From contig NOKP01000006.1 of assembly GCA_002682825.1 (NCBI GenBank), positions 62,001-126,000 of the forward strand: DNA of 64,000 bases. The letters are read 5' to 3'. The stretch is from Neonectria sp. B-13. Lineage: Eukaryota; Ascomycota; Sordariomycetes; Hypocreales; Nectriaceae. The notes beneath the pieces are model-generated. The model was given only the letters and a program-made list of their open reading frames with translations, was not told where the DNA came from and ran no database searches. This document shows positions 1-64,000 of this stretch, in pieces. The translations under genes were made by a program, and so were the position numbers. How positions within the stretch are numbered: position 1 is the first letter of the stretch; each line of letters opens with the position of its first letter.

Positions 1-910
1 TTTTTTTCTCCTTTATATACTATAGAACCTACTAAATATGTTCTCTCTTTTTATTTTCTCTTTTCTTTATATTAGGCCTTATACCTATTTATCCTTTTCT
101 TTATCTCTCTTTATTAACCTTATCTTATTAACTTTAGGTCTAATTTATACTTATTATAATAGAGTTAATTGTAATATATTCATTCTTCTCTTAGGTACTT
201 TAGTATTATCTATAGATTCTCTTCCTTTATATTTGTTCCTTTTCCCTAAGTGAAGAGTAGTCTGACTTTATTCTTTGTTATTATAGTCTAAGAGACTATC
301 TCTAATATCTGTATCTTTTGTACTCCTTTTCCTTTTAAAATACTAATATTTCTTTATTAGATTCAAAAACCTTCTTATCTTAGTTATAAACCTTAAATAT
401 TAATATTATAAAGTTTACTATTATTGCCTTTATTATAGTACTAGTTGGTACTACTATAGCTAAGAAGGATAGAATCTTTATAGTCTTATGCTTTATTTAT
501 AAAAAGCTAATTAAGAGCTATATAAATCCTATTATTGCCCTTAGTAAGGTCTTTTCTTATATTTATAGTATTATAGATAGTAATAGCTTTAGCTTTAGTA
601 CTATTAATAAGGATATACTGGACTCTAAGTATAGTAATACTCTTATTAAGGGTAATAATAGTGTCTATTAGTTCTTTTTATTATATTTTTATAACCTTAA
701 GACTAGTGATTTTAAATCTATTAAGCTTTATTACTTTAATGCTTATTACTTATAAGTTCTTACCCCTTTTGGGCTGTTCTTATGCTATTATAACCTATAA
801 AGCTCTTCTTTTTAAAAGCTAATTACTAATATAAGATTCAGCTTTAAGGCTACTAATAATAATATTAAGGCTTTCTCTATTAGCCTAAATATAGTAGTAA
901 GCAATGCTAT
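1..910. other. AT-rich decayed coding relic, left half of an interrupted locus
   Basis: This stretch is strongly AT-rich and stop-filled, with no intact gene. In one plus-strand frame the last 350 bases read as protein with occasional stops. That frame continues without a shift into the sequence after 10585 if the LTR element and one AACTT duplicate are removed. It is therefore the left half of an older coding relic of unknown identity that the retrotransposon split. A hydrophobic 71-codon open frame at 38-253 is probably chance in AT-rich DNA. Confidence 0.5.
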
Positions 911-915
911 AACTT
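911..915. repeat. Left target-site duplication (AACTT)
   Basis: AACTT directly precedes the TG of the left LTR, and the same five bases directly follow the right LTR at 10581-10585. Five bases is the usual duplication length for Ty3/gypsy integrases. Confidence 0.85.
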
Positions 916-1111
916 TGTAAGAGGATAGACCTATACAGCCAACCTCAGAGTAAAGCTACTACAGCTACTATAGCTAGGGGCCTAGCCCTATAAGGACTAT
1001 ATAGAGTCCTTAGCAAGCAATCTCTAACTGCTCACTAAGTTAAAGTCTTATAATATATTAATACCTATCCTTCAAGCCTAATATCTTACCTTAGTCAAAC
1101 TAACCTTTATA
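916..1111 (+). repeat. Left (5') LTR of the chromovirus
   Basis: 196 bp starting TGTAAGAG and ending CTTTATA, colinear without gaps with 10385-10580. The two copies differ mainly by transitions, as expected from RIP. The terminal CA has become TA in both. Confidence 0.88.
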
Positions 1112-1139
1112 ATTCTTTAACTTCTATACCTACTTAGGT

Positions 1140-2800
1140 AATCAGCATAAATATTATAGCAATAAAGAATCTATAACTAACTCTAGTATAAATAATACAA
1201 CTACTAACTACTCTTCAACCAGTAGAAAATCCCTTATAAAAGGAACTAACAATTAAGAAAGCAATATAAGCTATAATCCTAAAGGAGCTAGGATAAGATA
1301 CCCTCCAATCAGTAGAATAACTAATCATAGAAGAAATAGTGAATGACTAGAAAGCACTATCCTTAGCTGTATTAGTAGAAGCTATAGAAACCTACCCCTT
1401 TTTAAGAAGTCCTATATTACTAGAAGCTATAGGTTACTATCTATCTAGAAGTAAGACCCTTAATATCTATAATAATAGCTTTTAATATTAGAATTAGTCC
1501 CTAATATACAATAAGTATTAAGGCTATTTGAATGTTCTATAATTATATAAAGAACACTTAGAATCTTAATAACTATACTAAGAGGTATTATAAGGGTTAA
1601 ATGATTATAGTTAATAGTAATTATACAGAGAATATTTAGAATCCTATTTATAATAAAGCTAAGACTAAAAGGAATCTAAGCTATAAGTAGTTATTAGGAT
1701 GTTTATATAGTAAATAGCCTAATAGATAGAATTCATAAGATAACTTATTAAACAACTAGTAATTATTATACCTAAAAGGGACTAAAATAAACCCTCTATA
1801 TATAACTATTAATTCCTATAGAATAATACTATAGGAGTTTAGATTAATAACTAAATCTATATAATTAAAGTAGAGAATAGCCTTTAAGTAGACTACTTAA
1901 ATGCTTAAAAGATTAAATAGTCTATAATAAAGTTCAGCTATTTACTATAAATATAATAGTATAACTATATAAGGAACCTTATAGAACCCTCTTAAAACAA
2001 TTTTCTTAACTTTATTTATAAAAGATATATAGACTTATTACTATAAGACTAATAGTTATATAATAAACTACTAAAGCTTTAATAGAGCAATAATCAATTA
2101 CTAATAAGCTATTTTAGCATTTAGCTTACTATATATACTTTACTAGGAATAGAAGATTAGGAAAACTAATTTAACTTAGTATACTAGTACTACTATAGCC
2201 TAAAGAAACCCCTCTATAGAGAGATAGACTATCTAAAGGTAGACCTTATTAATCCCTAAGATATAATAAATAAAGCTAAGAGATTATAGCTATATATATA
2301 CTATAATAGTAAGCCTATATAGAACAATAGCTATAAGTATAGTATCTTATATAAAGAGCAGAAGGAACCTAGAAAAATAATATTAAACTATTAGGGCTAA
2401 GATAGATAGTTTAAATACTATAGCTCTTTATTAAATAGAAGCAGCTTATAGAGCCTTAGACTATTATACCCTAGGAATGCTTCTACTACCTAAAGACTAT
2501 AAGATTACTAAATATATAATAGAAGTCCTCTACTTAATATTAAGTATTATAACTATAATAAAATAGGATATATATCTATAGATTATAAGCTCTTCTAATA
2601 ATTATAGAGCTAAGATACTAAGGGAAGCTACCTTAAGAAGAAAATTCAGATATAATTAGTTAATAGCTATATTAAGGATATAAACTCATTAGGAAATAAG
2701 TAAGTACTAGAGTTACCTTTAAAACCTTAGTACTAAAGCTAAGAATAATACCTATTAGATAGATTATCTAAGACTAGGTAATTATCCTCTAAATATACAA
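1140..2800 (+). pseudogene. gag-like region of the chromovirus, decayed
   Basis: This AT-rich plus-strand stretch lies between the left LTR and the protease relic, where gag (capsid/nucleocapsid) belongs. A frame rich in Asn, Lys, Gln and Tyr can be followed through many TAG/TAA stops. No CCHC zinc knuckle could be confirmed. The assignment rests mainly on position. Confidence 0.45.
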
Positions 2801-2814
2801 AGAGTAAATAGTCT

Positions 2815-4800
2815 AAATAGATATAAATACTTATACTTAGGTTAATATTATTAGTATAAGGCTAGTTAAAGAATTAGGCCTTAAAGTGCTAAAGGACTAA
2901 AAAGTACTAAGTCTTACTAGCTTTAATAAAACTACTACTTCTATACTATAGGTCTATTAGTTAATATTCTTCCTAATTGATTCTTAAGAATACCCTTAGA
3001 AGATCTAATAACTATTTACTAAAGTATAATACCTTACTAGAACTAATAATCTCCTCCTATTATTAGACTTAATAGGTAAGAAAGGCATACTGATTAATAC
3101 TTATATATATTTATAGAACTATAAGCTAATTACTCTAGTAGATCTAAAGACCTTTATAAAAGAGCTAATTAAGAATAGTAAGAAAGCTTTTATAATATAC
3201 ATTTATAGTATACTATTACTAGACAAGTGGCTAATAAGTACACTAGATAAGGATACAGAGAATAGACTAGGAACTCTTCCCCTAGAGCTTAAAGAGATAA
3301 GTAGTACCTTTAGTAAGCTAATAGCTAAGGACTTCCTAGTTCTAAAGGAAGCAAAGTATATTATTAACCTTTAGAAAGAAAAGAAACCCTTATATAAACT
3401 ATTATATCCTACTAATAGGAAATAAAGTAAGGTCCTAAGAGAATATATTAAGAAGTATCTTTAGAGTAGTTAGATAGAATAATCCATTAGTAAGACTAAA
3501 GCCTTAATACTTTTTATCCCTAAGAAGAATAGTATACTAAGGCTATATATAGACTATTAAGGTCTTAATACAATTACAATTAAGAATTATTACTTCTTAC
3601 TATTGATTAAGGACCTATTAGACTATCTTATAGAAGCTAAATAGATCATAAAGATTAACCTCTAAGATACCTACTATTAAATCTATATTAAGTCTAGCAA
3701 CTACTAAAAGACTATATTCTAAATATACTATAGGCATTTTTAGTATATAGTTATACTATTTAGATTAATTAATACTCTAGTAATATTCTAAGTATATATT
3801 TATTAAGTACTTATTAGACTATTAAATATAATCTATATTATATACTTAGATAATATTATAATCTATTCTTAAGATAGAGACTAATATACTAAGGATATAA
3901 AAGAAGTCCTCTAAAGGCTATAGAGTTTCTAACTGTATACTAAGCTATCTAAGTATATATTTTATTAATAAGAGATTAAATTCCTTAGGTATATTATTAC
4001 TTAAGAAGGGATTAAGATAAACCTAAAGAGAGTCTAAGCAATTATTAAATAGTTAATACTTAAGAACTTTAAGGATATTTAAGTTATTTTAGGATTCTAT
4101 AATTTCTATTAGAAGTTTATACCTAAGTACTCTAAGATTATAGAGCTATTTATTATAATACTAAAAGATAGTTAGAAAGGTTATAAGATAGGTAAATTCC
4201 ATTAGATAAAGTAATAAAACAAAGCTCTTTAAGAACTAAAGAATACTTTCTACTTTATAATCATTCTCTAATACTAAAATCTAGAACTCTACTTAAAGGT
4301 TAAGACTAATACTTTAGCTAAGATAGTATTAGGTATTCTATCCTAACTAATAGATAAGTAATATAGACTTATTGCTTACTAGTTATAGAAGCTCTTAGAA
4401 ATAGAATAGTATTAAGCTATAAGCTAATAGGAACTATTAGCTATTATTAAGAGCTTAAAGCATTAGAGTTACTACCTTCTAAGACTAAGTAAGAAATTCA
4501 TACTACTAATAAATTATATAGCCCTAATAGGTATAGTTTAAGCCTTTATATAAGACCTTTAGGGAAGGCTTATTAAATAGGTATATTAATTAGCCTCTTT
4601 CAATTTCAAAATATAATACTAACCAAGAGCTATTAATCCAGCTAATAGGCTATTAAGGCATTTAAACTATATAATAGAAGAGATAGCATATAAGGATATA
4701 CTCTTTATATTAGCTAAGAAACTCAACCTAATTAAAGTACTAATACTAAAAGTCCATTAAATAATTAAGAACTTACTAAATAAGAATAAAACTACTAAGG
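2815..4800 (+). pseudogene. Protease, reverse transcriptase and RNase H of the chromovirus, decayed
   Basis: Near 2830-3000 a retropepsin-like segment is readable (a degraded D-T/S-G site followed by VNVIS-type residues). At about 3480-3870 the reverse transcriptase palm is clear: the RLYIDYQGLN-like block near 3541, and YLDNI at 3841-3855, which stands for the catalytic YLDD and has lost one Asp. The connection and RNase H segment follow to about 4800. Many TAG codons interrupt the frame where Gln or Trp would be expected, so it cannot be expressed. Confidence 0.85.
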
Positions 4801-5199
4801 TATTTATATAGACTATAAAAGTAAACTTAATAAGTAAGAAGCCCTAAGAAGACTCTTCCCTTCTCAATTAGCCCTAGGCCAATAGACCCCTTAATATAAT
4901 ATTAAACTTAGTATTTATTTCTATAGTTACTATATACACTAGATAGGCTATAGATATAACCACTAAATAGTTAAAAACTGCTCAATAAAAGCCAGCCTTT
5001 TTATAATACTATAAAGACTTAATTAAAGCTAAGGTTATTATTCTAGAGTAATATATTTTATACTCTATTATAAAAGAACTTATAAAGAGTAAAATTGCAT
5101 TTCTCTTATAATTATTCTATAAGTTAGAAGACCTAGTCTAAGGACTATAAACTAAAGATTAATTCTACTAATAATAGTTAGTAAAGGTTTAGAAAGCAG

Positions 5200-6545
5200 C
5201 TAGAAACTAAGAATATTACTATTATAATATATAAAGTACTTTTTTCTTCAAAGGAAGGTTAATAATCCTAGACTAATATATAATAAGATAAGAGATCCTT
5301 TACTAATACTATAATAATCTATAGTTAGAATACATAAAAGCTATTAAAACTTTAAAGCTTATTATATATAAGTTCTACTAGAACTAGATTTCTAAGGATA
5401 TAAAGGATTATACCTAGAAGTATTAGTAATACTAGAGTATATATACACTAAGGTATAAACCTTATAGGCAATTGCAATTACTATTACTATTAGTATACTC
5501 ATTCTAAGAAATCAGCTTAAACTTTATTATAGGCTTATTAAATAGTGCTTAAGTAGATAGTAAGGAATATAATATAATCCTTATTATTATCTATTATATA
5601 ATAAAGTATATAATATTCCTTCTAATAAAGAAGATACTTAATATAGTATAAATAGTATAGATCTTATATAAATATATAGAATATAAGTTTAAAGTACTAA
5701 AAGGCATTATAAGTAATTAAGATAAGCTCTTTATTAGTTAATTCTAAAAGAACCTAATAAAAGAAAGAATAACCTATTACTAACTATCTACTATATATTA
5801 CCTATAGATAGATAGATAAATAAAAAGGATAAACTAAGTACTAAAAAAGTACCTTTAACTATATACTAAGAACTCTCTATAATAATAGATTATATAACTA
5901 TTAAAAGTAGAATTTACATATAATAATAATACTTATAGTACTATTAGGGTATTACTAATATAAGCTTTATATAGATATTACCTTAGACTAATAGAGTATA
6001 TATTAGAATATATAAAGTTAAAGGTATAAAAAGTATAAGAATATATTATAACCCTTTAGTAAGTATATACTAAAGCCCTAAAATATTAATAGAGAGTAGT
6101 AGAATCTTAAGTAAAATACTATAACTAATAACATAAGCTCTAAGAATACTATAAAAGGTAGATCATAGGACTATTAATAAGAAACTTCTACTTTAAACAC
6201 TAAAAGCTAGCTTTTAAATTTATTAAAGTAGTTATTATAGAAAGAATAGGAAAATAGACCTACTATATATACCTTCTAGAGTAATACCAAAGGATATATA
6301 ATATATTTTCTATTACTCTTCTAAAGCTATAGTTAAGTAATAATCAAGCAGTAGCCAAAGGCTTACCAATCTTACTAAAGCTCAAAGAGGAGGAGGATAA
6401 ATAGGAAGTAAAGGATATTATAAGCTATAAAGAGAAGGTAGAATAAAATTTCTATTAAGTCAAATGGATAGACTAGCTAATAGAATATAATACCTAGGAG
6501 CTAGAATAATACTTAGAAAATACTTTAAAGATCCTTTAGTAATAT
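5200..6545 (+). pseudogene. Integrase and chromodomain of the chromovirus, decayed
   Basis: The stretch reads as an rve integrase core (FIIGLLNSAQVD-like block near 5530, then the region with QIDRQIKRIN near 5805), with stops throughout. At about 6430-6545 a chromodomain is recognisable from VKWID, IEYNT*ELEQYLEN and the following helix. Its conserved Trp codons appear as TAG. In intact chromoviruses this domain binds modified histone H3 and steers integration into heterochromatin. Confidence 0.85.
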
Positions 6546-7460
6546 TATAAGTAATAAAGATAGATATATAAAAGGTAGAATAATAAGTAAATCTATTGTT
6601 ATTAGTACTAAAGGTATAATAAGAGATTATTATCTTAATATTATCTTACTAAAAACCTTATACCTATCTAAAGACTAAGCTCTCTTACTAGCTCTAAAAC
6701 CTATATTAAACTATTACTATAGAAAGTCTAAAAATAATATAAGATCCCTTATAAGAATCTAGAAAATATATAAGTCTTAAATAGTAAAAGACTTAAAACT
6801 ACTATTAGTAGGATAATTAGGATTATCTTAGTAAGTGCTTAGAAAATGCTAAATAAAACTAGTATAAGTATAGTATTATAAAGAACTAAGAGTCTATACT
6901 AATGAATAGAAGGTCTTAACCTTCTTAGTTAGAGGAGAGAAAGTCTTATGCTTAGAATTAAAGGTAAAACAGATAGAATTATATAGAGGGTCTATTAAGA
7001 GCTTATTAATAGACTTAGAGGGAATAATAATCTCCTTAGCTATAGCCTTATCTTTTCTCTTATTCTTACTTTTATACTTTTTAGCTTACTAAGAAGACTT
7101 ATGTATAAGGGGTAAGGGCTCTTTGATTACTTTCTAAGGAGGAAGAGTAGGATTATAAGGGGTAGAGGTTAGAAGAGATAGGTTAGGGGACTGTATAAGT
7201 GTTTTAACAATTGAGATGTCTATATAATATAGCATAAAGCTAGTACCTACTCTATAATGAGTAGGAGTACTTTTATGGAATAAGATAAGACAAAGAGGAG
7301 TAGGTATATACTCCTTATATACTGTATTAACTAAAGTAAGAGTATTAATATTTATAGTTATAGGGTACTCTCTAAGGGTACTTTCCTTCTTAATAAAAGG
7401 ATCCTTAGTAGTCTTAGTAATTATAAGATAAGTAAGTACTAACTATAGGTTATATATAAT
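6546..7460. other. AT-rich region downstream of the chromodomain, no gene recognised
   Basis: Heavily AT-rich DNA with stops in all frames. It lies inside the retrotransposon between the chromodomain and the GC-normal island. No domain was recognised on either strand. Confidence 0.4.
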
Positions 7461-7525
7461 ACTATTCACTGTTGAAACTACTGTTTGGACTACTGTTTCT
7501 GCCTATCCGCAATTGCGCTGAACAG

Positions 7526-8959
7526 TCACGTGTTTCCTTTGCTTGAGCTTAACGGGGGGATAGATCTTTGGATTTTGAACCTAATTATTGACTTTTGCCC
7601 CCTCCAGCTTCCCAGAACTCCCTCCGCCAAATCCCTCCATGCTTCGTGGCCGATGTTAGAGATGACCAGATTCCCTCGGTTTCCAATGCAGTCGTGCAGC
7701 TTCTTGAGGAACTCCTTCTCTGTAGCAGTGATATTGCTGTTCCTTTCTAGCTTTAGAGCTAGCCTCTCTAGAAAGAGCTGTTCTATTGCAATCCACTGGG
7801 CTGTTGCTGTATCAAGCTGGATTCCGTCTTGCAGTAGGATGTTGCAGCCAAAGACTGCCAATTGGACCAATTTCTTAGGTCTAAAGCAATTGATCATAGG
7901 CTGTTTTATATGCCCTAGGCCAGACTTTTGAGCTGCAATTTGCAGCGTAGAAATGAGGCTTGGATGTTCTTTCAATTCGATATATAGGTNNNNNNNNNNN
8001 NNNNNNNNNNNNNNNNNNNNNNNNNNNNNNNNNNNNNNNNNNNNNNNNNNNNNNNNNNNNNNNNNNNNNNNNNNNNNNNNNNNNNNNNNNNNNNNNNNNN
8101 NNNNNNNNNNNNNNNNNNNNNNNNNNNNNNNNNNNNNNNNNNNNNNNNNNNNNNNNNNNNNNNNNNNNNNNNNNNNNNNNNNNNNNNNNNNNNNNNNNNN
8201 NNNNNNNNNNNNNNNNNNNNNNNNNNNNNNNNNNNNNNNNNNNNNNNNNNNNNNNNNNNNNNNNNNNNNNNNNNNNNNNNNNNNNNNNNNNNNNNNNNNN
8301 NNNNNNNNNNNNNNNNNNNNNNNNNNNNNNNNNNNNNNNNNNNNNNNNNNNNNNNNNNNNNNNNNNNNNNNNNNNNNNNNNNNNNNNNNNNNNNNNNNNN
8401 NNNNNNNNNNNNNNNNNNNNNNNNNNNNNNNNNNNNNNNNNNNNNNNNNNNNNNNNNNNNNNNNNNNNNNNNNNNNNNNNNNNNNNNNNNNNNNNNNNNN
8501 NNNNNNNNNNNNNNNNNNNNNNNNNNNNNNNNNNNNNNNNNNNNNNNNNNNNNNNNNNNNNNNNNNNNNNNNNNNNNNNNNNNNNNNNNNNNNNNNNNNN
8601 NNNNNNNNNNNNNNNNNNNNNNNNNNNNNNNNNNNNNNNNNNNNNNNNNNNNNNNNNNNNNNNNNNNNNNNNNNNNNNNNNNNNNNNNNNNNNNNNNNNN
8701 NNNNNNNNNNNNNNNNNNNNNNNNNNNNNNNNAGTAGGATGTTGCAGCCAAAGACTGCCAATTGGACCAATTTCTTAGGTCTAAAGCAATTGATCATAGG
8801 CTGTTTTATATGCCCTAGGCCAGACTTTTGAGCTGCAATTTGCAGCGTAGAAATGAGGCTTGGATGTTCTTTCAATTCGATATATAGGTTATATGAGAGC
8901 CCATGTGTATAGCTTGGCAAGGGCTCGCCGGGCTGTAGTGCGATTCGGACGGCAGTCAT
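7526..8959 (-). CDS. Unrecognised protein gene inside the retrotransposon, interrupted by an assembly gap
   Basis: A minus-strand open frame starts at the ATG at 8959-8957 and stops at 7526-7528. It is broken only by 743 N at 7990-8732. The 157 bases on each side of the gap are duplicated with an offset of exactly 900, a multiple of three. If the duplication is an unmerged contig overlap, the true product is about 177 residues. It shows no signal peptide or known domain to me. The C-terminal half has amphipathic helices (blocks IEQLFLERLALKLERN and EKEFLKKLHDCIGNR). Codon use is GC-normal and free of RIP damage, unlike the surrounding element. It could be a captured host gene, a nested insertion or an element-specific accessory ORF. 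Confidence 0.5.
   Translation of the reverse strand: MTAVRIALQPGEPLPSYTHGLSYNLYIELKEHPSLISTLQIAAQKSGLGHIKQPMINCFRPKKLVQLAVFGCNILXXXXXXXXXXXXXXXXXXXXXXXXXXXXXXXXXXXXXXXXXXXXXXXXXXXXXXXXXXXXXXXXXXXXXXXXXXXXXXXXXXXXXXXXXXXXXXXXXXXXXXXXXXXXXXXXXXXXXXXXXXXXXXXXXXXXXXXXXXXXXXXXXXXXXXXXXXXXXXXXXXXXXXXXXXXXXXXXXXXXXXXXXXXXXXXXXXXXXXXXXXXXXXXXXXXXXXXXXXXXXXXXXXXXXXXXXXXXXXXXXXXXXXXXXLYIELKEHPSLISTLQIAAQKSGLGHIKQPMINCFRPKKLVQLAVFGCNILLQDGIQLDTATAQWIAIEQLFLERLALKLERNSNITATEKEFLKKLHDCIGNRGNLVISNIGHEAWRDLAEGVLGSWRGQKSIIRFKIQRSIPPLSSSKGNT
7833..7989 (+). repeat. Left copy of the exact 157-bp duplication flanking the gap
   Basis: These 157 bases are identical to 8733-8889, directly abut the N run and have no mismatch. 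This is more typical of an unmerged contig overlap than of a biological repeat in a region full of point mutations. Confidence 0.9.
7990..8732. other. Assembly gap (743 N)
   Basis: A run of N sits between two identical 157-bp flanks. Gap plus overlap is exactly 900 bases. The gap probably contains no real sequence. Confidence 0.95.
8733..8889 (+). repeat. Right copy of the exact 157-bp duplication flanking the gap
   Basis: Identical to 7833-7989. It continues rightwards into unique sequence that extends the minus-strand ORF to its start codon. Confidence 0.9.
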
Positions 8960-9077
8960 CTTGTGCGATCGGTGGTGTGGTTGTTGTATTGTTTGGAAGG
9001 TCGGATGGAATGCGAAGAGGTAACCTGGAAAGCGCAGAGCCTTGCAGGCTGGGCTTTTATCCCAAGGGGTTTTAGCC

Positions 9078-9130
9078 TTTTCCAAGGTCTAGCTTTTCTA
9101 AGATCTAGCTTTTCCAAGATCTAGCTTTTC
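9078..9130 (+). repeat. 16-bp tandem repeat, about 3.3 copies
   Basis: Unit TTTTCCAAGATCTAGC, with starts at 9078, 9094, 9110 and a partial copy at 9126. The first two copies each differ from it by one base. It lies in the presumed 5' flank of the minus-strand ORF. Confidence 0.85.
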
Positions 9131-9294
9131 CAGCTGATTGGGGCAGCAAAACTTACACCTTAACTTTATAGCAGAAACTTTTATCTCCTTGAGTCATTGT
9201 TGCCTTGGGCTTGGGTATTAAGCCTATTATACTGTTGTTTTTTCTGTTTTCTTTTATACTGTTTAACCTTTAGCCTCTTCTCTAGGTGTGTGCT

Positions 9295-10384
9295 ACCAAG
9301 GACTATTATATCTAAATATAATACTATTATCCTAGATATAAAGAGATTAAGTAGCTTCTAAGAGCTATATAAGTTTATTAGAGCTAATAGGTATAATAAG
9401 GTAATACTAGGAAAAGATTAGTAAAGATCTATTGAATATATAATAAGTAAATGCTTACTTAAAGTTAGAAATTAAGTATTATTATTTCCTATATTAAAGC
9501 AGTATTCTATATCTATAGGGTAGTTATTATAGTAATATTATCTTACTGCTTTTACTAAGTAATTACTAGATCTTTAAGGAATAATTGAATATTATACTAA
9601 GTAAAAGTAGTATTATATATAGTATACTCTAGATACTAATAACCTAAGGCTAAAGGAGTAGGATTTTCTATTCCTATAGAATAAAAGCTTTTAGGATTAT
9701 CCTATAGATACTCTAAGTATAAAGCATTCTAATACTATTAAGCAATATTAAACAACTCTAAGGGGATCTATTAAAAGTCAGTTAATAAACATATAATAAT
9801 TATATATAGAATATACTATACTACATTTTTTATTAGCCTACTTATAGACTATATACTAATTCTTTAAACTTCTAGTAGAATAATAAAGGACTAGAGAATT
9901 ATATTTCTAGGTAAAATAATAAAAATAGAGCACTTAGCTAGGAAGTTATATAATAAATTCTATATTATTAGTTTAATACTAGCTTAATACCTACCCTATT
10001 CAAGGAAGAATAGATATTATAGTAATAATAGTAAGAGCTTAGTAAATAGGCAAAGATAAGATAGAATCTAAGGAGGCTAAAGATAGAAGCACTAAGGTAA
10101 AACAGAGAAATAGTAGTAATAGAATATAGAATACTCAAAGAACTATAAGCATTAATATAGAGAAAAGAAAATAGTAGAATAATAAAAAGAAAAAACCTAT
10201 AAAGGAAATAAATAAGCTAGGTAAATAATACTAGACTATAGGTTAAAGCAGTCTTACTCTACTATTTACCAATAGCACACTGAATAGGCTACCTCTACTA
10301 TAACTATAGTAACTAAGACCCTATAATATACTAAATCATATAATAATAACAACTAAAGATCAGCTGTTCAAAGAGGGGGATAAT
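9295..10384 (+). pseudogene. Stop-filled coding relic between the island and the right LTR
   Basis: AT-rich DNA in which one plus-strand frame is protein-like through many TAG/TAA codons (Gln- and Lys-rich near 10000-10250). It may be an extra 3' ORF of the chromovirus or a displaced gag-like segment. No domain was recognised. GC-normal sequence stops sharply at about 9290, so this part has been mutated like the rest of the element. Confidence 0.4.
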
Positions 10385-10580
10385 TGTAAGAGAATAGACT
10401 TATACAGCCAACCTTAGAGTAAAGCCACTATAGCTACTATAGCTAGGGGCTTAGCCTTATAAGGACTATATAGAGTCCTTAGCAAGCAATCTCTAACTAC
10501 TTACTAAGTTAAAGTCTTACAATATACTAATACCTACTCTTTAAGCCTAATATCTCACTCTGGTCAAACCAACCTTTATA
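10385..10580 (+). repeat. Right (3') LTR of the chromovirus
   Basis: 196 bp colinear with 916-1111, starting TGTAAGAG and ending CTTTATA. It is followed by the AACTT duplication. Confidence 0.88.
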
Positions 10581-10585
10581 AACTT
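10581..10585. repeat. Right target-site duplication (AACTT)
   Basis: Exact match to 911-915, immediately outside the right LTR. Confidence 0.85.
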
Positions 10586-10586
10586 A

Positions 10587-11645
10587 TATTATGCCTAAGA
10601 CTGGCTTTAAGCTTAACCTAGACCCTTTAAAGGGACTTATTAACCCTGCTTGGATTATCTATCTATATTTAAAGAACTTTAACTCTCTTTCCTAGCCTAC
10701 TAATTCTAATAGTACTAAGGCTAGTATTAGTAATACTATTAACCTTAGCAAAAGTATAGGCTTTTCTAACTGAACTTACAATAGCTAGTATTCTTCTATA
10801 AGAGCTAATATCTACTTCCCTTCCTATTATAACCCTAATACTAGTCTTATTAACTATAAGAAGAATATAGTATTCCCCTTAGATAATAATAAAAAGCTAG
10901 ACTGCTTTAAAGGCTATACTTATATTCCTTAAATCTTTTATAAGGTATACTAGAACACTTAAAAGTTCTAGGGTCATTAGGAAGAAGGAAAAAGTAAGTA
11001 GCCCTTTGTTTAGTCCAATAGTAATATTACTAGCTATAGTAACTATACTAATTTCCTAGCTGGTTAGGATAAGGACCTTCTTTAGTATATTATTAATACC
11101 TATAATACAGGTACTAGTAGAATAGACAAGTACTTAGGCTTATTCTATAGCATTAATAATAAGAAGTATACTATTGAATCTAAGGTTAATAAGAAGGTTA
11201 ATAGTATAATAAGCAAGCTGCTTAAAGACTGCACTCTTACTAGTTTTAAGTATAGAAATAGTAACTCTAGTAACTCTTCTAATAATAGTAACTCTACTGC
11301 TTCTATTAGTAGTAAGGCTTTAGGAGATAATACTACTATTAGTACTTCTAGTGCTACTTTATCTAGCACTATTATTTCTAATGCTATAGTTTTTAGTACT
11401 ATAACTTCTACTACTAAGTATACTACTATAGATAAACCTACTATCTTAGCTCTCTATAAGGTAATTGACTCTATTAATATTATATTAATCTCTATTAAGG
11501 CTGTTTTAGCTTTATCTAAAGCTGTTTCTTACTTAGAGGCTCTTAAGGCTACTACTATTAGCTCTAAGTCTAAGGCTATTAAGCCTATTAGCATTTATAG
11601 TAATTCTAATAAGTCTACCTATAAGTATAAGACTTATACTATCTA
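10587..11645 (+). pseudogene. Decayed coding relic of unknown family, right half of the interrupted locus
   Basis: A plus-strand frame opens next to the retrotransposon and can be followed about 350 codons with scattered TAG/TAA, several where Gln would be natural. The product is Ser-, Thr-, Asn- and Lys-rich in its second half (11220-11640), so the family cannot be told. It continues the frame that ends at 910 once the retrotransposon and one AACTT copy are removed. It is therefore the 3' half of the locus the element inserted into. Confidence 0.45.
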
Positions 11646-12590
11646 AAATATAATTATAGTTATAGTTACTAAGATAGCCTTTAGTACTACTACTTAGATA
11701 AATAATACTGCTTATAAGAGGGATTATATCTGCTAATATATATATAGCTATGGTTATTATTATTATTGAATGGATATACCTTATTAAGTTTCTTACTTCT
11801 TGAATAATATATTCCTAGGGAAGCTAGGCTGGTATAATTATTTGAGATAACTGTGATATTATAATGATTATAACTTAGTAGGTATCTTATATATGCATCT
11901 AGAAGAATCTAGTAGTATAGGAATGAGTAAAAGCGTGGGTGATTTAGGTAGGGGTAATTCTTTATTTACTAAACCTTTTATAGGGGTTGGATATTTTAAT
12001 TCTTAACTTATATATTTTAAGGATATAGTTTTACTTTTTAAGGGCTAACTGTATTAATATAAACCTTATCTACTATGAATTTAGAGCCTTAATATAGGAT
12101 ATAAGCATATTCTATATAACTTATTTCTTACTACTTTAAGTGATTGAATTATTTAACTTTAAGGTTTACTCTTAGTAATATTTATAACTCTTTATAAAAA
12201 CTAATATTAAAGAGAAATAGTATTTAATAAAGAGATAACTAGAAATTAAAAACTCTAATGTAATATAATTGAGTTAACTATAAATAAAATTCTAAAAGGA
12301 AATCCATTCAGTTTAATAAGTTGAGATAAATTATAATTAGGGTTGGGAGGTCCTTATGTTAGAGTGGGTTAATATTAGCTAAATGTGGTATCTGTTATAA
12401 CTGATAAGAAGCAATTTTTACTCTTACAATGACCTATTAATAGCCTTATTTACATTTCGACACCTGACATCTATAGGTCTTATTACCAGCCCTAGTAACA
12501 ATTAAGTTACTATGGCGGAAATTCTAACTCTAGCAGGATATAGGGCTGGTGATGATTAAATTGAGATACTAATGATAATTAATAAGATCA
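11646..12590. other. AT-rich tract without a recognisable gene
   Basis: Stops occur in all frames and composition rises gradually towards normal GC after 12450. Nothing further was recognised. Confidence 0.4.
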
Positions 12591-12833
12591 TTAATGCTGG
12601 ATTTCAGGGTAGAGTTGGGCTGGTGTTTGAGTGGTTTCTAGATGCAAATATGGCAAGGAATATATTCTACGAAAAGTCAAAAACAGCAACATCAGTCAAG
12701 AAAATTACATCAATAGAGAGCTAAAAATGTCACACATCCCCCAGATCTACCCTTCTCATAATGCAGCGCTGTGAACCGATTTTATTGTCTTTTTCAGATG
12801 GCAATTAACAACTTACTTGGGATGCTATGAACC

Positions 12834-13016
12834 ATGCATTACAAAAGCGATAAGAGCTCTTATCAAACTGCCTTATACCCTGGTATCCTCAAACCAGGGT
12901 TGGGCCCAATCCCCATAAGTCTTGACGGCTACGCTATCCCTGTCAGTTTTGAAGAACCAACCCGACCAGGTCTTGACGGCTACGCCATCCCTGACAGCCA
13001 AGGATCAACATTATGA
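12834..13016 (+). CDS. Short open frame with an internal repeat, doubtful gene
   Basis: A 60-codon open frame in GC-normal DNA contains two copies of LDGYAIP. They are encoded by a 23-bp near-direct repeat at 12920-12942 and 12971-12993 that differs at one position. There is no signal peptide or domain. The repeat is visible in the DNA, but a real protein is unproven. It could equally be a decayed exon. Confidence 0.2.
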   Translation: MHYKSDKSSYQTALYPGILKPGLGPIPISLDGYAIPVSFEEPTRPGLDGYAIPDSQGSTL

Positions 13017-13103
13017 ATGTGTTGGATTGTGACCCTGTATTACGAAACCTCTGATAGATCGATATCCTGACCTTAGTCAGAGGGGGCGTAAGATGACATA
13101 AAA

Positions 13104-13124
13104 CCCCTCTCGAGAAAAGAGGGG
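13104..13124. repeat. Short perfect hairpin (7-bp stem)
   Basis: CCCCTCT pairs with AGAGGGG around a 7-base loop. No gene is placed so that this would clearly act as a terminator. It is recorded only as a structure. Confidence 0.35.
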
Positions 13125-13387
13125 GCCGGAGGGATCCTAGATCAATTGAATGATCAGATTTGGGCTCTACACTCTATCGAACACTAAGGCCTAGATCGAA
13201 TTGACCGTACGCTATCCAACAGTATTTATAAAGATAGCTGCACGCACAGAATATTGGTCAGCGCGGGGAACCATGGTCGGTGCGGGGAACTATAATCGGG
13301 CGATGATCGCAGAAAAGCTGCAACCAGCCAAAAAAGACTCACTCCAGCCCAAATACTGGAGTTCCGCACGAGTTCAAGATAACGCTC

Positions 13388-13669
13388 ATGGGTCACTATA
13401 AAGATCAAATGATTGAGGAGATGGAAGAAGAGCGCGAGGATTTGGAACGAGCTCTCGACGACATCGAAGGTTTCGGCGAGAACTTCAAGTGGTATATCGG
13501 AAGAATACTAACAATGCCCCTTTTGCGGCAACTGACAATCTCTCATAGCCCTGATGAGCACTGTGACAGTAAAGCTTGCAGCAAGTCATGCTTCGCTCGC
13601 TCTTGTTTCGATTGGTGTCTTACGCACAACCACCCCTACTCTTCTATTATCAATTGTCGTATACCCTGA
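13388..13669 (+). CDS. Possible small Cys-rich protein gene with one 57-bp intron
   Basis: An open frame starts at ATG 13388 and ends at TGA 13667-13669. Residues 1-34 are very acidic (block EEMEEEREDLERALDD). A candidate intron, GTATAT at 13492 to ATAG at 13548, has an internal ACTAAC branch-like motif and is a multiple of three, so the frame reads through it. Splicing changes Trp to Cys and gives a 74-residue product. Its second half then carries six regularly spaced Cys and a His-x-His (FKCPDEHCDSKACSKSC, then CFDWC, then HNH), as in a small zinc-binding fold. No family was recognised. Upstream exons cannot be excluded. Confidence 0.35.
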   Translation: MGHYKDQMIEEMEEEREDLERALDDIEGFGENFKWYIGRILTMPLLRQLTISHSPDEHCDSKACSKSCFARSCFDWCLTHNHPYSSIINCRIP

Positions 13670-15285
13670 ATTGTCGCCTACCCCCTGTAAAAGTCTGTAG
13701 TCTTCTAAATCCGGTCTATTTCCGCAGCCCGCTTCGTAACTCACAAATGCTCTCTCGTTGCTTTTGCTTGATAACTCATTTATACGTCTCAATGCGTCTC
13801 AATATGTTGCATCTGATAGGAAGGGTGCATTTTATATGTAAATTGGAAGCTCTTGCTTTCTATCTAGCAGAGGGCTTATAGCAGCTCCTATATACAAAGA
13901 TGCCCTTGTTATCCTAGGGGCTGTGATGAGGTCCTTGAGATAGAAAAAGTAACGGTCTTTAGACCGGATCCAAGGGATCCGGGTCTTTGAGACCGGATCC
14001 TAGAAGATCGGTATCAGCGAGCATTTGAGTTCTGTATGAAAAGCAGGAAAAAGCAAATATGCCTCAATAGCGGTCTCAACAGCTGATAGATGTGACACAC
14101 TATGTGTTATGCTTTAATTATTGTACTCTTGCTGTCGTTGTGCTTTTTTGCTCCTTGATGAATATATTATAACCAAAGAAATCATCTCTTTTCAATCCTT
14201 AGACAAAAACCCTAACTATAAAACTTAATTACCTCTTCTATAATAATCCCTCTTAATATATTATTATATATAAGAAGTATAGTACTATACTATAGACTAA
14301 CCTTTCCTATTATATTTATCTTTATTACAATCTAATATATATCTATAACTCTACTATAATTAAGTTATTTATAAAGACTTTCAATTATCTAGCTCTAATA
14401 TAGGATCTAAATAAAATTTACAAAAAGATCTAATTATTACTAGGTACTATACCTATTCTATTTCTTTATATTTTCAATAATAGAATTAATTATTAGCTTT
14501 ACAAGGATAATACAAACTGCTATATCTACTAAGGCTATATAGCTATTAAAGGCTACCTTAGAAAAATATATAACTAATTGCCCTATTAGCTAGGTTAATA
14601 ATATAGTAGGGAGATTAGTAGTATTAAGGGTTTAGTCTATACTAGCTTAGTGCAAAATCAGCTACTATACTAAACTCTCTTCTATAACTCTTAGTATTAT
14701 TATTTTAAGGTTAATAGCTAGAGAAGCTAGCATTAGTCTAATATAATGTTAGAAATACTATACTTAGAGGATAATACAGTAGATAATAGCCTTATGCATT
14801 CTCTATCTAGGCTTTAAGATCTTATAGACCTTAAACTCATTAAGTAAGAGGGAGAAGAGATAGTTAATACATCCTAAGAAGATGTTTCTATTAACCTTAT
14901 ATCTTAAGATAGAAGATACTAATTATAATAGCTTTAAATGACTAAATAGCCCTATTTCTTAAAGCCCTATAAGTATAAGCTATATTATATTACTATATTA
15001 ATCTCTCTACTTAATTCTAAGTAGAGCCCTATAAGCAATTCTAACACTCTACTCTTTATCCTCCTTGGCTCTCTTAACCACATTATAGCCTAAGCCTAAT
15101 ACTTACTCAAGGAAGGAAGGCTGAATGTCTTTGACTAGTACTGGCTCAACTCATTCATTGCTGGTCGCTTATCGTAGAAGCCACTCATCCACAACTTAAA
15201 GGAAGAAACCTATAGAAAGTATGAATGAGTTCTCTAATACTTACTATGCTATGTGTTTTATGTTGTATGGCAGAAAACAGGGCTA
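13670..15285. other. Gene-poor stretch, GC-normal then AT-rich
   Basis: 13670-14160 is GC-normal with no convincing gene. A short direct repeat of a GTCTTT-GACCGGATCC block lies near 13960-14005. From about 14160 the DNA is AT-rich and stop-filled. One plus-strand frame near 14300-14950 is protein-like but was not recognised. Confidence 0.4.
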
Positions 15286-15289
15286 AGGC

Positions 15290-16990
15290 TGTACTATAGG
15301 TTCACTGATGGGCAGGCAGTAGCGATTGTTAAGGCAGTTTGTACAGCATCGGAGCTAGCCTAGAGCGATGGCGAAGGGTTTAGTCTGGATCAGGCTGAAG
15401 ACCTTATGAAGAGGCTTGATGATAAGTGTCTTGTGTTCATGGTCTCACTCTTAGACCATAAGCTATACGGTGACATTTACGATAGTATTGTAGTTGGCTT
15501 TCTTGCAGCAATGGGTATCCAGCTACCTTCAATATCTAGTACTGCACAGAAGTTACTTAATACCGCCGATTTTACCCCCAAGTTATCAGCAATCATCAAG
15601 ATGGGCCAACTTATGGTTGCAGAGAGGGCCCTACTCACTGTTGAGCTCGATAAAGCCGATGTCCCAGCCCAAGCATTGGAAAACATACAAGATCAGTTCA
15701 TAACAAAGGACTTAAGGTCACCGATCAGCTAGTCATTAAAGCTTCACGCCTATAGTAAAGCGATCAAGGATAATACAACAAGCCTTGGTCACATTAGGTG
15801 GTTGGATGATAATGAAATGCTAAGCTATAAGAAGATGCGATTTTCAATGACGGGGCTTCACAATCTTATTACTACAGAAGTCAAGGCTACTCAAAGCCAG
15901 TTAGCCGACCTCCTCCTTATACCGTCTAATACTGAAAGGGAAAACATTATACCTAAGATTAGCTTGTGGTCATTATTAGATGATCCATCGGAGGGCAGAC
16001 CAGGTTGGAACTTCACTCAGCATCCACAAAATGAAGTCCTCCATGGACACCAGAGGTGGATCCTCGACCGGATCCTCAGGGAGGATTTCCTCTAGAATGA
16101 CTTTTTCAAGAGCGAGAAGACGGCCAAATGGCGACTGCAAATTGTCAGTCAGTACCTTTCTACAGTCAATGCATTCCTTGAGTGGCTGCTTCTTCTTGTG
16201 CATCTCACAGGGGGTCAACCAACGCGTGGAACAGAGCTACTGTGTATTCAGTACTTCAATCCAAGGGATGGATCAGGAGGACATCAAAATATCTTCATTG
16301 AAAATGGATTAGTTAGCTTTATAACTTACTATCACAAAGGGTACAGCATAACTGGTACAACCAAGATCATCCACCGGTATCTGCTGAATGAGGTGGGGGA
16401 ACTTCTTGTTTACTATGTTTGGCTTGTAGTGCCATTCCTCGACCAGGTCTTACGGCTGACAAAGATCCCTAGTTTCAGAAGAGATACAACATCATACCTA
16501 TAGGGTGAATTCTCTATTGCGCCATTTCCATTGGCATGGGATAAGCAAAATTCAATTATAATATGCTTAAATTCAGGCGATAAAGCTACCCGAAGAGAGA
16601 AAAAGAAGTTATCTCAGACACTAAGAAGATCAGAAACAGCCGCCGAAGGCACAGTCGGCAACATAGAAACCAGTGCATCTGACGATTCATGGCCAACCGC
16701 ATGATTATCCGATATACTACGCAGGACATTCAGGCTTTCTCTCAGGACAGATACGAATATTCAGCTGTAGCGGCATGCTGCTATTGCGATCTCACGTCGG
16801 CACTTGCAGCAGGCCAAGTTCAAACGAGACTTCATTGAAGCAGTCTCTTGGGCATAGAATGATAAAATGGCAGTACACTTAACTAAGTTGGTAGGTTTAA
16901 CCTATGCACAAGGATTACAGGATGCGCCCAGACATATCACTAATGCAAAGGCTGAATATCAACGTATCTACCGTGAATGGCATGCATAGC
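15290..16990 (+). pseudogene. TLH-type (DUF3505/RecQ helicase family) relic 1, middle domain only
   Basis: Read through a few stops, the plus strand gives the conserved middle region of large fungal helicase-like proteins related to telomere-linked RecQ helicases. The region runs from the DLMKRLDDKCLVFMVSLLDH block (15400), through LAAMGIQLP, to HLTGGQPTRGTELL at about 16200, then GGHQNIFIENGL, YYHKGY, KIIHRYLLNEVGELL and the YVWLVVPF block. The family, as I know it, continues with a RecQ helicase domain, which is absent here. Mutation is light compared with the neighbouring copies: GC is near normal with only a handful of stops (for example 15730, 16093, 16501). The relic ends near 16990, next to a second, heavily mutated copy. 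Confidence 0.7.
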
Positions 16991-17049
16991 TTGGATTTGG
17001 TGGATGATAGAATCTCAACTACAGCCTATCTTAGCTCTCTATTATTATC

Positions 17050-20000
17050 TTTTAATTAGTTATTAATAGAGTACTTTATTCATCTTTCTGAATACTGAAT
17101 TCTTGCCTACTACTCTTGTAGTACTAGCATTATCAGCAGTCAGATTAAGCAACATCTTTCTAATGTACTATACAAACTCAGCAAAGAATACATTGAGTGT
17201 GTATAAGAATGGACATTGAATCTTACTCTTATTGATGAAAGCTCTGAGATTTGTGATATCCTACTGCCACTTGATACTACTCTTCCAATCAAAGGGTTAA
17301 GTGAGGCTAAGGTAGGTGGCTATTGCTATATATTTATACCAAGCTGTATGTTTATGAGCACTAGCTTAAAGAGAATATAGGGCTATCTTAAACAAACCTA
17401 CCGCTGGGATTAGAAGCTTAAGGTAGGGTGTTGATCTGCTGCCTGTGCTAAGGAGGAGCTGAGTAGTACTCTATAGGAAAGTGGAGTTTTCTACTAATAT
17501 TTCTTTACCTTTGGCACTTATAGTGAATACTTTTAGGTTAGGAAAGGTTATGATCTTTAGGCTTTAAGTGTAGTAGAGTAAATCATAAAGGCTAGGATAT
17601 AGGAAGTGATTAATGCATTTTAGTCTAAGGCTAAAAACATCTATTAGTAGGAAGTAGAATTAATTAAGGAGTAGAATGACTTTACTTTACTAAATCTATA
17701 GCTTTACTAGCTTAGCTTAGTCCTCTATCTAGCTAACTTTAGTAAGAGAAAGGATTATTTAAGAGGGTTAATCTTAATGGAATATAAAATTAACCTATAA
17801 GAACTAGATAGTATAGAAGATACTAAGCTTTACTATATTTATATTATATTTGATTAATTGGTTAGTAAGGTAAAGGCAATTATTATACTAAGTATTATAT
17901 CTTAGAATATACTTTTTAAGGTTAACTAAAAGGATATAAATAAAGAAAGAAATAAACTATTCTATTTTAGGTTTAAGGCTAAGATATAGAAAAGATATAT
18001 ATTAGTAGCTAAACAGCTACTTATATATATTGTTTAAATAATAAGTATAGAAAAAGAAGATTATTTACTATTTAAGCTTAGTAGGTAATAGATTAATGCT
18101 TATAATATTCTAATGAGTTATACTAATAATATATTTACTACTTAGGATAATAATAGTAGTAATCTTACTGCTTTAATAGTTAAAAAGCTATTTTTAGTAC
18201 TTAAGAATAACATTCTAGAGCTATTTATCTTTATATTTAATCACTTTATTAAAGATATTAAATATAATAGTATTCTTATTAACTTCTTAATTATTTTTAG
18301 TATTAGAGAAAATAATACTTAGGAAGAATATAATAACTTTATACTAAAGCTATTAGGAATTATTACTATTGCTTAACTTCTTATTATTAAATATGCTATA
18401 GATTAATAGGCTAAGTTAATTAAGACTAAGGTTTAGTATAGTTAGACTTAAGAAGAAGCTAAGGAAAACAGTCCTAATTACTTTAATCTAATATCTAGAA
18501 TAATATACTAGTTTATAATCAGAGGAAGAGTAGATTAGTAAATAACTCTTATATAGTTTATCTTATAACTCTAAACCTATAGAATAGCTATAAATAATAA
18601 TACTACTATATAAGGCTTAATAAGCTAGGATAAAGAGAATATTATATTTAAGTATATTTAACTAAATGTATTTAGTATTCAGTCTATAATTTAAGCAGTA
18701 ATATACTAAGCTAAGAGTATATTATATAAGAATTTACTCTTATATTAAGGCTATAAAGAATAAACTCTAGTTAAGTTAAAATTACTAAAGATCCTATAGG
18801 ATAGTATAATAGATAATACAATAGATATAATAGTTAGCTATTCCTTTATTAATATCTTATATTAGCTTAATAGTAAAGTAATAAAAGGCTAGGTTATCTA
18901 AAAGATCTTATAAGATAAATTACTAAAAGAGTTATAGATTAAGTTAATTATTAGCCTAAATATAGAACTTAATATAAAATAGGCATATAAGTATAAGCTT
19001 AATATTAAGAAGATTCTAGAACTACTTATATTTCTTATATATTTCTATAGAGAGTTCCTAGTATATACTTATAAGCTTCTTACTATAAGATATAAGAATA
19101 TACTTAATAAAGGCATTTAGAATATTCTAATAAATAGTAAGAAGATTATAGTAATTACAAATGCTTATAAGGGCTTTTTAGCATTTAAGCAGCTTAAGGT
19201 TATTCATTAGTTTCTCCTATAAAAGGTTATAACTCTACTTATATATTACCTCTAACTAATATTATTATTCTAGGAAGAGGTATAAATAAATATATAGAAT
19301 AAGACTAGCTTTACTATTATAATTTAAGCAATTGAAAAGGTAGAAGAGAAGAAGGCTCAACTAGAAGATTAGGCCTAAGAGAAAGAGAGTAAGAGCTAAA
19401 AGGTTATTAGAAGCTATATTAGAACTAGTAGTAGCTAAGAATAACCTAAAGACTATAAATTCAACCTATAGAAGCTTAGCTCTAGAGATTACTAGATATT
19501 TATACAATTTACTAGGATTATCTAAAGGCTAAGTATTATTAGCTATAGTTAAAGACTTAATATTAGCAGCTAAAGGCATATCTTAATTGTAATCAGATAA
19601 TAGTACTTCTAGAATATATTTACTACTTATAATAGTCTTCTCTAAAAGGTTTACTTAGATAATAGTAATAGTAATAGCAATAGTAATAAGAATAGTCTAT
19701 AGGATCTCTAAGTAGATTATAGATCTAAGGTTACTAGCTTAATCTATAGATAGCTTATTATAGATAGAGCTTTTAAAATTAATAAATAGTATATAAACTT
19801 TCAGTATATTAGTAAAGAGTAGTACTAACTTTTAGGGTTTCTATCAGCTATAGGAAGCTATAGTAAGATTCTTATGCTTAGCTATAAGTAAAGGAACCTA
19901 TCTATATATTATAAAGTACTTTAGGAGCTTTAACTAATATACTAGAAGATACTATACTAGATTGACTTAGACTAGGAGCTTATCTAGCTATATAGAGAGC

Positions 20001-21770
20001 AAGCTAGGTTCTAAGGTATATAGAAGCTAGCAATAAAGACTATTATAATAATAAGAGTCTTATTATAGTTATTATAGGGACTAGTAATAGTAAGAGCTTA
20101 TGCTTTATACTACTAGCTATAAGATACTTAGAAGAAGTAATAGTAGTTATTATACTATTTATATCTCTATAGAGCAATATAATAGATTAATATTAGAGAT
20201 TAAAGATATTATATACTAAGTGGAAAAGTAATTAGTTATTAGGTAATATTTTAATTGCTTTTATAATACCTAAGTTAGTAATAACTAAATGGTTTTAGGA
20301 CTATCTTAAGGGGCAGTAGGTTATAGTATAGCTTGATTAACTTATACTAGATAAAGCTTATATTATACTTAAGAGCAAGCTAGACTTCTAGCTATAGCTA
20401 AGAAAGCTTGGTTATTTTATGCTTATTAATATATAAATGATTTATCTTATAGTAATACTCCTACTAGTATAAGAAGGCAAGTTCTTTAAGCTAATTAACT
20501 TTAAGCTAGAAGATATTACTATAATATAGATAAATATAACTTACTAAAATATAGTATATTCTATCTAATTAGTAGTAATTATAAGTGCAAAAGCTATTAG
20601 TATAGCTATTATATTAAAAGTATAGAAGGTACTTGATTAAAAGCTAGAGGAATACTTATGATTAGTAAAGATAATTGTATACTATTGAATGGTAAAGGCA
20701 ATAGAAGCTCTAGTAGTAGAGTTAAACTGTAATGCTTATTTCTAAGAGGTTAACAGTTAAGACAGTAAGGCTAAAAGACTCTAGGCTTAGACAAGTGGGC
20801 TAGAGAGAGAGCAATATAGTGGGGGGAGAGTCATTATAGCTGGTGATTGGAGTAAGGCGATTGTAATCCAAGCAGAAATAGGAGGATAAAAGCTAAAGCA
20901 AGCAAAGCTAAGGCTAAAGGAGTTATCAATGAATAATTATATTAGTAGGAAAGTATACTAATAAGTAGTATTAGACTCTATTATAGATGGGTAAAAGAGC
21001 TATAGTAAGTATAAAGAAGGTAAAGAGTTTTATAATCTCTACTAAGCTTAAAGTAAGATTATTAAGTTAGATAAGTTAGAAATATCTAAAGATAAGAATA
21101 AGGTAGATATATAGGATTAAGAGATAAATGTATAACTTATATAGAGTTGAGTATAAGCCTAGGTAGTAGAGGAATAGAAAGCATTTAAAGTATTTAAGCA
21201 AAGACTAAAGGAATAAGTATTAGTAAGATATCTCTTCTATTCCATTCAAAGTCTAAAGGAGAGTAGGCATCTTGCTCTAGAGTGCTAGTCAGCTTTAATA
21301 ATCAATAGGATTTATATAAAGGCTTTCTATTTAGGACTTAAAATAGAATAATTTATATAGTAGAATAGAATAATAGAGAGATTTAAGTACTACTTTATAT
21401 ATTTTATACTATTAGAGCTCTATAATACTTAGAAAGAAGATATAGTATAAGATAGTTAGTAAAAGAGATTAGGAAGGGATTATTAATATAAGGGTATAAT
21501 AGTATTAACTATTGCTTATATTGAGATAGGGCTATTAGAGGGACTAAAGGATCTATATAGGAACTTAGGGTTTATAAGTAAAGGATAAGAAGGTCTCTTA
21601 AAGAAGAGAGTAAAAGAGATAAAATGAAGGTAGATAGGAAAGAGAGTGGTATAGGGTAGGGTTAATATGGTAAATATATATAAGGTATTTATAGATATAA
21701 TAAAGGACTAGATTATGTAGGGTAGGGAGTTATAGTTAGAGTAAATGAAAATATTATAACTATATAAAAC
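17050..21770 (+). pseudogene. TLH-type relic 2: DUF3505 domain to RecQ-like helicase, heavily RIP-mutated
   Basis: The plus strand can be read through frequent TAG/TAA as a nearly full-length member. The N-terminal DUF3505-like Cys region is at 17100-17450 (CSTSIISSQIKQHL, then the KVGGYCYIFIPSC block). The middle domain is at 18130-19300 (FNHFIKDIKYN, NAYKGF, KVIHQFLL). A helicase domain with degraded motif I (VIIGTSNSKSLCFIL, near 20065) and motif II (LDKAYIIL, standing for DEAH, near 20350) follows, then a C-terminal Cys-rich part to about 21770. Active-site residues are lost by transitions: G to S or N in motif I, E to K in motif II. Intact relatives are SF2 RecQ-type DNA helicases, often subtelomeric. 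That location is family knowledge and is not shown here. Confidence 0.72.
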
Positions 21771-21806
21771 TACCTTTTTATATATTATTAGACTGTAACT
21801 TATATT

Positions 21807-22017
21807 TGTTAGAAAACTAGTATAGCACTTAGATAACTTATATTATTTATGTCCTTATCCCTTTAGGCTATCTCTATAGTATTTAAGGGATATCTCCTTT
21901 TCTTAATAGTCTTTCTATTTAGGCTATAGCTAATAAAGGTTAGATGAGCTGTTTATTGACTACTAAGGTAGTTATATAATTACCCTAGAGATAATATATA
22001 TATAATCCACTCTAATA
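21807..22017 (-). repeat. Left copia LTR (3' LTR of the minus-strand element), heavily mutated
   Basis: Colinear with 27135-27345 without indels. Most differences are A/T here against G/C in the other copy, as RIP would produce. Confidence 0.87.
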
Positions 22018-22029
22018 TACCTCTTTAGC

Positions 22030-25000
22030 TTAAGAGCATTACTATAAAGCTAAGCTCTTTATCCTTCCTTTACTATTCTAGTATCTTAGAGAGGTCTATA
22101 AGCTTAAGCTGCTAAATAAACTTAGTAAAACCTTCCTTAGGTAGGCTCTTTATTAAGCTATTAGTAAGCAGTTATATTAATAGAGTATATATTATATTGA
22201 TTCTTTCCTCTAATATCTCCTACTATAGCTAATAGTTGTAAATGTTAATATGCTTTAACTTTATATATAACTATATAAGCTCTATAGTAATCAGTTAGAT
22301 AGTTTGCTTATTGTTATATTTAATAGTGACTCTTAATAGTAAGGTAACTGCTTAGTGAGCAGTTAGTAAGGATAAGTCAACTTATAATATAGAGATAAGT
22401 CTACTTATAAAGAGGGCCTCTTTAGCTGCTTAAGATAGGGTAAAAAGCTTAGCTTTTATAATTGATATTATAATAGTATCTTGTTTATTTGCCCTCTAGG
22501 AAATAATCCCTTTGAAAAGCTTTATAGTAAATACTTATAAACTCTAATAATCTATTAAGTTATTAGTAAAGCTAGTATTAGAGGCAACTTATAAGCTATC
22601 CTTCTTGCATTTAGGTATTATATTATATTTGAGTAAGAGATCTTAGGTTTAAATGAGGTATACTAGGGCTTAGTTAGCTGTATAATAATATTATAACTCT
22701 AGGTTCTAGTTGAATTTAGCTAGCTGGCTAGCTGTAAATGCAATATTAGGTTGAATTATAATAGTAGTATATATAATAGTACTAATCTTATGTTAATAAA
22801 GGTTAATACTGCTTAGTCTTATGATCTTATTATAGGGGAGAAGTTCTTTTTGTATTATTAGGGTTATTGCTTATAGGGTTAATATACTATTAGTAAGCAG
22901 TTAGTATATCTTATTAATATATAAAGACTATAAGAGCTATAGGCATTAGTTTGCTCTATCTTAGATAACTTTAATTCCTAGGAACTAGTATAGTAGCTTA
23001 CCTCCTTCTAGGTAATAGGTCTTCTATAGGTCTTTTATTAGTATTATTACTTTAGTCTTTACTTGCTTTAGGAAATAGAGGATATAGTTATCTATATAGA
23101 AGAAGAATATAATCTTACTATAAAGCTAATAACAGTCTTTACTAAGCATTCAATAAAAGCCTACCTATAGTAAGCCTTTCTTAAAGTGCTTTTACTATAG
23201 GAGAGGGGATTGCCTAAGACTATAGAGGGCCTTTTACAACTTTAGGATTATATTTAGCTTTTAGTATTCTCTTAGTATCTCTATATAAATCTCCTTATCT
23301 AGCTTTATATATATAAAAGTATTAACTATATTATATTATAGTATATTATAGTTAAATTAGTTAGTTAGAGTAATTAGGGTTCTAAATAATATATTAGTAA
23401 GAGTTATTATATAGGTCTCTTAGCTATTAATTGCCTATTGATTACTATATACTATAAGGTATACTTTAATTTTTAGGAATCTTCTATGTTTATTAAGCTT
23501 ATATATATATACCTAATAGTAGTTAAGTACTTAGTAACTATTTACTATAGATTTAGCAATCTTGATTTATAAGTATAATTCTATATAACTCTATAAGTAT
23601 ATTTTCTTTACTATAAGTATTATATCTTAGTATAAATGATTAAATCTCTTTGTATATAAGCTAGAAAGTAGTTTTAATAGTTACTAATATATACTAATAA
23701 TAGGCTATCTTTCCTTTCTATATATAGAGCTTATCTTATCTCTTAGGGCTTTTTGCTTTCCTATTGAAATTATAGAGCTTGTCTTATCCCTTGGGGCTTT
23801 TTGCTTTCCTATATATGGTTCTCTGAGGGTGAGTGATACTTTCTTTGTTAAGTGATCCAATGTAGCTGGCTAGGCTCTATAGACTGCTTAGTAATTGCTT
23901 ATGAGGTGTTTTAGTGACTGAAGTCTCTTGGCTAGGAATACTGCCTTAAAGGAGGTTCTATATTTCGCTGATTGTTTAGTGACTGCTCTATTAGTAATCT
24001 TATTGTTTGCCTTTCCCTTCTTATGCCCCTTTATACTAAGGCTAATAGCTAAGGTATAGAAGAATGCAGTAGGCAGTGACTGTAGAGGTATAGAAAGTAC
24101 TTTAAACTTAGCTATAGTATATCCTTTATATATTTCCTTATTATCTTTTACTATACTAGCCTTTTGATTGCTTAGTAAGTACTTAATAGGATAGTCCTTT
24201 TCTGACCTATCTTAGATCTTATCTACTTCTTTATTAGGTGATTGTAATACCTACTGCTCTAGTTCCTTTTGTATTATAAGTAGTTCCTGGATCCTTTTCT
24301 AGATAGCCTTAAGGTTTTTCTATAGAAAGTTGTCCTAAAGGCTCTCTGAGTGCCTGTTGAACATTTGCTGCTTATTGAATGTTATATTCTGAGTAGTAAA
24401 GACCTCTTTGTTCAATGGATTCCACACTCTGAAGGAATTACTTGATGTATAGCTGACTAGAAAGCTAATCCAGGCTCTTAGAGACTGTTTTTGTAGCTGA
24501 TTTCTTTATAGCTATGTATTAGCTATAAGGGTAAAGATCTTATAGCTATAGGCTTAGAGATGTGAAAGGTTGGGCTTTATAGTATTATTAGAGTGAAATT
24601 GGTAGTAAAACAACTTGTAGGGGGTTTTCCTATCTCTTTGCATAAAGGGTGTATAATTGTAAAGGTAGGTTACTGCTTTAATTATCTTTGGCTATAGATA
24701 CTTAGGTAGTTTAGCTCTGGCTTATATTGTATAGCTCTTCTGGATAATAATAGCTATAATGTATTCTATGCCTTTATTTTAGGCTTAGGTATTTAGTACT
24801 AAGGGCTTAATAAGTATTTTATAATTATATAGTAGTTCTATTACTTAAGGGTATATTTCTATAATCTTATTATTATACTTAATTGCCTTAATCTTAATAG
24901 AGTATTATACTTTAAGTATCTTAAGGAACTAAGTAATTATTAAGCATAGGGTAGATATTGAATGACTTATTGTATAATAGTCCTATGAGTAGTTAATTGA

Positions 25001-27120
25001 TCTATTAGTAAAGATTTAGACTAATGTATAGTTAATATAGCCTTAAATCATTAGATAGAAATTAAGAGTAATTCAGTCTTTTAGTTTTACTCTTACTATT
25101 ACCTTTTATAAGGCTCTTCTAATTATTTAATAAGCCTTTACTATACTATAGGTATTATAGTCTATAGTTGTAATTCTTTATAGTCCTTTGAGTTCTTCTA
25201 TCTTTAACCTAATACTCTTTAAGGTACTGGTTAGGCAGTAGAAGGCTTTTAGTCCTAGGTGCCTAAGGCATTAATACTAAGTAAGAGTATTACCTTAAAG
25301 TAGTTATTAATAAGTCTATAATATATACTTATGTTTCTTTTAGGGTCTTATTGAAATAAGGGCTACTAAGTTGTTAGAGAGGGCTTAGTAAGTGTTTTCT
25401 AAGCTCTATTAGTTCTTCCTCCATTCAAGGACCTACTACTTCTACTGCTTATTAATAGCTCTAAGAAAGGTTCTATCTACTCTCCTTAAATAGTTATTTC
25501 TTAGTCTTATATCCTACTAAAGGCTTTACTTTCTTAGCTTTGAGAATAATATAAGATTAGTTATAAGGGATATGCATAAGGTAATATTATAGATTGTAAG
25601 CTTCTTTAGCAAGCTATTAGTAGACATTAGAGTAATAATTACTTTTCTATATCTATTAATTAATACTTACTTTATACTTAATTAGAAGAAGTCTCCTAGC
25701 TATATAATATAGAGGTTCTTTATCCTTAAGGTATTCTAGAAGATATATAGTATTACTTCTAAGTCTAGGAGAATAGAGTTCTATAATAGGTAGTAGTTAC
25801 TAACTGCTAAGGCAGTGTTCATATTATAGGAGCTTACTAATCTAAGTTATATAGACCCTTTGAGTTTAATCTTCTGTATTTAGTTGGCTAAGTTGTCTTT
25901 ATTCTTCTTAATTTATTGCTTAATCCTATTGATAATATAATTAACTAAGTAGAAACCCTATAGTATCTTCTCTAGGAATGCATAATAGTATTGTATAAAG
26001 GGATAGAAGAGGTTGTATACTAGGTACCTTAATTCCTTATTGTCTTTAATGCTCTTATGTAGTTGTTTCTAGCTGTTTAGTTATTGACTGCTTACTAAAG
26101 CCTTATTGTCTCCTTCTTTAGCTCTATCTTTTGTATAGAATGCTCTAGGAATAACTTTAGGTCTCTTTAGAAACTTTAGCTAATTGTTAATCATTTAGTG
26201 AATGTCTATTGTAATCAGTCTAATAGTAAGAGTGCTTGCCTAGACTTAGCTGATCTATATTATACTGTATGTATTAATCTATGACTTTAGAAGTAATGCT
26301 CTAAGAGCTATAGTTAGGTTAGTAAGCTATTGATCAAGCTCTATTGCCTTTTAAAGGTTAATATCCTTTGCTTTATTAATAGTATTCCTTTAGTAGGTTA
26401 GCTAGTTACTAGTAGCTTTATAGGTTATAATCTTTATTTGATATAGTTTAGCTAGTATCTTATAATATACTTATTAAGCCTTTTACTTATGCTTATCTTT
26501 AGCTAAGGAGAATTTATTATAGATTGATTGGATCTATTTAGGTAGTGATTTCTTAGTTGAATAGTAGTAATAAGAGAGGGGTTTATTAATAGTCTTTAGG
26601 ACCTAATTTTGAATGGTTTTTGATCTTGTTTTAAAGTCTTTATAGTGCTTATTAAAGTGTTTATAGTTAGTCTATATTATGTTATACATTTGTAGACCTT
26701 TCTCTGTTAGCTTGGTAAGCTGTTGGGCTTAGATTGCTATATTGTCTCCTTCTTGGAAGGTTGGGTCTTTATTGTCCATTCTAGCTATAATTGTATTAGT
26801 GCTTTAGGTTAAGGTTAATATAGTCTCTATGATTACTGCTTATATTCTAGTCGGTTGATGCTTATAGAAAGACTGAATGTTAGAAGGAATTAGTACTATT
26901 AAGGTTAATAGGGGCTTATTCAGCTTTATAGGATTAAGGTAGTCCTAAAGGTCTTTATTTATTGCTATAGTCTTTAGGGTCTTGAACTAAGTGATCCAAT
27001 CCTGGTCTATAGTAAGCTTAGTTGTTGAATTTATAGTTATTATCTTCTAGCGAGTGTTCAGTGAGTGCTTACTAGCAATTTGTCCTTGGTTAGGTATTCA
27101 ATTGAATAGTTATATAGTGT
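22030..27120 (-). pseudogene. Copia gag-pol relic (integrase and reverse transcriptase readable)
   Basis: On the minus strand, 24670-24340 reads as the integrase C-terminal region (TYLYNYTPF, then RKTPYKLFYYQF, PNLSHL, then RAWISFLVSY and FRVWNPLNKEVF). Around 23110-22900 the reverse transcriptase catalytic strand appears as FFFYIDNYILYF, in place of a VDD core. It is followed by LIKDLQKTYYLEGGKLLYQ and a FLGI-type block. Stops are frequent, so no polyprotein can be made. The 1.4 kb nearest the right LTR should be gag but was not recognised in detail. Confidence 0.8.
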
Positions 27121-27134
27121 ATAAGACTCTTAAT

Positions 27135-27345
27135 TGTTAGAAAACTAGTGTGGTACTTAGATGACTTATATTGTGTCTGTTCTTGTCCCTTTGGGCTATC
27201 TCTGTAGTATTCAGGGGATATCTCCTTTCCTTGATAGCCTTCCTGTTCGGGCTATAGTTGACAAAGGTTAGGTGAGCTGTCTGTTGACCATTAAGGTGGT
27301 CATATGACCACCCTGGAGATAATGTGTACATAATCCACTCTAATA
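27135..27345 (-). repeat. Right copia LTR (5' LTR of the minus-strand element), lightly mutated
   Basis: 211 bp matching 21807-22017, with clearly higher GC. It closely approximates the unmutated LTR. Confidence 0.87.
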
Positions 27346-27660
27346 GATCCACTCAATCATACACCTCACACCTTAGACCTATCCTATACCCTTAGGTTAG
27401 ACCCGACTGTTACACTTTTTATCTCAAGCTAAATAGACTAATTTTAAAAGTGGTCCTTAGCTAATAAAAATACATGAACGCTAGCACCTTATCTAAACCT
27501 CTATATCAGCTGGCCCTGATATATTAAATATTTTAAATACAATATAATAAGCTAATAAGATTATTTTATAATATATCTTACTATATAATAGAGGATTAAA
27601 AGTATAAATTGATTAATCTCTAGCCTTCCCAATTCACAGGAAGCCTAAATAATATATACC
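27346..27660. other. AT-rich boundary without a gene
   Basis: Composition is mixed and nothing was recognised. It separates the copia element from the gene island. Confidence 0.5.
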
Positions 27661-28362
27661 TTAGTGATAAGATCGCCCCGATAGCTGGTCCCGCCTAGAT
27701 GACTAACGGCGACCAAGCCGCTCTAGCGCTGCTTCCTCAATAGGCGCGTCACAAGCACTCATTCCCTGAGATGCACAGGCGCATGCTCCAGCTACAAGAA
27801 GGGCTGTGATAGGCTCAACAGCGATTCCCTCCCCGCTAATGCTGCTGGCTATGACACTGACCACAGCAAGCTCATTACCTCAAGTGGCGAAGACTTCCGT
27901 CTGCAGTGCAGACACTACTATCACAGCAATAGCGCCTAGAAGGTTAAGGGCGCAGATAGTATGGCTGATTGCGCTAAGTGCTATGCTGGCGACGCCAGAT
28001 GCAATAGAGCCAACTAGCTGGGTCCCATCACTAGCTACTACTTCCATCCTTCAGTATAAAACAACGGCCACCCCATGGGCTTCTTCCGAGATGCTAGATA
28101 TGATGCCCTGCTGCCTCAGAGCCAGAGCTTGCCCGATTTTAAGAATGTTCAGAAGGACAACCCCAAGATCACATTGCAGGACTGGTAGATGTTTCGAATG
28201 TCGAGACCAAGTGACCAATAGTTATGGCGGCTTCACAGTATACAAGCACTTACTCCCAAAGGCGATTGGGGCAAGCCAAAGGGAAGGGCCGGAAACTTTT
28301 GTGAGACACAGATGGATTTTGGAAATATCGCAGTAGGACTATCAGAGAATGAAAAACCGTGA
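27661..28362 (+). pseudogene. Broken gene, possibly PAN/apple-domain secreted protein
   Basis: One plus-strand frame to TGA 28360-28362 is protein-like but carries several in-frame stops (for example at the TAG after HYYHSNSA, at 28015 in RAN*LGP, and in QDW*MF). The readable part has a Cys pattern (FRLQC, then DCAKCYAGDARC, then a YYFHP block) resembling the PAN/apple fold of fungal secreted proteins. The C-terminal segment has KGDWGKPKGRAGNFCE. The assignment is tentative. Two stops replace expected Trp codons (TGG to TAG), consistent with RIP spreading from the adjacent element. An overlapping 176-codon open frame in another register is considered a shadow. Confidence 0.45.
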
Positions 28363-28408
28363 AGGAACATTTCATCAGCCTTGGAGGTCACTGCTAGTGA
28401 GCCTACCT

Positions 28409-29996
28409 TCACTCATCGTTCTCCGACTGGAGCAGCTCTCTTTCCGCCTTGGTTCCTTTCCAGTCGATCATTCGACACGCCACAGGGATCACAGCCGCCA
28501 GCACCATACCCGCCCCTAAGAATCCAGCAGTCACCCCAAAGCCAATGTGATAGCCAGGTGCGTTGTTACTCTTCCAGATCCTGCTCCCGTAGACGCTCGA
28601 GAAGTTGCCGAACGCGTTAACCAGGGCAAGAACAATGGCGCGTTTCTCAGGAGGCAGGCTAATGGTGCCGCTGGTCCACGAGAGAATCAACGGCAGCGCT
28701 GTCCAGATACCGGCGGCAACAAAGCAGATCATGACGTACCGCACCATGGCGGTCTTGACGGCGGTATATACAATGCTGCAGGCGAATCCTACTGTGAGTG
28801 CCCCCGCGATGTGCCATCGTCGCTCGGCGTTGCGGTCAGAGGACCACGCAACAATGTTGAGGCATATCGCGGCCACTGCGTAGATGGGGACCGTCATGTA
28901 TTGCGCCTTGACCGTCTTGTAGCCCAAGGATACGGTGATAGTGGGGATAAAGTACGAGATGGTGCCAGCGCCGACGTCGAGCATGAACAGCACAAGGAAT
29001 AGGTATGTGCGTAGGTCGGCTATGGCAGCAATGAAGGCGTCCCAATGACCCAGTTGTCGCTGGCTCTGGCCATTTGTGGCGATTCCATCGTGGATGATTC
29101 AAAGCTTGGCCAGCTGTTGCTCTGAGGCACTGAGACGCATCAACGTCTCAGGATAGTCGAGCAGGATGAAGAAGGCGCAAGCCGCAACTCCTACGGTCGC
29201 AACGCCTTCGATGATGAAGAGCCAGCGCTAACCAGTTATCCTGTGGACATTGTGCAGATTTGAAGTGATGGCACCCGCAAGGAGGCCCCCGAACGCACTG
29301 GACAGCACTACGGCAGTGTAGAAAATGGCGAATCGCTTGCCTATTATGTTGTTGTTTCAGATTAGTGTCTCTTCATCTCGACATATGTCATTCTTGCTTT
29401 GATGTACCTAGCTTGGCACGGGTGTACCAACAACTCAGGAGATACAGTACGCTAGGGAAGAAACTAGCTTTAATGCATCCCAGAACAAAGCGGAACCCCA
29501 GAAGAGCGCTGTAGGTCTTGGAGATGGACATCAGAGCACTTAGAGCCCCCTAGATGAGCATAATAGTCAGGAGGAAGATAGATGGTCGGCTGTAGGAGAG
29601 AATTATGTTGGAGGGAACCTTACAGATGAGGTATCCAAAGAAGAAGACAGAGAGGACCCATGTATAATCGTCGTTGGAGAGATTAAGCTCGGTTTGCATG
29701 CCTGCAATCTTAGTATTTCCCTAATTTCAATCATGTGTTAGTTTGTTGAGTTGTGCCTGGATGAAGAGTGAAAAGGGGGGAGCTGGTCATACAATGTTGG
29801 TCCTGTTGATGTAATTCAGAATGTATATGATCTAGAGAATCGGCATGAGAAACGAGTCAATCTTCCTGATGAGTTTCTTCTCCTCGGCAGTGTTTGGAAC
29901 ATAGTCTCGAATGGCTTGCATTATGTCATTGTCCAATGTGCCGTCGCCATTGCTGTGCTCCTTCAACTCCACCGATTCCTTCTTTCCGTAGTCCAT
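28409..29996 (-). pseudogene. Dal5-like MFS anion transporter, inactivated by four nonsense codons
   Basis: The minus strand encodes a typical allantoate-permease-family (anion:cation symporter) MFS protein of about 482 codons. Three exons run from ATG 29996: 29996-29793, 29720-29408 and 29340-28409, with introns of 72 and 67 bp and normal GT-AG ends. Readable blocks include IRKIDSFLMPIL, NYINRTNI, WVLSVFFFGYLI, GFRFVLGC, RWLFIIEG and FMLDVGAGTISYFIPT. The C-terminal six-helix half is fully open. Stops occur at 29834-29832 and 29230-29228 (both where Trp is expected), 29552-29550 and 29101-29099 (CGA to TGA type). Next to a regulator and a sugar-acid enzyme, the functional ancestor probably imported an organic or sugar acid. 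That substrate is an inference. Confidence 0.78.
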
Positions 29997-30590
29997 GGTT
30001 ATTTTTGTCGGCCCAACGACTTCACGTTGAGCAGTTGAGAAATGAATTGGTGCGGATGAGAAAATCCATCGAGGAGCAAAGGGGTGGTTTAAATAAGAAT
30101 ACCCATGCGAACCTGCTGGTTTTCATTATCCGGGAGCAAGCAGCAGCAAACTTCGTCAATTGTCGAAAAGGGTTTGCCGCCGTCGTGGAGGCCGAGTTCG
30201 TTCCCCACGGGGATTGCGGGGAAGGGAACAGTGAGAGCATGTTCCCCATAGCGGTCTTCGCCCCGATTGGATCGGCCCGCACTAGAACACCACTGAGTTT
30301 GATTGAAGCCAGGGGATTTGTTGGACGAAAATAATGCGACATGCACAGGACTATTGCGAGTGGGTCCGCGCGAACAAGACCGCCGTCGGGGCCGAGATCA
30401 AGATGTAACTCGAGGTTGCATCTCTTGACTCGTGTCATGCTACGAGGTCATGCGTATGGGATGTTACTTTGAGACTAGGCGGGCCTCCGTATCTGGAAGA
30501 GATGCCTTGGGAAATGTAGAGCTTGTGGGCTGGTGGTAAAGCTGATCGATCATATTGTGACAGTCATCAGTACGATCTAGGTCTGTGTAT
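29997..30590. promoter_or_regulatory. Intergenic region between transporter and regulator
   Basis: This GC-normal stretch holds the presumed promoter of the transporter (minus) and the 3' flank of the regulator. One CGG-N8-CCG site lies at 30252-30265, but its spacer (TCTTCGCC) does not match the consensus of the divergent promoter, so it may be chance. Confidence 0.35.
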
Positions 30591-32702
30591 TTACTCTGGC
30601 AATTGCGCCTGGAGAATATCCAACATGTACAGGGGATCCTGTTCCATATCCGCATCATGACCCGCCGTCTCTCCACCGAACACCCAAGTAGTCCAGTCTG
30701 TGCCTTGCCATCCGTATCTCTGGTCCTCGGTCCACGGGACAGTGGGCTCCTGGTTGCTTGTCTGACTTGCCAACTGGCTGTGCATCTCACGTTGCTTGAG
30801 CTTCTGTAGCATGCTGTTGAGTCCTCGTCCGATGTAGTGCGCTACATGACGAACGCATTGCCGTGTTTCGTCCAGCAAGACGACCGTTCTCTCCATGAGG
30901 CCTACCACGTTCTCGTCACGCAAAGCGAAATTGGCTTGCTTCCAGTGCAGCTGCACCTTCATCAGGAACATGCACGCATATGCAATGGTGGTCAGGAGGT
31001 ATAGAGGCACGCCAATCACCGCCCTTCGCATGTCGGCATCGTCGAGGATGAGGCTCAGCGCTGATGAGGCGCTTTCTATCGCCATGTTGATGAAGTTTCG
31101 CCGCTCTGACGATATCACAAACTGAGCTGAAGGGCTTAGTCCGCGGAGGCACATTGAAAAGAGTTGCAAACGGGCAAAGTGATAGTGGAGGATGACTCCC
31201 TTGGCCGGATAGTTGGAGATGCGGTGATCAGGTTCTGGGATCGAGCGTCATTACTAGTTCCACGCGTATGGACAATGTAATTATTCCAAGAAGAAAAGCT
31301 GCCATCTTGAACCAAATTTCAACGCGCTTACCTAGACGGCTTTCCCAATGCTCCCTCCACCGACCTAAATCGATGTCGTATCGCCGAAGCGCCTCAAACT
31401 CGTCGTTGGCAACCAGCCGCGATCGATCCGACCCGAACGTGTGGAAGACACGGCTGAGAATGATGAAGACGCCCACCTGGCTATGCAGGCGGAGGTCAGC
31501 CTGCGTGATGCCGGGAAGCCGCAGCAAGCTCTCGTGGTCCGTGATGGTGGCGTCGTCGTGAATCACCGGTGGACGTCCGTAGGCAATGCTGAAGTGGTGG
31601 TCGCAGACATACAGAAAGTACCACAGCCTGGCCTTTTCAACGTGCTCGCTTGAGGCACCCTGGAGGGCCCTGGAGCAGAACTGGTGGAGCTTGAGCTCAG
31701 TGGCGATCCGCACGGCCAGCCCAGAGAGCTTCCAGCTCACGTCGGACAGCCAGAAGGCGCCTATGCAGAGGCCGCGGACGTCGTCGAGGGTGTAGTAGCG
31801 CTTGAAGACCGACTGGCTGGTGAGCTCCAGGAAGATGGGATAGCACTTGTCGAATGTCTTTCCCTGGTCCTGCGCGTGCAACGCCGTGACGGCCAGGATT
31901 GCCGCCGTCAGCAGGGTAGACGAGGCCCGCGTGTCGGCCAGCGTCTTGTGAACCAAGGCTATACCACCCCACAGGTACGCATTAAGTGTTCCACAGAACG
32001 TGGAGAACAGGCCTTCGGCTTCTTGAAGACCGACTTTCCCCTGGGAAATGAAGTCGGGTTCCTGCTCCTGGGTGGACCTGTGGCTGGTGGCACCTGGGTC
32101 GCTCCGAATGTTGCGCAGCTTGGTGACCTCAAAGAGACTTGCCATGGGGGCATTTACGATGGCTTGCTCCGGTGACTCGTGTGTCTCTGGCTCCGACGAG
32201 TTCTCCCTCGTCATGGCCGTGACATCGGACGGCCGGATGGGTGAAGTTGAATTTGCTGGTGGGCTCGCCTGTATTGTGAAACTCTGACTATTATTCCCCG
32301 CCGGCAGCAGATGAGTTGGCGAGAGGTTGAGATGGCTCTGGAGCTGAGCGACTGTAGCCTGCAGACTTTGGATGTGCAGCTCCATCTGATCTTTCCACTC
32401 ATTTTCGCCATCGAGGATCGTCTGCAGACTCTTGTTCACGACGCAGTCTAGACCGAGCCGAAGGCATCGTGAGCAGCGCGTCTGCCCAGGTTCAACGCCG
32501 CACTTGATCTTGCGGTTCTGGCACTCCTGGCCTAGACATGCGGGCGCGTCACTTGCATTAGCGCCCCGTTGCAAATGGGGGCAAAACGGCTGGTCTACTA
32601 CTTACAAGCACGGACTTTTCTGGAAATCTTGGGCAAATGACCGCCCGCGTCGGTGGGATCCCTGGGATCCTTGGCCACAGCGTCGAACCGGGTGCGTTTC
32701 AT
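30591..32702 (-). CDS. Zn2Cys6 transcription factor with fungal-specific transcription factor domain
   Basis: The start is ATG 32702-32700 and the stop TAA 30593-30591. Three exons (32702-32606, 32531-31332, 31234-30591) with introns of 74 and 97 bp give 646 residues. Splicing intron 1 completes the first Cys of the binuclear cluster: C33-x2-C36-x6-C43-x8-C52-x2-C55-x6-C62 (ACQECQNRKIKC, then CSRCLRLGLDC). A coiled-coil-like linker follows. The middle homology region is visible (GLCIGAFWLSDVSWKLSGLA and RLWYFLYVCDHHFSIAYGRP). It is a nuclear DNA-binding regulator expected to bind CGG triplets as a dimer. It is divergent from the sugar-acid enzyme and shares its 483-bp promoter, so it is probably the pathway-specific regulator. 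There are no stops or frameshifts. Confidence 0.88.
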
Positions 32703-32778
32703 CGTCTCACAGGCATGGATCGTCGTCTAGACCAGCGTAGCCTCGGCATTTGGCGGGTCTCCCGTGGTCCTGTGGCAA

Positions 32779-32792
32779 CGGAACAATGGCCG
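32779..32792. promoter_or_regulatory. Candidate operator site A, CGG-N8-CCG
   Basis: CGGAACAATGGCCG: inverted CGG half-sites with an 8-bp spacer. The spacer shares the R-AC-R-ATG core with sites B and C. Confidence 0.65.
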
Positions 32793-32823
32793 AGTGGCGG
32801 ACAAGGGAGGATGGAGGAGAGAG

Positions 32824-32837
32824 CGGGACGATGACCG
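32824..32837. promoter_or_regulatory. Candidate operator site B, CGG-N8-CCG
   Basis: CGGGACGATGACCG: same architecture, 45 bp from site A. Confidence 0.65.
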
Positions 32838-32879
32838 AGGCGAGGGCCGCCTTGACAACTAAATAGACGATGGGATGAG

Positions 32880-32893
32880 CGGACATCGTTCCG
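32880..32893. promoter_or_regulatory. Candidate operator site C, CGG-N8-CCG (inverted orientation)
   Basis: On the minus strand it reads CGGAACGATGTCCG, matching sites A and B in the non-palindromic core. It lies 56 bp from site B. Confidence 0.65.
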
Positions 32894-33185
32894 GCTCGTC
32901 TCCACCACCCCCTCACTCCCTGCGTTCATTGGATTCGCATTCCCCAACACGCTCTACTCGGTTTGTATTAGGGGGATATTTATTATTGGATGGATCTGCA
33001 GCACATGGACTGGGGAATTTACCTTCTATATGAGAAAATAATACCAACTTATCCCTCGAGCCTTCACTTTTTTATGCGAATTCCTCTTTTCCTTCTCCTC
33101 TATTCCATTCCCCGTCTACGTGGCCCTGTTCGAACCGTCTTTTACAGTCGACACTTGAGCGTTGAATCTCTCTTTTACAAAGGCC

Positions 33186-36100
33186 ATGGCTTCCCCCGTT
33201 GGTGATGCGACGCGTGTTGGCTTCGTCGGCCTAGGAGCCATGGGTCTTGGCATGGCATCTAATCTCTCGGCCAGTTCCCGGTATCTTGTCGAGGGTTATG
33301 ATGTCTATGAACCCAGCGTCCAGAAGTTTGTCGCCCAGGGAGGCCGCGCCGGCAAATCAGTAAAACAAGTCGCTGACGGGAGTGACTTGTTGGTATGCAT
33401 GGTGGCCAACGCTGCGCAGCTCGGTCATGTCCTGTTCAATGAGCATGACGGTGCCGTACAAGGTAAACACAGTCCGATTCCCTTCAGCCAGCATGCCGCT
33501 TACTCAAAGTAATTAGCCTTGCCAATCAATGCCACAATCCTTATCTGCTCGACCGTCAGTCCCACATTTCATGAGACGCTGGCTGCTCGCTTGGTCCGGG
33601 CAGGGAGGTCGGATATTTCCATGGTAGACTGCCCTGTCTCTGGTGGCACGAAGCGTGCAGCTGAGGGCACCCTGTCCATTTTTGCTTCTGGGACGGCCGA
33701 AGCCATTTCCAAGGCTGATCAGGTCTTGCACGAAATGTCTCAGAACTTATACCTCATACCTGGAGGGCTCGGTGCTGCGAGTAAGGTCAAGATGGTGAAC
33801 CAGCTTCTCGTGGGAACTCACATTGCCGCCGCTGCCGAAGCCATGGGCCTCGCAACCAAGGCTGGCCTGGATACCCGTGAGGTCTATAACATTATTAAAA
33901 ATGCGGCTGGAAACTCGTGGGCCTTTGAGAATCGCGTACCTCATATGCTCGAGGGAGATTGGACCCCTCATTCGGCGCTCGACATATTCGTCAAAGACAT
34001 GGTAAGCTACTGGTGCCCCGATGACCCCTTTTCGAACCAAACTGTCTAACCTCGAATTTCTAGGGCATTGTGGTATCCACGGCTCGCGAGCTCCACTTCC
34101 CAGTTCCTCTATCTTCGGCAGTAGAACAGCTCTATATATCTGCGTCTTCCCAAGGCTATGGAAGGGAAGACGACTCTGGCCTGGTCCGACTCTTCCTGCC
34201 TGGGAATCCCAGCGGAGTCCAGCAGAGCGCCAACATGGGACCCTCAACAACAGACTTGACACCAGCCAGCACTCCATTAGAGATTTCTAAGGTCGGCATG
34301 ATTGGTCTTGGGGCCATGGGACAAGGCATTGCAGCTTCCCTCCTTCGTGCAAGGTACGCGGTGCAGGGCTTCGACGTTGCCAAAGGAGCAGTCGACAAGT
34401 TCTTGTCCAAGGGCAGCAAATCATCCAAGGCCAATTCCCCAGCAGAGGCGATACTAGACGCAGAAGTCGTCGTCATCATGGTTCAAAACGCTGCTCAGGT
34501 CGATGATATTTTGTTCGGCTCCGGAGCAGCGGCAGAGTCTTTAATGTCGGGTGCAACAGTGATCCTCAATTCGACGGTGCCACCCTCGTATGTGAAAGGC
34601 TTGGAGAAAAGGCTCGTTGGCCTAGACAAAGGCATCAACTTGATCGATGCCCCCGTCAGTGGAGGCGTCGTTCGAGCAGAGAGGGGCATGCTGACGGTTG
34701 GTCATTCAGATGCTAGATACCGGTGTTTTGCGCTAACCTCATCTCAGGTCATCTGCTCTGGAGATGGTGTCGCGATATCCAAAGTCAAGAACTTACTGCT
34801 TGGGATTACTGGAGTCTCTAGCAACTTGTGCCACGTCCAGGGAGGTGTCGGTGCTGCCTCTTCGGTCAAGCTCATCAACCAACTGCTGGCTGGAGTTCAC
34901 ATTGCCTCTGCAGCAGAGGCAATGGCCTTCGCCGCCCGTCTGGGCATTGACACAAGGGCACTATTCGAAATACTCAAGGGCGCAGCTGCTTGGAGCTGGA
35001 TGTTTGAGAATCGAGTCCCTCAGATGCTTGATGCCGACTGGACTCCGCACTCGGCGCTGGCCATATTTGTCAAAGACCTAGGAATCGTTTTGGACGAAGC
35101 CAAGCGTTGCCTCTACTCGGCCCCGATCTCGGCTGTAGCACATACGCTGTATGTCTCGGGTGCCGCTCATGGCCTTTTGAGCCAGTCAGACGCAAGTGTA
35201 GTTCGACTATATGAGCTCGTGACGGGCGTCTCTGTTGCCGAGCATGCCGGCAAAAGCAAAGATTCCTTCTCTCAGAGGGACGAGCCATCTGCCACTACTG
35301 GCACCTCAGGTCATCAAGAGCCACAGCCTCTCCCTGCCCAGAAGACGCTCGAGTCACTACCGCCAGAGTACAGCTCCAATGTCATCAGCTCTATCCAAAA
35401 CGTCGTTGGTAGCGGAGAGGTTCCCGTTTTGGTGGTTTTGGATGATGACCCGACTGGAACGCAGACTTGCCATGACATTGACGTGTTGATGACTTGGGGT
35501 GCCCAGGCGCTTGAGGACCAATTCAGTCTCGACACACAAGGCTTCTTTATCCTTACAAACTCCCGTGCGCTCCCATCAGCCGAGGCTCAGCAGTTGATCC
35601 TTGAAATATGCACAAACGTGAAGCAAGCAGCCGAGAAGATGGGCAAAGCGGTCGAAATCGTTCTCCGCGGTGACTCCACACTGCGTGGCCATCTACCCGA
35701 GGAGCCGAAGGCTGTGGAAGACGCCTTTGGCGAGTTTGACGGCTGGATCATGGCGCCCTTCTTCTTCCAGGGAGGCCGATACACTATTAACGACGTTCAC
35801 TACGTCAAGGAGGGAGACATCTTGGTCCCTGCGAGCCAGACTCCCTTTGCCCAAGACGCCACGTTCGGTTACAAGAACTCTAATCTGAGGGACTACGTTC
35901 TAGAAAAGTGTGGCTCTCGCTTCAACCGCGAATCATTTGTCTCGATAACTCTCGAGGATATCAGACTTGGAGGACCAGCCGGTGTTGCACAGAGGCTTCT
36001 GGCAGCCCCAACCGGGTCCAAGACAGTTATTATTGTCAACGCAGCGGCCGAGTCAGATATGCACGTCTTTGTCTCTGGTCTTCTAGCAGCTGAAAAGGAG

Positions 36101-36766
36101 GGAAGGCGATATCTCTTCCGCACCGGGGCGGCGTTTGTGTCTTCCCGGCTGGGAATAACGGGCATCCCGCCTCTCCGACTGGAAGACCTCGGTGTCTCGC
36201 GCAATGACACCCAGCAGCCAGGTGGCTTGATCGTTGCGGGCTCCTATGTCCCCAAGACAACTGCCCAGCTCAGAGTTTTGCGAGAGAGGAGGGGAGTCAA
36301 GCTTTCCGTTATTGAGCTGGATGTTCCCAGTCTTATTGCTTCACCGGAGGCTGCAGAGGCGACTGTTCTAAAAGGTGCGGCTGACGCGTCAAATGAGTTG
36401 GCAGCCGGCCGCGACATTCTTGTCATGACATCGAGAGGGTTGATCAAGGGACAGGATGCAATCAGCTCCCTAAATATCGGTGCCAAAGTCGCCCACGCCC
36501 TTGTTCATCTAGTCAAAGAGATACACGTTCGGCCGCGATACATTATAGCCAAGGGCGGCATCACCTCGTCCGACACGGCAACTAAAGGACTGGGAATGAA
36601 AAGAGCAAAAATCCTCGGACAGGCCGCTCCAGGAGTGCCTCTATGGAGATGCGACGAAGAGACAAGTCGCCATCGCGGCGTGCCATATGTTGTCTTTCCT
36701 GGAAATGTTGGAAGCGAAGAGACCTTGGTAGAAGTAGTAGAAGGGTGGGCGACAGCTAGTAAGTAA
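33186..36766 (+). CDS. Fused tetronate-catabolism enzyme: two HIBADH-like dehydrogenase domains plus four-carbon acid sugar kinase
   Basis: The start is ATG 33186; a TTG 24 bases earlier is not credible in a eukaryote. Exons 33186-33462, 33517-34001, 34064-34696 and 34748-36766 encode 1137 residues. Introns are 54, 62 and 51 bp. The last is in frame and recognised by its GCTAAC branch site and by interrupting the GMLT-VICSGDG strand. Domain 1 (1-300) has GLGAMG at 15-20, DCPVSGG and catalytic Lys184. Domain 2 (330-630) has GLGAMG at 335-340, DAPVSGG and Lys506. Domain 3 (685-1137) is an OtnK/DUF1537 kinase with DDDPTGTQ starting at 697 and an AKGGITSSD motif. By family it should oxidise threonate/erythronate-type acids and phosphorylate the oxo product in the cytosol. 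Many fungal relatives, as I recall them, end with a class II aldolase domain. This one stops before it. Confidence 0.85.
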
Positions 36767-36809
36767 CGGCAACGTCTAATATCACGTGGTTTTTATGAAA
36801 ACAACAATG

Positions 36810-36811
<2 letters not shown>

Positions 36812-36841
<30 letters not shown>
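36812..36841. repeat. (ACT)10 microsatellite
   Basis: Ten perfect ACT units just downstream of the enzyme stop codon, in its likely 3' UTR. Confidence 0.95.
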
Positions 36842-36999
36842 GTACAAAGGCTGTGCTGTATTCTATCGTTTTCCTGTGTTCTGTCTGCACTTTTGCTGTA
36901 ACCCACCGTCCGTGCACCTCGTTTTACCTTGCCAATATAACACTTCTGTCCATGCACTTTGTTTTGCCTCACTAATACAACACTTCCGTCCGTACACGC

Positions 37000-37001
<2 letters not shown>

Positions 37002-37031
<30 letters not shown>
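37002..37031. repeat. (CT)15 microsatellite
   Basis: Fifteen CT units at the border between the gene island and the AT-rich TLH relic. Confidence 0.95.
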
Positions 37032-37032
<1 letters not shown>

Positions 37033-37259
37033 GACACATACATCCACTTTACACAATCTCTAACTTAACTGATTAAAGTACTTAACCTATATACCTTCCT
37101 TTAATTAAGCTTGATTAAAGCTATAGCTATCTTCCTTTAAATAAGCAATTATATTTAAAATCCTATTATTCAATCTTTCTTTATACTCATACAGTTATAC
37201 CTTAAGATTCTACTACCCTTCTTTATACAGTTGCATTTAAGATTCTATCTACTACTACT

Positions 37260-39790
37260 TTATACTTTCTCTCTAGTTCTCTCTACTATGTCTAACTACC
37301 CTATCTTTTACTTACCTATACCCTCTCTCTCCTCTGCCTCCTCTACTATACCATTAGTACCAATAACTCTACTCAAATCATTAGCCCATCTAGGATTATA
37401 GGTTAATCTATAATCCAAGCTACTTATCTGTACCTAGCTGATATATAGATATACTCTTAGCATTAGTCTAACCTATATTATATTGCATCTACAAGAGAAA
37501 TACAATTTCCTAGGGCATACTAGGAAGAGATTATCTAAGCTCCTATAAACCCTTAGGCTCTGCAATCTGACTGATGTTAACCCTCTAGCCAATGTATTAC
37601 CTAAGCATATAAAGCTCAAGGTCTATAATGGCTTACCTATTGCTACTGCCCATTCAGGACAATCTATCTTCCCACTATAAGACAGCACTTCTTAGCTACC
37701 TCAGCCCATAGCTACCTAAGCAATACTCCTAACAGCCAATAGTACAGCAATATTAACCATCTATTCAAGTATGTTTACCTATAGATATAAACAACCAGGT
37801 CGAACCAGAAGTACTAGATTATAGAGCATAATAGACATATTACACAGCTAGTGATCGAACAACATACGTACAACCACATTCTAGCCGTATAAGCACATAA
37901 GGTAGCCTACTACAAGGACAACAGGGACACCAGAGACAACTAGGAAACCCAGATGACAACAATGGCTGCCACTATAGTACCCAATCCCACTGGGCTTACG
38001 TTTGGAGAGTAGAGGCCCTAGATCGAGAGAATAGGCTAGGAGAAGATATACAAGGGCAAGAGCCAGGAGGTATTAATCTCAATAGCTAGCATGCCTAGCT
38101 AGTCCCCTAGTAGTAGGCAAGGCTATCTCCTTTATCATCAGAGGCAAGAGGGGCAAGAGGGGCTCCTATAGGACCTTATGAGCCTACCAGTAGACGAGCA
38201 GAGGATAGCAGGTATAATCTACCTTATGAATGCCCTTATGGACTAATACAAGAAGACTGTACAGAAGATAAGCTACAATATACTCTACTGGCTCTAGAGC
38301 ACTTACCCTCACTCTAGCTACCTAAAGCCATTCATGCTTATACAGCAATCAACTACAAAGTAGATATATTAGAGACTGTAGAAGTAGGTACTAGTACTGA
38401 TCTTCTGGGCATACCAGCTAGAGCTAGACATTTAGGAGAGGTTAACCAGGATTCGGCTAAGGAAGAGGCTCTATAGGCTCTTGGAGCTAATATGGAACCA
38501 TCTAGCATGAGTTATGCCCACTCCTTATTCTCAGGAGCCTATTGTTCATAACTCAGCCTTCAAGGATGATAACAGTGTTAGCAAGGGCAAGGATTCCGAT
38601 GAGGGCAAGAATACTAATGAGGGTAAAGAAGTCAATAAAGAAGAAGTCAATAAGGACAAAGGCAAGGATAAAGATAAGGACGAAGATGAGGATAAAGACA
38701 AAGACAAAGACAAAGACAAAGACGAAGACAAAGACAAAGACAAAGACAAAGACAAAGACAAAGACGAAGATAAAGACAAAGACAAAGACAAAGATGAGGA
38801 AGACAATGAGGAAGACAATGAGGAAGACAATAAGGAAGATAATAAGGACAATATCTATACAGATGATAGGCAGTCTAAAGACGCCTAGGAACTGTAAGAA
38901 GAGGAGGCTAAGAGACTCTATAGTAGACCTACTCAGTTTACTACTACAGAGAAGAAGCACAGAAATAAGGAGATAAGTAAGGAGGATACTAAAACCTTTA
39001 TCAAGCTCCTCTTTAGCTTTAGCCTAGCCCTTTGCACTAAGCCTCTAGTAGATAGTTAGCCTAGCTCAATCATACTTATCTATTTCAGTAGTATACTAGG
39101 TTTCTCAATAACCATGCCAAACCGAACCCTTCCTGCTTACATCTATACAAGCCATCTCTCCACTCTCCTCTACATCCAGAGGCTCCTCTTCCTCAAGCAG
39201 GCGCTTCTACTTCAGTCATACCCTACACTCAGAATCAAACGTCGCCTATGTACTATGCAGCTGGACTAGTTCCAGAAGATCTATCAGTAATATATGGTCC
39301 TTGGCTCTCAATTGGCCTTTGAGGAGTTCCTTTCCTTCTGCAGCTATGGGCAAGTAATGGCCCAGTCTAATACACTAATAATACTCCTGAACTAGAGTAA
39401 GGATAACTAGACTATATCCTAGGGAGAAGAAATACAGCTCTCTATAGGCTAGTTCCACTGGCTGCTTAAGTATCTCATTGAATAGGCCAGTAGCCTCTAT
39501 AGCAAGCTAATGTATAGGTAGGAGCCTACTGTTAATCTTATAGGGATCAAGGATACAATATCCAACTGTAATAGTAGCTATTCCTTTGTTAGTAACCCTA
39601 GAAACAAGCTTAGTTAGGCATACCTTAAGCTATTCTAGCGCGCTTATATCACTCAGTAGAAACCCCTTTACTAGAAAGGCTACTAGGACAGGCAGACAGT
39701 AGCTGAATACTAGAAGAAGGAGGAATCCTTCCAGAAGTATCTAGGGCTAGCCATGCACATCACAGGCAGCCAGCTACCAAGATAGCCTAA
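37260..39790 (+). pseudogene. TLH-type relic 3: N-terminal and middle regions, truncated
   Basis: The plus strand reads through many TAG/TAA as the N-terminal half of a DUF3505/RecQ-helicase family protein. It has a Pro/Ser-rich N-terminal part (37290-38300), an acidic Lys-Asp linker (38514-38888, open frame) and the conserved middle domain from FIKLLFSFSLALCTKPLV (near 39000). That domain continues through YTSHLSTLLYIQRLL and SFCSYGQVMAQS to GLAMHITGSQLPR near 39780. The homology ends abruptly there and a GC-rich block follows, so the helicase half is missing. The preserved order shows it was once a family member. There is no way to express it now. Confidence 0.65.
38685..38795 (+). repeat. 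Hexanucleotide GACAAA array encoding Lys-Asp repeats
   Basis: Near-perfect GACAAA/GATAAA units encode a (K/D)n acidic-basic linker in the plus frame of 38514-38888. Open frames in the other registers and on the opposite strand (poly Lys-Thr, poly Ser-Leu, poly Phe-Val) are by-products of the repeat. Confidence 0.9.
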
Positions 39791-40204
39791 CCGCTAGGCC
39801 GCGGGCTCCCAGTGCGTTGCCGGCCGCACTCGATGCCCGTTTCCGCGCGCGCCATTGGCTGCGGCCCCTGCGCACGGGCCCGCCGGTGGAGCCCGACGCA
39901 CTCGATGCCCGGAACGCACTGGATGCCCGGTCTCGAGCCAATCAGGAGGGCCGAGGGCCCGGGGGCCCGGGGCCAGGGAACAGGAAGGAAGGGGACCGGT
40001 CTAGGAAAAAGAAAAGGAAGGGAAGGGAAGGGAAGGGAAGGGAAGGGAAGGGGAAGGAAGAAAGGAAGAAAGGAAGAAAGGAAGGAAAGAGGGAAGGAAA
40101 GAGGGAAGGAAAGATAGGAAAAGAGAGTAAACGCAGTTGCCTTTGCTCTTTGCCCTTTGCCCTTTTCCCCCTTTACTCTTTGCCCTTTCCTTCTACCTGA
40201 ATTG
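39791..40204. repeat. GC-rich block with triplicated 14-mer and purine/pyrimidine tracts
   Basis: This is an abrupt GC-rich, non-RIP island between two TLH relics. It holds three copies of GCACTSGATGCCCG (39826, 39898, 39916), a purine-only tract of GGGAA and GGAAGAAA units (about 40005-40115) and a pyrimidine-rich tract of CTTTGCC-like units (about 40139-40192). No coding capacity is believed; the long open frames here are caused by the repeats. Confidence 0.8.
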
Positions 40205-43200
40205 AATCTCCTCTAAAGAAAGAGGCCCTCCCTTAGTAGTAGCAATAGCACTAGCCAGAGCTGCCACTATGACCTCTACTAATAGCAGCTGCCCCTAGTT
40301 CCTCTACTACTCTCACTACTAAGCCCTTATCTACACTCTATACAGCTATGCTATTACTAACCTCACTAGCCATTTGCTTAAGCAGTATATTGACCTAGAC
40401 TGACTAACCTGCTAGAGCCTTATCTAGTACTATAGCTAGTACTATAGCCAGTAGAGCCTAAATGGCCCCAGCTAGTAGCAGCTATAGGCTGAGGCTGTTG
40501 CCCCTATTACCGGACTGCCTATCCACTATGGCTTCTACTGCTAAAGATGCCCTAATTTCATCACTATCAGCTAGAAGTAGTACAAAAGATACTGCAGTAA
40601 GGCCCATTAAGCAAGGAGTAGGCAAGCCTAATTAGGACTCTAGTGCTTAGCCTAGGTCTAGACCTTCTTTACCCAGCTATTCAGGCAGTTCTTCTTTAGG
40701 GTTGATACTGCTGCTGCTACTGCTATTACTACTGTACCTCTGGCCCTAGAGATAGAGACAGAGGCTAAAACAGAGGCTAAGAGGCAGCAGGAGGCCCGGC
40801 TAGCTGCTAGCATCTAGTAGCAATAGGACTATAAGCAAGACCAGTAGTAAGGGCTCTAGCTCTAGATGCTAGAGAACAGCATAAGCAAGCATAAGGTTAC
40901 TAACTGGCTTAAGTGAACAGGCTAGACTAACCACTTCAGTAGTAAGGACCTTAGCCTAATCTACCTAGCTAGCCAGATGCTTAGGCCAGAGGATAATACT
41001 ACTCTTAAGCTTATAATTAAGGCTCTAGACTAGCTCTTCTTTAGCCGCTGTATCCTAGGCCTCTAAGAGATGCCCCTAATCAGTTGGCTGTTCCTAGCCA
41101 GCCCTTATGCATAAAGCTTATATAGCTAGCCCTTTAGCTCTCTCTAGGAAAAGACTAGTATAAACTGCTATTTAAGCTATAATAAGTGGTTTCTTTACTA
41201 TTGTATAAAGGTCCTCCCCCTAGCTGCTACTAACCTAGCTAGTTAATATAGCTTTTCCTTTACCTTTATGTAATAGGAGGACTTAGTATAGCTCTAGAGT
41301 TAGCTATAAGAGACAGCTACTACTATAGCCAGTATAGGTCCTAGTAAGAAAGTAAATACAGCTTTAGAAGAAGGGGTTTTATAGGCCCTAGCTAGCTTCT
41401 AGATATAGCTACTACCCTAGGACCCCTTTACTAGCCTACTATAGTATTTCATTAAGGTCCTAGGCATTAATAGTAAGATAGAGCAGCTATAGCCAGCCTA
41501 CTACTTTACCTATGTTCTTACCAGCCTTATTTATACTAGCTGAGCTCTACTGGCTAAGACTGTTCTCCTTTGCTAGAGCTAGGCTATTACTATTGACTTA
41601 CCCTAGCAGCTTATTATAGCAAGGGAAAGCTAGCTATATAACTTAAGTTATATGCCTATAAGTTATATTCTAAGCCTTTTATTCTATAGAAAGAAGATTA
41701 CCTCTAAGATTAGTAATTAGCTAATAATTACCTAGAATAAGGAAAGAACCCTATTCTATTTCTAAGGCTAGCCTTTTACTATAGAGACAATCTACTATAT
41801 AATAAGATAAATAATAATAAATATAAAAGACCTTCTTTAGGATAGGCTTATATTCTAGCCTAGGGTAGCTAAGCTAGCTATTAGACTAGTATACTGCTTT
41901 CTTATCCCTCTTACTACTATTTAGAATAATCTTACTTAAACCTAATATAGCTAGTCTTTTATTTATACTAATAGCCTAATCAGTAGGGAAAAGGAAATAC
42001 TATAGAATCTTATAGCTAAGCCTTTAAAGAAGGAATTCCTTAATAGTTAAGAGGAGTAGAAATAGCCCTAAGTACAATAGTACCTTTAGTAGGTTAAGTA
42101 GTTCTAGGAGCTACTATTGCTCTTAGTATATTTAATTAATCACTTACTTAAGAGTATAAAGATTATAAGGCTATACTTAGTTAATAGTATTAATAAGAAT
42201 TATAGTCTCTTTATTATTAATAGTAAAGTAGTTCTTATTAGCTAGTATTATAAGTCTTTTACTTACTTTAATAGCTTTAAGGTTATCCTAAGGATCTTAC
42301 TATATTAGATTAAGTAGCTTATAGTAATATATATAATCTATATTTAGCCTTTTATAGACTATCTTTAGACTAACTATTAAGCCTTCTTTAATAAGATCTA
42401 TCTACTTAATAACTTTATTTAGTACTATAAAGAGAGCCTTAATAGTCCTTAGGATAGTAGTTAGATATTTTAGGCTCTTGTGAAATAGAGCTAGTATTAT
42501 AGTAGCTAGAGGGTTATTCTATAGTAATAATAGTATATAGTTATTACTATTAGTAGAAAGTATACTTAAGCTAAGGGAGCTAGCTAGACTGATTTTAATA
42601 AGGCTAAGAGGGGGGATAAGAAAGCAGCTAAATGCTATAAGAATATAGAGGACTTAGCTACTGCTTATACAGGCTGTACTGCTACTAGCTATAGGGTTAC
42701 TATTAACATCCTAAAGCAGCTAATATTCAAGTCCTTAGAAGTCTTTAGCTAGGCCAGCCACTAGTAGCACCACTTCCTTAGCTGCAGGGACAATAAGGGG
42801 CTTATAGCAGGGCCCCAGCTAGAACCAGAAGGCAAGGGAAAGAGAGGGGAAGGGAACGAGAACCCTAAGGGAAAGGGGAAGAGGAAGGAGAGAGAAGGGG
42901 CAGAGGTAGAGGAAGAGGAAAAGGGAGAAGGCAGCTGTTAGTAGGAGAGGGGGCAGATTAAGAAGAGGCTGCCCCCCCTAGGCCTACTAAAGGCTACTAA
43001 GCCAGCTGCTATAGTAGTAGTAGGGAGGGAAAGGGAAATCCTAGCCCTAAATGAGCTGCTTTTACTATAGACCTTATAGAAGGCTCTCTAGGATAATACA
43101 GCCTAGTTCTAGTTAGTATAATAGAAAGAGGCTATATAGCTAGCTATAGCTAGGCGAATGCCCTTAGTAGCAGTCCTCCCTACTAGCATTAGTAAGAGCC

Positions 43201-44771
43201 TAGTCTTTATTATCTTAGCCTTACTAGCTAGGGCTAGGATGACTATTATAGTAGCCCCCTATAGAGCACTAAAGGACCAGCTGGTTAGCTGCTGCTAGAA
43301 AGCTAGCCTAGACTGCTATAGCTAGCTAGAAGCCTAAAAGGCTTAACCTATAGTAACTATTATCTCTACTAAAGCTACTATTACTAATAGCTTTCTATAG
43401 TAGGCAGTAAGCCTAAGCCTAAGCAATCAGCTGGATTGGGTTATCCTAGATAAATGCTATCTAATCTTTATAGTAGCTCTAGCTTATAGGCAAAGGCTGA
43501 AGAAGCTGAGCTGGCTATAGGGCCTTAGCTACCCTTTAGTCTTTCTTATTAGAATGCTACTACTGTATAAGCAGTAAGACTTTAAGGCTATAATACTACT
43601 ATAGACCCCTATCTATATTTAAGCCTCTAACTACTGTCTTAACTTTAGCTTCTAGGTCTATTAGGTCTATAATAACTAAGATATTAGAGAGATTAAGCAA
43701 TAGATATAGGCTTAAGCTAACTGCCTAAGGGCAGAGGAAAAGAGCATTATCTACTATACTAGTTATACTACCTATAAGGCCCTAGCTCTCTAGCTAAACT
43801 ATTATTACTATTATAGAAGCCTAAAGGACCCTAATGCTAACTTTCTAGCTTAGTAAGAGCTTAGCTATATCTATTGGAAGGGGGGGAAAAGCTAGTATAT
43901 AATTACTATTATAGCCCTAGGTACTAAGCTTAATATTACTACTATTATTTATATTATCTACCTAAATATCCCCTATTCTATTATAAACTATAGTCAGAAG
44001 GTAGAGTAAGCTAAGCATATAGATAAGCTAGTATAGGCTAAGGTTATAATTAAGGATAGAAACTAGCTCTTAGGGAACCCTAGTGAAAATACCTATCTTA
44101 ATATAGAAAGGCAGGAAATCAGCAGCCTAGTCTAAACCTAGGGGTACTAGTGCTATATCCTAGGCTAGTACCTAGATAAGGACTACTATAGCTACTAAGC
44201 TATTAGCCAGGCTGCCCTCCTCTATAACAACTGCTAGCGGTAGGGCGAGCTGGCTGGCCTAAGGCCCTGCCTTCTCTAAGACCAAGGCCAGGCCAGTAGC
44301 CAGGAGCTGCAGGCCATGGAAGCTGCCTTAGAGGAAATCAGGGGCCTAGGGAAGATGGGCTGCCGGCCCTGCTGGATGTTCTATGGGGCCAAGGAAGCTC
44401 GCTATCTGTGGTACAGCTGCCCTCGGGTCAGGCAGGCGGCGGCGGCGGCAGCAGCAGCAGCAGCAGCCGAGGCCAGGTCGGGCAAGGGCAGCCTCTTCCA
44501 CCACTATTCCTTCGAGGGCTGCATCAGCTTCCAGAGGCAAATCAGCTACCGCACAGCCGGCCCTGTAGGCCAGGGCAGGGGCAGCCAGCTCCTCAGCTGC
44601 TTCTTCTGCCACCTCTCCCAAGCCCTCTGCCCTACTGGCCACAGCAGCCAGGGCGGCGGCTGCCGATACAAGCACATTACCCTTCCCCTGGCCCTGGCCG
44701 CCTTCACCCAGCCCGAGCTGAGGGGCCAGATCGAGAAGGAAGTCGTAGGCCGGGCCCTACAGATGCGGTAA
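40205..44771 (+). pseudogene. TLH-type relic 4: DUF3505 + middle domain + RecQ helicase, with intact C-terminus
   Basis: Plus-strand relic of a full-length family member. A DUF3505-like region lies at 40250-40640 (SYAITNLTSHLLKQY, then HYGFYC and RCPNF). The middle domain is at 41450-42560 (FIINSKVV, YYKSF, FKVILRILL). An acidic/Lys-rich linker is at 42780-42930. The RecQ-like domain has motif I LPTSISKSLVFII (43172), motif Ia IIVAPYRALKDQLV, and DKCYLIF (43448), which stands for DECH. A Cys-rich C-terminal domain ends at TAA 44769-44771. From about 44210 to the stop the sequence is GC-normal and fully open (44316-44771). It contains CRPCWMFYG, FFCHLSQALCPTGH and a polyalanine run encoded by (GCG/GCA)n at about 44436-44467. 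The upstream part has lost catalytic residues and cannot be expressed. Confidence 0.75.
44436..44467 (+). repeat. Trinucleotide GCG/GCA repeat (polyalanine)
   Basis: A GGC/GCA-type triplet run encodes about ten Ala in the undamaged C-terminal part of TLH relic 4. Confidence 0.85.
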
Positions 44772-45119
44772 CCTCAGAACTGTGTCAGAATTCCCCTTGG
44801 GTTTACCGTACAAGGTGCGCTAGGTGGCTCGAGCGTTAAGCAAAGTTCCTTTCAAGCTGGGTTCCACATATGATTGGTGTTAGTGTTTGGAAACGTGGGG
44901 GATTAAATTTGGGATAGGACAACCACGCCGTAGGAAAAAGATGAGAGAGGGGGGATGTAATCTTGGCTCAGGTATTGGGCGAGTATATCGACTGGAGCTG
45001 TACTATGTGCGTGCTAAACTGTACAAGCAAGACAAACCTTTTCGACTGCATTGTTGGGGAACTGTTTCACAATCAGGTTTTCACCAACCAACGAATTGAT
45101 GAGGTCAACAACTTGTAAA
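44772..45119. other. GC-normal spacer, nothing recognised
   Basis: There is no convincing gene. A 70-codon open frame at 44887 shows no similarity I know. Confidence 0.4.
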
Positions 45120-45510
45120 AGAATACAACAGCAGCGAGTGCCAATAAGTCGCCCACGAAGCAGTAGTAGCAGACAGGATCTCATACATCGCCGAGACGTT
45201 CAGGCTCCTGCCTACAAACCACTTTGGGGCAAGGAAGCAGCAGTCAGCAGAGCAGGCACTACTGCTCTTCCAAGAACAAGTATATAAAGCATAGTGGAAC
45301 CGTAGGGTAGTTAGCCTAGTCAGCTTCAACATCAAAGGTGCTTACAATAGCATGTTCAAGGCAAGGCTGCTATAGAGGCTAGAAGCTAGAGGCATTCTAA
45401 AGAAGCTAGTACAAGTAATAGACACATTTTTCTCTAATTGTACGAGTAGCATTATAGTAAACAACTATACTTATATACAAATATCACACCTAGGGTAAGG
45501 TAACTTTTAT
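45120..45510 (+). pseudogene. Non-LTR (LINE, Tad-like) reverse transcriptase fragment
   Basis: The plus strand encodes the fingers/palm part of a LINE reverse transcriptase: ISYIAETFRLLPTNHFGAR, then QALLLFQEQVYKAW and the palm block VVSLVSFNIKGAYN (the catalytic-site A motif, usually FDV/I-x-GAFN, with Asp replaced by Asn). It continues LEARGILKKLVQVI and IIVNNY. In-frame stops occur and both ends are cut. No poly(A) tail or endonuclease domain is visible. It is a fragment of an old insertion. Confidence 0.72.
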
Positions 45511-45671
45511 TTAAAATATATTTATATTCTATTTTTACTAAATCTTAGCTTAGATTAGTTTGGCGGCGGAAAAGGACAAGAAACAACACCCCAAATGGAT
45601 GACAGTCCCTTTAGTGAGGTACACAGAAATGCGTCGCACAGTCGTCTCAGTCGGTCAGCCCTAAGCTGCAC

Positions 45672-45716
45672 CAGACAGCGCGTATGTGGTCAGACAGCGC
45701 GTATGTGGTCAGACAG
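45672..45716. repeat. 19-bp tandem duplication
   Basis: CAGACAGCGCGTATGTGGT occurs at 45672-45690 and again at 45691-45709, followed by a partial third copy. Confidence 0.9.
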
Positions 45717-46382
45717 TCTAGTGTTTAGTATCTCCTAATAGGGAAGCATCTCATGAGGTTGATTGTCAAGTCGAAAGCAGAAAAGAATGTTGGCAAGGCA
45801 TCGAAGAGGTCTGCAGTCGGCTTGGCAATTGACGTTGTAGAAGACAGAGGTTCGACCCCGAATTGAGTGGTGATTTAAAAGAGTAAATACAGAATAATCT
45901 CTTGGAGAACAAAGGCAAAGACTAGAACTTTGAGCTCAATGAGCTCATCTCTTATATCTCTCTCCTGTAAGAAGCTCTTAATTCCTTGTCTCTGAAGATG
46001 ATAATGAAAAGAAAAAAACCTTTCCCCCCTTCCCTTCTTAACCTCCCTTGTGGCTGCCCCCCCTTCCACATCCAATTACATCCTTGCTAGCAACCAGCTA
46101 GCCCACTTGGCCCTTAGCCCCTGCCACATTAGCTCTATAAAGATATTTATCTTAGATTATTAGCTCTCTTAGTTAAGAAGTTAATAATAAAAGGGTAGAA
46201 AATTAAAATAGGTAGATCCTAGTACTTCTATAAGTCTTAGTAGATATTAATTCAATAAGGTAATTAGTAGAACTAATCTAAAGGTCTTAGTAAATATTAA
46301 TTTAATTAGGTAATTGTAAGAGCCAAACTGGTCTTTGGGGTTGTGGTTAGGGCTAAGAATCAGAGCTACCTACTGACATAAA
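45717..46382. other. Intergenic stretch with a 50-bp near-duplication
   Basis: No gene is recognised. AT-rich motifs beginning GTCTTAGTA-ATATTAATT occur at 46234 and 46284, an imperfect 50-bp tandem duplication. Confidence 0.45.
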
Positions 46383-46582
46383 TTTTGCCCCTGGGGGTGA
46401 AACCCTGAGTGCACTCCGAACTGCCTACTCAGTTTCGCCCCTGGGGGTGAAAATGGATGTAAGGATGATAGATGGGCTATGCTGACAGAAAGGCAACGTA
46501 CTCAACCAAAAATCTTGCCCCTGGGGGTGAAAGCCGGGGTGCAGTCCGAACTGCCCACTCAGTTTCGCCCCTGGGGGTGAAA
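46383..46582. repeat. Four 20-bp near-palindromes in two pairs
   Basis: The block GCCCCTGGGGGTGAAA preceded by TTTT/TTTC/TCTT occurs at 46383-46402, 46433-46452, 46513-46532 and 46563-46582. Spacing is 50 bp within each pair and 130 bp between pairs. Each site is almost self-complementary. The whole 72-bp unit (46385-46456, repeated at 46515-46586) is duplicated with few changes. Confidence 0.85.
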
Positions 46583-46586
46583 ATGG

Positions 46587-47162
46587 GTAGCGGTAGAAGG
46601 ATCAAACGTCTGTCTTAAAGGCTCGTCCTCGCTCCCCCCACACAACCCGGCGGTTGTCAATGCGAGCGTGTGTACGCATTGGTGCGCGAGCGTAGGGCGC
46701 TGACGTTTCACTGTCCCTCATCCTTTTTCCTTCTTACAGAGCCGCCGTAGCACAACAGGCAGGACAGCGGCAAGGTGCTTATGGCGCCCACGGAAATCAC
46801 AGCGCCATTTCTTGGGCAGTGGAGAGTACATGCGACAACTTCATGGAAATGTTTCTAGGGTCTCCGTAGTACAGGCGCAAAGACACACGCCACGCCCTGA
46901 AGTTGCGTTCCGGTCGAAGAGGCGTCGCCCCGCTCGTGCCTGGATTGCTCCCTCACGGAGTAGGGCGGCACGCGTAAGTCTGCGTTTCTTGGCGAGTCTT
47001 CTCGTCGGCGTGTGGTGAAATGAGGTCGCATTGCGAGCCGACCCACCCTGGCACTCCTCAACAAGCAGACCAAACACGGACCGGCGCGTCCCCTCCCCCA
47101 AGCGCCATCGTCTAGTTTGGAACTGTCACCCGTTAACGCAACGTCACGCTTGATGTTCGCCA
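46587..47162. other. GC-normal region without a convincing gene
   Basis: Several overlapping 60-100-codon open frames exist on both strands, but none has a recognised domain. None has better codon support than its opposite strand. Confidence 0.35.
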
Positions 47163-47803
47163 CTATCGGGGCTCCGCAAGTTCACGAACATACGCAGGTG
47201 GATTGTACCTGTAAAGTCCTTCCAAGAGCACAAAAGTCTTCCTCTGTGCCTCCAGCTCCGATTCCATGGCGCCCTCAAGCGTTTGGGTATAATTTGCATT
47301 GGCGACCGGCGGGCCAGCTGGTGCTGCAGCTAGGCCCGACGATGGCACTAGGCTACCTGCCTCGCTGATGGAGTGCCTGTGCCCGCAGCTACATGAATTG
47401 GGTCTGCCTCTTAGCTGCACCACCCCGCCTTTCTGTATTTCCTGCCCCATTTGGGCTCCTTGAGAGTGCTTTATGTCTTCACCATTCCTTGGAGCAGTCC
47501 AGCTAGTCACCTTGAAACGTGGGTCTACTGACTGGGTCACATCAACTTCATAACAACGCCTTACCTCTTTGCATTCCTCTCTTGCCGCCTTGGTCGTTAG
47601 TGACGATTTCTCCGACTTTGCAGCTGCTGTGGGGTATGCACGTTAGAGCCGCTCCACCTTCTTTTCTCACCAACTGGTCCATGCTCCCGTCTGCGTAACC
47701 GAAAGATGGATGGCTGACTTAGAGTCGATCTTTCTTGCTCTTTAACGAGTGTGACCATTTCTGTGAAGAGAGGTCTTCGGCTATGAACCGCTTTAGTGAC
47801 CAC
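47163..47803 (-). CDS. Hypothetical protein, possible two-exon minus-strand gene
   Basis: Two minus-strand open segments, 47803-47597 and 47540-47163, could form one gene. The frame of the second extends upstream to about 47640 without a stop (SLTTKAAREECKEVRRCYEV). The C-terminal 125 codons are clearly protein-like, with a Gly/Pro/Ala-rich middle and LEAQRKTFVLLEGLYRYNPP followed by AYVRELAE. No domain was recognised. The 5' exon and start codon are unresolved. It may belong to a mobile element given the surroundings. Confidence 0.3.
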
Positions 47804-50285
47804 TACCTCAGTCTATGCTACTCCTATGGCATAGGCTGCATCATACTCCCAGTGAAATGCAGCTGCGTGAGTGCTTAATGCACAAGAATGCCCAATATTA
47901 AGCATCAAGGAAGACATTCATGCCTCATTGGACCAGGTGAGTAAGCAAGCTATATCATATCATAGTACATCTATAGCCAATGATTTCCACCTATTGGCCT
48001 GGCTGCAATAATGGCATACTATGGTCGCTATCAGTTACCTTTCCAACTGTAAAACTAGGTAGAACAATAGTACAGAAAGCAGCAGCTTTAATAAAGTAGT
48101 CTAGACTAATCCTACCTAATCTAATAAAGTAGGCCTAAGAATAGCATCTAGTTGCATTAAGTCTAGAGGAATAATATAGTTTTATTAGCCTATTTGGTCT
48201 AATAGTTAATTATATTAATACTAGGAGATAATAAATAATACTTAAATAGAGATAATAAGTATTACTTAGCAGTGGCTGGTTGTGGTATCTTAGACCTTAA
48301 TAGTCTGGTTAGATAATACTAATATAAGATACTTACTATTAGGCAAGAAGGCTATTAACTTAACTAAATAGCTATAGCTCTAAAGTATTAATATAGCAAT
48401 GAATAATAAATATATAATAGGAATAATAAACTCCTTTAAGTATATAATAGTTTATAGTAATAGTAGACTCTAGATAGAAAATAACTATATAGTTTATAAC
48501 TATAATAAACCAAACTATAATTAATACTTTACTAACCTACTATTATAGGCTATTATATAAGAAGAGCTTATAGTTAAGCTATTTCTTAATACTAGAAAGT
48601 TAATATTAATACTTAAGATATAGATAGTTAAATACTACTCTTATAGGCTATTAAGTAAGAGTATAAGGCTATTATTAAGCTACTTTATAAATATAGGAAA
48701 ATTTGCCTAATATATTTCAACTTATATACTCCTATCCTTTTAGGCAAATTATACTTTTAAAGGGTTAAGTACTAATATAGAATATACTTTATATACTTCT
48801 ATAAGCTAATCCTATTTGTTATTAGTATTGTATCTATAGTCCTAAGTGGACTATAGGTTGTAGTATTGGTTGGATAGGGTAATAGGAGCGGTTGGGTAAA
48901 GGTGGTATAATTGATTAGTATAATAGTGATTGTAACCTTATATAGTCTTCTCCTTTGTCTTAGGGTCCTCTTTGTATATAATATAGTAAAGGAGTAGAAG
49001 TTTATAATCTAGGTCTACTATAGTCTAGCAAAGGAAAAGTAGGCAATAGTATAATACTATCTTATGTACTTATATAAGTATTGCCTTATGCATAGAGTAG
49101 CTCTAACTTTCTAAGAAGTTATATTTAGTCTAATTACTTATTATTTCTATAATATTAAATGTGTATTTTAGATATACTTATAGTATTAAGTGGGATAGGA
49201 AATGTATATAAGATATTTATACTTTCTATTTAGATATAGCTATCCCTTTAGCTAGTCTATTATACTTTTAAGCAAGATAATAATAGCTCTTAAATATTTA
49301 CTATAATTAAGCTATCTTTTATATGGTTTTAATAAGAGGTTACTCCTATAGCTATATCTTAGGACTACTATCTATTAAAGTATTACTTTTATAGCTTTAA
49401 AAATAATAATCCTATTATTTTTACTCTTACTTAGACTTTTAGAACTATTTTAAGGTAAATATTCTATACTAAATGTTTTCTAGTCTAGTTAATAGCTTGC
49501 CTATTAAGCACCTATAGGTATATACAATTAGCATTGATAAGAGTATACTTTCTAGTTTTTCTTACTATAGAATACCTTAGTAATTCTAATGCAGTTACTA
49601 CTGAGTATAGCATACTTTCTATGGTTAGGGCATAAGGTTAGCTATAGCAAAAGTCGGCCTTAGCCAGCTAAGACTGTGCCTTTAGTTCACTACATAATGT
49701 TTAGGAGGTAGGTAACAATGAGGCTTCCTAGCCTTAGTGCTGAACTACTAGGTCAACTGCACTATGCTCGTCCAATAACTAAGGACCCACCGGACGCTCA
49801 AGCTGGTAGTTTGGAGGGGCGTACCAAGGCAGAGCATAAGAGCCCACAATCCGAGGTTCCAATGGGCTTTCTTTTGCGAGGTTGTTAAGGTAGCAGTGGC
49901 AGCGCCAACCGGCGGTGGCAGTACGTGCATAGCCTGGCAGCAACACCATCCCTGGCTGCCTAATGCACCCTCGATCAACTCTCCCCTCTTCTTCCTCCCA
50001 TACCCAAATACGAATCGGCCGAGAAACAGTCAGTTGGGATAATTGCCCTTCATCGGACGCCTTTCAGTACATCATTCCGCCTTATCTCCCTCTACCCTAC
50101 CAATGCTTACATCCCAAGCAAAGTCGCGCCTGTGAATCATAACCAGATCAACATCTCACCAAGATAGATGGGAGCCCTTGGCACGAAGACCAGGCTGAGA
50201 CAAGCTCCCCTCACCCTCCAAAGCAACAAAAGACTTTTCACAACGACCTAGGCAATAGGGTTCACAAGTTGCAAAACAGGTCACT
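47804..50285. other. Gene-free tract: GC-normal edges with AT-rich core (48070-49640)
   Basis: The AT-rich core has stops in all frames and no recognisable domain. From 49650 to 50285 the DNA is GC-normal and probably contains the 5' flank of the NLR relic. A minus-strand 76-codon open frame at 49748-49978 is not supported by anything else. Confidence 0.4.
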
Positions 50286-50289
50286 CACT

Positions 50290-53200
50290 TCGCATAATTA
50301 GTACACCATCGCCTGGATCTGCGCACTGCACATAGAGATGGCAGCAGCTCGCGCCATACTAGACAAGGTTCACGAAGACCTGCTAAGGCATAGGAACGAT
50401 AGTAATACCTACACGCTCAGCAGCATAGAGCACTATAACATCATTATTGCATACTTACCAACAGCCTAGTACAGAACGAACAACACGGCGAATGTATTGA
50501 CCCACCTGGTCCATACCTTCCTGTCGATCTGCCTGGGTTTAATGATGGGAATTAGAGGTAGAGTGCCAAGCAAGGCTGATATACGTTTAGGCGACATCAT
50601 CGTTGGAATGAGGGTGATGCAGTATGATTTAGGGAAGATTCTAAGAGATGGACAGATCCAGCCGATAGTGATCCTAAAGATTCCCTAATAGCTGCTTAGT
50701 ACAGTCGTATCCACCTTACGATCAAAACATAAGCTAGAGCCCAGTTAGGTTCTATCCATCCTATGGGAGAAGTTTGAAGGATACTCCAAGTATGCTTGCC
50801 CAAGCTCACTGGATTGCCTCTTCTGTGCAATGTATGATCATATATCTCTAATGCCTGGCTGTAGTAGATACAATCATTCAAAGCTAATGCTATAAAGTAG
50901 GCAGATGATAGATAATCTACTAATACATTATAGTACAATTGCCTTAGAGAATTAAGTCATAAGGAGTAGTACTATCTAGGATAATATTACTTATTAAGTA
51001 GACATTATATGTTTTAAAATGAAGGCTACTAGCCTAATGGATATTCTCCCTTGTCTCCCAATCCAGGGAATCTATAATTACTTAGACTCTTATAAGAACA
51101 AGGAATAGCAGAGATATACTATAGCTATAGCAGCTGTATATACAAGGGAATTACTAGTAGTACTACCCATAGCTAAAGTACATACAAAAGCTGCCTATGT
51201 ACTTAAGCCTTATAAGTTAAGTTCAGTAGTCTTAGGAGCATTTTCTAGCTATTATAGCTTATATCTAGTGTATAAATTGAGATTTATTGAATGATTACTA
51301 GTAGTAATTACTAGACTCCCTTAGATTTAACTAGATGGATTCTTGTAAATTGACTATTAAAACTATTTATACTAAAACATATTAATAGTTTCTTAATTAT
51401 ACTAATTACTAAGTATAGCTTAATCCTAGAAAATTAATATAATATTATAGCTTCTTATAGATTAATAGTAAGCTAGGTATAAGTAAGTTAACTATTATAA
51501 AGTTTATATACTTAAGTATAAAGAGCAAAGGCTACTATAAGCATTCTATTATAGCTTCTTTCTTCTTTACTGCTTAAGGAGAATACTTAGAAAGGTTAAT
51601 TGTAGGGATATACTAATCTTTACTACTCTAGCTACTCAAAGGCTATCTTAATCTCCAAACAGTCTTAGACAATCCCAACCTTATTTCCCTAAGTTAGAAT
51701 AGCTATCCTTACTTAAACATTCTAAAGGACCTTTTTTATAGTACAGTTTCTACCCTTAGTTAATGCTTGTTTACTTACTTTATTAATACTCTTAATAAAT
51801 ATAATAAACAATAGATTATAGATATAGTTCAATCCTTTAAAAACCTAATAGAACAATCCATAGACAATCATATTATACTCTAAATCTATTTCTCTAGTTA
51901 ACATTATCCCTATATCATTATACAATAGGAGATCTAACTCATACTAAAGGACTAGCTAGATTATACTAAAGACTTAGCAAAATATATTATAAGCTGCCTT
52001 TAGATCAAAGAACCTATACTTATTAAAGAGCTATAACCCTAACTTCTTAGGAAAGCTACTAGTATTTTCCTATAAGTTATCCTTATTATTAATATTCTTA
52101 ATAAAGATTATAAATAAGATAGACTAGCTCTAAGAAAGAGACTTATAGAAATACTAAGTAGCTTAAGTAAACTATTTAAGAACATCCTAAGGCATAATAA
52201 TAAGAATATAGAGGATCTTCTACTTTATATCCTTTGGATTCTTTATACAAAGTGGTCTTTATAACTAATAGAGTTCTATTATACTCTTTAGTCTAGTTTA
52301 TTACTAAAGGGTCTAGCTAATCCTAAAATCCTAGATATTACTATCCTAGATACTAGTAATAAGGTTAATAGATATATTATTAGCTCTTTAAAAGGACTTA
52401 CTAAGATTATAAAATCTAAGTAGCTAATTATACAATTTATATATAAATCTATCTAAGATTTCCTTATTAAAGATAAGAGTTTATATGAATTATAGCTTAA
52501 TCTTAGATTTGATTGAGAGAGCCTAAGCTATAAAAGACTTAAACAATATTATAACTTATATATGAATTATACCCTAGTATATATATCTATTAGTAAGCTA
52601 CCATTAGAGGCCAAATCCAATAGGTAGATAGAAATCTCAAAGGAGTACTTGTTTTTAGAGTATACTAGTTAGTATATTCTTTACTATACTAATGCTATAG
52701 TAAATATAGTTCCTTAAGATGAGTTTCTATCTTATTTTTCTATTCTTAGTTAGATTAATATTATTAATCTTTTCAAAAAGTTTAAGGTTTATAAATATAG
52801 CCTAAATATAAGTCTTTTCTATCTTCTTATAGAAAAAGGATTCTTAGAGCTTATCTATATAAGGCTTAAAAAGGATCTATATATTTATTGTTTTAGAGAG
52901 AGATATTAGTACTTCTTATTTACTACTTTAGCTAATAGTAATAAAGATACTATTACTACTCTTCTAAACTCTTCTTTAAGTATCTATAATAGAGTTAATA
53001 TTATAGAGGGTTTAAACTATAGGAAAGACTTAAAAGAGTACAAAAATCGAATACTACTATCTTAGGCTACCTAGGATAGTTAGGTAGGCATTGTTAAGCT
53101 GCTTCTCCAGACAGTAACAACTGTTAATAATATAGATAGGGGGGGCTGAATATTACTTTCACAGGCCTTAGAGAATAGCCATAAGGCAGTAGTAAGGCTT

Positions 53201-53626
53201 CTTATTAACAAAGGAGTAGATATTAATGCTAATAATAAAGATAGATTAATACCATTCTTATAAGCCTTATAGAATAGCCATAAGGCAATAGTAGGGCTTC
53301 TTATTAACAAGGGAGCAAACATTAACACTAGTAATAAGGACAGATAGATACCACTCTTACAGGCCTCAAGGAACAGCCATAAGGCAGTAGTAAGGCTTCT
53401 TATTGACAAAGGAGCAAACATCAACGCCAATAATAACTTTGGATTGACACCACTTTCATTGGCCTCAGAGAAGGGCTATGAGGCAGTGGTGGGGCTTCTT
53501 ATCGAGAAGGGAGCAGACATCAATGCTAACAACGAAGATAGATGGACACCACTTTCACGGGCCTTAGAGAACAGCCACGAGGCGGTGGCGGGGCTTCTTA
53601 TCGAGAAGGTAGCAGACTCGGCGTGA
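50290..53626 (+). pseudogene. NLR-type gene relic: PNP_UDP - NACHT - ankyrin repeats
   Basis: The plus strand reads as a fungal NOD-like receptor. The N-terminal nucleoside-phosphorylase-like domain is at 50290-51220 (YTIAWICALHIEMAAARAIL, LTHLVHTFLSICLGLMMGI, DIRLGDIIV, CFKMKATSLMD). The NACHT NTPase, near 51450-52560, has degraded Walker A (INSKLGISKLTIIKF, about 51465) and Walker B (FINTLNKYN). Ankyrin repeats run from about 53060 to 53620. Stops are few before 50690, dense from 50690 to 53330 and absent in the last 236 bases (open frame 53390-53626). There ANK units such as GLTPLSLASEKGYEAVVGLL are intact. Such receptors control heterokaryon incompatibility and innate recognition in fungi. 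This copy is not functional. Confidence 0.82.
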
Positions 53627-53834
53627 ACCAGGCTGTTTGTGGGCGTCATGCCACGTTTGCGGGTTGTATCACTTGGGGACGTTTTCAGGCTTGTTTGAAT
53701 TCTATGTCTAAAGAGTAAGGAATCAATCAACAAGATAACAACTACGGTCGACTCAATGCAGCGTGTCATTTTTGGTGCTTAATCTCGAGACTGAAGAATT
53801 TTCTCTAATCCCCACCTACTCAGTAATGCACGAT

Positions 53835-53921
53835 GGAAGTGCGCCGCATTTCTACTTCTGCACTAATCACAGCCTTTAAATCTCTACCCTCATTTCCGGC
53901 CTGGAAGTGCGCCACATTTCT
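53835..53921. repeat. Pair of 19-bp direct repeats
   Basis: GGAAGTGCGCCRCATTTCT occurs at 53835-53853 and 53903-53921. It may be a terminal or subterminal motif of the neighbouring transposon fragment. Confidence 0.6.
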
Positions 53922-54199
53922 AGTCTGGGCGTGTTTAGCAGGGGTCGGCTCTCTCCACGGTCGCATACGAGCTGCATGTAGGTTGGACCTCTCTTTCCGT
54001 TGCTTTCGCGATAGTTGCTAGGCGACTTCTTCACCACAGCGGCCCCGTTCCTGCGGGAGAAGGTTTGAAGGAACTTGACGAGGTCATAGAGGCAGGGAAA
54101 CGATGGAGACGGCGGCAATGGTGGAAACGAATATTCCGATGATATGAAGCTATCGCTAGCAGCCTCCTCAGCTTGCGAGTCGGACTGAGAGTCAGCCAT
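53876..54199 (-). pseudogene. Mutator-like transposase N-terminal fragment (FAR1/WRKY-GCM1 type)
   Basis: The minus-strand frame from ATG 54199 (a further in-frame ATG lies at 54244) has an acidic/Ser-rich N-terminus. It continues LYDLVKFLQTFSRRNGAAVV, KKSPSNYRESN and YMQLVCDRGESR. This is the basic DNA-binding FAR1-like segment found at the start of fungal MULE transposases. The homology stops there and the MULE catalytic domain is missing. The remaining codons run into one of the 19-bp repeats. It is a truncated element remnant lying between the NLR relic and the HET gene. Confidence 0.5.
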
Positions 54200-54341
54200 A
54201 ACGGCAGGTTCGATGAATGTGTGGAAAAAGAGGAAAATCGCCATATTGAGAGTTGAAGCTGCGCGGGCTGTGGCCGCGATTTTTGGTCATGCGGAGGGGG
54301 TGCACGGACCATAGCGCCCTTATAGTGATACTCCAGATTAC

Positions 54342-56135
54342 ATGGCGAGTCTCATCCAGCCTCATACATACATCCCTCTTCACAGCTGGGGCGTAATGCG
54401 TCTCCTGAGAGCAGAGACTCTTCGGTTTGAAGAGTTTATCGGCGACAATATTCCAGAGTATGCAATACTATCCCACCGCTGGGAGCAGGATGAGCTCTCG
54501 TACCAGGACATGTGCAGAGTAATCGAGCATGGCAAAGTGGCGCCAGGAACGAGGCATATTCAGGAAAAGCAAGGCTTCCGCAAAATCTACAACTTCAGTC
54601 GCCAGGCATTGAAATGTGGCTATGAATATGTATGGGCCGACACCTGCTGCATCGATAAATCCAGCAGCGCCGAACTCCAAGAAACCATCAACTCGATGTA
54701 TCAGTGGTATGAGAGCTCCAGAGTCTGCTATGCCTACCTCTACGACGTATCTATCCCTACTCACAGCGGCAACCCACTTGGCAGAGGCCTGTCCGCACCA
54801 GGATGGATCAAGTCCTTCAAGGCGTCTCGATGGTTTACTCGGGGCTGGACACTCCAAGAACTCCTAGCCCCACGGAGTCTGGTATTTTTTGACCAGAGTT
54901 GGAAGAAGTGTGGCACCGCCAGTGACTTATATAAAGTCATCAACACAATTACAGGCATAGATGTCCGAGAGGTCGTCAGAGATGTGGGCCGAGATGGTCC
55001 AAGGTTCTGGCCGCTTCGAATAGCGAGGCGTATGTCCTGGGCCGCAAACCGGCAGACCACTCAAATCGAGGATCGAGCCTATTCGCTCCTTGGGCTCTTC
55101 GATGTCAACATGCCGTTGCTCTACGGCGAGGGAGAGCGAGCATTCCAGCGTCTACAAGAGGAAATTCTCAAGGTCGATGAGGATGCCTTCATTCTAGCGT
55201 GGAGCTCTACGGAAGCTGAGGCGGGATTCGCGCCTAATGGCCTAGCCAGGTCACCTACTCAATTTCACAAGTACTCGGGCCTAGTGGACCTAAAGAGCAC
55301 CCGTTTCCGCTATGTGGGTTTTAATCCAACAATGATACCACGAGGCCTCCAGGCGACATTGAGGATCCGGAGAGATCTGAACGAACAGGTGCTCGCATAC
55401 GCTGTTTTAATGACCGAAGGAGACCAACGCTCTAGATGGTCGAAGTCCCTAATACTTCCTATTATGTTCCCTGAATTAAACTTCTTACGGTCGGATATAG
55501 AGAACGAATGCATCAGGTTCTCGAATCCCCTTTGGGTTCCATCAACTTTTGTTACGGAAGCTAAGCCAGAGCCCGTTTGCTTCATCAGACAGGTGCAGGC
55601 TGCGGATGTGAACCCCAATAGTGACGGTTTGAGCCTTTGCTCAGCCGTGTGGAGGGATTACGTCACGACATTCACATATCCTGTTCAAACGCAGCCTGGA
55701 CGTCGCCATTTTCCTGCCCTTTTTGGTGGGTTCTCCAAAAGCTCGGGATGGAAAAAGGGCGGCCGCATCTTCGTCCTGGAATTAGCTGCTCGTGCCCAGG
55801 CAGCGCAGAGGTTCGTTGTTCTAGTCGACTATCAAGTGAAAGGCAGGAAAATGGTCGAGGGCCCAACTGTTACAGTCATCAGGCTGCAGCGAGCGATAAA
55901 TCTGGCCTATGCTGCGAAGTTGGCGAGATTGAGGAAACTTCGATGTGGCTTTGCTCTATGTAATCTCACCGATTGTAACGGCAATTTGATTCCCACGGAT
56001 GAAATTGTTTGCATCAGTAGTTTCTACAGTTACTGGATTCATGCTAGGGATGACGATTTCGAAAAGTTACCGGTTCGCCCAGTCAGGGAACCTGAGACCA
56101 AAGGTCTTGTTGCGTCGATGACTGACCTTGTGTGA
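54342..56135 (+). CDS. HET-domain (heterokaryon incompatibility) protein
   Basis: An uninterrupted 597-codon frame starts at ATG 54342; Met19 in MRLL is an alternative start. The HET domain covers about residues 39-190: YAILSHRW at 40-47, VWADTCCIDK at 97-106, then QETINSMYQWYESSRVCYAY and the WFTRGWTLQELLAP block. It is followed by the usual IEDRAYSLLGLFDVNMPLLYGEGERAF extension. The C-terminal half is family-variable and has no recognised domain. HET proteins trigger programmed cell death on non-self fusion. The allelic partner is unknown. GC composition is normal and there are no stops, although the flanking NLR and transposon are dead. It is probably a functional single gene without introns. 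Confidence 0.88.
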   Translation: MASLIQPHTYIPLHSWGVMRLLRAETLRFEEFIGDNIPEYAILSHRWEQDELSYQDMCRVIEHGKVAPGTRHIQEKQGFRKIYNFSRQALKCGYEYVWADTCCIDKSSSAELQETINSMYQWYESSRVCYAYLYDVSIPTHSGNPLGRGLSAPGWIKSFKASRWFTRGWTLQELLAPRSLVFFDQSWKKCGTASDLYKVINTITGIDVREVVRDVGRDGPRFWPLRIARRMSWAANRQTTQIEDRAYSLLGLFDVNMPLLYGEGERAFQRLQEEILKVDEDAFILAWSSTEAEAGFAPNGLARSPTQFHKYSGLVDLKSTRFRYVGFNPTMIPRGLQATLRIRRDLNEQVLAYAVLMTEGDQRSRWSKSLILPIMFPELNFLRSDIENECIRFSNPLWVPSTFVTEAKPEPVCFIRQVQAADVNPNSDGLSLCSAVWRDYVTTFTYPVQTQPGRRHFPALFGGFSKSSGWKKGGRIFVLELAARAQAAQRFVVLVDYQVKGRKMVEGPTVTVIRLQRAINLAYAAKLARLRKLRCGFALCNLTDCNGNLIPTDEIVCISSFYSYWIHARDDDFEKLPVRPVREPETKGLVASMTDLV

Positions 56136-56277
56136 ACGACATGTAGGCCGTAAGTCGTCCGCCGTTTCCTCATGCTACTGGACAGCTAACACGGGCTTCA
56201 CAATATAGGAGGTCGGTGGACCTGTCTAAGATTATGCGTTTCAGTTGCAGCCAGTCCTAAACTCCCTCCCATTTGCA

Positions 56278-56841
56278 GATTGTAAGTGACATTATGGATA
56301 TGGAAGTGCGCATCTCTATTGAAAAATAGCTGATGAGTGATGTTCATCATTATAGGAAGAGTTATCAAAGTATCACTCAGTTTCCCATTCCGAAAAGCAG
56401 CCGGCCAACAATGAGACGCCTCTGTTCTACTACAAACCCTCAAATCTTCCCAAACTTTATGGACCTATGAGCTTTGACTCCTATTCCAGGGTGGAATTGG
56501 CTCGATTCATCCCCCAGGATGGGAGAATTGAACTTGCATTCGACTTGAATTGGCAGGTCCAGAAAGATTATCTCGAATGGGAAATCCAACGTTTCGAAGA
56601 GGGAAATCCCACGGATGACAATGACACACGCTAAGGCGACGTTCGGGACAAGGCACAATCGAAGATTAAGTCTCTCACATCCTTTTTTGGGGAAGATTTT
56701 CAAACCTTTGGCGGTTTCATCGTTCGGGACACCAATCCCTCGAAACCAGATGACAACGTGGTGAACAACATAGGATGCCCCCATCCATACGCCACCGTAC
56801 CTGCAACCTCTGCACATGATGCCCAGCATCAACCAAAGTAA
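56278..56841 (+). pseudogene. Coding remnant downstream of HET gene, one in-frame stop
   Basis: After a probable intron (GTAAGT at 56283 to ATAG at 56355), the plus strand reads about 160 codons: FYYKPSNLPKLYGPMSFDSY, then RVELARFIPQDGR, LEWEIQRFEEGNPTDDND and GEDFQTFGGFIVRD. The only interruption is TAA near 56633. It may be the last exons of a separate small gene or a 3' extension lost from the HET gene. A second intron-like pair, GTAAGT 56151 to ATAG 56208, lies just after the HET stop. No domain was recognised. Confidence 0.4.
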
Positions 56842-58619
56842 TGATCTAATTACTACGATTGCTTACAACAAGTTACGATTGTTGGTCTAACTTGTGCTAG
56901 GCTTACCGATGGCCAAAGCCTCTCTGAGTGGCTAGACAGACGCTCGGTGTCGGCAGAGTCATAACTCACCTTGACTGATTCCCGGCTGTCTCCGAATATT
57001 GGAGTTCCGAACCTGGTCTATCCTCCGCCAATACTGCACAACTGACCAAGGCTTCCTTGCTAGACTGTAGCCATTATGGATGCGGTGTAAGCACTGATAG
57101 TATATAGATCGTGCAAGATAGGAAGAGGCTGCTTTGGCTACCTCCAGAGTATCGAGCATTGAAGTGAGTTCTCCCTCCACCTCCACCTCACGTGGCGGCG
57201 AGGTTTTGCACAGGCCAAACGGCCATACAATGCCGTCGGGGCGCCATCGGCTCCCTAACACCGGCTTCTAGACAAGGAATTTCGGAGTCTTCACCTTCTG
57301 GCAACCCCTTTGTCAGATCTAACGGCTGCACTCAGAACCGGGATGAATCCACAACCGGTTTTCACAACACACCGTACTGAGATAAGGTCTATAATTAGCT
57401 TGAGGCTCATCGTAGGTACCTTCCACTAGATTACTGTGAAGATAATTATCAGAATATAAGAATTTAGGATACATATTCTACCTAGGTGGGTCGCGCTAAT
57501 AAAAAAACTGTTGGCTGATATCATGCAAGTGCCCAACTCTTGTTAGTCTAGTATCGCTTCCCCAAAACACGTTCAGCCATTCAGGACCCATTTTTTCCTG
57601 AGTGCATTTTGTCCATACTTTTCAACTCGTCACCCGATGTTTCTATCCCCGTCTCATCGCGACGACCACACACAGGTCAATGGTGTGAGGCTTCCCTTGT
57701 CACTGTAGAGGAGGAAAATCTGGATGAGTTCCAAAAGTGCCAGTTTAGAACATAGCATCCGCTCCTGTAGATACCGCATCTCGCGTTGGGAGTTCGCTTC
57801 AGCTGATTTCTTCAACAGAAGATCGTTATTCAGGTTCTGAAGAGATTTTTCATGGACTGTGACCCAGAGGACCCGTCCATTTCTCGAACAACCGTGGTGT
57901 GGTCATCATCTTGCTGTGAAGGATTTAGAGGTATTGGAACAACGGTTTGTACTCTACATATAGGTCTGTCGTTTCCGGCAAGTTGATGTCTGCGGACAAT
58001 GCGTCCCCAACAGGGGTAGCGTATAAAGCTCTGACGACGCTGCTGCACTTCAACCGCGCCTCTTCTAGAAGCCCATCAACAACTTCATTATAGCATGCGA
58101 AGTTGCTGTTCCGCCCGTTAAGAAGAAGTGAGAAGACATCTCGCAAGGCTCTACGCTGGCTAGAATGGTGCGTTGCGCCCCACTGCTTCTCTTTTTTTCC
58201 CCTGAGCCCCTGTACTTCGAGAGGTGGTGGTGGAGCCCGTGTCCCTCAAGCAGTGCTCGCACGGATGTTGGCAAAAGTCAACGCTGGATGTCTCAAGCTA
58301 AATATTGAAAGCAAACACTGGAAGCTAGAGCCTAGAGATAGCAATCGAGTCAGGACCCGTCAATTGGTTCATGCACCATGTCCTCCCTCCCCTGTCGAGC
58401 GAAGAACAGGTCGTGAGCTACTGGTGGCGGACCGGCAACAAATGTGACTGGACGTAAACTATCGCTTTCGTTGACTTGATGGAATAAGTCAACAATCTCC
58501 ACTTCAGTAACACGCAAAGAACCTCTCAGTGAAGGGCAGTGTCAATCACCGTTTCAGTGTGGGTATCCCTAATGTTCAGTCGCAATGCGGGTCGAAATTT
58601 GAGTCGTCGTCTGGAATTA
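56842..58619. other. GC-normal stretch with unresolved coding-like fragments
   Basis: No gene can be modelled. Minus-strand fragments are protein-like near 58270-57925 (SLLLNGRNSNFACYNEVVDG, then LLEEARLKCSSVVRAL). Another near 57850-57670 is coiled-coil-like (LQNLNNDLLLKKSAEANSQR). They are in different frames. They may be parts of a decayed gene with lost introns. Confidence 0.35.
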
Positions 58620-59336
58620 CTACCTAGTATTCTCAGATTGGAGTGTGATTTTCTGCTGCTTAAAACCTAGGGGTCCCTGCCTTTTTAATCTCCAACTTTG
58701 CGAATGTTTATTTGGGGGGTGGAAAGGTATAGTATTCCACATTCGTTCATTTGACCTAACTTCCCCCCTCCAGTGATAGTTTTCAGCTTTCTCAGAATAG
58801 ATCTTTGGCGAAGTATAATACAGGGCTTCAACATGTTCCTCTTGTATTATCATGTTTATTCGAGGAGCATCTATGCCACCGTCTGGCTCTAAAACCCCCA
58901 TGACATTTAGAGTGAAACGGTTAAACTTAACCTCTAAAGTATCGATGCGAATATCTTTGACTAGAAGGGACGCTAAAAACTCCTGGGCAGGGGAAATATC
59001 TTTTTTGAAGATGTCGTATAATTCTCGGCTTGTTGGAAGTCGTTGAATAATAGCAAGGGCCAGATATGGCTCTTCATGTGGCTCTTCGGGCAACTCCTCA
59101 CTCAAGCTATCGATATGCTGACCAAATAGTACAAGGTCCAACCCTCTCTCCACCATCTTGTCAGCCCAACTGGTATCTTCAAATATTTGCGCCCATATCC
59201 TATCATGGCGCCTTTGGTCATTGTTGAGGGCATGTGCCTGTCTAATTTTTCCAGAGGTTTGTGATGCTCGCCATCGATCTAGAGGAGATAATGAGCTTAA
59301 GATCTTACTTAGAATCTCTAGTGGGAGTTTCTTCAC
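58620..59336 (-). CDS. F-box protein, 5' end unresolved
   Basis: A minus-strand frame of 238 codons ends at 58620 (stop TAG 58622-58620). The N-terminal F-box is clear: KKLPLEILSKILSSLSPLDRW. The rest is unrelated to known substrate-binding repeats. F-box proteins dock targets onto SCF ubiquitin ligases via Skp1. The codon in front of KKLPLE is GTG, and no ATG occurs in frame back to the upstream stop about 50 bases away. Either the true start lies in an upstream exon or the ATG has mutated. There is no other damage. It is divergent from the transposase region and 3 kb from the HET gene. Confidence 0.65.
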   Translation of the reverse strand: MKKLPLEILSKILSSLSPLDRWRASQTSGKIRQAHALNNDQRRHDRIWAQIFEDTSWADKMVERGLDLVLFGQHIDSLSEELPEEPHEEPYLALAIIQRLPTSRELYDIFKKDISPAQEFLASLLVKDIRIDTLEVKFNRFTLNVMGVLEPDGGIDAPRINMIIQEEHVEALYYTSPKIYSEKAENYHWRGEVRSNERMWNTIPFHPPNKHSQSWRLKRQGPLGFKQQKITLQSENTR

Positions 59337-60035
59337 CTTATGTCGTTTCTTTCCTTGAGATTCACAAGCAAGCAGAAATCAAGAGGAGGGATTATTTGCT
59401 ACTTTATATGTATTCTCAATAAGTCTTTTCTTAGGAGCTGGGTCCATTATGGGCCCCGATTCTAGGGTAGAATTGGCGGACTAGAGTCCATTCATGGACG
59501 CCGGTCCTACATCCCTATGGCCGCTTTCACTTTCACTGAAAGTGGACTTTAAGGCATCCTGATTGGCCTAGTACCCCTGCAACCCCTTTCACTTGAAAGG
59601 TGCCTTGGTCTTTGTGTTTGCGCTTTTTCTTTTTCAGTCAAAGGAGCAACCTAACAATTTTATTGGCTAAACCCTTGCCTGATATTTCCTTTGCCTCAGA
59701 CCTGCAATACAGTAATACAGCTACATCAGCTAGGTGCATTTTCTTGTAGTTAAGGAGGGTTTTAAGTAATTCATATACAATAAGGAAGTAGGAGCGCGTA
59801 TAGACGCGTCTTTCACGTGTTTACAAGATCACTCCGTTCACAGCTCACCAACCGTTCTATGGTATTATCAGCAGTCTCCTGAAGTTTGCATACTATCCCT
59901 TTGAGTGTCGTAAGACTACACCTGCGTACCGCGCCCCACATAGCCCCCGCTAAGGCTGAGGTACATGGAGTGACTTCAAGCACCGGCGAAATCAACCCCG
60001 CCCAATTCATCATACAACTCATTCTGTGCATTCTC
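59337..60035. repeat. Intergenic region with small inverted repeats
   Basis: There is no gene. Perfect palindromic arms CACTTTCA/TGAAAGTG lie at 59528-59544. CCTTTCA/TGAAAGG lies at 59585-59600. They may be remains of the left end of the adjacent DNA transposon, but no matching right end was found. Confidence 0.45.
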
Positions 60036-61846
60036 ATGGATTCCCAACAGCTCTCTAGCCAGGCGGCAGTCAACGCATACGATGACAATGGCTTCATTCG
60101 TATTGATGACAGCCGCCGTGAGCACCCAGCTGATAACACCTGCCGGCCGATACATGATCCGGTCCGGGATCGCGGTCACAACTTCGAGCCGATGGTCATT
60201 CCAAGCCGGGTCTTCAAGATAACAGCCCTGCCCCCAGAGCCGCTATTACTTTTCCAGAAATTCCTACCTATTTCCTTAGTGGAAAGCTGGGTCTGTTATA
60301 CCAACAGCTGGGTCAGTCACCGGCTGAAACAGCATGAAGATGGCAGCTGCAGATTGAAGCCACAGTCACGGCTGTTGACTTGGAAGCCGACCTCTATTGT
60401 AGAAATCTACATATGGCTTGCAATCCTGATGTATATGCGAATACATTAGGAGCCATAGATCAAGGAATATTGGAAGATTTCTACAACCAAGGACCAACAC
60501 CCTATCCACCCAGTGACCAAATGGATATCTTATAACCGCTTCCAGCTATTATCCTAGCATCTTCACATCTATAACTTTGCAACTATTAATCAGGACCCTA
60601 ATACAAGCTTCTACAGCCGCACCTTTATCCAGGTTAAGGCATGGTCTGACTACATACAGCATACATCTACTATTTTCTACATACTAGGCACATATATTGC
60701 TATAGATGAGTGCATGGTCCACTTTCTCGGAAGGTCCCTAGAGACAACAACTATCCCTTTGAAGCCAATCCCCATAGGATTCAAAGTCTGGGCTATAGCC
60801 CAACAAGGCTATTTCCTGCGGTAGATTTAGCGCCGGCCAGGCCGGAAGTTCGGGCCCGTAGGGGTCCGGCCGGCCTACCAGCGCCTGCCGTCACAGCTGC
60901 GGCGGATGCAGCAGAGCCGGCAGCTATGGGAGAGGAATATGACCCATCTGAACCCAACCCAAGCTGTAGTTGTTGCCCTAGTATATCTGCTGCCAGAGTC
61001 CACATACCACATATTTCTCAATAACCTATTCTCTTCCTGCGACCTCTTCCACCGGCTCCAGCAGTATGGCCACAGAGCTACTGGCACAGCCCGTAGGAAC
61101 TATAGTATCTACAAGCCCCTTATCAAGCTCAAAGACACAGATAACACAGCTGCCGGCAGCCTCGAATTCAATGTCATCAAAGCTATCCCTATAGCTGACA
61201 ATAAGGTCAATCAGATTGCTTAGAAAGACAATGCCCTTGTATTATTTCTATCAACTGTATTCAAGGGCAATAAAAGACTGAACTATAAGAGGAAAAGACC
61301 AACAACAGACAAAATACAGGCACAGCCAATACAGCGTTTCTTTGGTGACGAGCCTGTCAAGCTGATTTCTATCCCATTCATCACTGCTATCTACAACAAT
61401 GAGATGAATGCTGTAGATCGAGGCGACCAAATGCGAGTGTATTGGGGCCTTGACCGCCGTGTACGCAGGGGCGGCTGGAAGGCCCTAGCTTGGGACTTCC
61501 TGCTAGAAATAGCCCTAGTCAACAGCTTCATCTTACAGCAACGGGGGCAGCCGCAGTGGAAGCCGGAGGCATCACAAGGCAGTTGGCGGCAACGCCTTGT
61601 CAATGACCTTATTACAACGTATGCATCTGACAGTCAGTCACGACAGAGGTTTCGGACTGGGGACGAATTTACGCCTGTCTTACAGCACAATTGGGTCCGG
61701 AATAAGAATCCCTCAGCTTGTCAAGCTTGTAAAGGAATACGGCTTGGAGAGGCGCGGCCACAACAGCCGTTGAGACCAGTCAGCGGAAATAGAGGCCAGA
61801 GACCCAAGCAGTCACGATACCGCTGTCAGCAGTGTAATGTAGCTCA
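60036..61846 (+). pseudogene. PiggyBac-type (DDE_Tnp_1_7) transposase, inactivated
   Basis: The plus frame from a plausible ATG 60036 gives the fungal piggyBac-like transposase: FKITALPPEPLLLFQKFLPI, WKPTSIVEIYIWLAILMYMRIH, YNRFQLL, then the DDE core. The first Asp is present (AIDECM, 60705-60707). The second is replaced by Asn (HIFLNNLF, codon AAT 61020-61022, expected FLDNLF). The third is present (NAVDRGDQ, 61416-61418). Four TAG stops interrupt it: 60447-60449, 60822-60824, 60828-60830 and 61221-61223. The last three stand where Trp is expected. The Cys-rich C-terminus begins (YRCQQCNVA) but breaks off near 61846. It is a dead copy of a cut-and-paste element. Confidence 0.78.
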
Positions 61847-62274
61847 AACTTCTGTGTGGCGTACTGCACATCATTCCAGGTGTTACCATCAAGAAGATCT
61901 GCTTGAACTTCAGCATAGACCTCTGGGGTCTGAGACTCTGTCTGATCATCGCGCTCCTCAGCACTCTAGGCGTTGACTGGTTCCTCGTCATAATAGGCCG
62001 GCTCAGTGTCGATTATTCCCGAATCACCATCTTCATGACAAGGGGTGATAAAAGTGTCCCTAGAAGAGATTTCATCGGGTCCAAACTCCCCAGTATTGGT
62101 CAACAAACTGTCCTCTGGCTCCATCGGCACATTCTCCACCACACGCTCAACTATTCGAGATAACTCTGCTTGATTCGCTTTTTGTCGCTGCCGGAACCTC
62201 TGGGTACGTTCCGCTTGCAGGCGACGTTGACGTTGCGCAATGGGGTCGTGTTCGTCAATAAATCGGAAATTCAT
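61780..62274 (-). pseudogene. Unidentified broken gene abutting the transposase
   Basis: A minus-strand frame from ATG 62274 reads MNFRFIDEHDPIAQRQRR, then LQAERTQRFRQRQKANQAEL, a basic arginine-rich helix. An acidic stretch follows to TAG 61968-61966. The same frame stays open beyond the stop to 61782 (EVYAEVQADLLDGNTWNDVQ, then YATQKFEL), so the stop is probably a mutation. Homology-like text ends about where the transposase C-terminus is cut, so one element was inserted into or joined to the other. The basic N-terminus recalls mobile-element proteins, but I do not recognise the family. The longer open frame to 62340 depends on a TTG start. Confidence 0.35.
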
Positions 62275-64000
62275 TGTTGCTTTAGAGCAAGTTTCTCCTG
62301 GCTTCTCCTGAAGCAATTTAGGCCTTGAAGTTTCCGACAAGTGATCGGCTGAAATCGGTCTAGCGAGCGGGACTGATGTGCGTTACGGCACGGGCAAATT
62401 GATGATGATGATGGGGTCAAACAGGTGATATCAGTTGATCATCGTAACCGCCGTATTTTGGACTGTTGTTCTGATCCCCTTTTTTCGGCTTGATCCGGCT
62501 ACCTTGTCCTTAGTCCTCCCGGCGGCCAGGGAGGTGGGCCTTTGCTCACCCGACTAGGAAATTGTAACGCTCGCACTAAAATCTACTAGCACAGAATAGA
62601 AAATTGTAACGCTTCACCGTGCTGGTCGTTTACGTCGCCGACTTGCATAGTAAACTGCAAGAACAATATAAATCGGATGATAATAAATCTTCGTATCTGT
62701 ATTCAATATGTTCCTAAATACCTAATGAACTGATAAAATATGGAAATTTCTAGTTGTAGTGCTGAAAACCTAAGCTGCATTTGCCTCCTAGAATCACTAC
62801 AACTCGTGGACTTCATCTGGATAGTGCGAGAAAAAGGTAACTTTATTCCTTACGCTTTAACAATCCAATACTCATTTATTTCTCTTTAGAGAACCTTATC
62901 TGGTTCTCTAAGCACTTAGATGAATTAGCTAGTCACTCATCGTATATAAGGGTAATTTTATATATAACTAGAGAGTTAATTGCTAACTCTACTCTTAACT
63001 ATTCTTCTACTAGTATTAGTATACTACTTCTCATAGGCTTAAGAGACTTCCTCTCTTAAATAAGTTAGAGTAAACTAGCTAAATTACTATATTATCTTAA
63101 ATTAAGTATTTAATAAGATAGTCTAAGAGAAAAAGAATATAACTATTTCTAGGATAAGATATATATATTAAAAGACTTAGAAAGTCATTTTAACATTAGG
63201 TATAAGTGATTATATGTTTATTAAGTTATTTATGAAATAGTAGAATTAGTTAGGATTAACTAACATCTGATTGTTACTGCTTATAGTCCTAAGTTGCTAA
63301 TAGTTAATGTAATAAATACTATAAGAGCCTATATCTGCTCTAATAGACTAAGTATAAAAGTATATTATAAGAGCTTTAACCTTTAAGTACTAGGAATAGT
63401 AAGAAATATTTAGTCTTTAATATTATTTTTAAGCTACTACAAATTAGTAAGATATACAGTAAAATGACTTAAGGGAGTATAAAAGTAATTATTATTGAGT
63501 AAGTCGTATTAGCTATAACTATCTCATTTTAATAGATCAGTCTTTATATTATGTATTATCCCTTTCTAAAGACCCTTCTTTGCTTAAGTAATTCTTAAGT
63601 TTGGTCTTATAGTACTAATTAACTAGGAGATAAAACTAAAGTTCATTAAAGTCCATTTCTATTCCTAGAAATAAGCTACTACTACTTTCAACTTAGTAGT
63701 AGCCAAGCTAGGACTAAGGGACTTAGAGCTTAAGTTAAGCTGCCTACCTAAGCTCTATTTAGGGATTTCAAAGCTCTATTAGGGATACTAAACTTAATCT
63801 ATCTCTTATTTTAGGCTATAGTATATCTCTATAAGACACTCTATTGTTTGGATACTAAGTATAAAATGGGCAAAGCTTAGGCATTTATGTATGTATGCCC
63901 TGCTTAACAATAGTAGAGGGACCTATAGAGCTCAAAGGTAAACGCCCAGCGCTCTTCAGATAAGAGAGCAGTGTTTATATTAAATTCAGTCTTAAATAGA
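62275..64000. other. Gene-free end of window: GC-normal to about 62870, then AT-rich
   Basis: No gene was recognised. AAATTGTAACGCT is repeated at 62559-62571 and 62601-62613. From about 62870 onward the DNA is AT-rich with stops in all frames, like the other RIP-mutated tracts, but no element family could be read. Confidence 0.45.

Follow-up and report, generated by a model that had tools for sequence, protein, structure and literature searches.

Three copies of one CGG-N8-CCG palindrome lie between a Zn2Cys6 regulator gene and a divergently transcribed fusion enzyme gene of Neonectria sp. B-13. Their clustering exceeds chance, and they probably form the pathway-specific operator (UAS) of the adjacent regulator within a bidirectional promoter, a candidate element for control of the enzyme, the regulator itself and a transporter. 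The window analyzed here is the whole stretch of 64,000 nucleotides, and positions refer to it unless a contig or locus is named.

From start codon to start codon, the divergent promoter region spans 483 bp (32703-33185). The predicted operator sites are CGGAACAATGGCCG at 32779-32792 (plus strand), CGGGACGATGACCG at 32824-32837 (plus strand), and CGGAACGATGTCCG at 32880-32893 (minus strand). All three match the consensus CGGRACRATGNCCG without a mismatch, and their spacers, read in one orientation, agree pairwise at 5, 6, and 6 of 8 positions. The first-pass annotation had proposed just such an arrangement, with sites starting at 32779, 32824, and 32880, the last inverted, and a shared spacer core, and both parts of that proposal are borne out. 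The sites lie 77-191 bp from the start codon of the regulator (32702) and 293-407 bp from that of the enzyme (33186), and no open frame longer than 90 aa was found overlapping them. By eye, the 12-bp flanks of the three sites have no evident common extension; thus, selection on the 14-mers is a better reading than duplication of a longer segment.

How readily such a cluster arises by chance was assessed with dinucleotide shuffles and in real sequence. At least three CGG-N8-CCG palindromes occurred in 19 of 20,000 shuffles of the intergenic sequence and in 7 of 20,000 shuffles of its GC-rich part (32703-32920); when the three also had to carry similar spacers, the counts fell to 1 and 0 of 20,000, respectively. 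Three copies of some CGG/CCG arrangement, at any spacing and with direct repeats included, appeared in 22% of the intergenic and 17% of the GC-rich-part shuffles, so counts of half-sites alone are not significant. In a test that accepted any three palindromes within 130 bp that shared one spacing n of 4-20 and whose spacers, read in one orientation, were at least 62% alike, no match was obtained in 20,000 intergenic shuffles or in 300 shuffles of the 9-kb island that holds the cluster. This bears out the earlier remark that the trio would be hard to explain by chance. Applied to 152,833 real bases of the genome (the window plus 19 further stretches; L003 falls within L014, so that 3,014 bases enter twice), this test picked out only the trio and a single cluster elsewhere, on contig C53, the latter in a repeat of Arg-Asp codons within a 422-codon frame. 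The window as a whole contains eight CGG-N8-CCG palindromes, against 1.57 expected from whole-window shuffles, and none of 100 such shuffles reached eight; local tests were used because the window mixes AT-rich with GC-rich stretches.

The gene to the left of the sites (30591-32702, minus strand) encodes, in a spliced model of three exons (32702-32606, 32531-31332, and 31234 to the stop), an intact Zn2Cys6 regulator of 646 aa with no internal stops. Its cysteine cluster, CX2CX6CX8CX2CX6C, fits the CX2CX6CX5-12CX2CX6-8C pattern of the class, and both expected domains are recognized (Zn_clus, 30.3 bits against a cut-off of 21; Fungal_trans, 29.1 bits against a cut-off of 23). The DNA-binding region, together with an NKSLQ-type linker, is conserved in 72 of the 88 alignable homologs among the best 120 listed. 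A search of solved structures gave weak matches to LAC9 (1cld, E 0.003) and LEU3 (2er8, E 0.0045; 2erg, E 0.0092). Several homologs are named "Transcriptional activator of proteases prtT" in public sources; control of proteases of the prtT type was set aside, as this name appears to be automatic and the neighboring genes point to sugar-acid catabolism. The regulator is conserved and, judged by open-licence PMC papers, seemingly uncharacterized.

The gene to the right (33186-36766, plus strand; exons 33186-33462, 33517-34001, and 34064 to the stop) encodes a fusion enzyme of 1154 aa as modeled. In Pfam, it consists of two NAD_binding_2/NAD_binding_11 units of the 3-hydroxyisobutyrate-dehydrogenase type followed by SBD_N and NBD_C, which together make up a DUF1537-type kinase. 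The divergent regulator/enzyme pair described by the first-pass annotation is therefore real, as gene models and Pfam give an intact regulator and a fusion enzyme. Among NCBIfam models, both dehydrogenase units match L-threonate dehydrogenase best (329.7 and 277.7 bits, neither reaching the cut-off of 350), and the kinase part matches D-threonate kinase weakly (60.9 bits, cut-off 450). We infer that the enzyme acts on L-threonate or a closely related C4 sugar acid. The model is longer than most close homologs (1104-1141 aa among many listed), and by eye the second dehydrogenase unit is longer than in a homolog at about 34700-34760, where the model perhaps misses a small frame-preserving intron. 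A scan of viral contigs with the first exon of the enzyme found no relative.

Ascorbate breakdown in plants yields L-threonate as a major product. Plant homologs among the matches listed share about 44-45% identity with the enzyme over 97-100% of its length. In Arabidopsis, LTD (AT1G18270), which has been studied by way of mutants only recently, is reported to be needed for L-threonate dehydrogenase activity and L-threonate metabolism (PMC12540250). As LTD is described in the passages available from that paper, the fungal enzyme shares with it two tandem LtnD-like units followed by an OtnK-like kinase, but differs in having no C-terminal F_bP_aldolase domain (PMC12540250); a Pfam search of the 1154 aa for PF01116 gave no match. 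If the pathway is the same, another gene must therefore supply the last step in the fungus. Contigs C39, C45, and C60 carry PF01116 genes, that of C60 in a mirrored pair. As possible partners, these genes gave no matching spacer core: the regions upstream of the C39 and C45 aldolases have one N8 site each, with spacers unrelated to those of the trio, and the C60 locus, taken as a whole, has a single N8 site. Two of these loci have features of their own. At L039 (G000:C39:1494000-1500000), an LtnD-like dehydrogenase adjoins the aldolase, and further frames resemble dihydroxyacetone kinase and triose-phosphate isomerase by eye; this is perhaps another sugar-acid cluster. At L041 (G000:C45:344026-347796), the aldolase is divergent from a frame that by eye resembles an RpiB-type isomerase, and an MFS match lies about 3.4 kb away.

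The cluster sits in a GC-rich island (about 27500-36500) with AT-rich flanks whose TA/AT ratio is raised, as repeat-induced point mutation leaves it. Elsewhere in the window, a long frame at 54315-56135 resembles a HET-domain protein, and frames at 60558-61976 resemble a piggyBac-type transposase split over several frames, both by eye.

Conservation of the gene neighborhood was judged from locus tags in protein names, taken from the best 120 proteins of each search (584, 552, and 519 over threshold); most rows in two of the lists had no usable tag and were counted neither for nor against. Among the matches listed, regulator and enzyme have consecutive tags in at least seven species: Stylonectria norvegica (6518/6517), Verticillium albo-atrum (4397/4396), Cosmosporella sp. 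(103900/103910), Conoideocrella luteorostrata (2325/2324), Claviceps citrina (7573/7574), Cadophora sp. M221 (16065/16066), and Pseudogymnoascus sp. 03VT05 (2493/2494); in Fusarium nematophilum they are two apart (45/47). Regulator and transporter are likewise consecutive in at least five species among the matches listed, namely Conoideocrella (2325/2326), Cylindrodendrum hubeiense (3699/3700), Fusarium ambrosium (4805/4806), Cordyceps javanica (5345/5344), and Coniosporium apollinis (3545/3544). In Aphanocladium album, Akanthomyces muscarius, and Purpureocillium takamizusanense, the tags of enzyme and transporter differ by two, so that one gene could fit in between; in Metarhizium acridum they differ by three. 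Taken pairwise, these tags place regulator, enzyme, and MFS transporter close together in at least 16 species among the matches listed. Conoideocrella, the sole species with tags for all three, has them in the order enzyme, regulator, transporter, as in the window. Epichloe bromicola is a counter-case, with enzyme (7328) and transporter (5117) far apart on separate contigs.

In the window, the clustered MFS transporter gene (28409-29996, minus strand, spliced model) is broken, with four in-frame stops before its end. Its last exon still matches MFS_1 (35.1 bits, cut-off 33.4), and full-length relatives are up to 80% identical among the matches listed. A relative on contig C20 of the same genome has no stops in its exons as matched and is 84% identical to the broken copy over the last-exon piece compared, which spans 196 of 197 residues; searches of the genome with the regulator and the enzyme gave no match on C20. 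Upstream of the broken copy lies a single CGG-N8-CCG site, CGGGGCGAAGACCG (30252-30265, minus strand), with two mismatches to the trio consensus, and the promoter of the intact C20 copy has CGGAGTGAAGTCCG (L049:2359-2372) at the same aligned place. The sites stand 255 bp (broken copy) and 211 bp (intact copy) from the transporter start codon. The two promoters are identical at 338 of 530 ungapped positions (64%), and the N8 pair, at the same columns in each, is the only CGG-CCG pair over spacers of 0-24 present in the two. Such retention is not improbable, because 4 of the 13 CGG and 5 of the 9 CCG trinucleotides of the broken-copy promoter recur at the matching columns of the other. A looser consensus, CGGRRYRAWGNCCG, fits both transporter spacers and those of the trio. 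As this consensus was drawn after the fact, and as single N8 sites are common (53 in 88,833 further bases, or 0.6 per kb, in a sample enriched by loci chosen for having one), the transporter-promoter site is support rather than proof. Its presence in both promoters suggests a regulon that may work partly in trans and reach the intact transporter on C20. The combination of a broken clustered transporter, an intact copy elsewhere, and a promoter site kept in both is new here.

The first-pass annotation had recommended a genome-wide search for the motif. In 60.9 Mb, CGGRACRATGNCCG has 13 exact matches and its reversed pattern 9, and a looser consensus, CGGRRCRAWGNCCG, gives 36 against 30; the motif is thus not enriched, and its use as a guide to a genome-wide regulon was dropped. 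Three of the 13 exact sites are the trio, two lie on C53 in the Arg-Asp codon repeat, two lie on C72, and the others are single. An exact site falls inside an open frame of more than 500 codons in at least four loci (L002, L005, L009, and L011). L005 and L012 are reverse complements of each other, and the two C72 sites thus represent a single site within a mirrored duplication. On contigs C20, C50, C60, and C72, many matches occur twice, mirrored on one contig (for example, at 90601 and 1732005 on C50), a pattern that resembles inverted duplication, either genomic or arising in assembly.

A second, divergently evolved cluster at L035 (G000:C50:84500-94499) has an MFS transporter, a Zn2Cys6 regulator, a stand-alone DUF1537-type kinase, and an oxidoreductase of Gfo/Idh type by eye. 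Its regulator is 55% identical to that of the window over the best stretch, and the figure for the kinase is 58%. The promoters of its regulator and kinase hold no N8 site, and its gene arrangement and DNA-binding region differ from those of the window; its divergent oxidoreductase/transporter promoter has one N8 site with an unrelated spacer. The DNA-binding region of the C50 regulator is 33% identical to that of the window regulator, compared with a median of 73% for the 72 homologs with the NKSLQ-type linker, and the C50 protein has no linker of this type. A different binding site is therefore to be expected, and the locus is a poor test as a stand-in for orthologs.

Zn2Cys6 proteins of this type typically bind as homodimers with one zinc cluster on each CGG, and the linker and coiled coil set the spacer. 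By this model, each CGG-N8-CCG palindrome would be occupied by a homodimer of the adjacent regulator, whose linker and coiled coil would fix the 8-bp spacer, and the spacer core R-A-C-R-A-T-G would contribute selectivity. The regulator would respond to an inducer, probably L-threonate or another C4 sugar acid related to it, and would then activate the dehydrogenase-kinase gene on the other side of the promoter and probably also its own. The single, weaker site in the transporter promoters could extend the regulon to uptake, including the intact C20 copy in trans.

Could the sites serve a different protein? It is unlikely, in our view, that the trio consists of operators for another zinc-cluster regulator such as a ClrB-like protein: CGGN8CCG is cited as a putative ClrB site in Aspergillus niger (PMC8313289), but the trio has a common spacer core beyond the bare palindrome and adjoins the gene of a Zn2Cys6 protein. 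We give about the same low weight to a purely autoregulatory or repressing role, in which the sites serve for binding of the regulator close to its own start and play no part in activating the enzyme. The trio does lie nearer the start codon of the regulator than that of the enzyme; against this reading, the enzyme is a conserved neighbor of the regulator, and a similar N8 site stands upstream of the transporter. At 293-407 bp, the sites are also no farther from the enzyme start codon than is usual for upstream sites in fungi.

Least probable is that the trio is a functionless product of GC-rich DNA or a relic of short duplications. The frequency with which shuffles yield some CGG/CCG arrangement three times (17-22%) and the lack of genome-wide enrichment speak for it, yet no shuffle in 20,000 gave three similar-spacer palindromes at any spacing of 4-20, flank similarity beyond the 14-mers is not evident by eye, and one copy is inverted. 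An operator of the adjacent regulator remains the preferred reading, and the first-pass interpretation of the sites as an 8-bp-spacer operator of a divergent regulon is thereby supported. A broader proposal is more tentative, and we hold it at somewhat below even chances: that a dedicated C4-sugar-acid regulon, probably for L-threonate from plant ascorbate breakdown, exists across Sordariomycetes and some Leotiomycetes and Dothideomycetes, is run by this regulator through CGGRACRATGNCCG-type operators, and in this genome acts in trans on an intact transporter that was relocated, the copy in the cluster having decayed. For a widespread but poorly named regulator family, this provides a testable hypothesis as to which sugar acid induces and which site is bound, and plant-associated fungi may use L-threonate as food.

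Searches of open-licence PMC papers by title and start of abstract found nothing on this regulator/operator system and no paper on a fungal L-threonate pathway, in a collection outside which most subscription journals fall; six locus tags, mostly of relatives, occurred there only in work on Beauveria pexophagy. Among classical systems, Gal4, Put3, and Ppr1 recognize paired CGG triplets at spacings of 11, 10, and 6. The window system resembles this type in its six-cysteine cluster, Fungal_trans domain, and inverted CGG half-sites, and differs in an 8-bp spacer with a common asymmetric core. The likeness to prtT lies in the name given to several homologs, and the neighbors point to sugar-acid catabolism rather than to proteases. 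CGGN8CCG itself is already in print for other regulators: besides the putative ClrB site, it is the site that the authors suggest for GliZ at gliA of A. fumigatus (PMC4006717), and it lies within a fragment bound by BcSpd1 in EMSA in Botrytis (PMC9280406). The trio shares half-sites, orientation, and spacing with all three, but its regulator and targets are others, and the passages available from those papers give no core like R-A-C-R-A-T-G. The likeness to ClrB lies in the spacing. What is new is the proposed assignment of an operator with this core to a conserved, seemingly uncharacterized regulator of an LTD-like sugar-acid enzyme.
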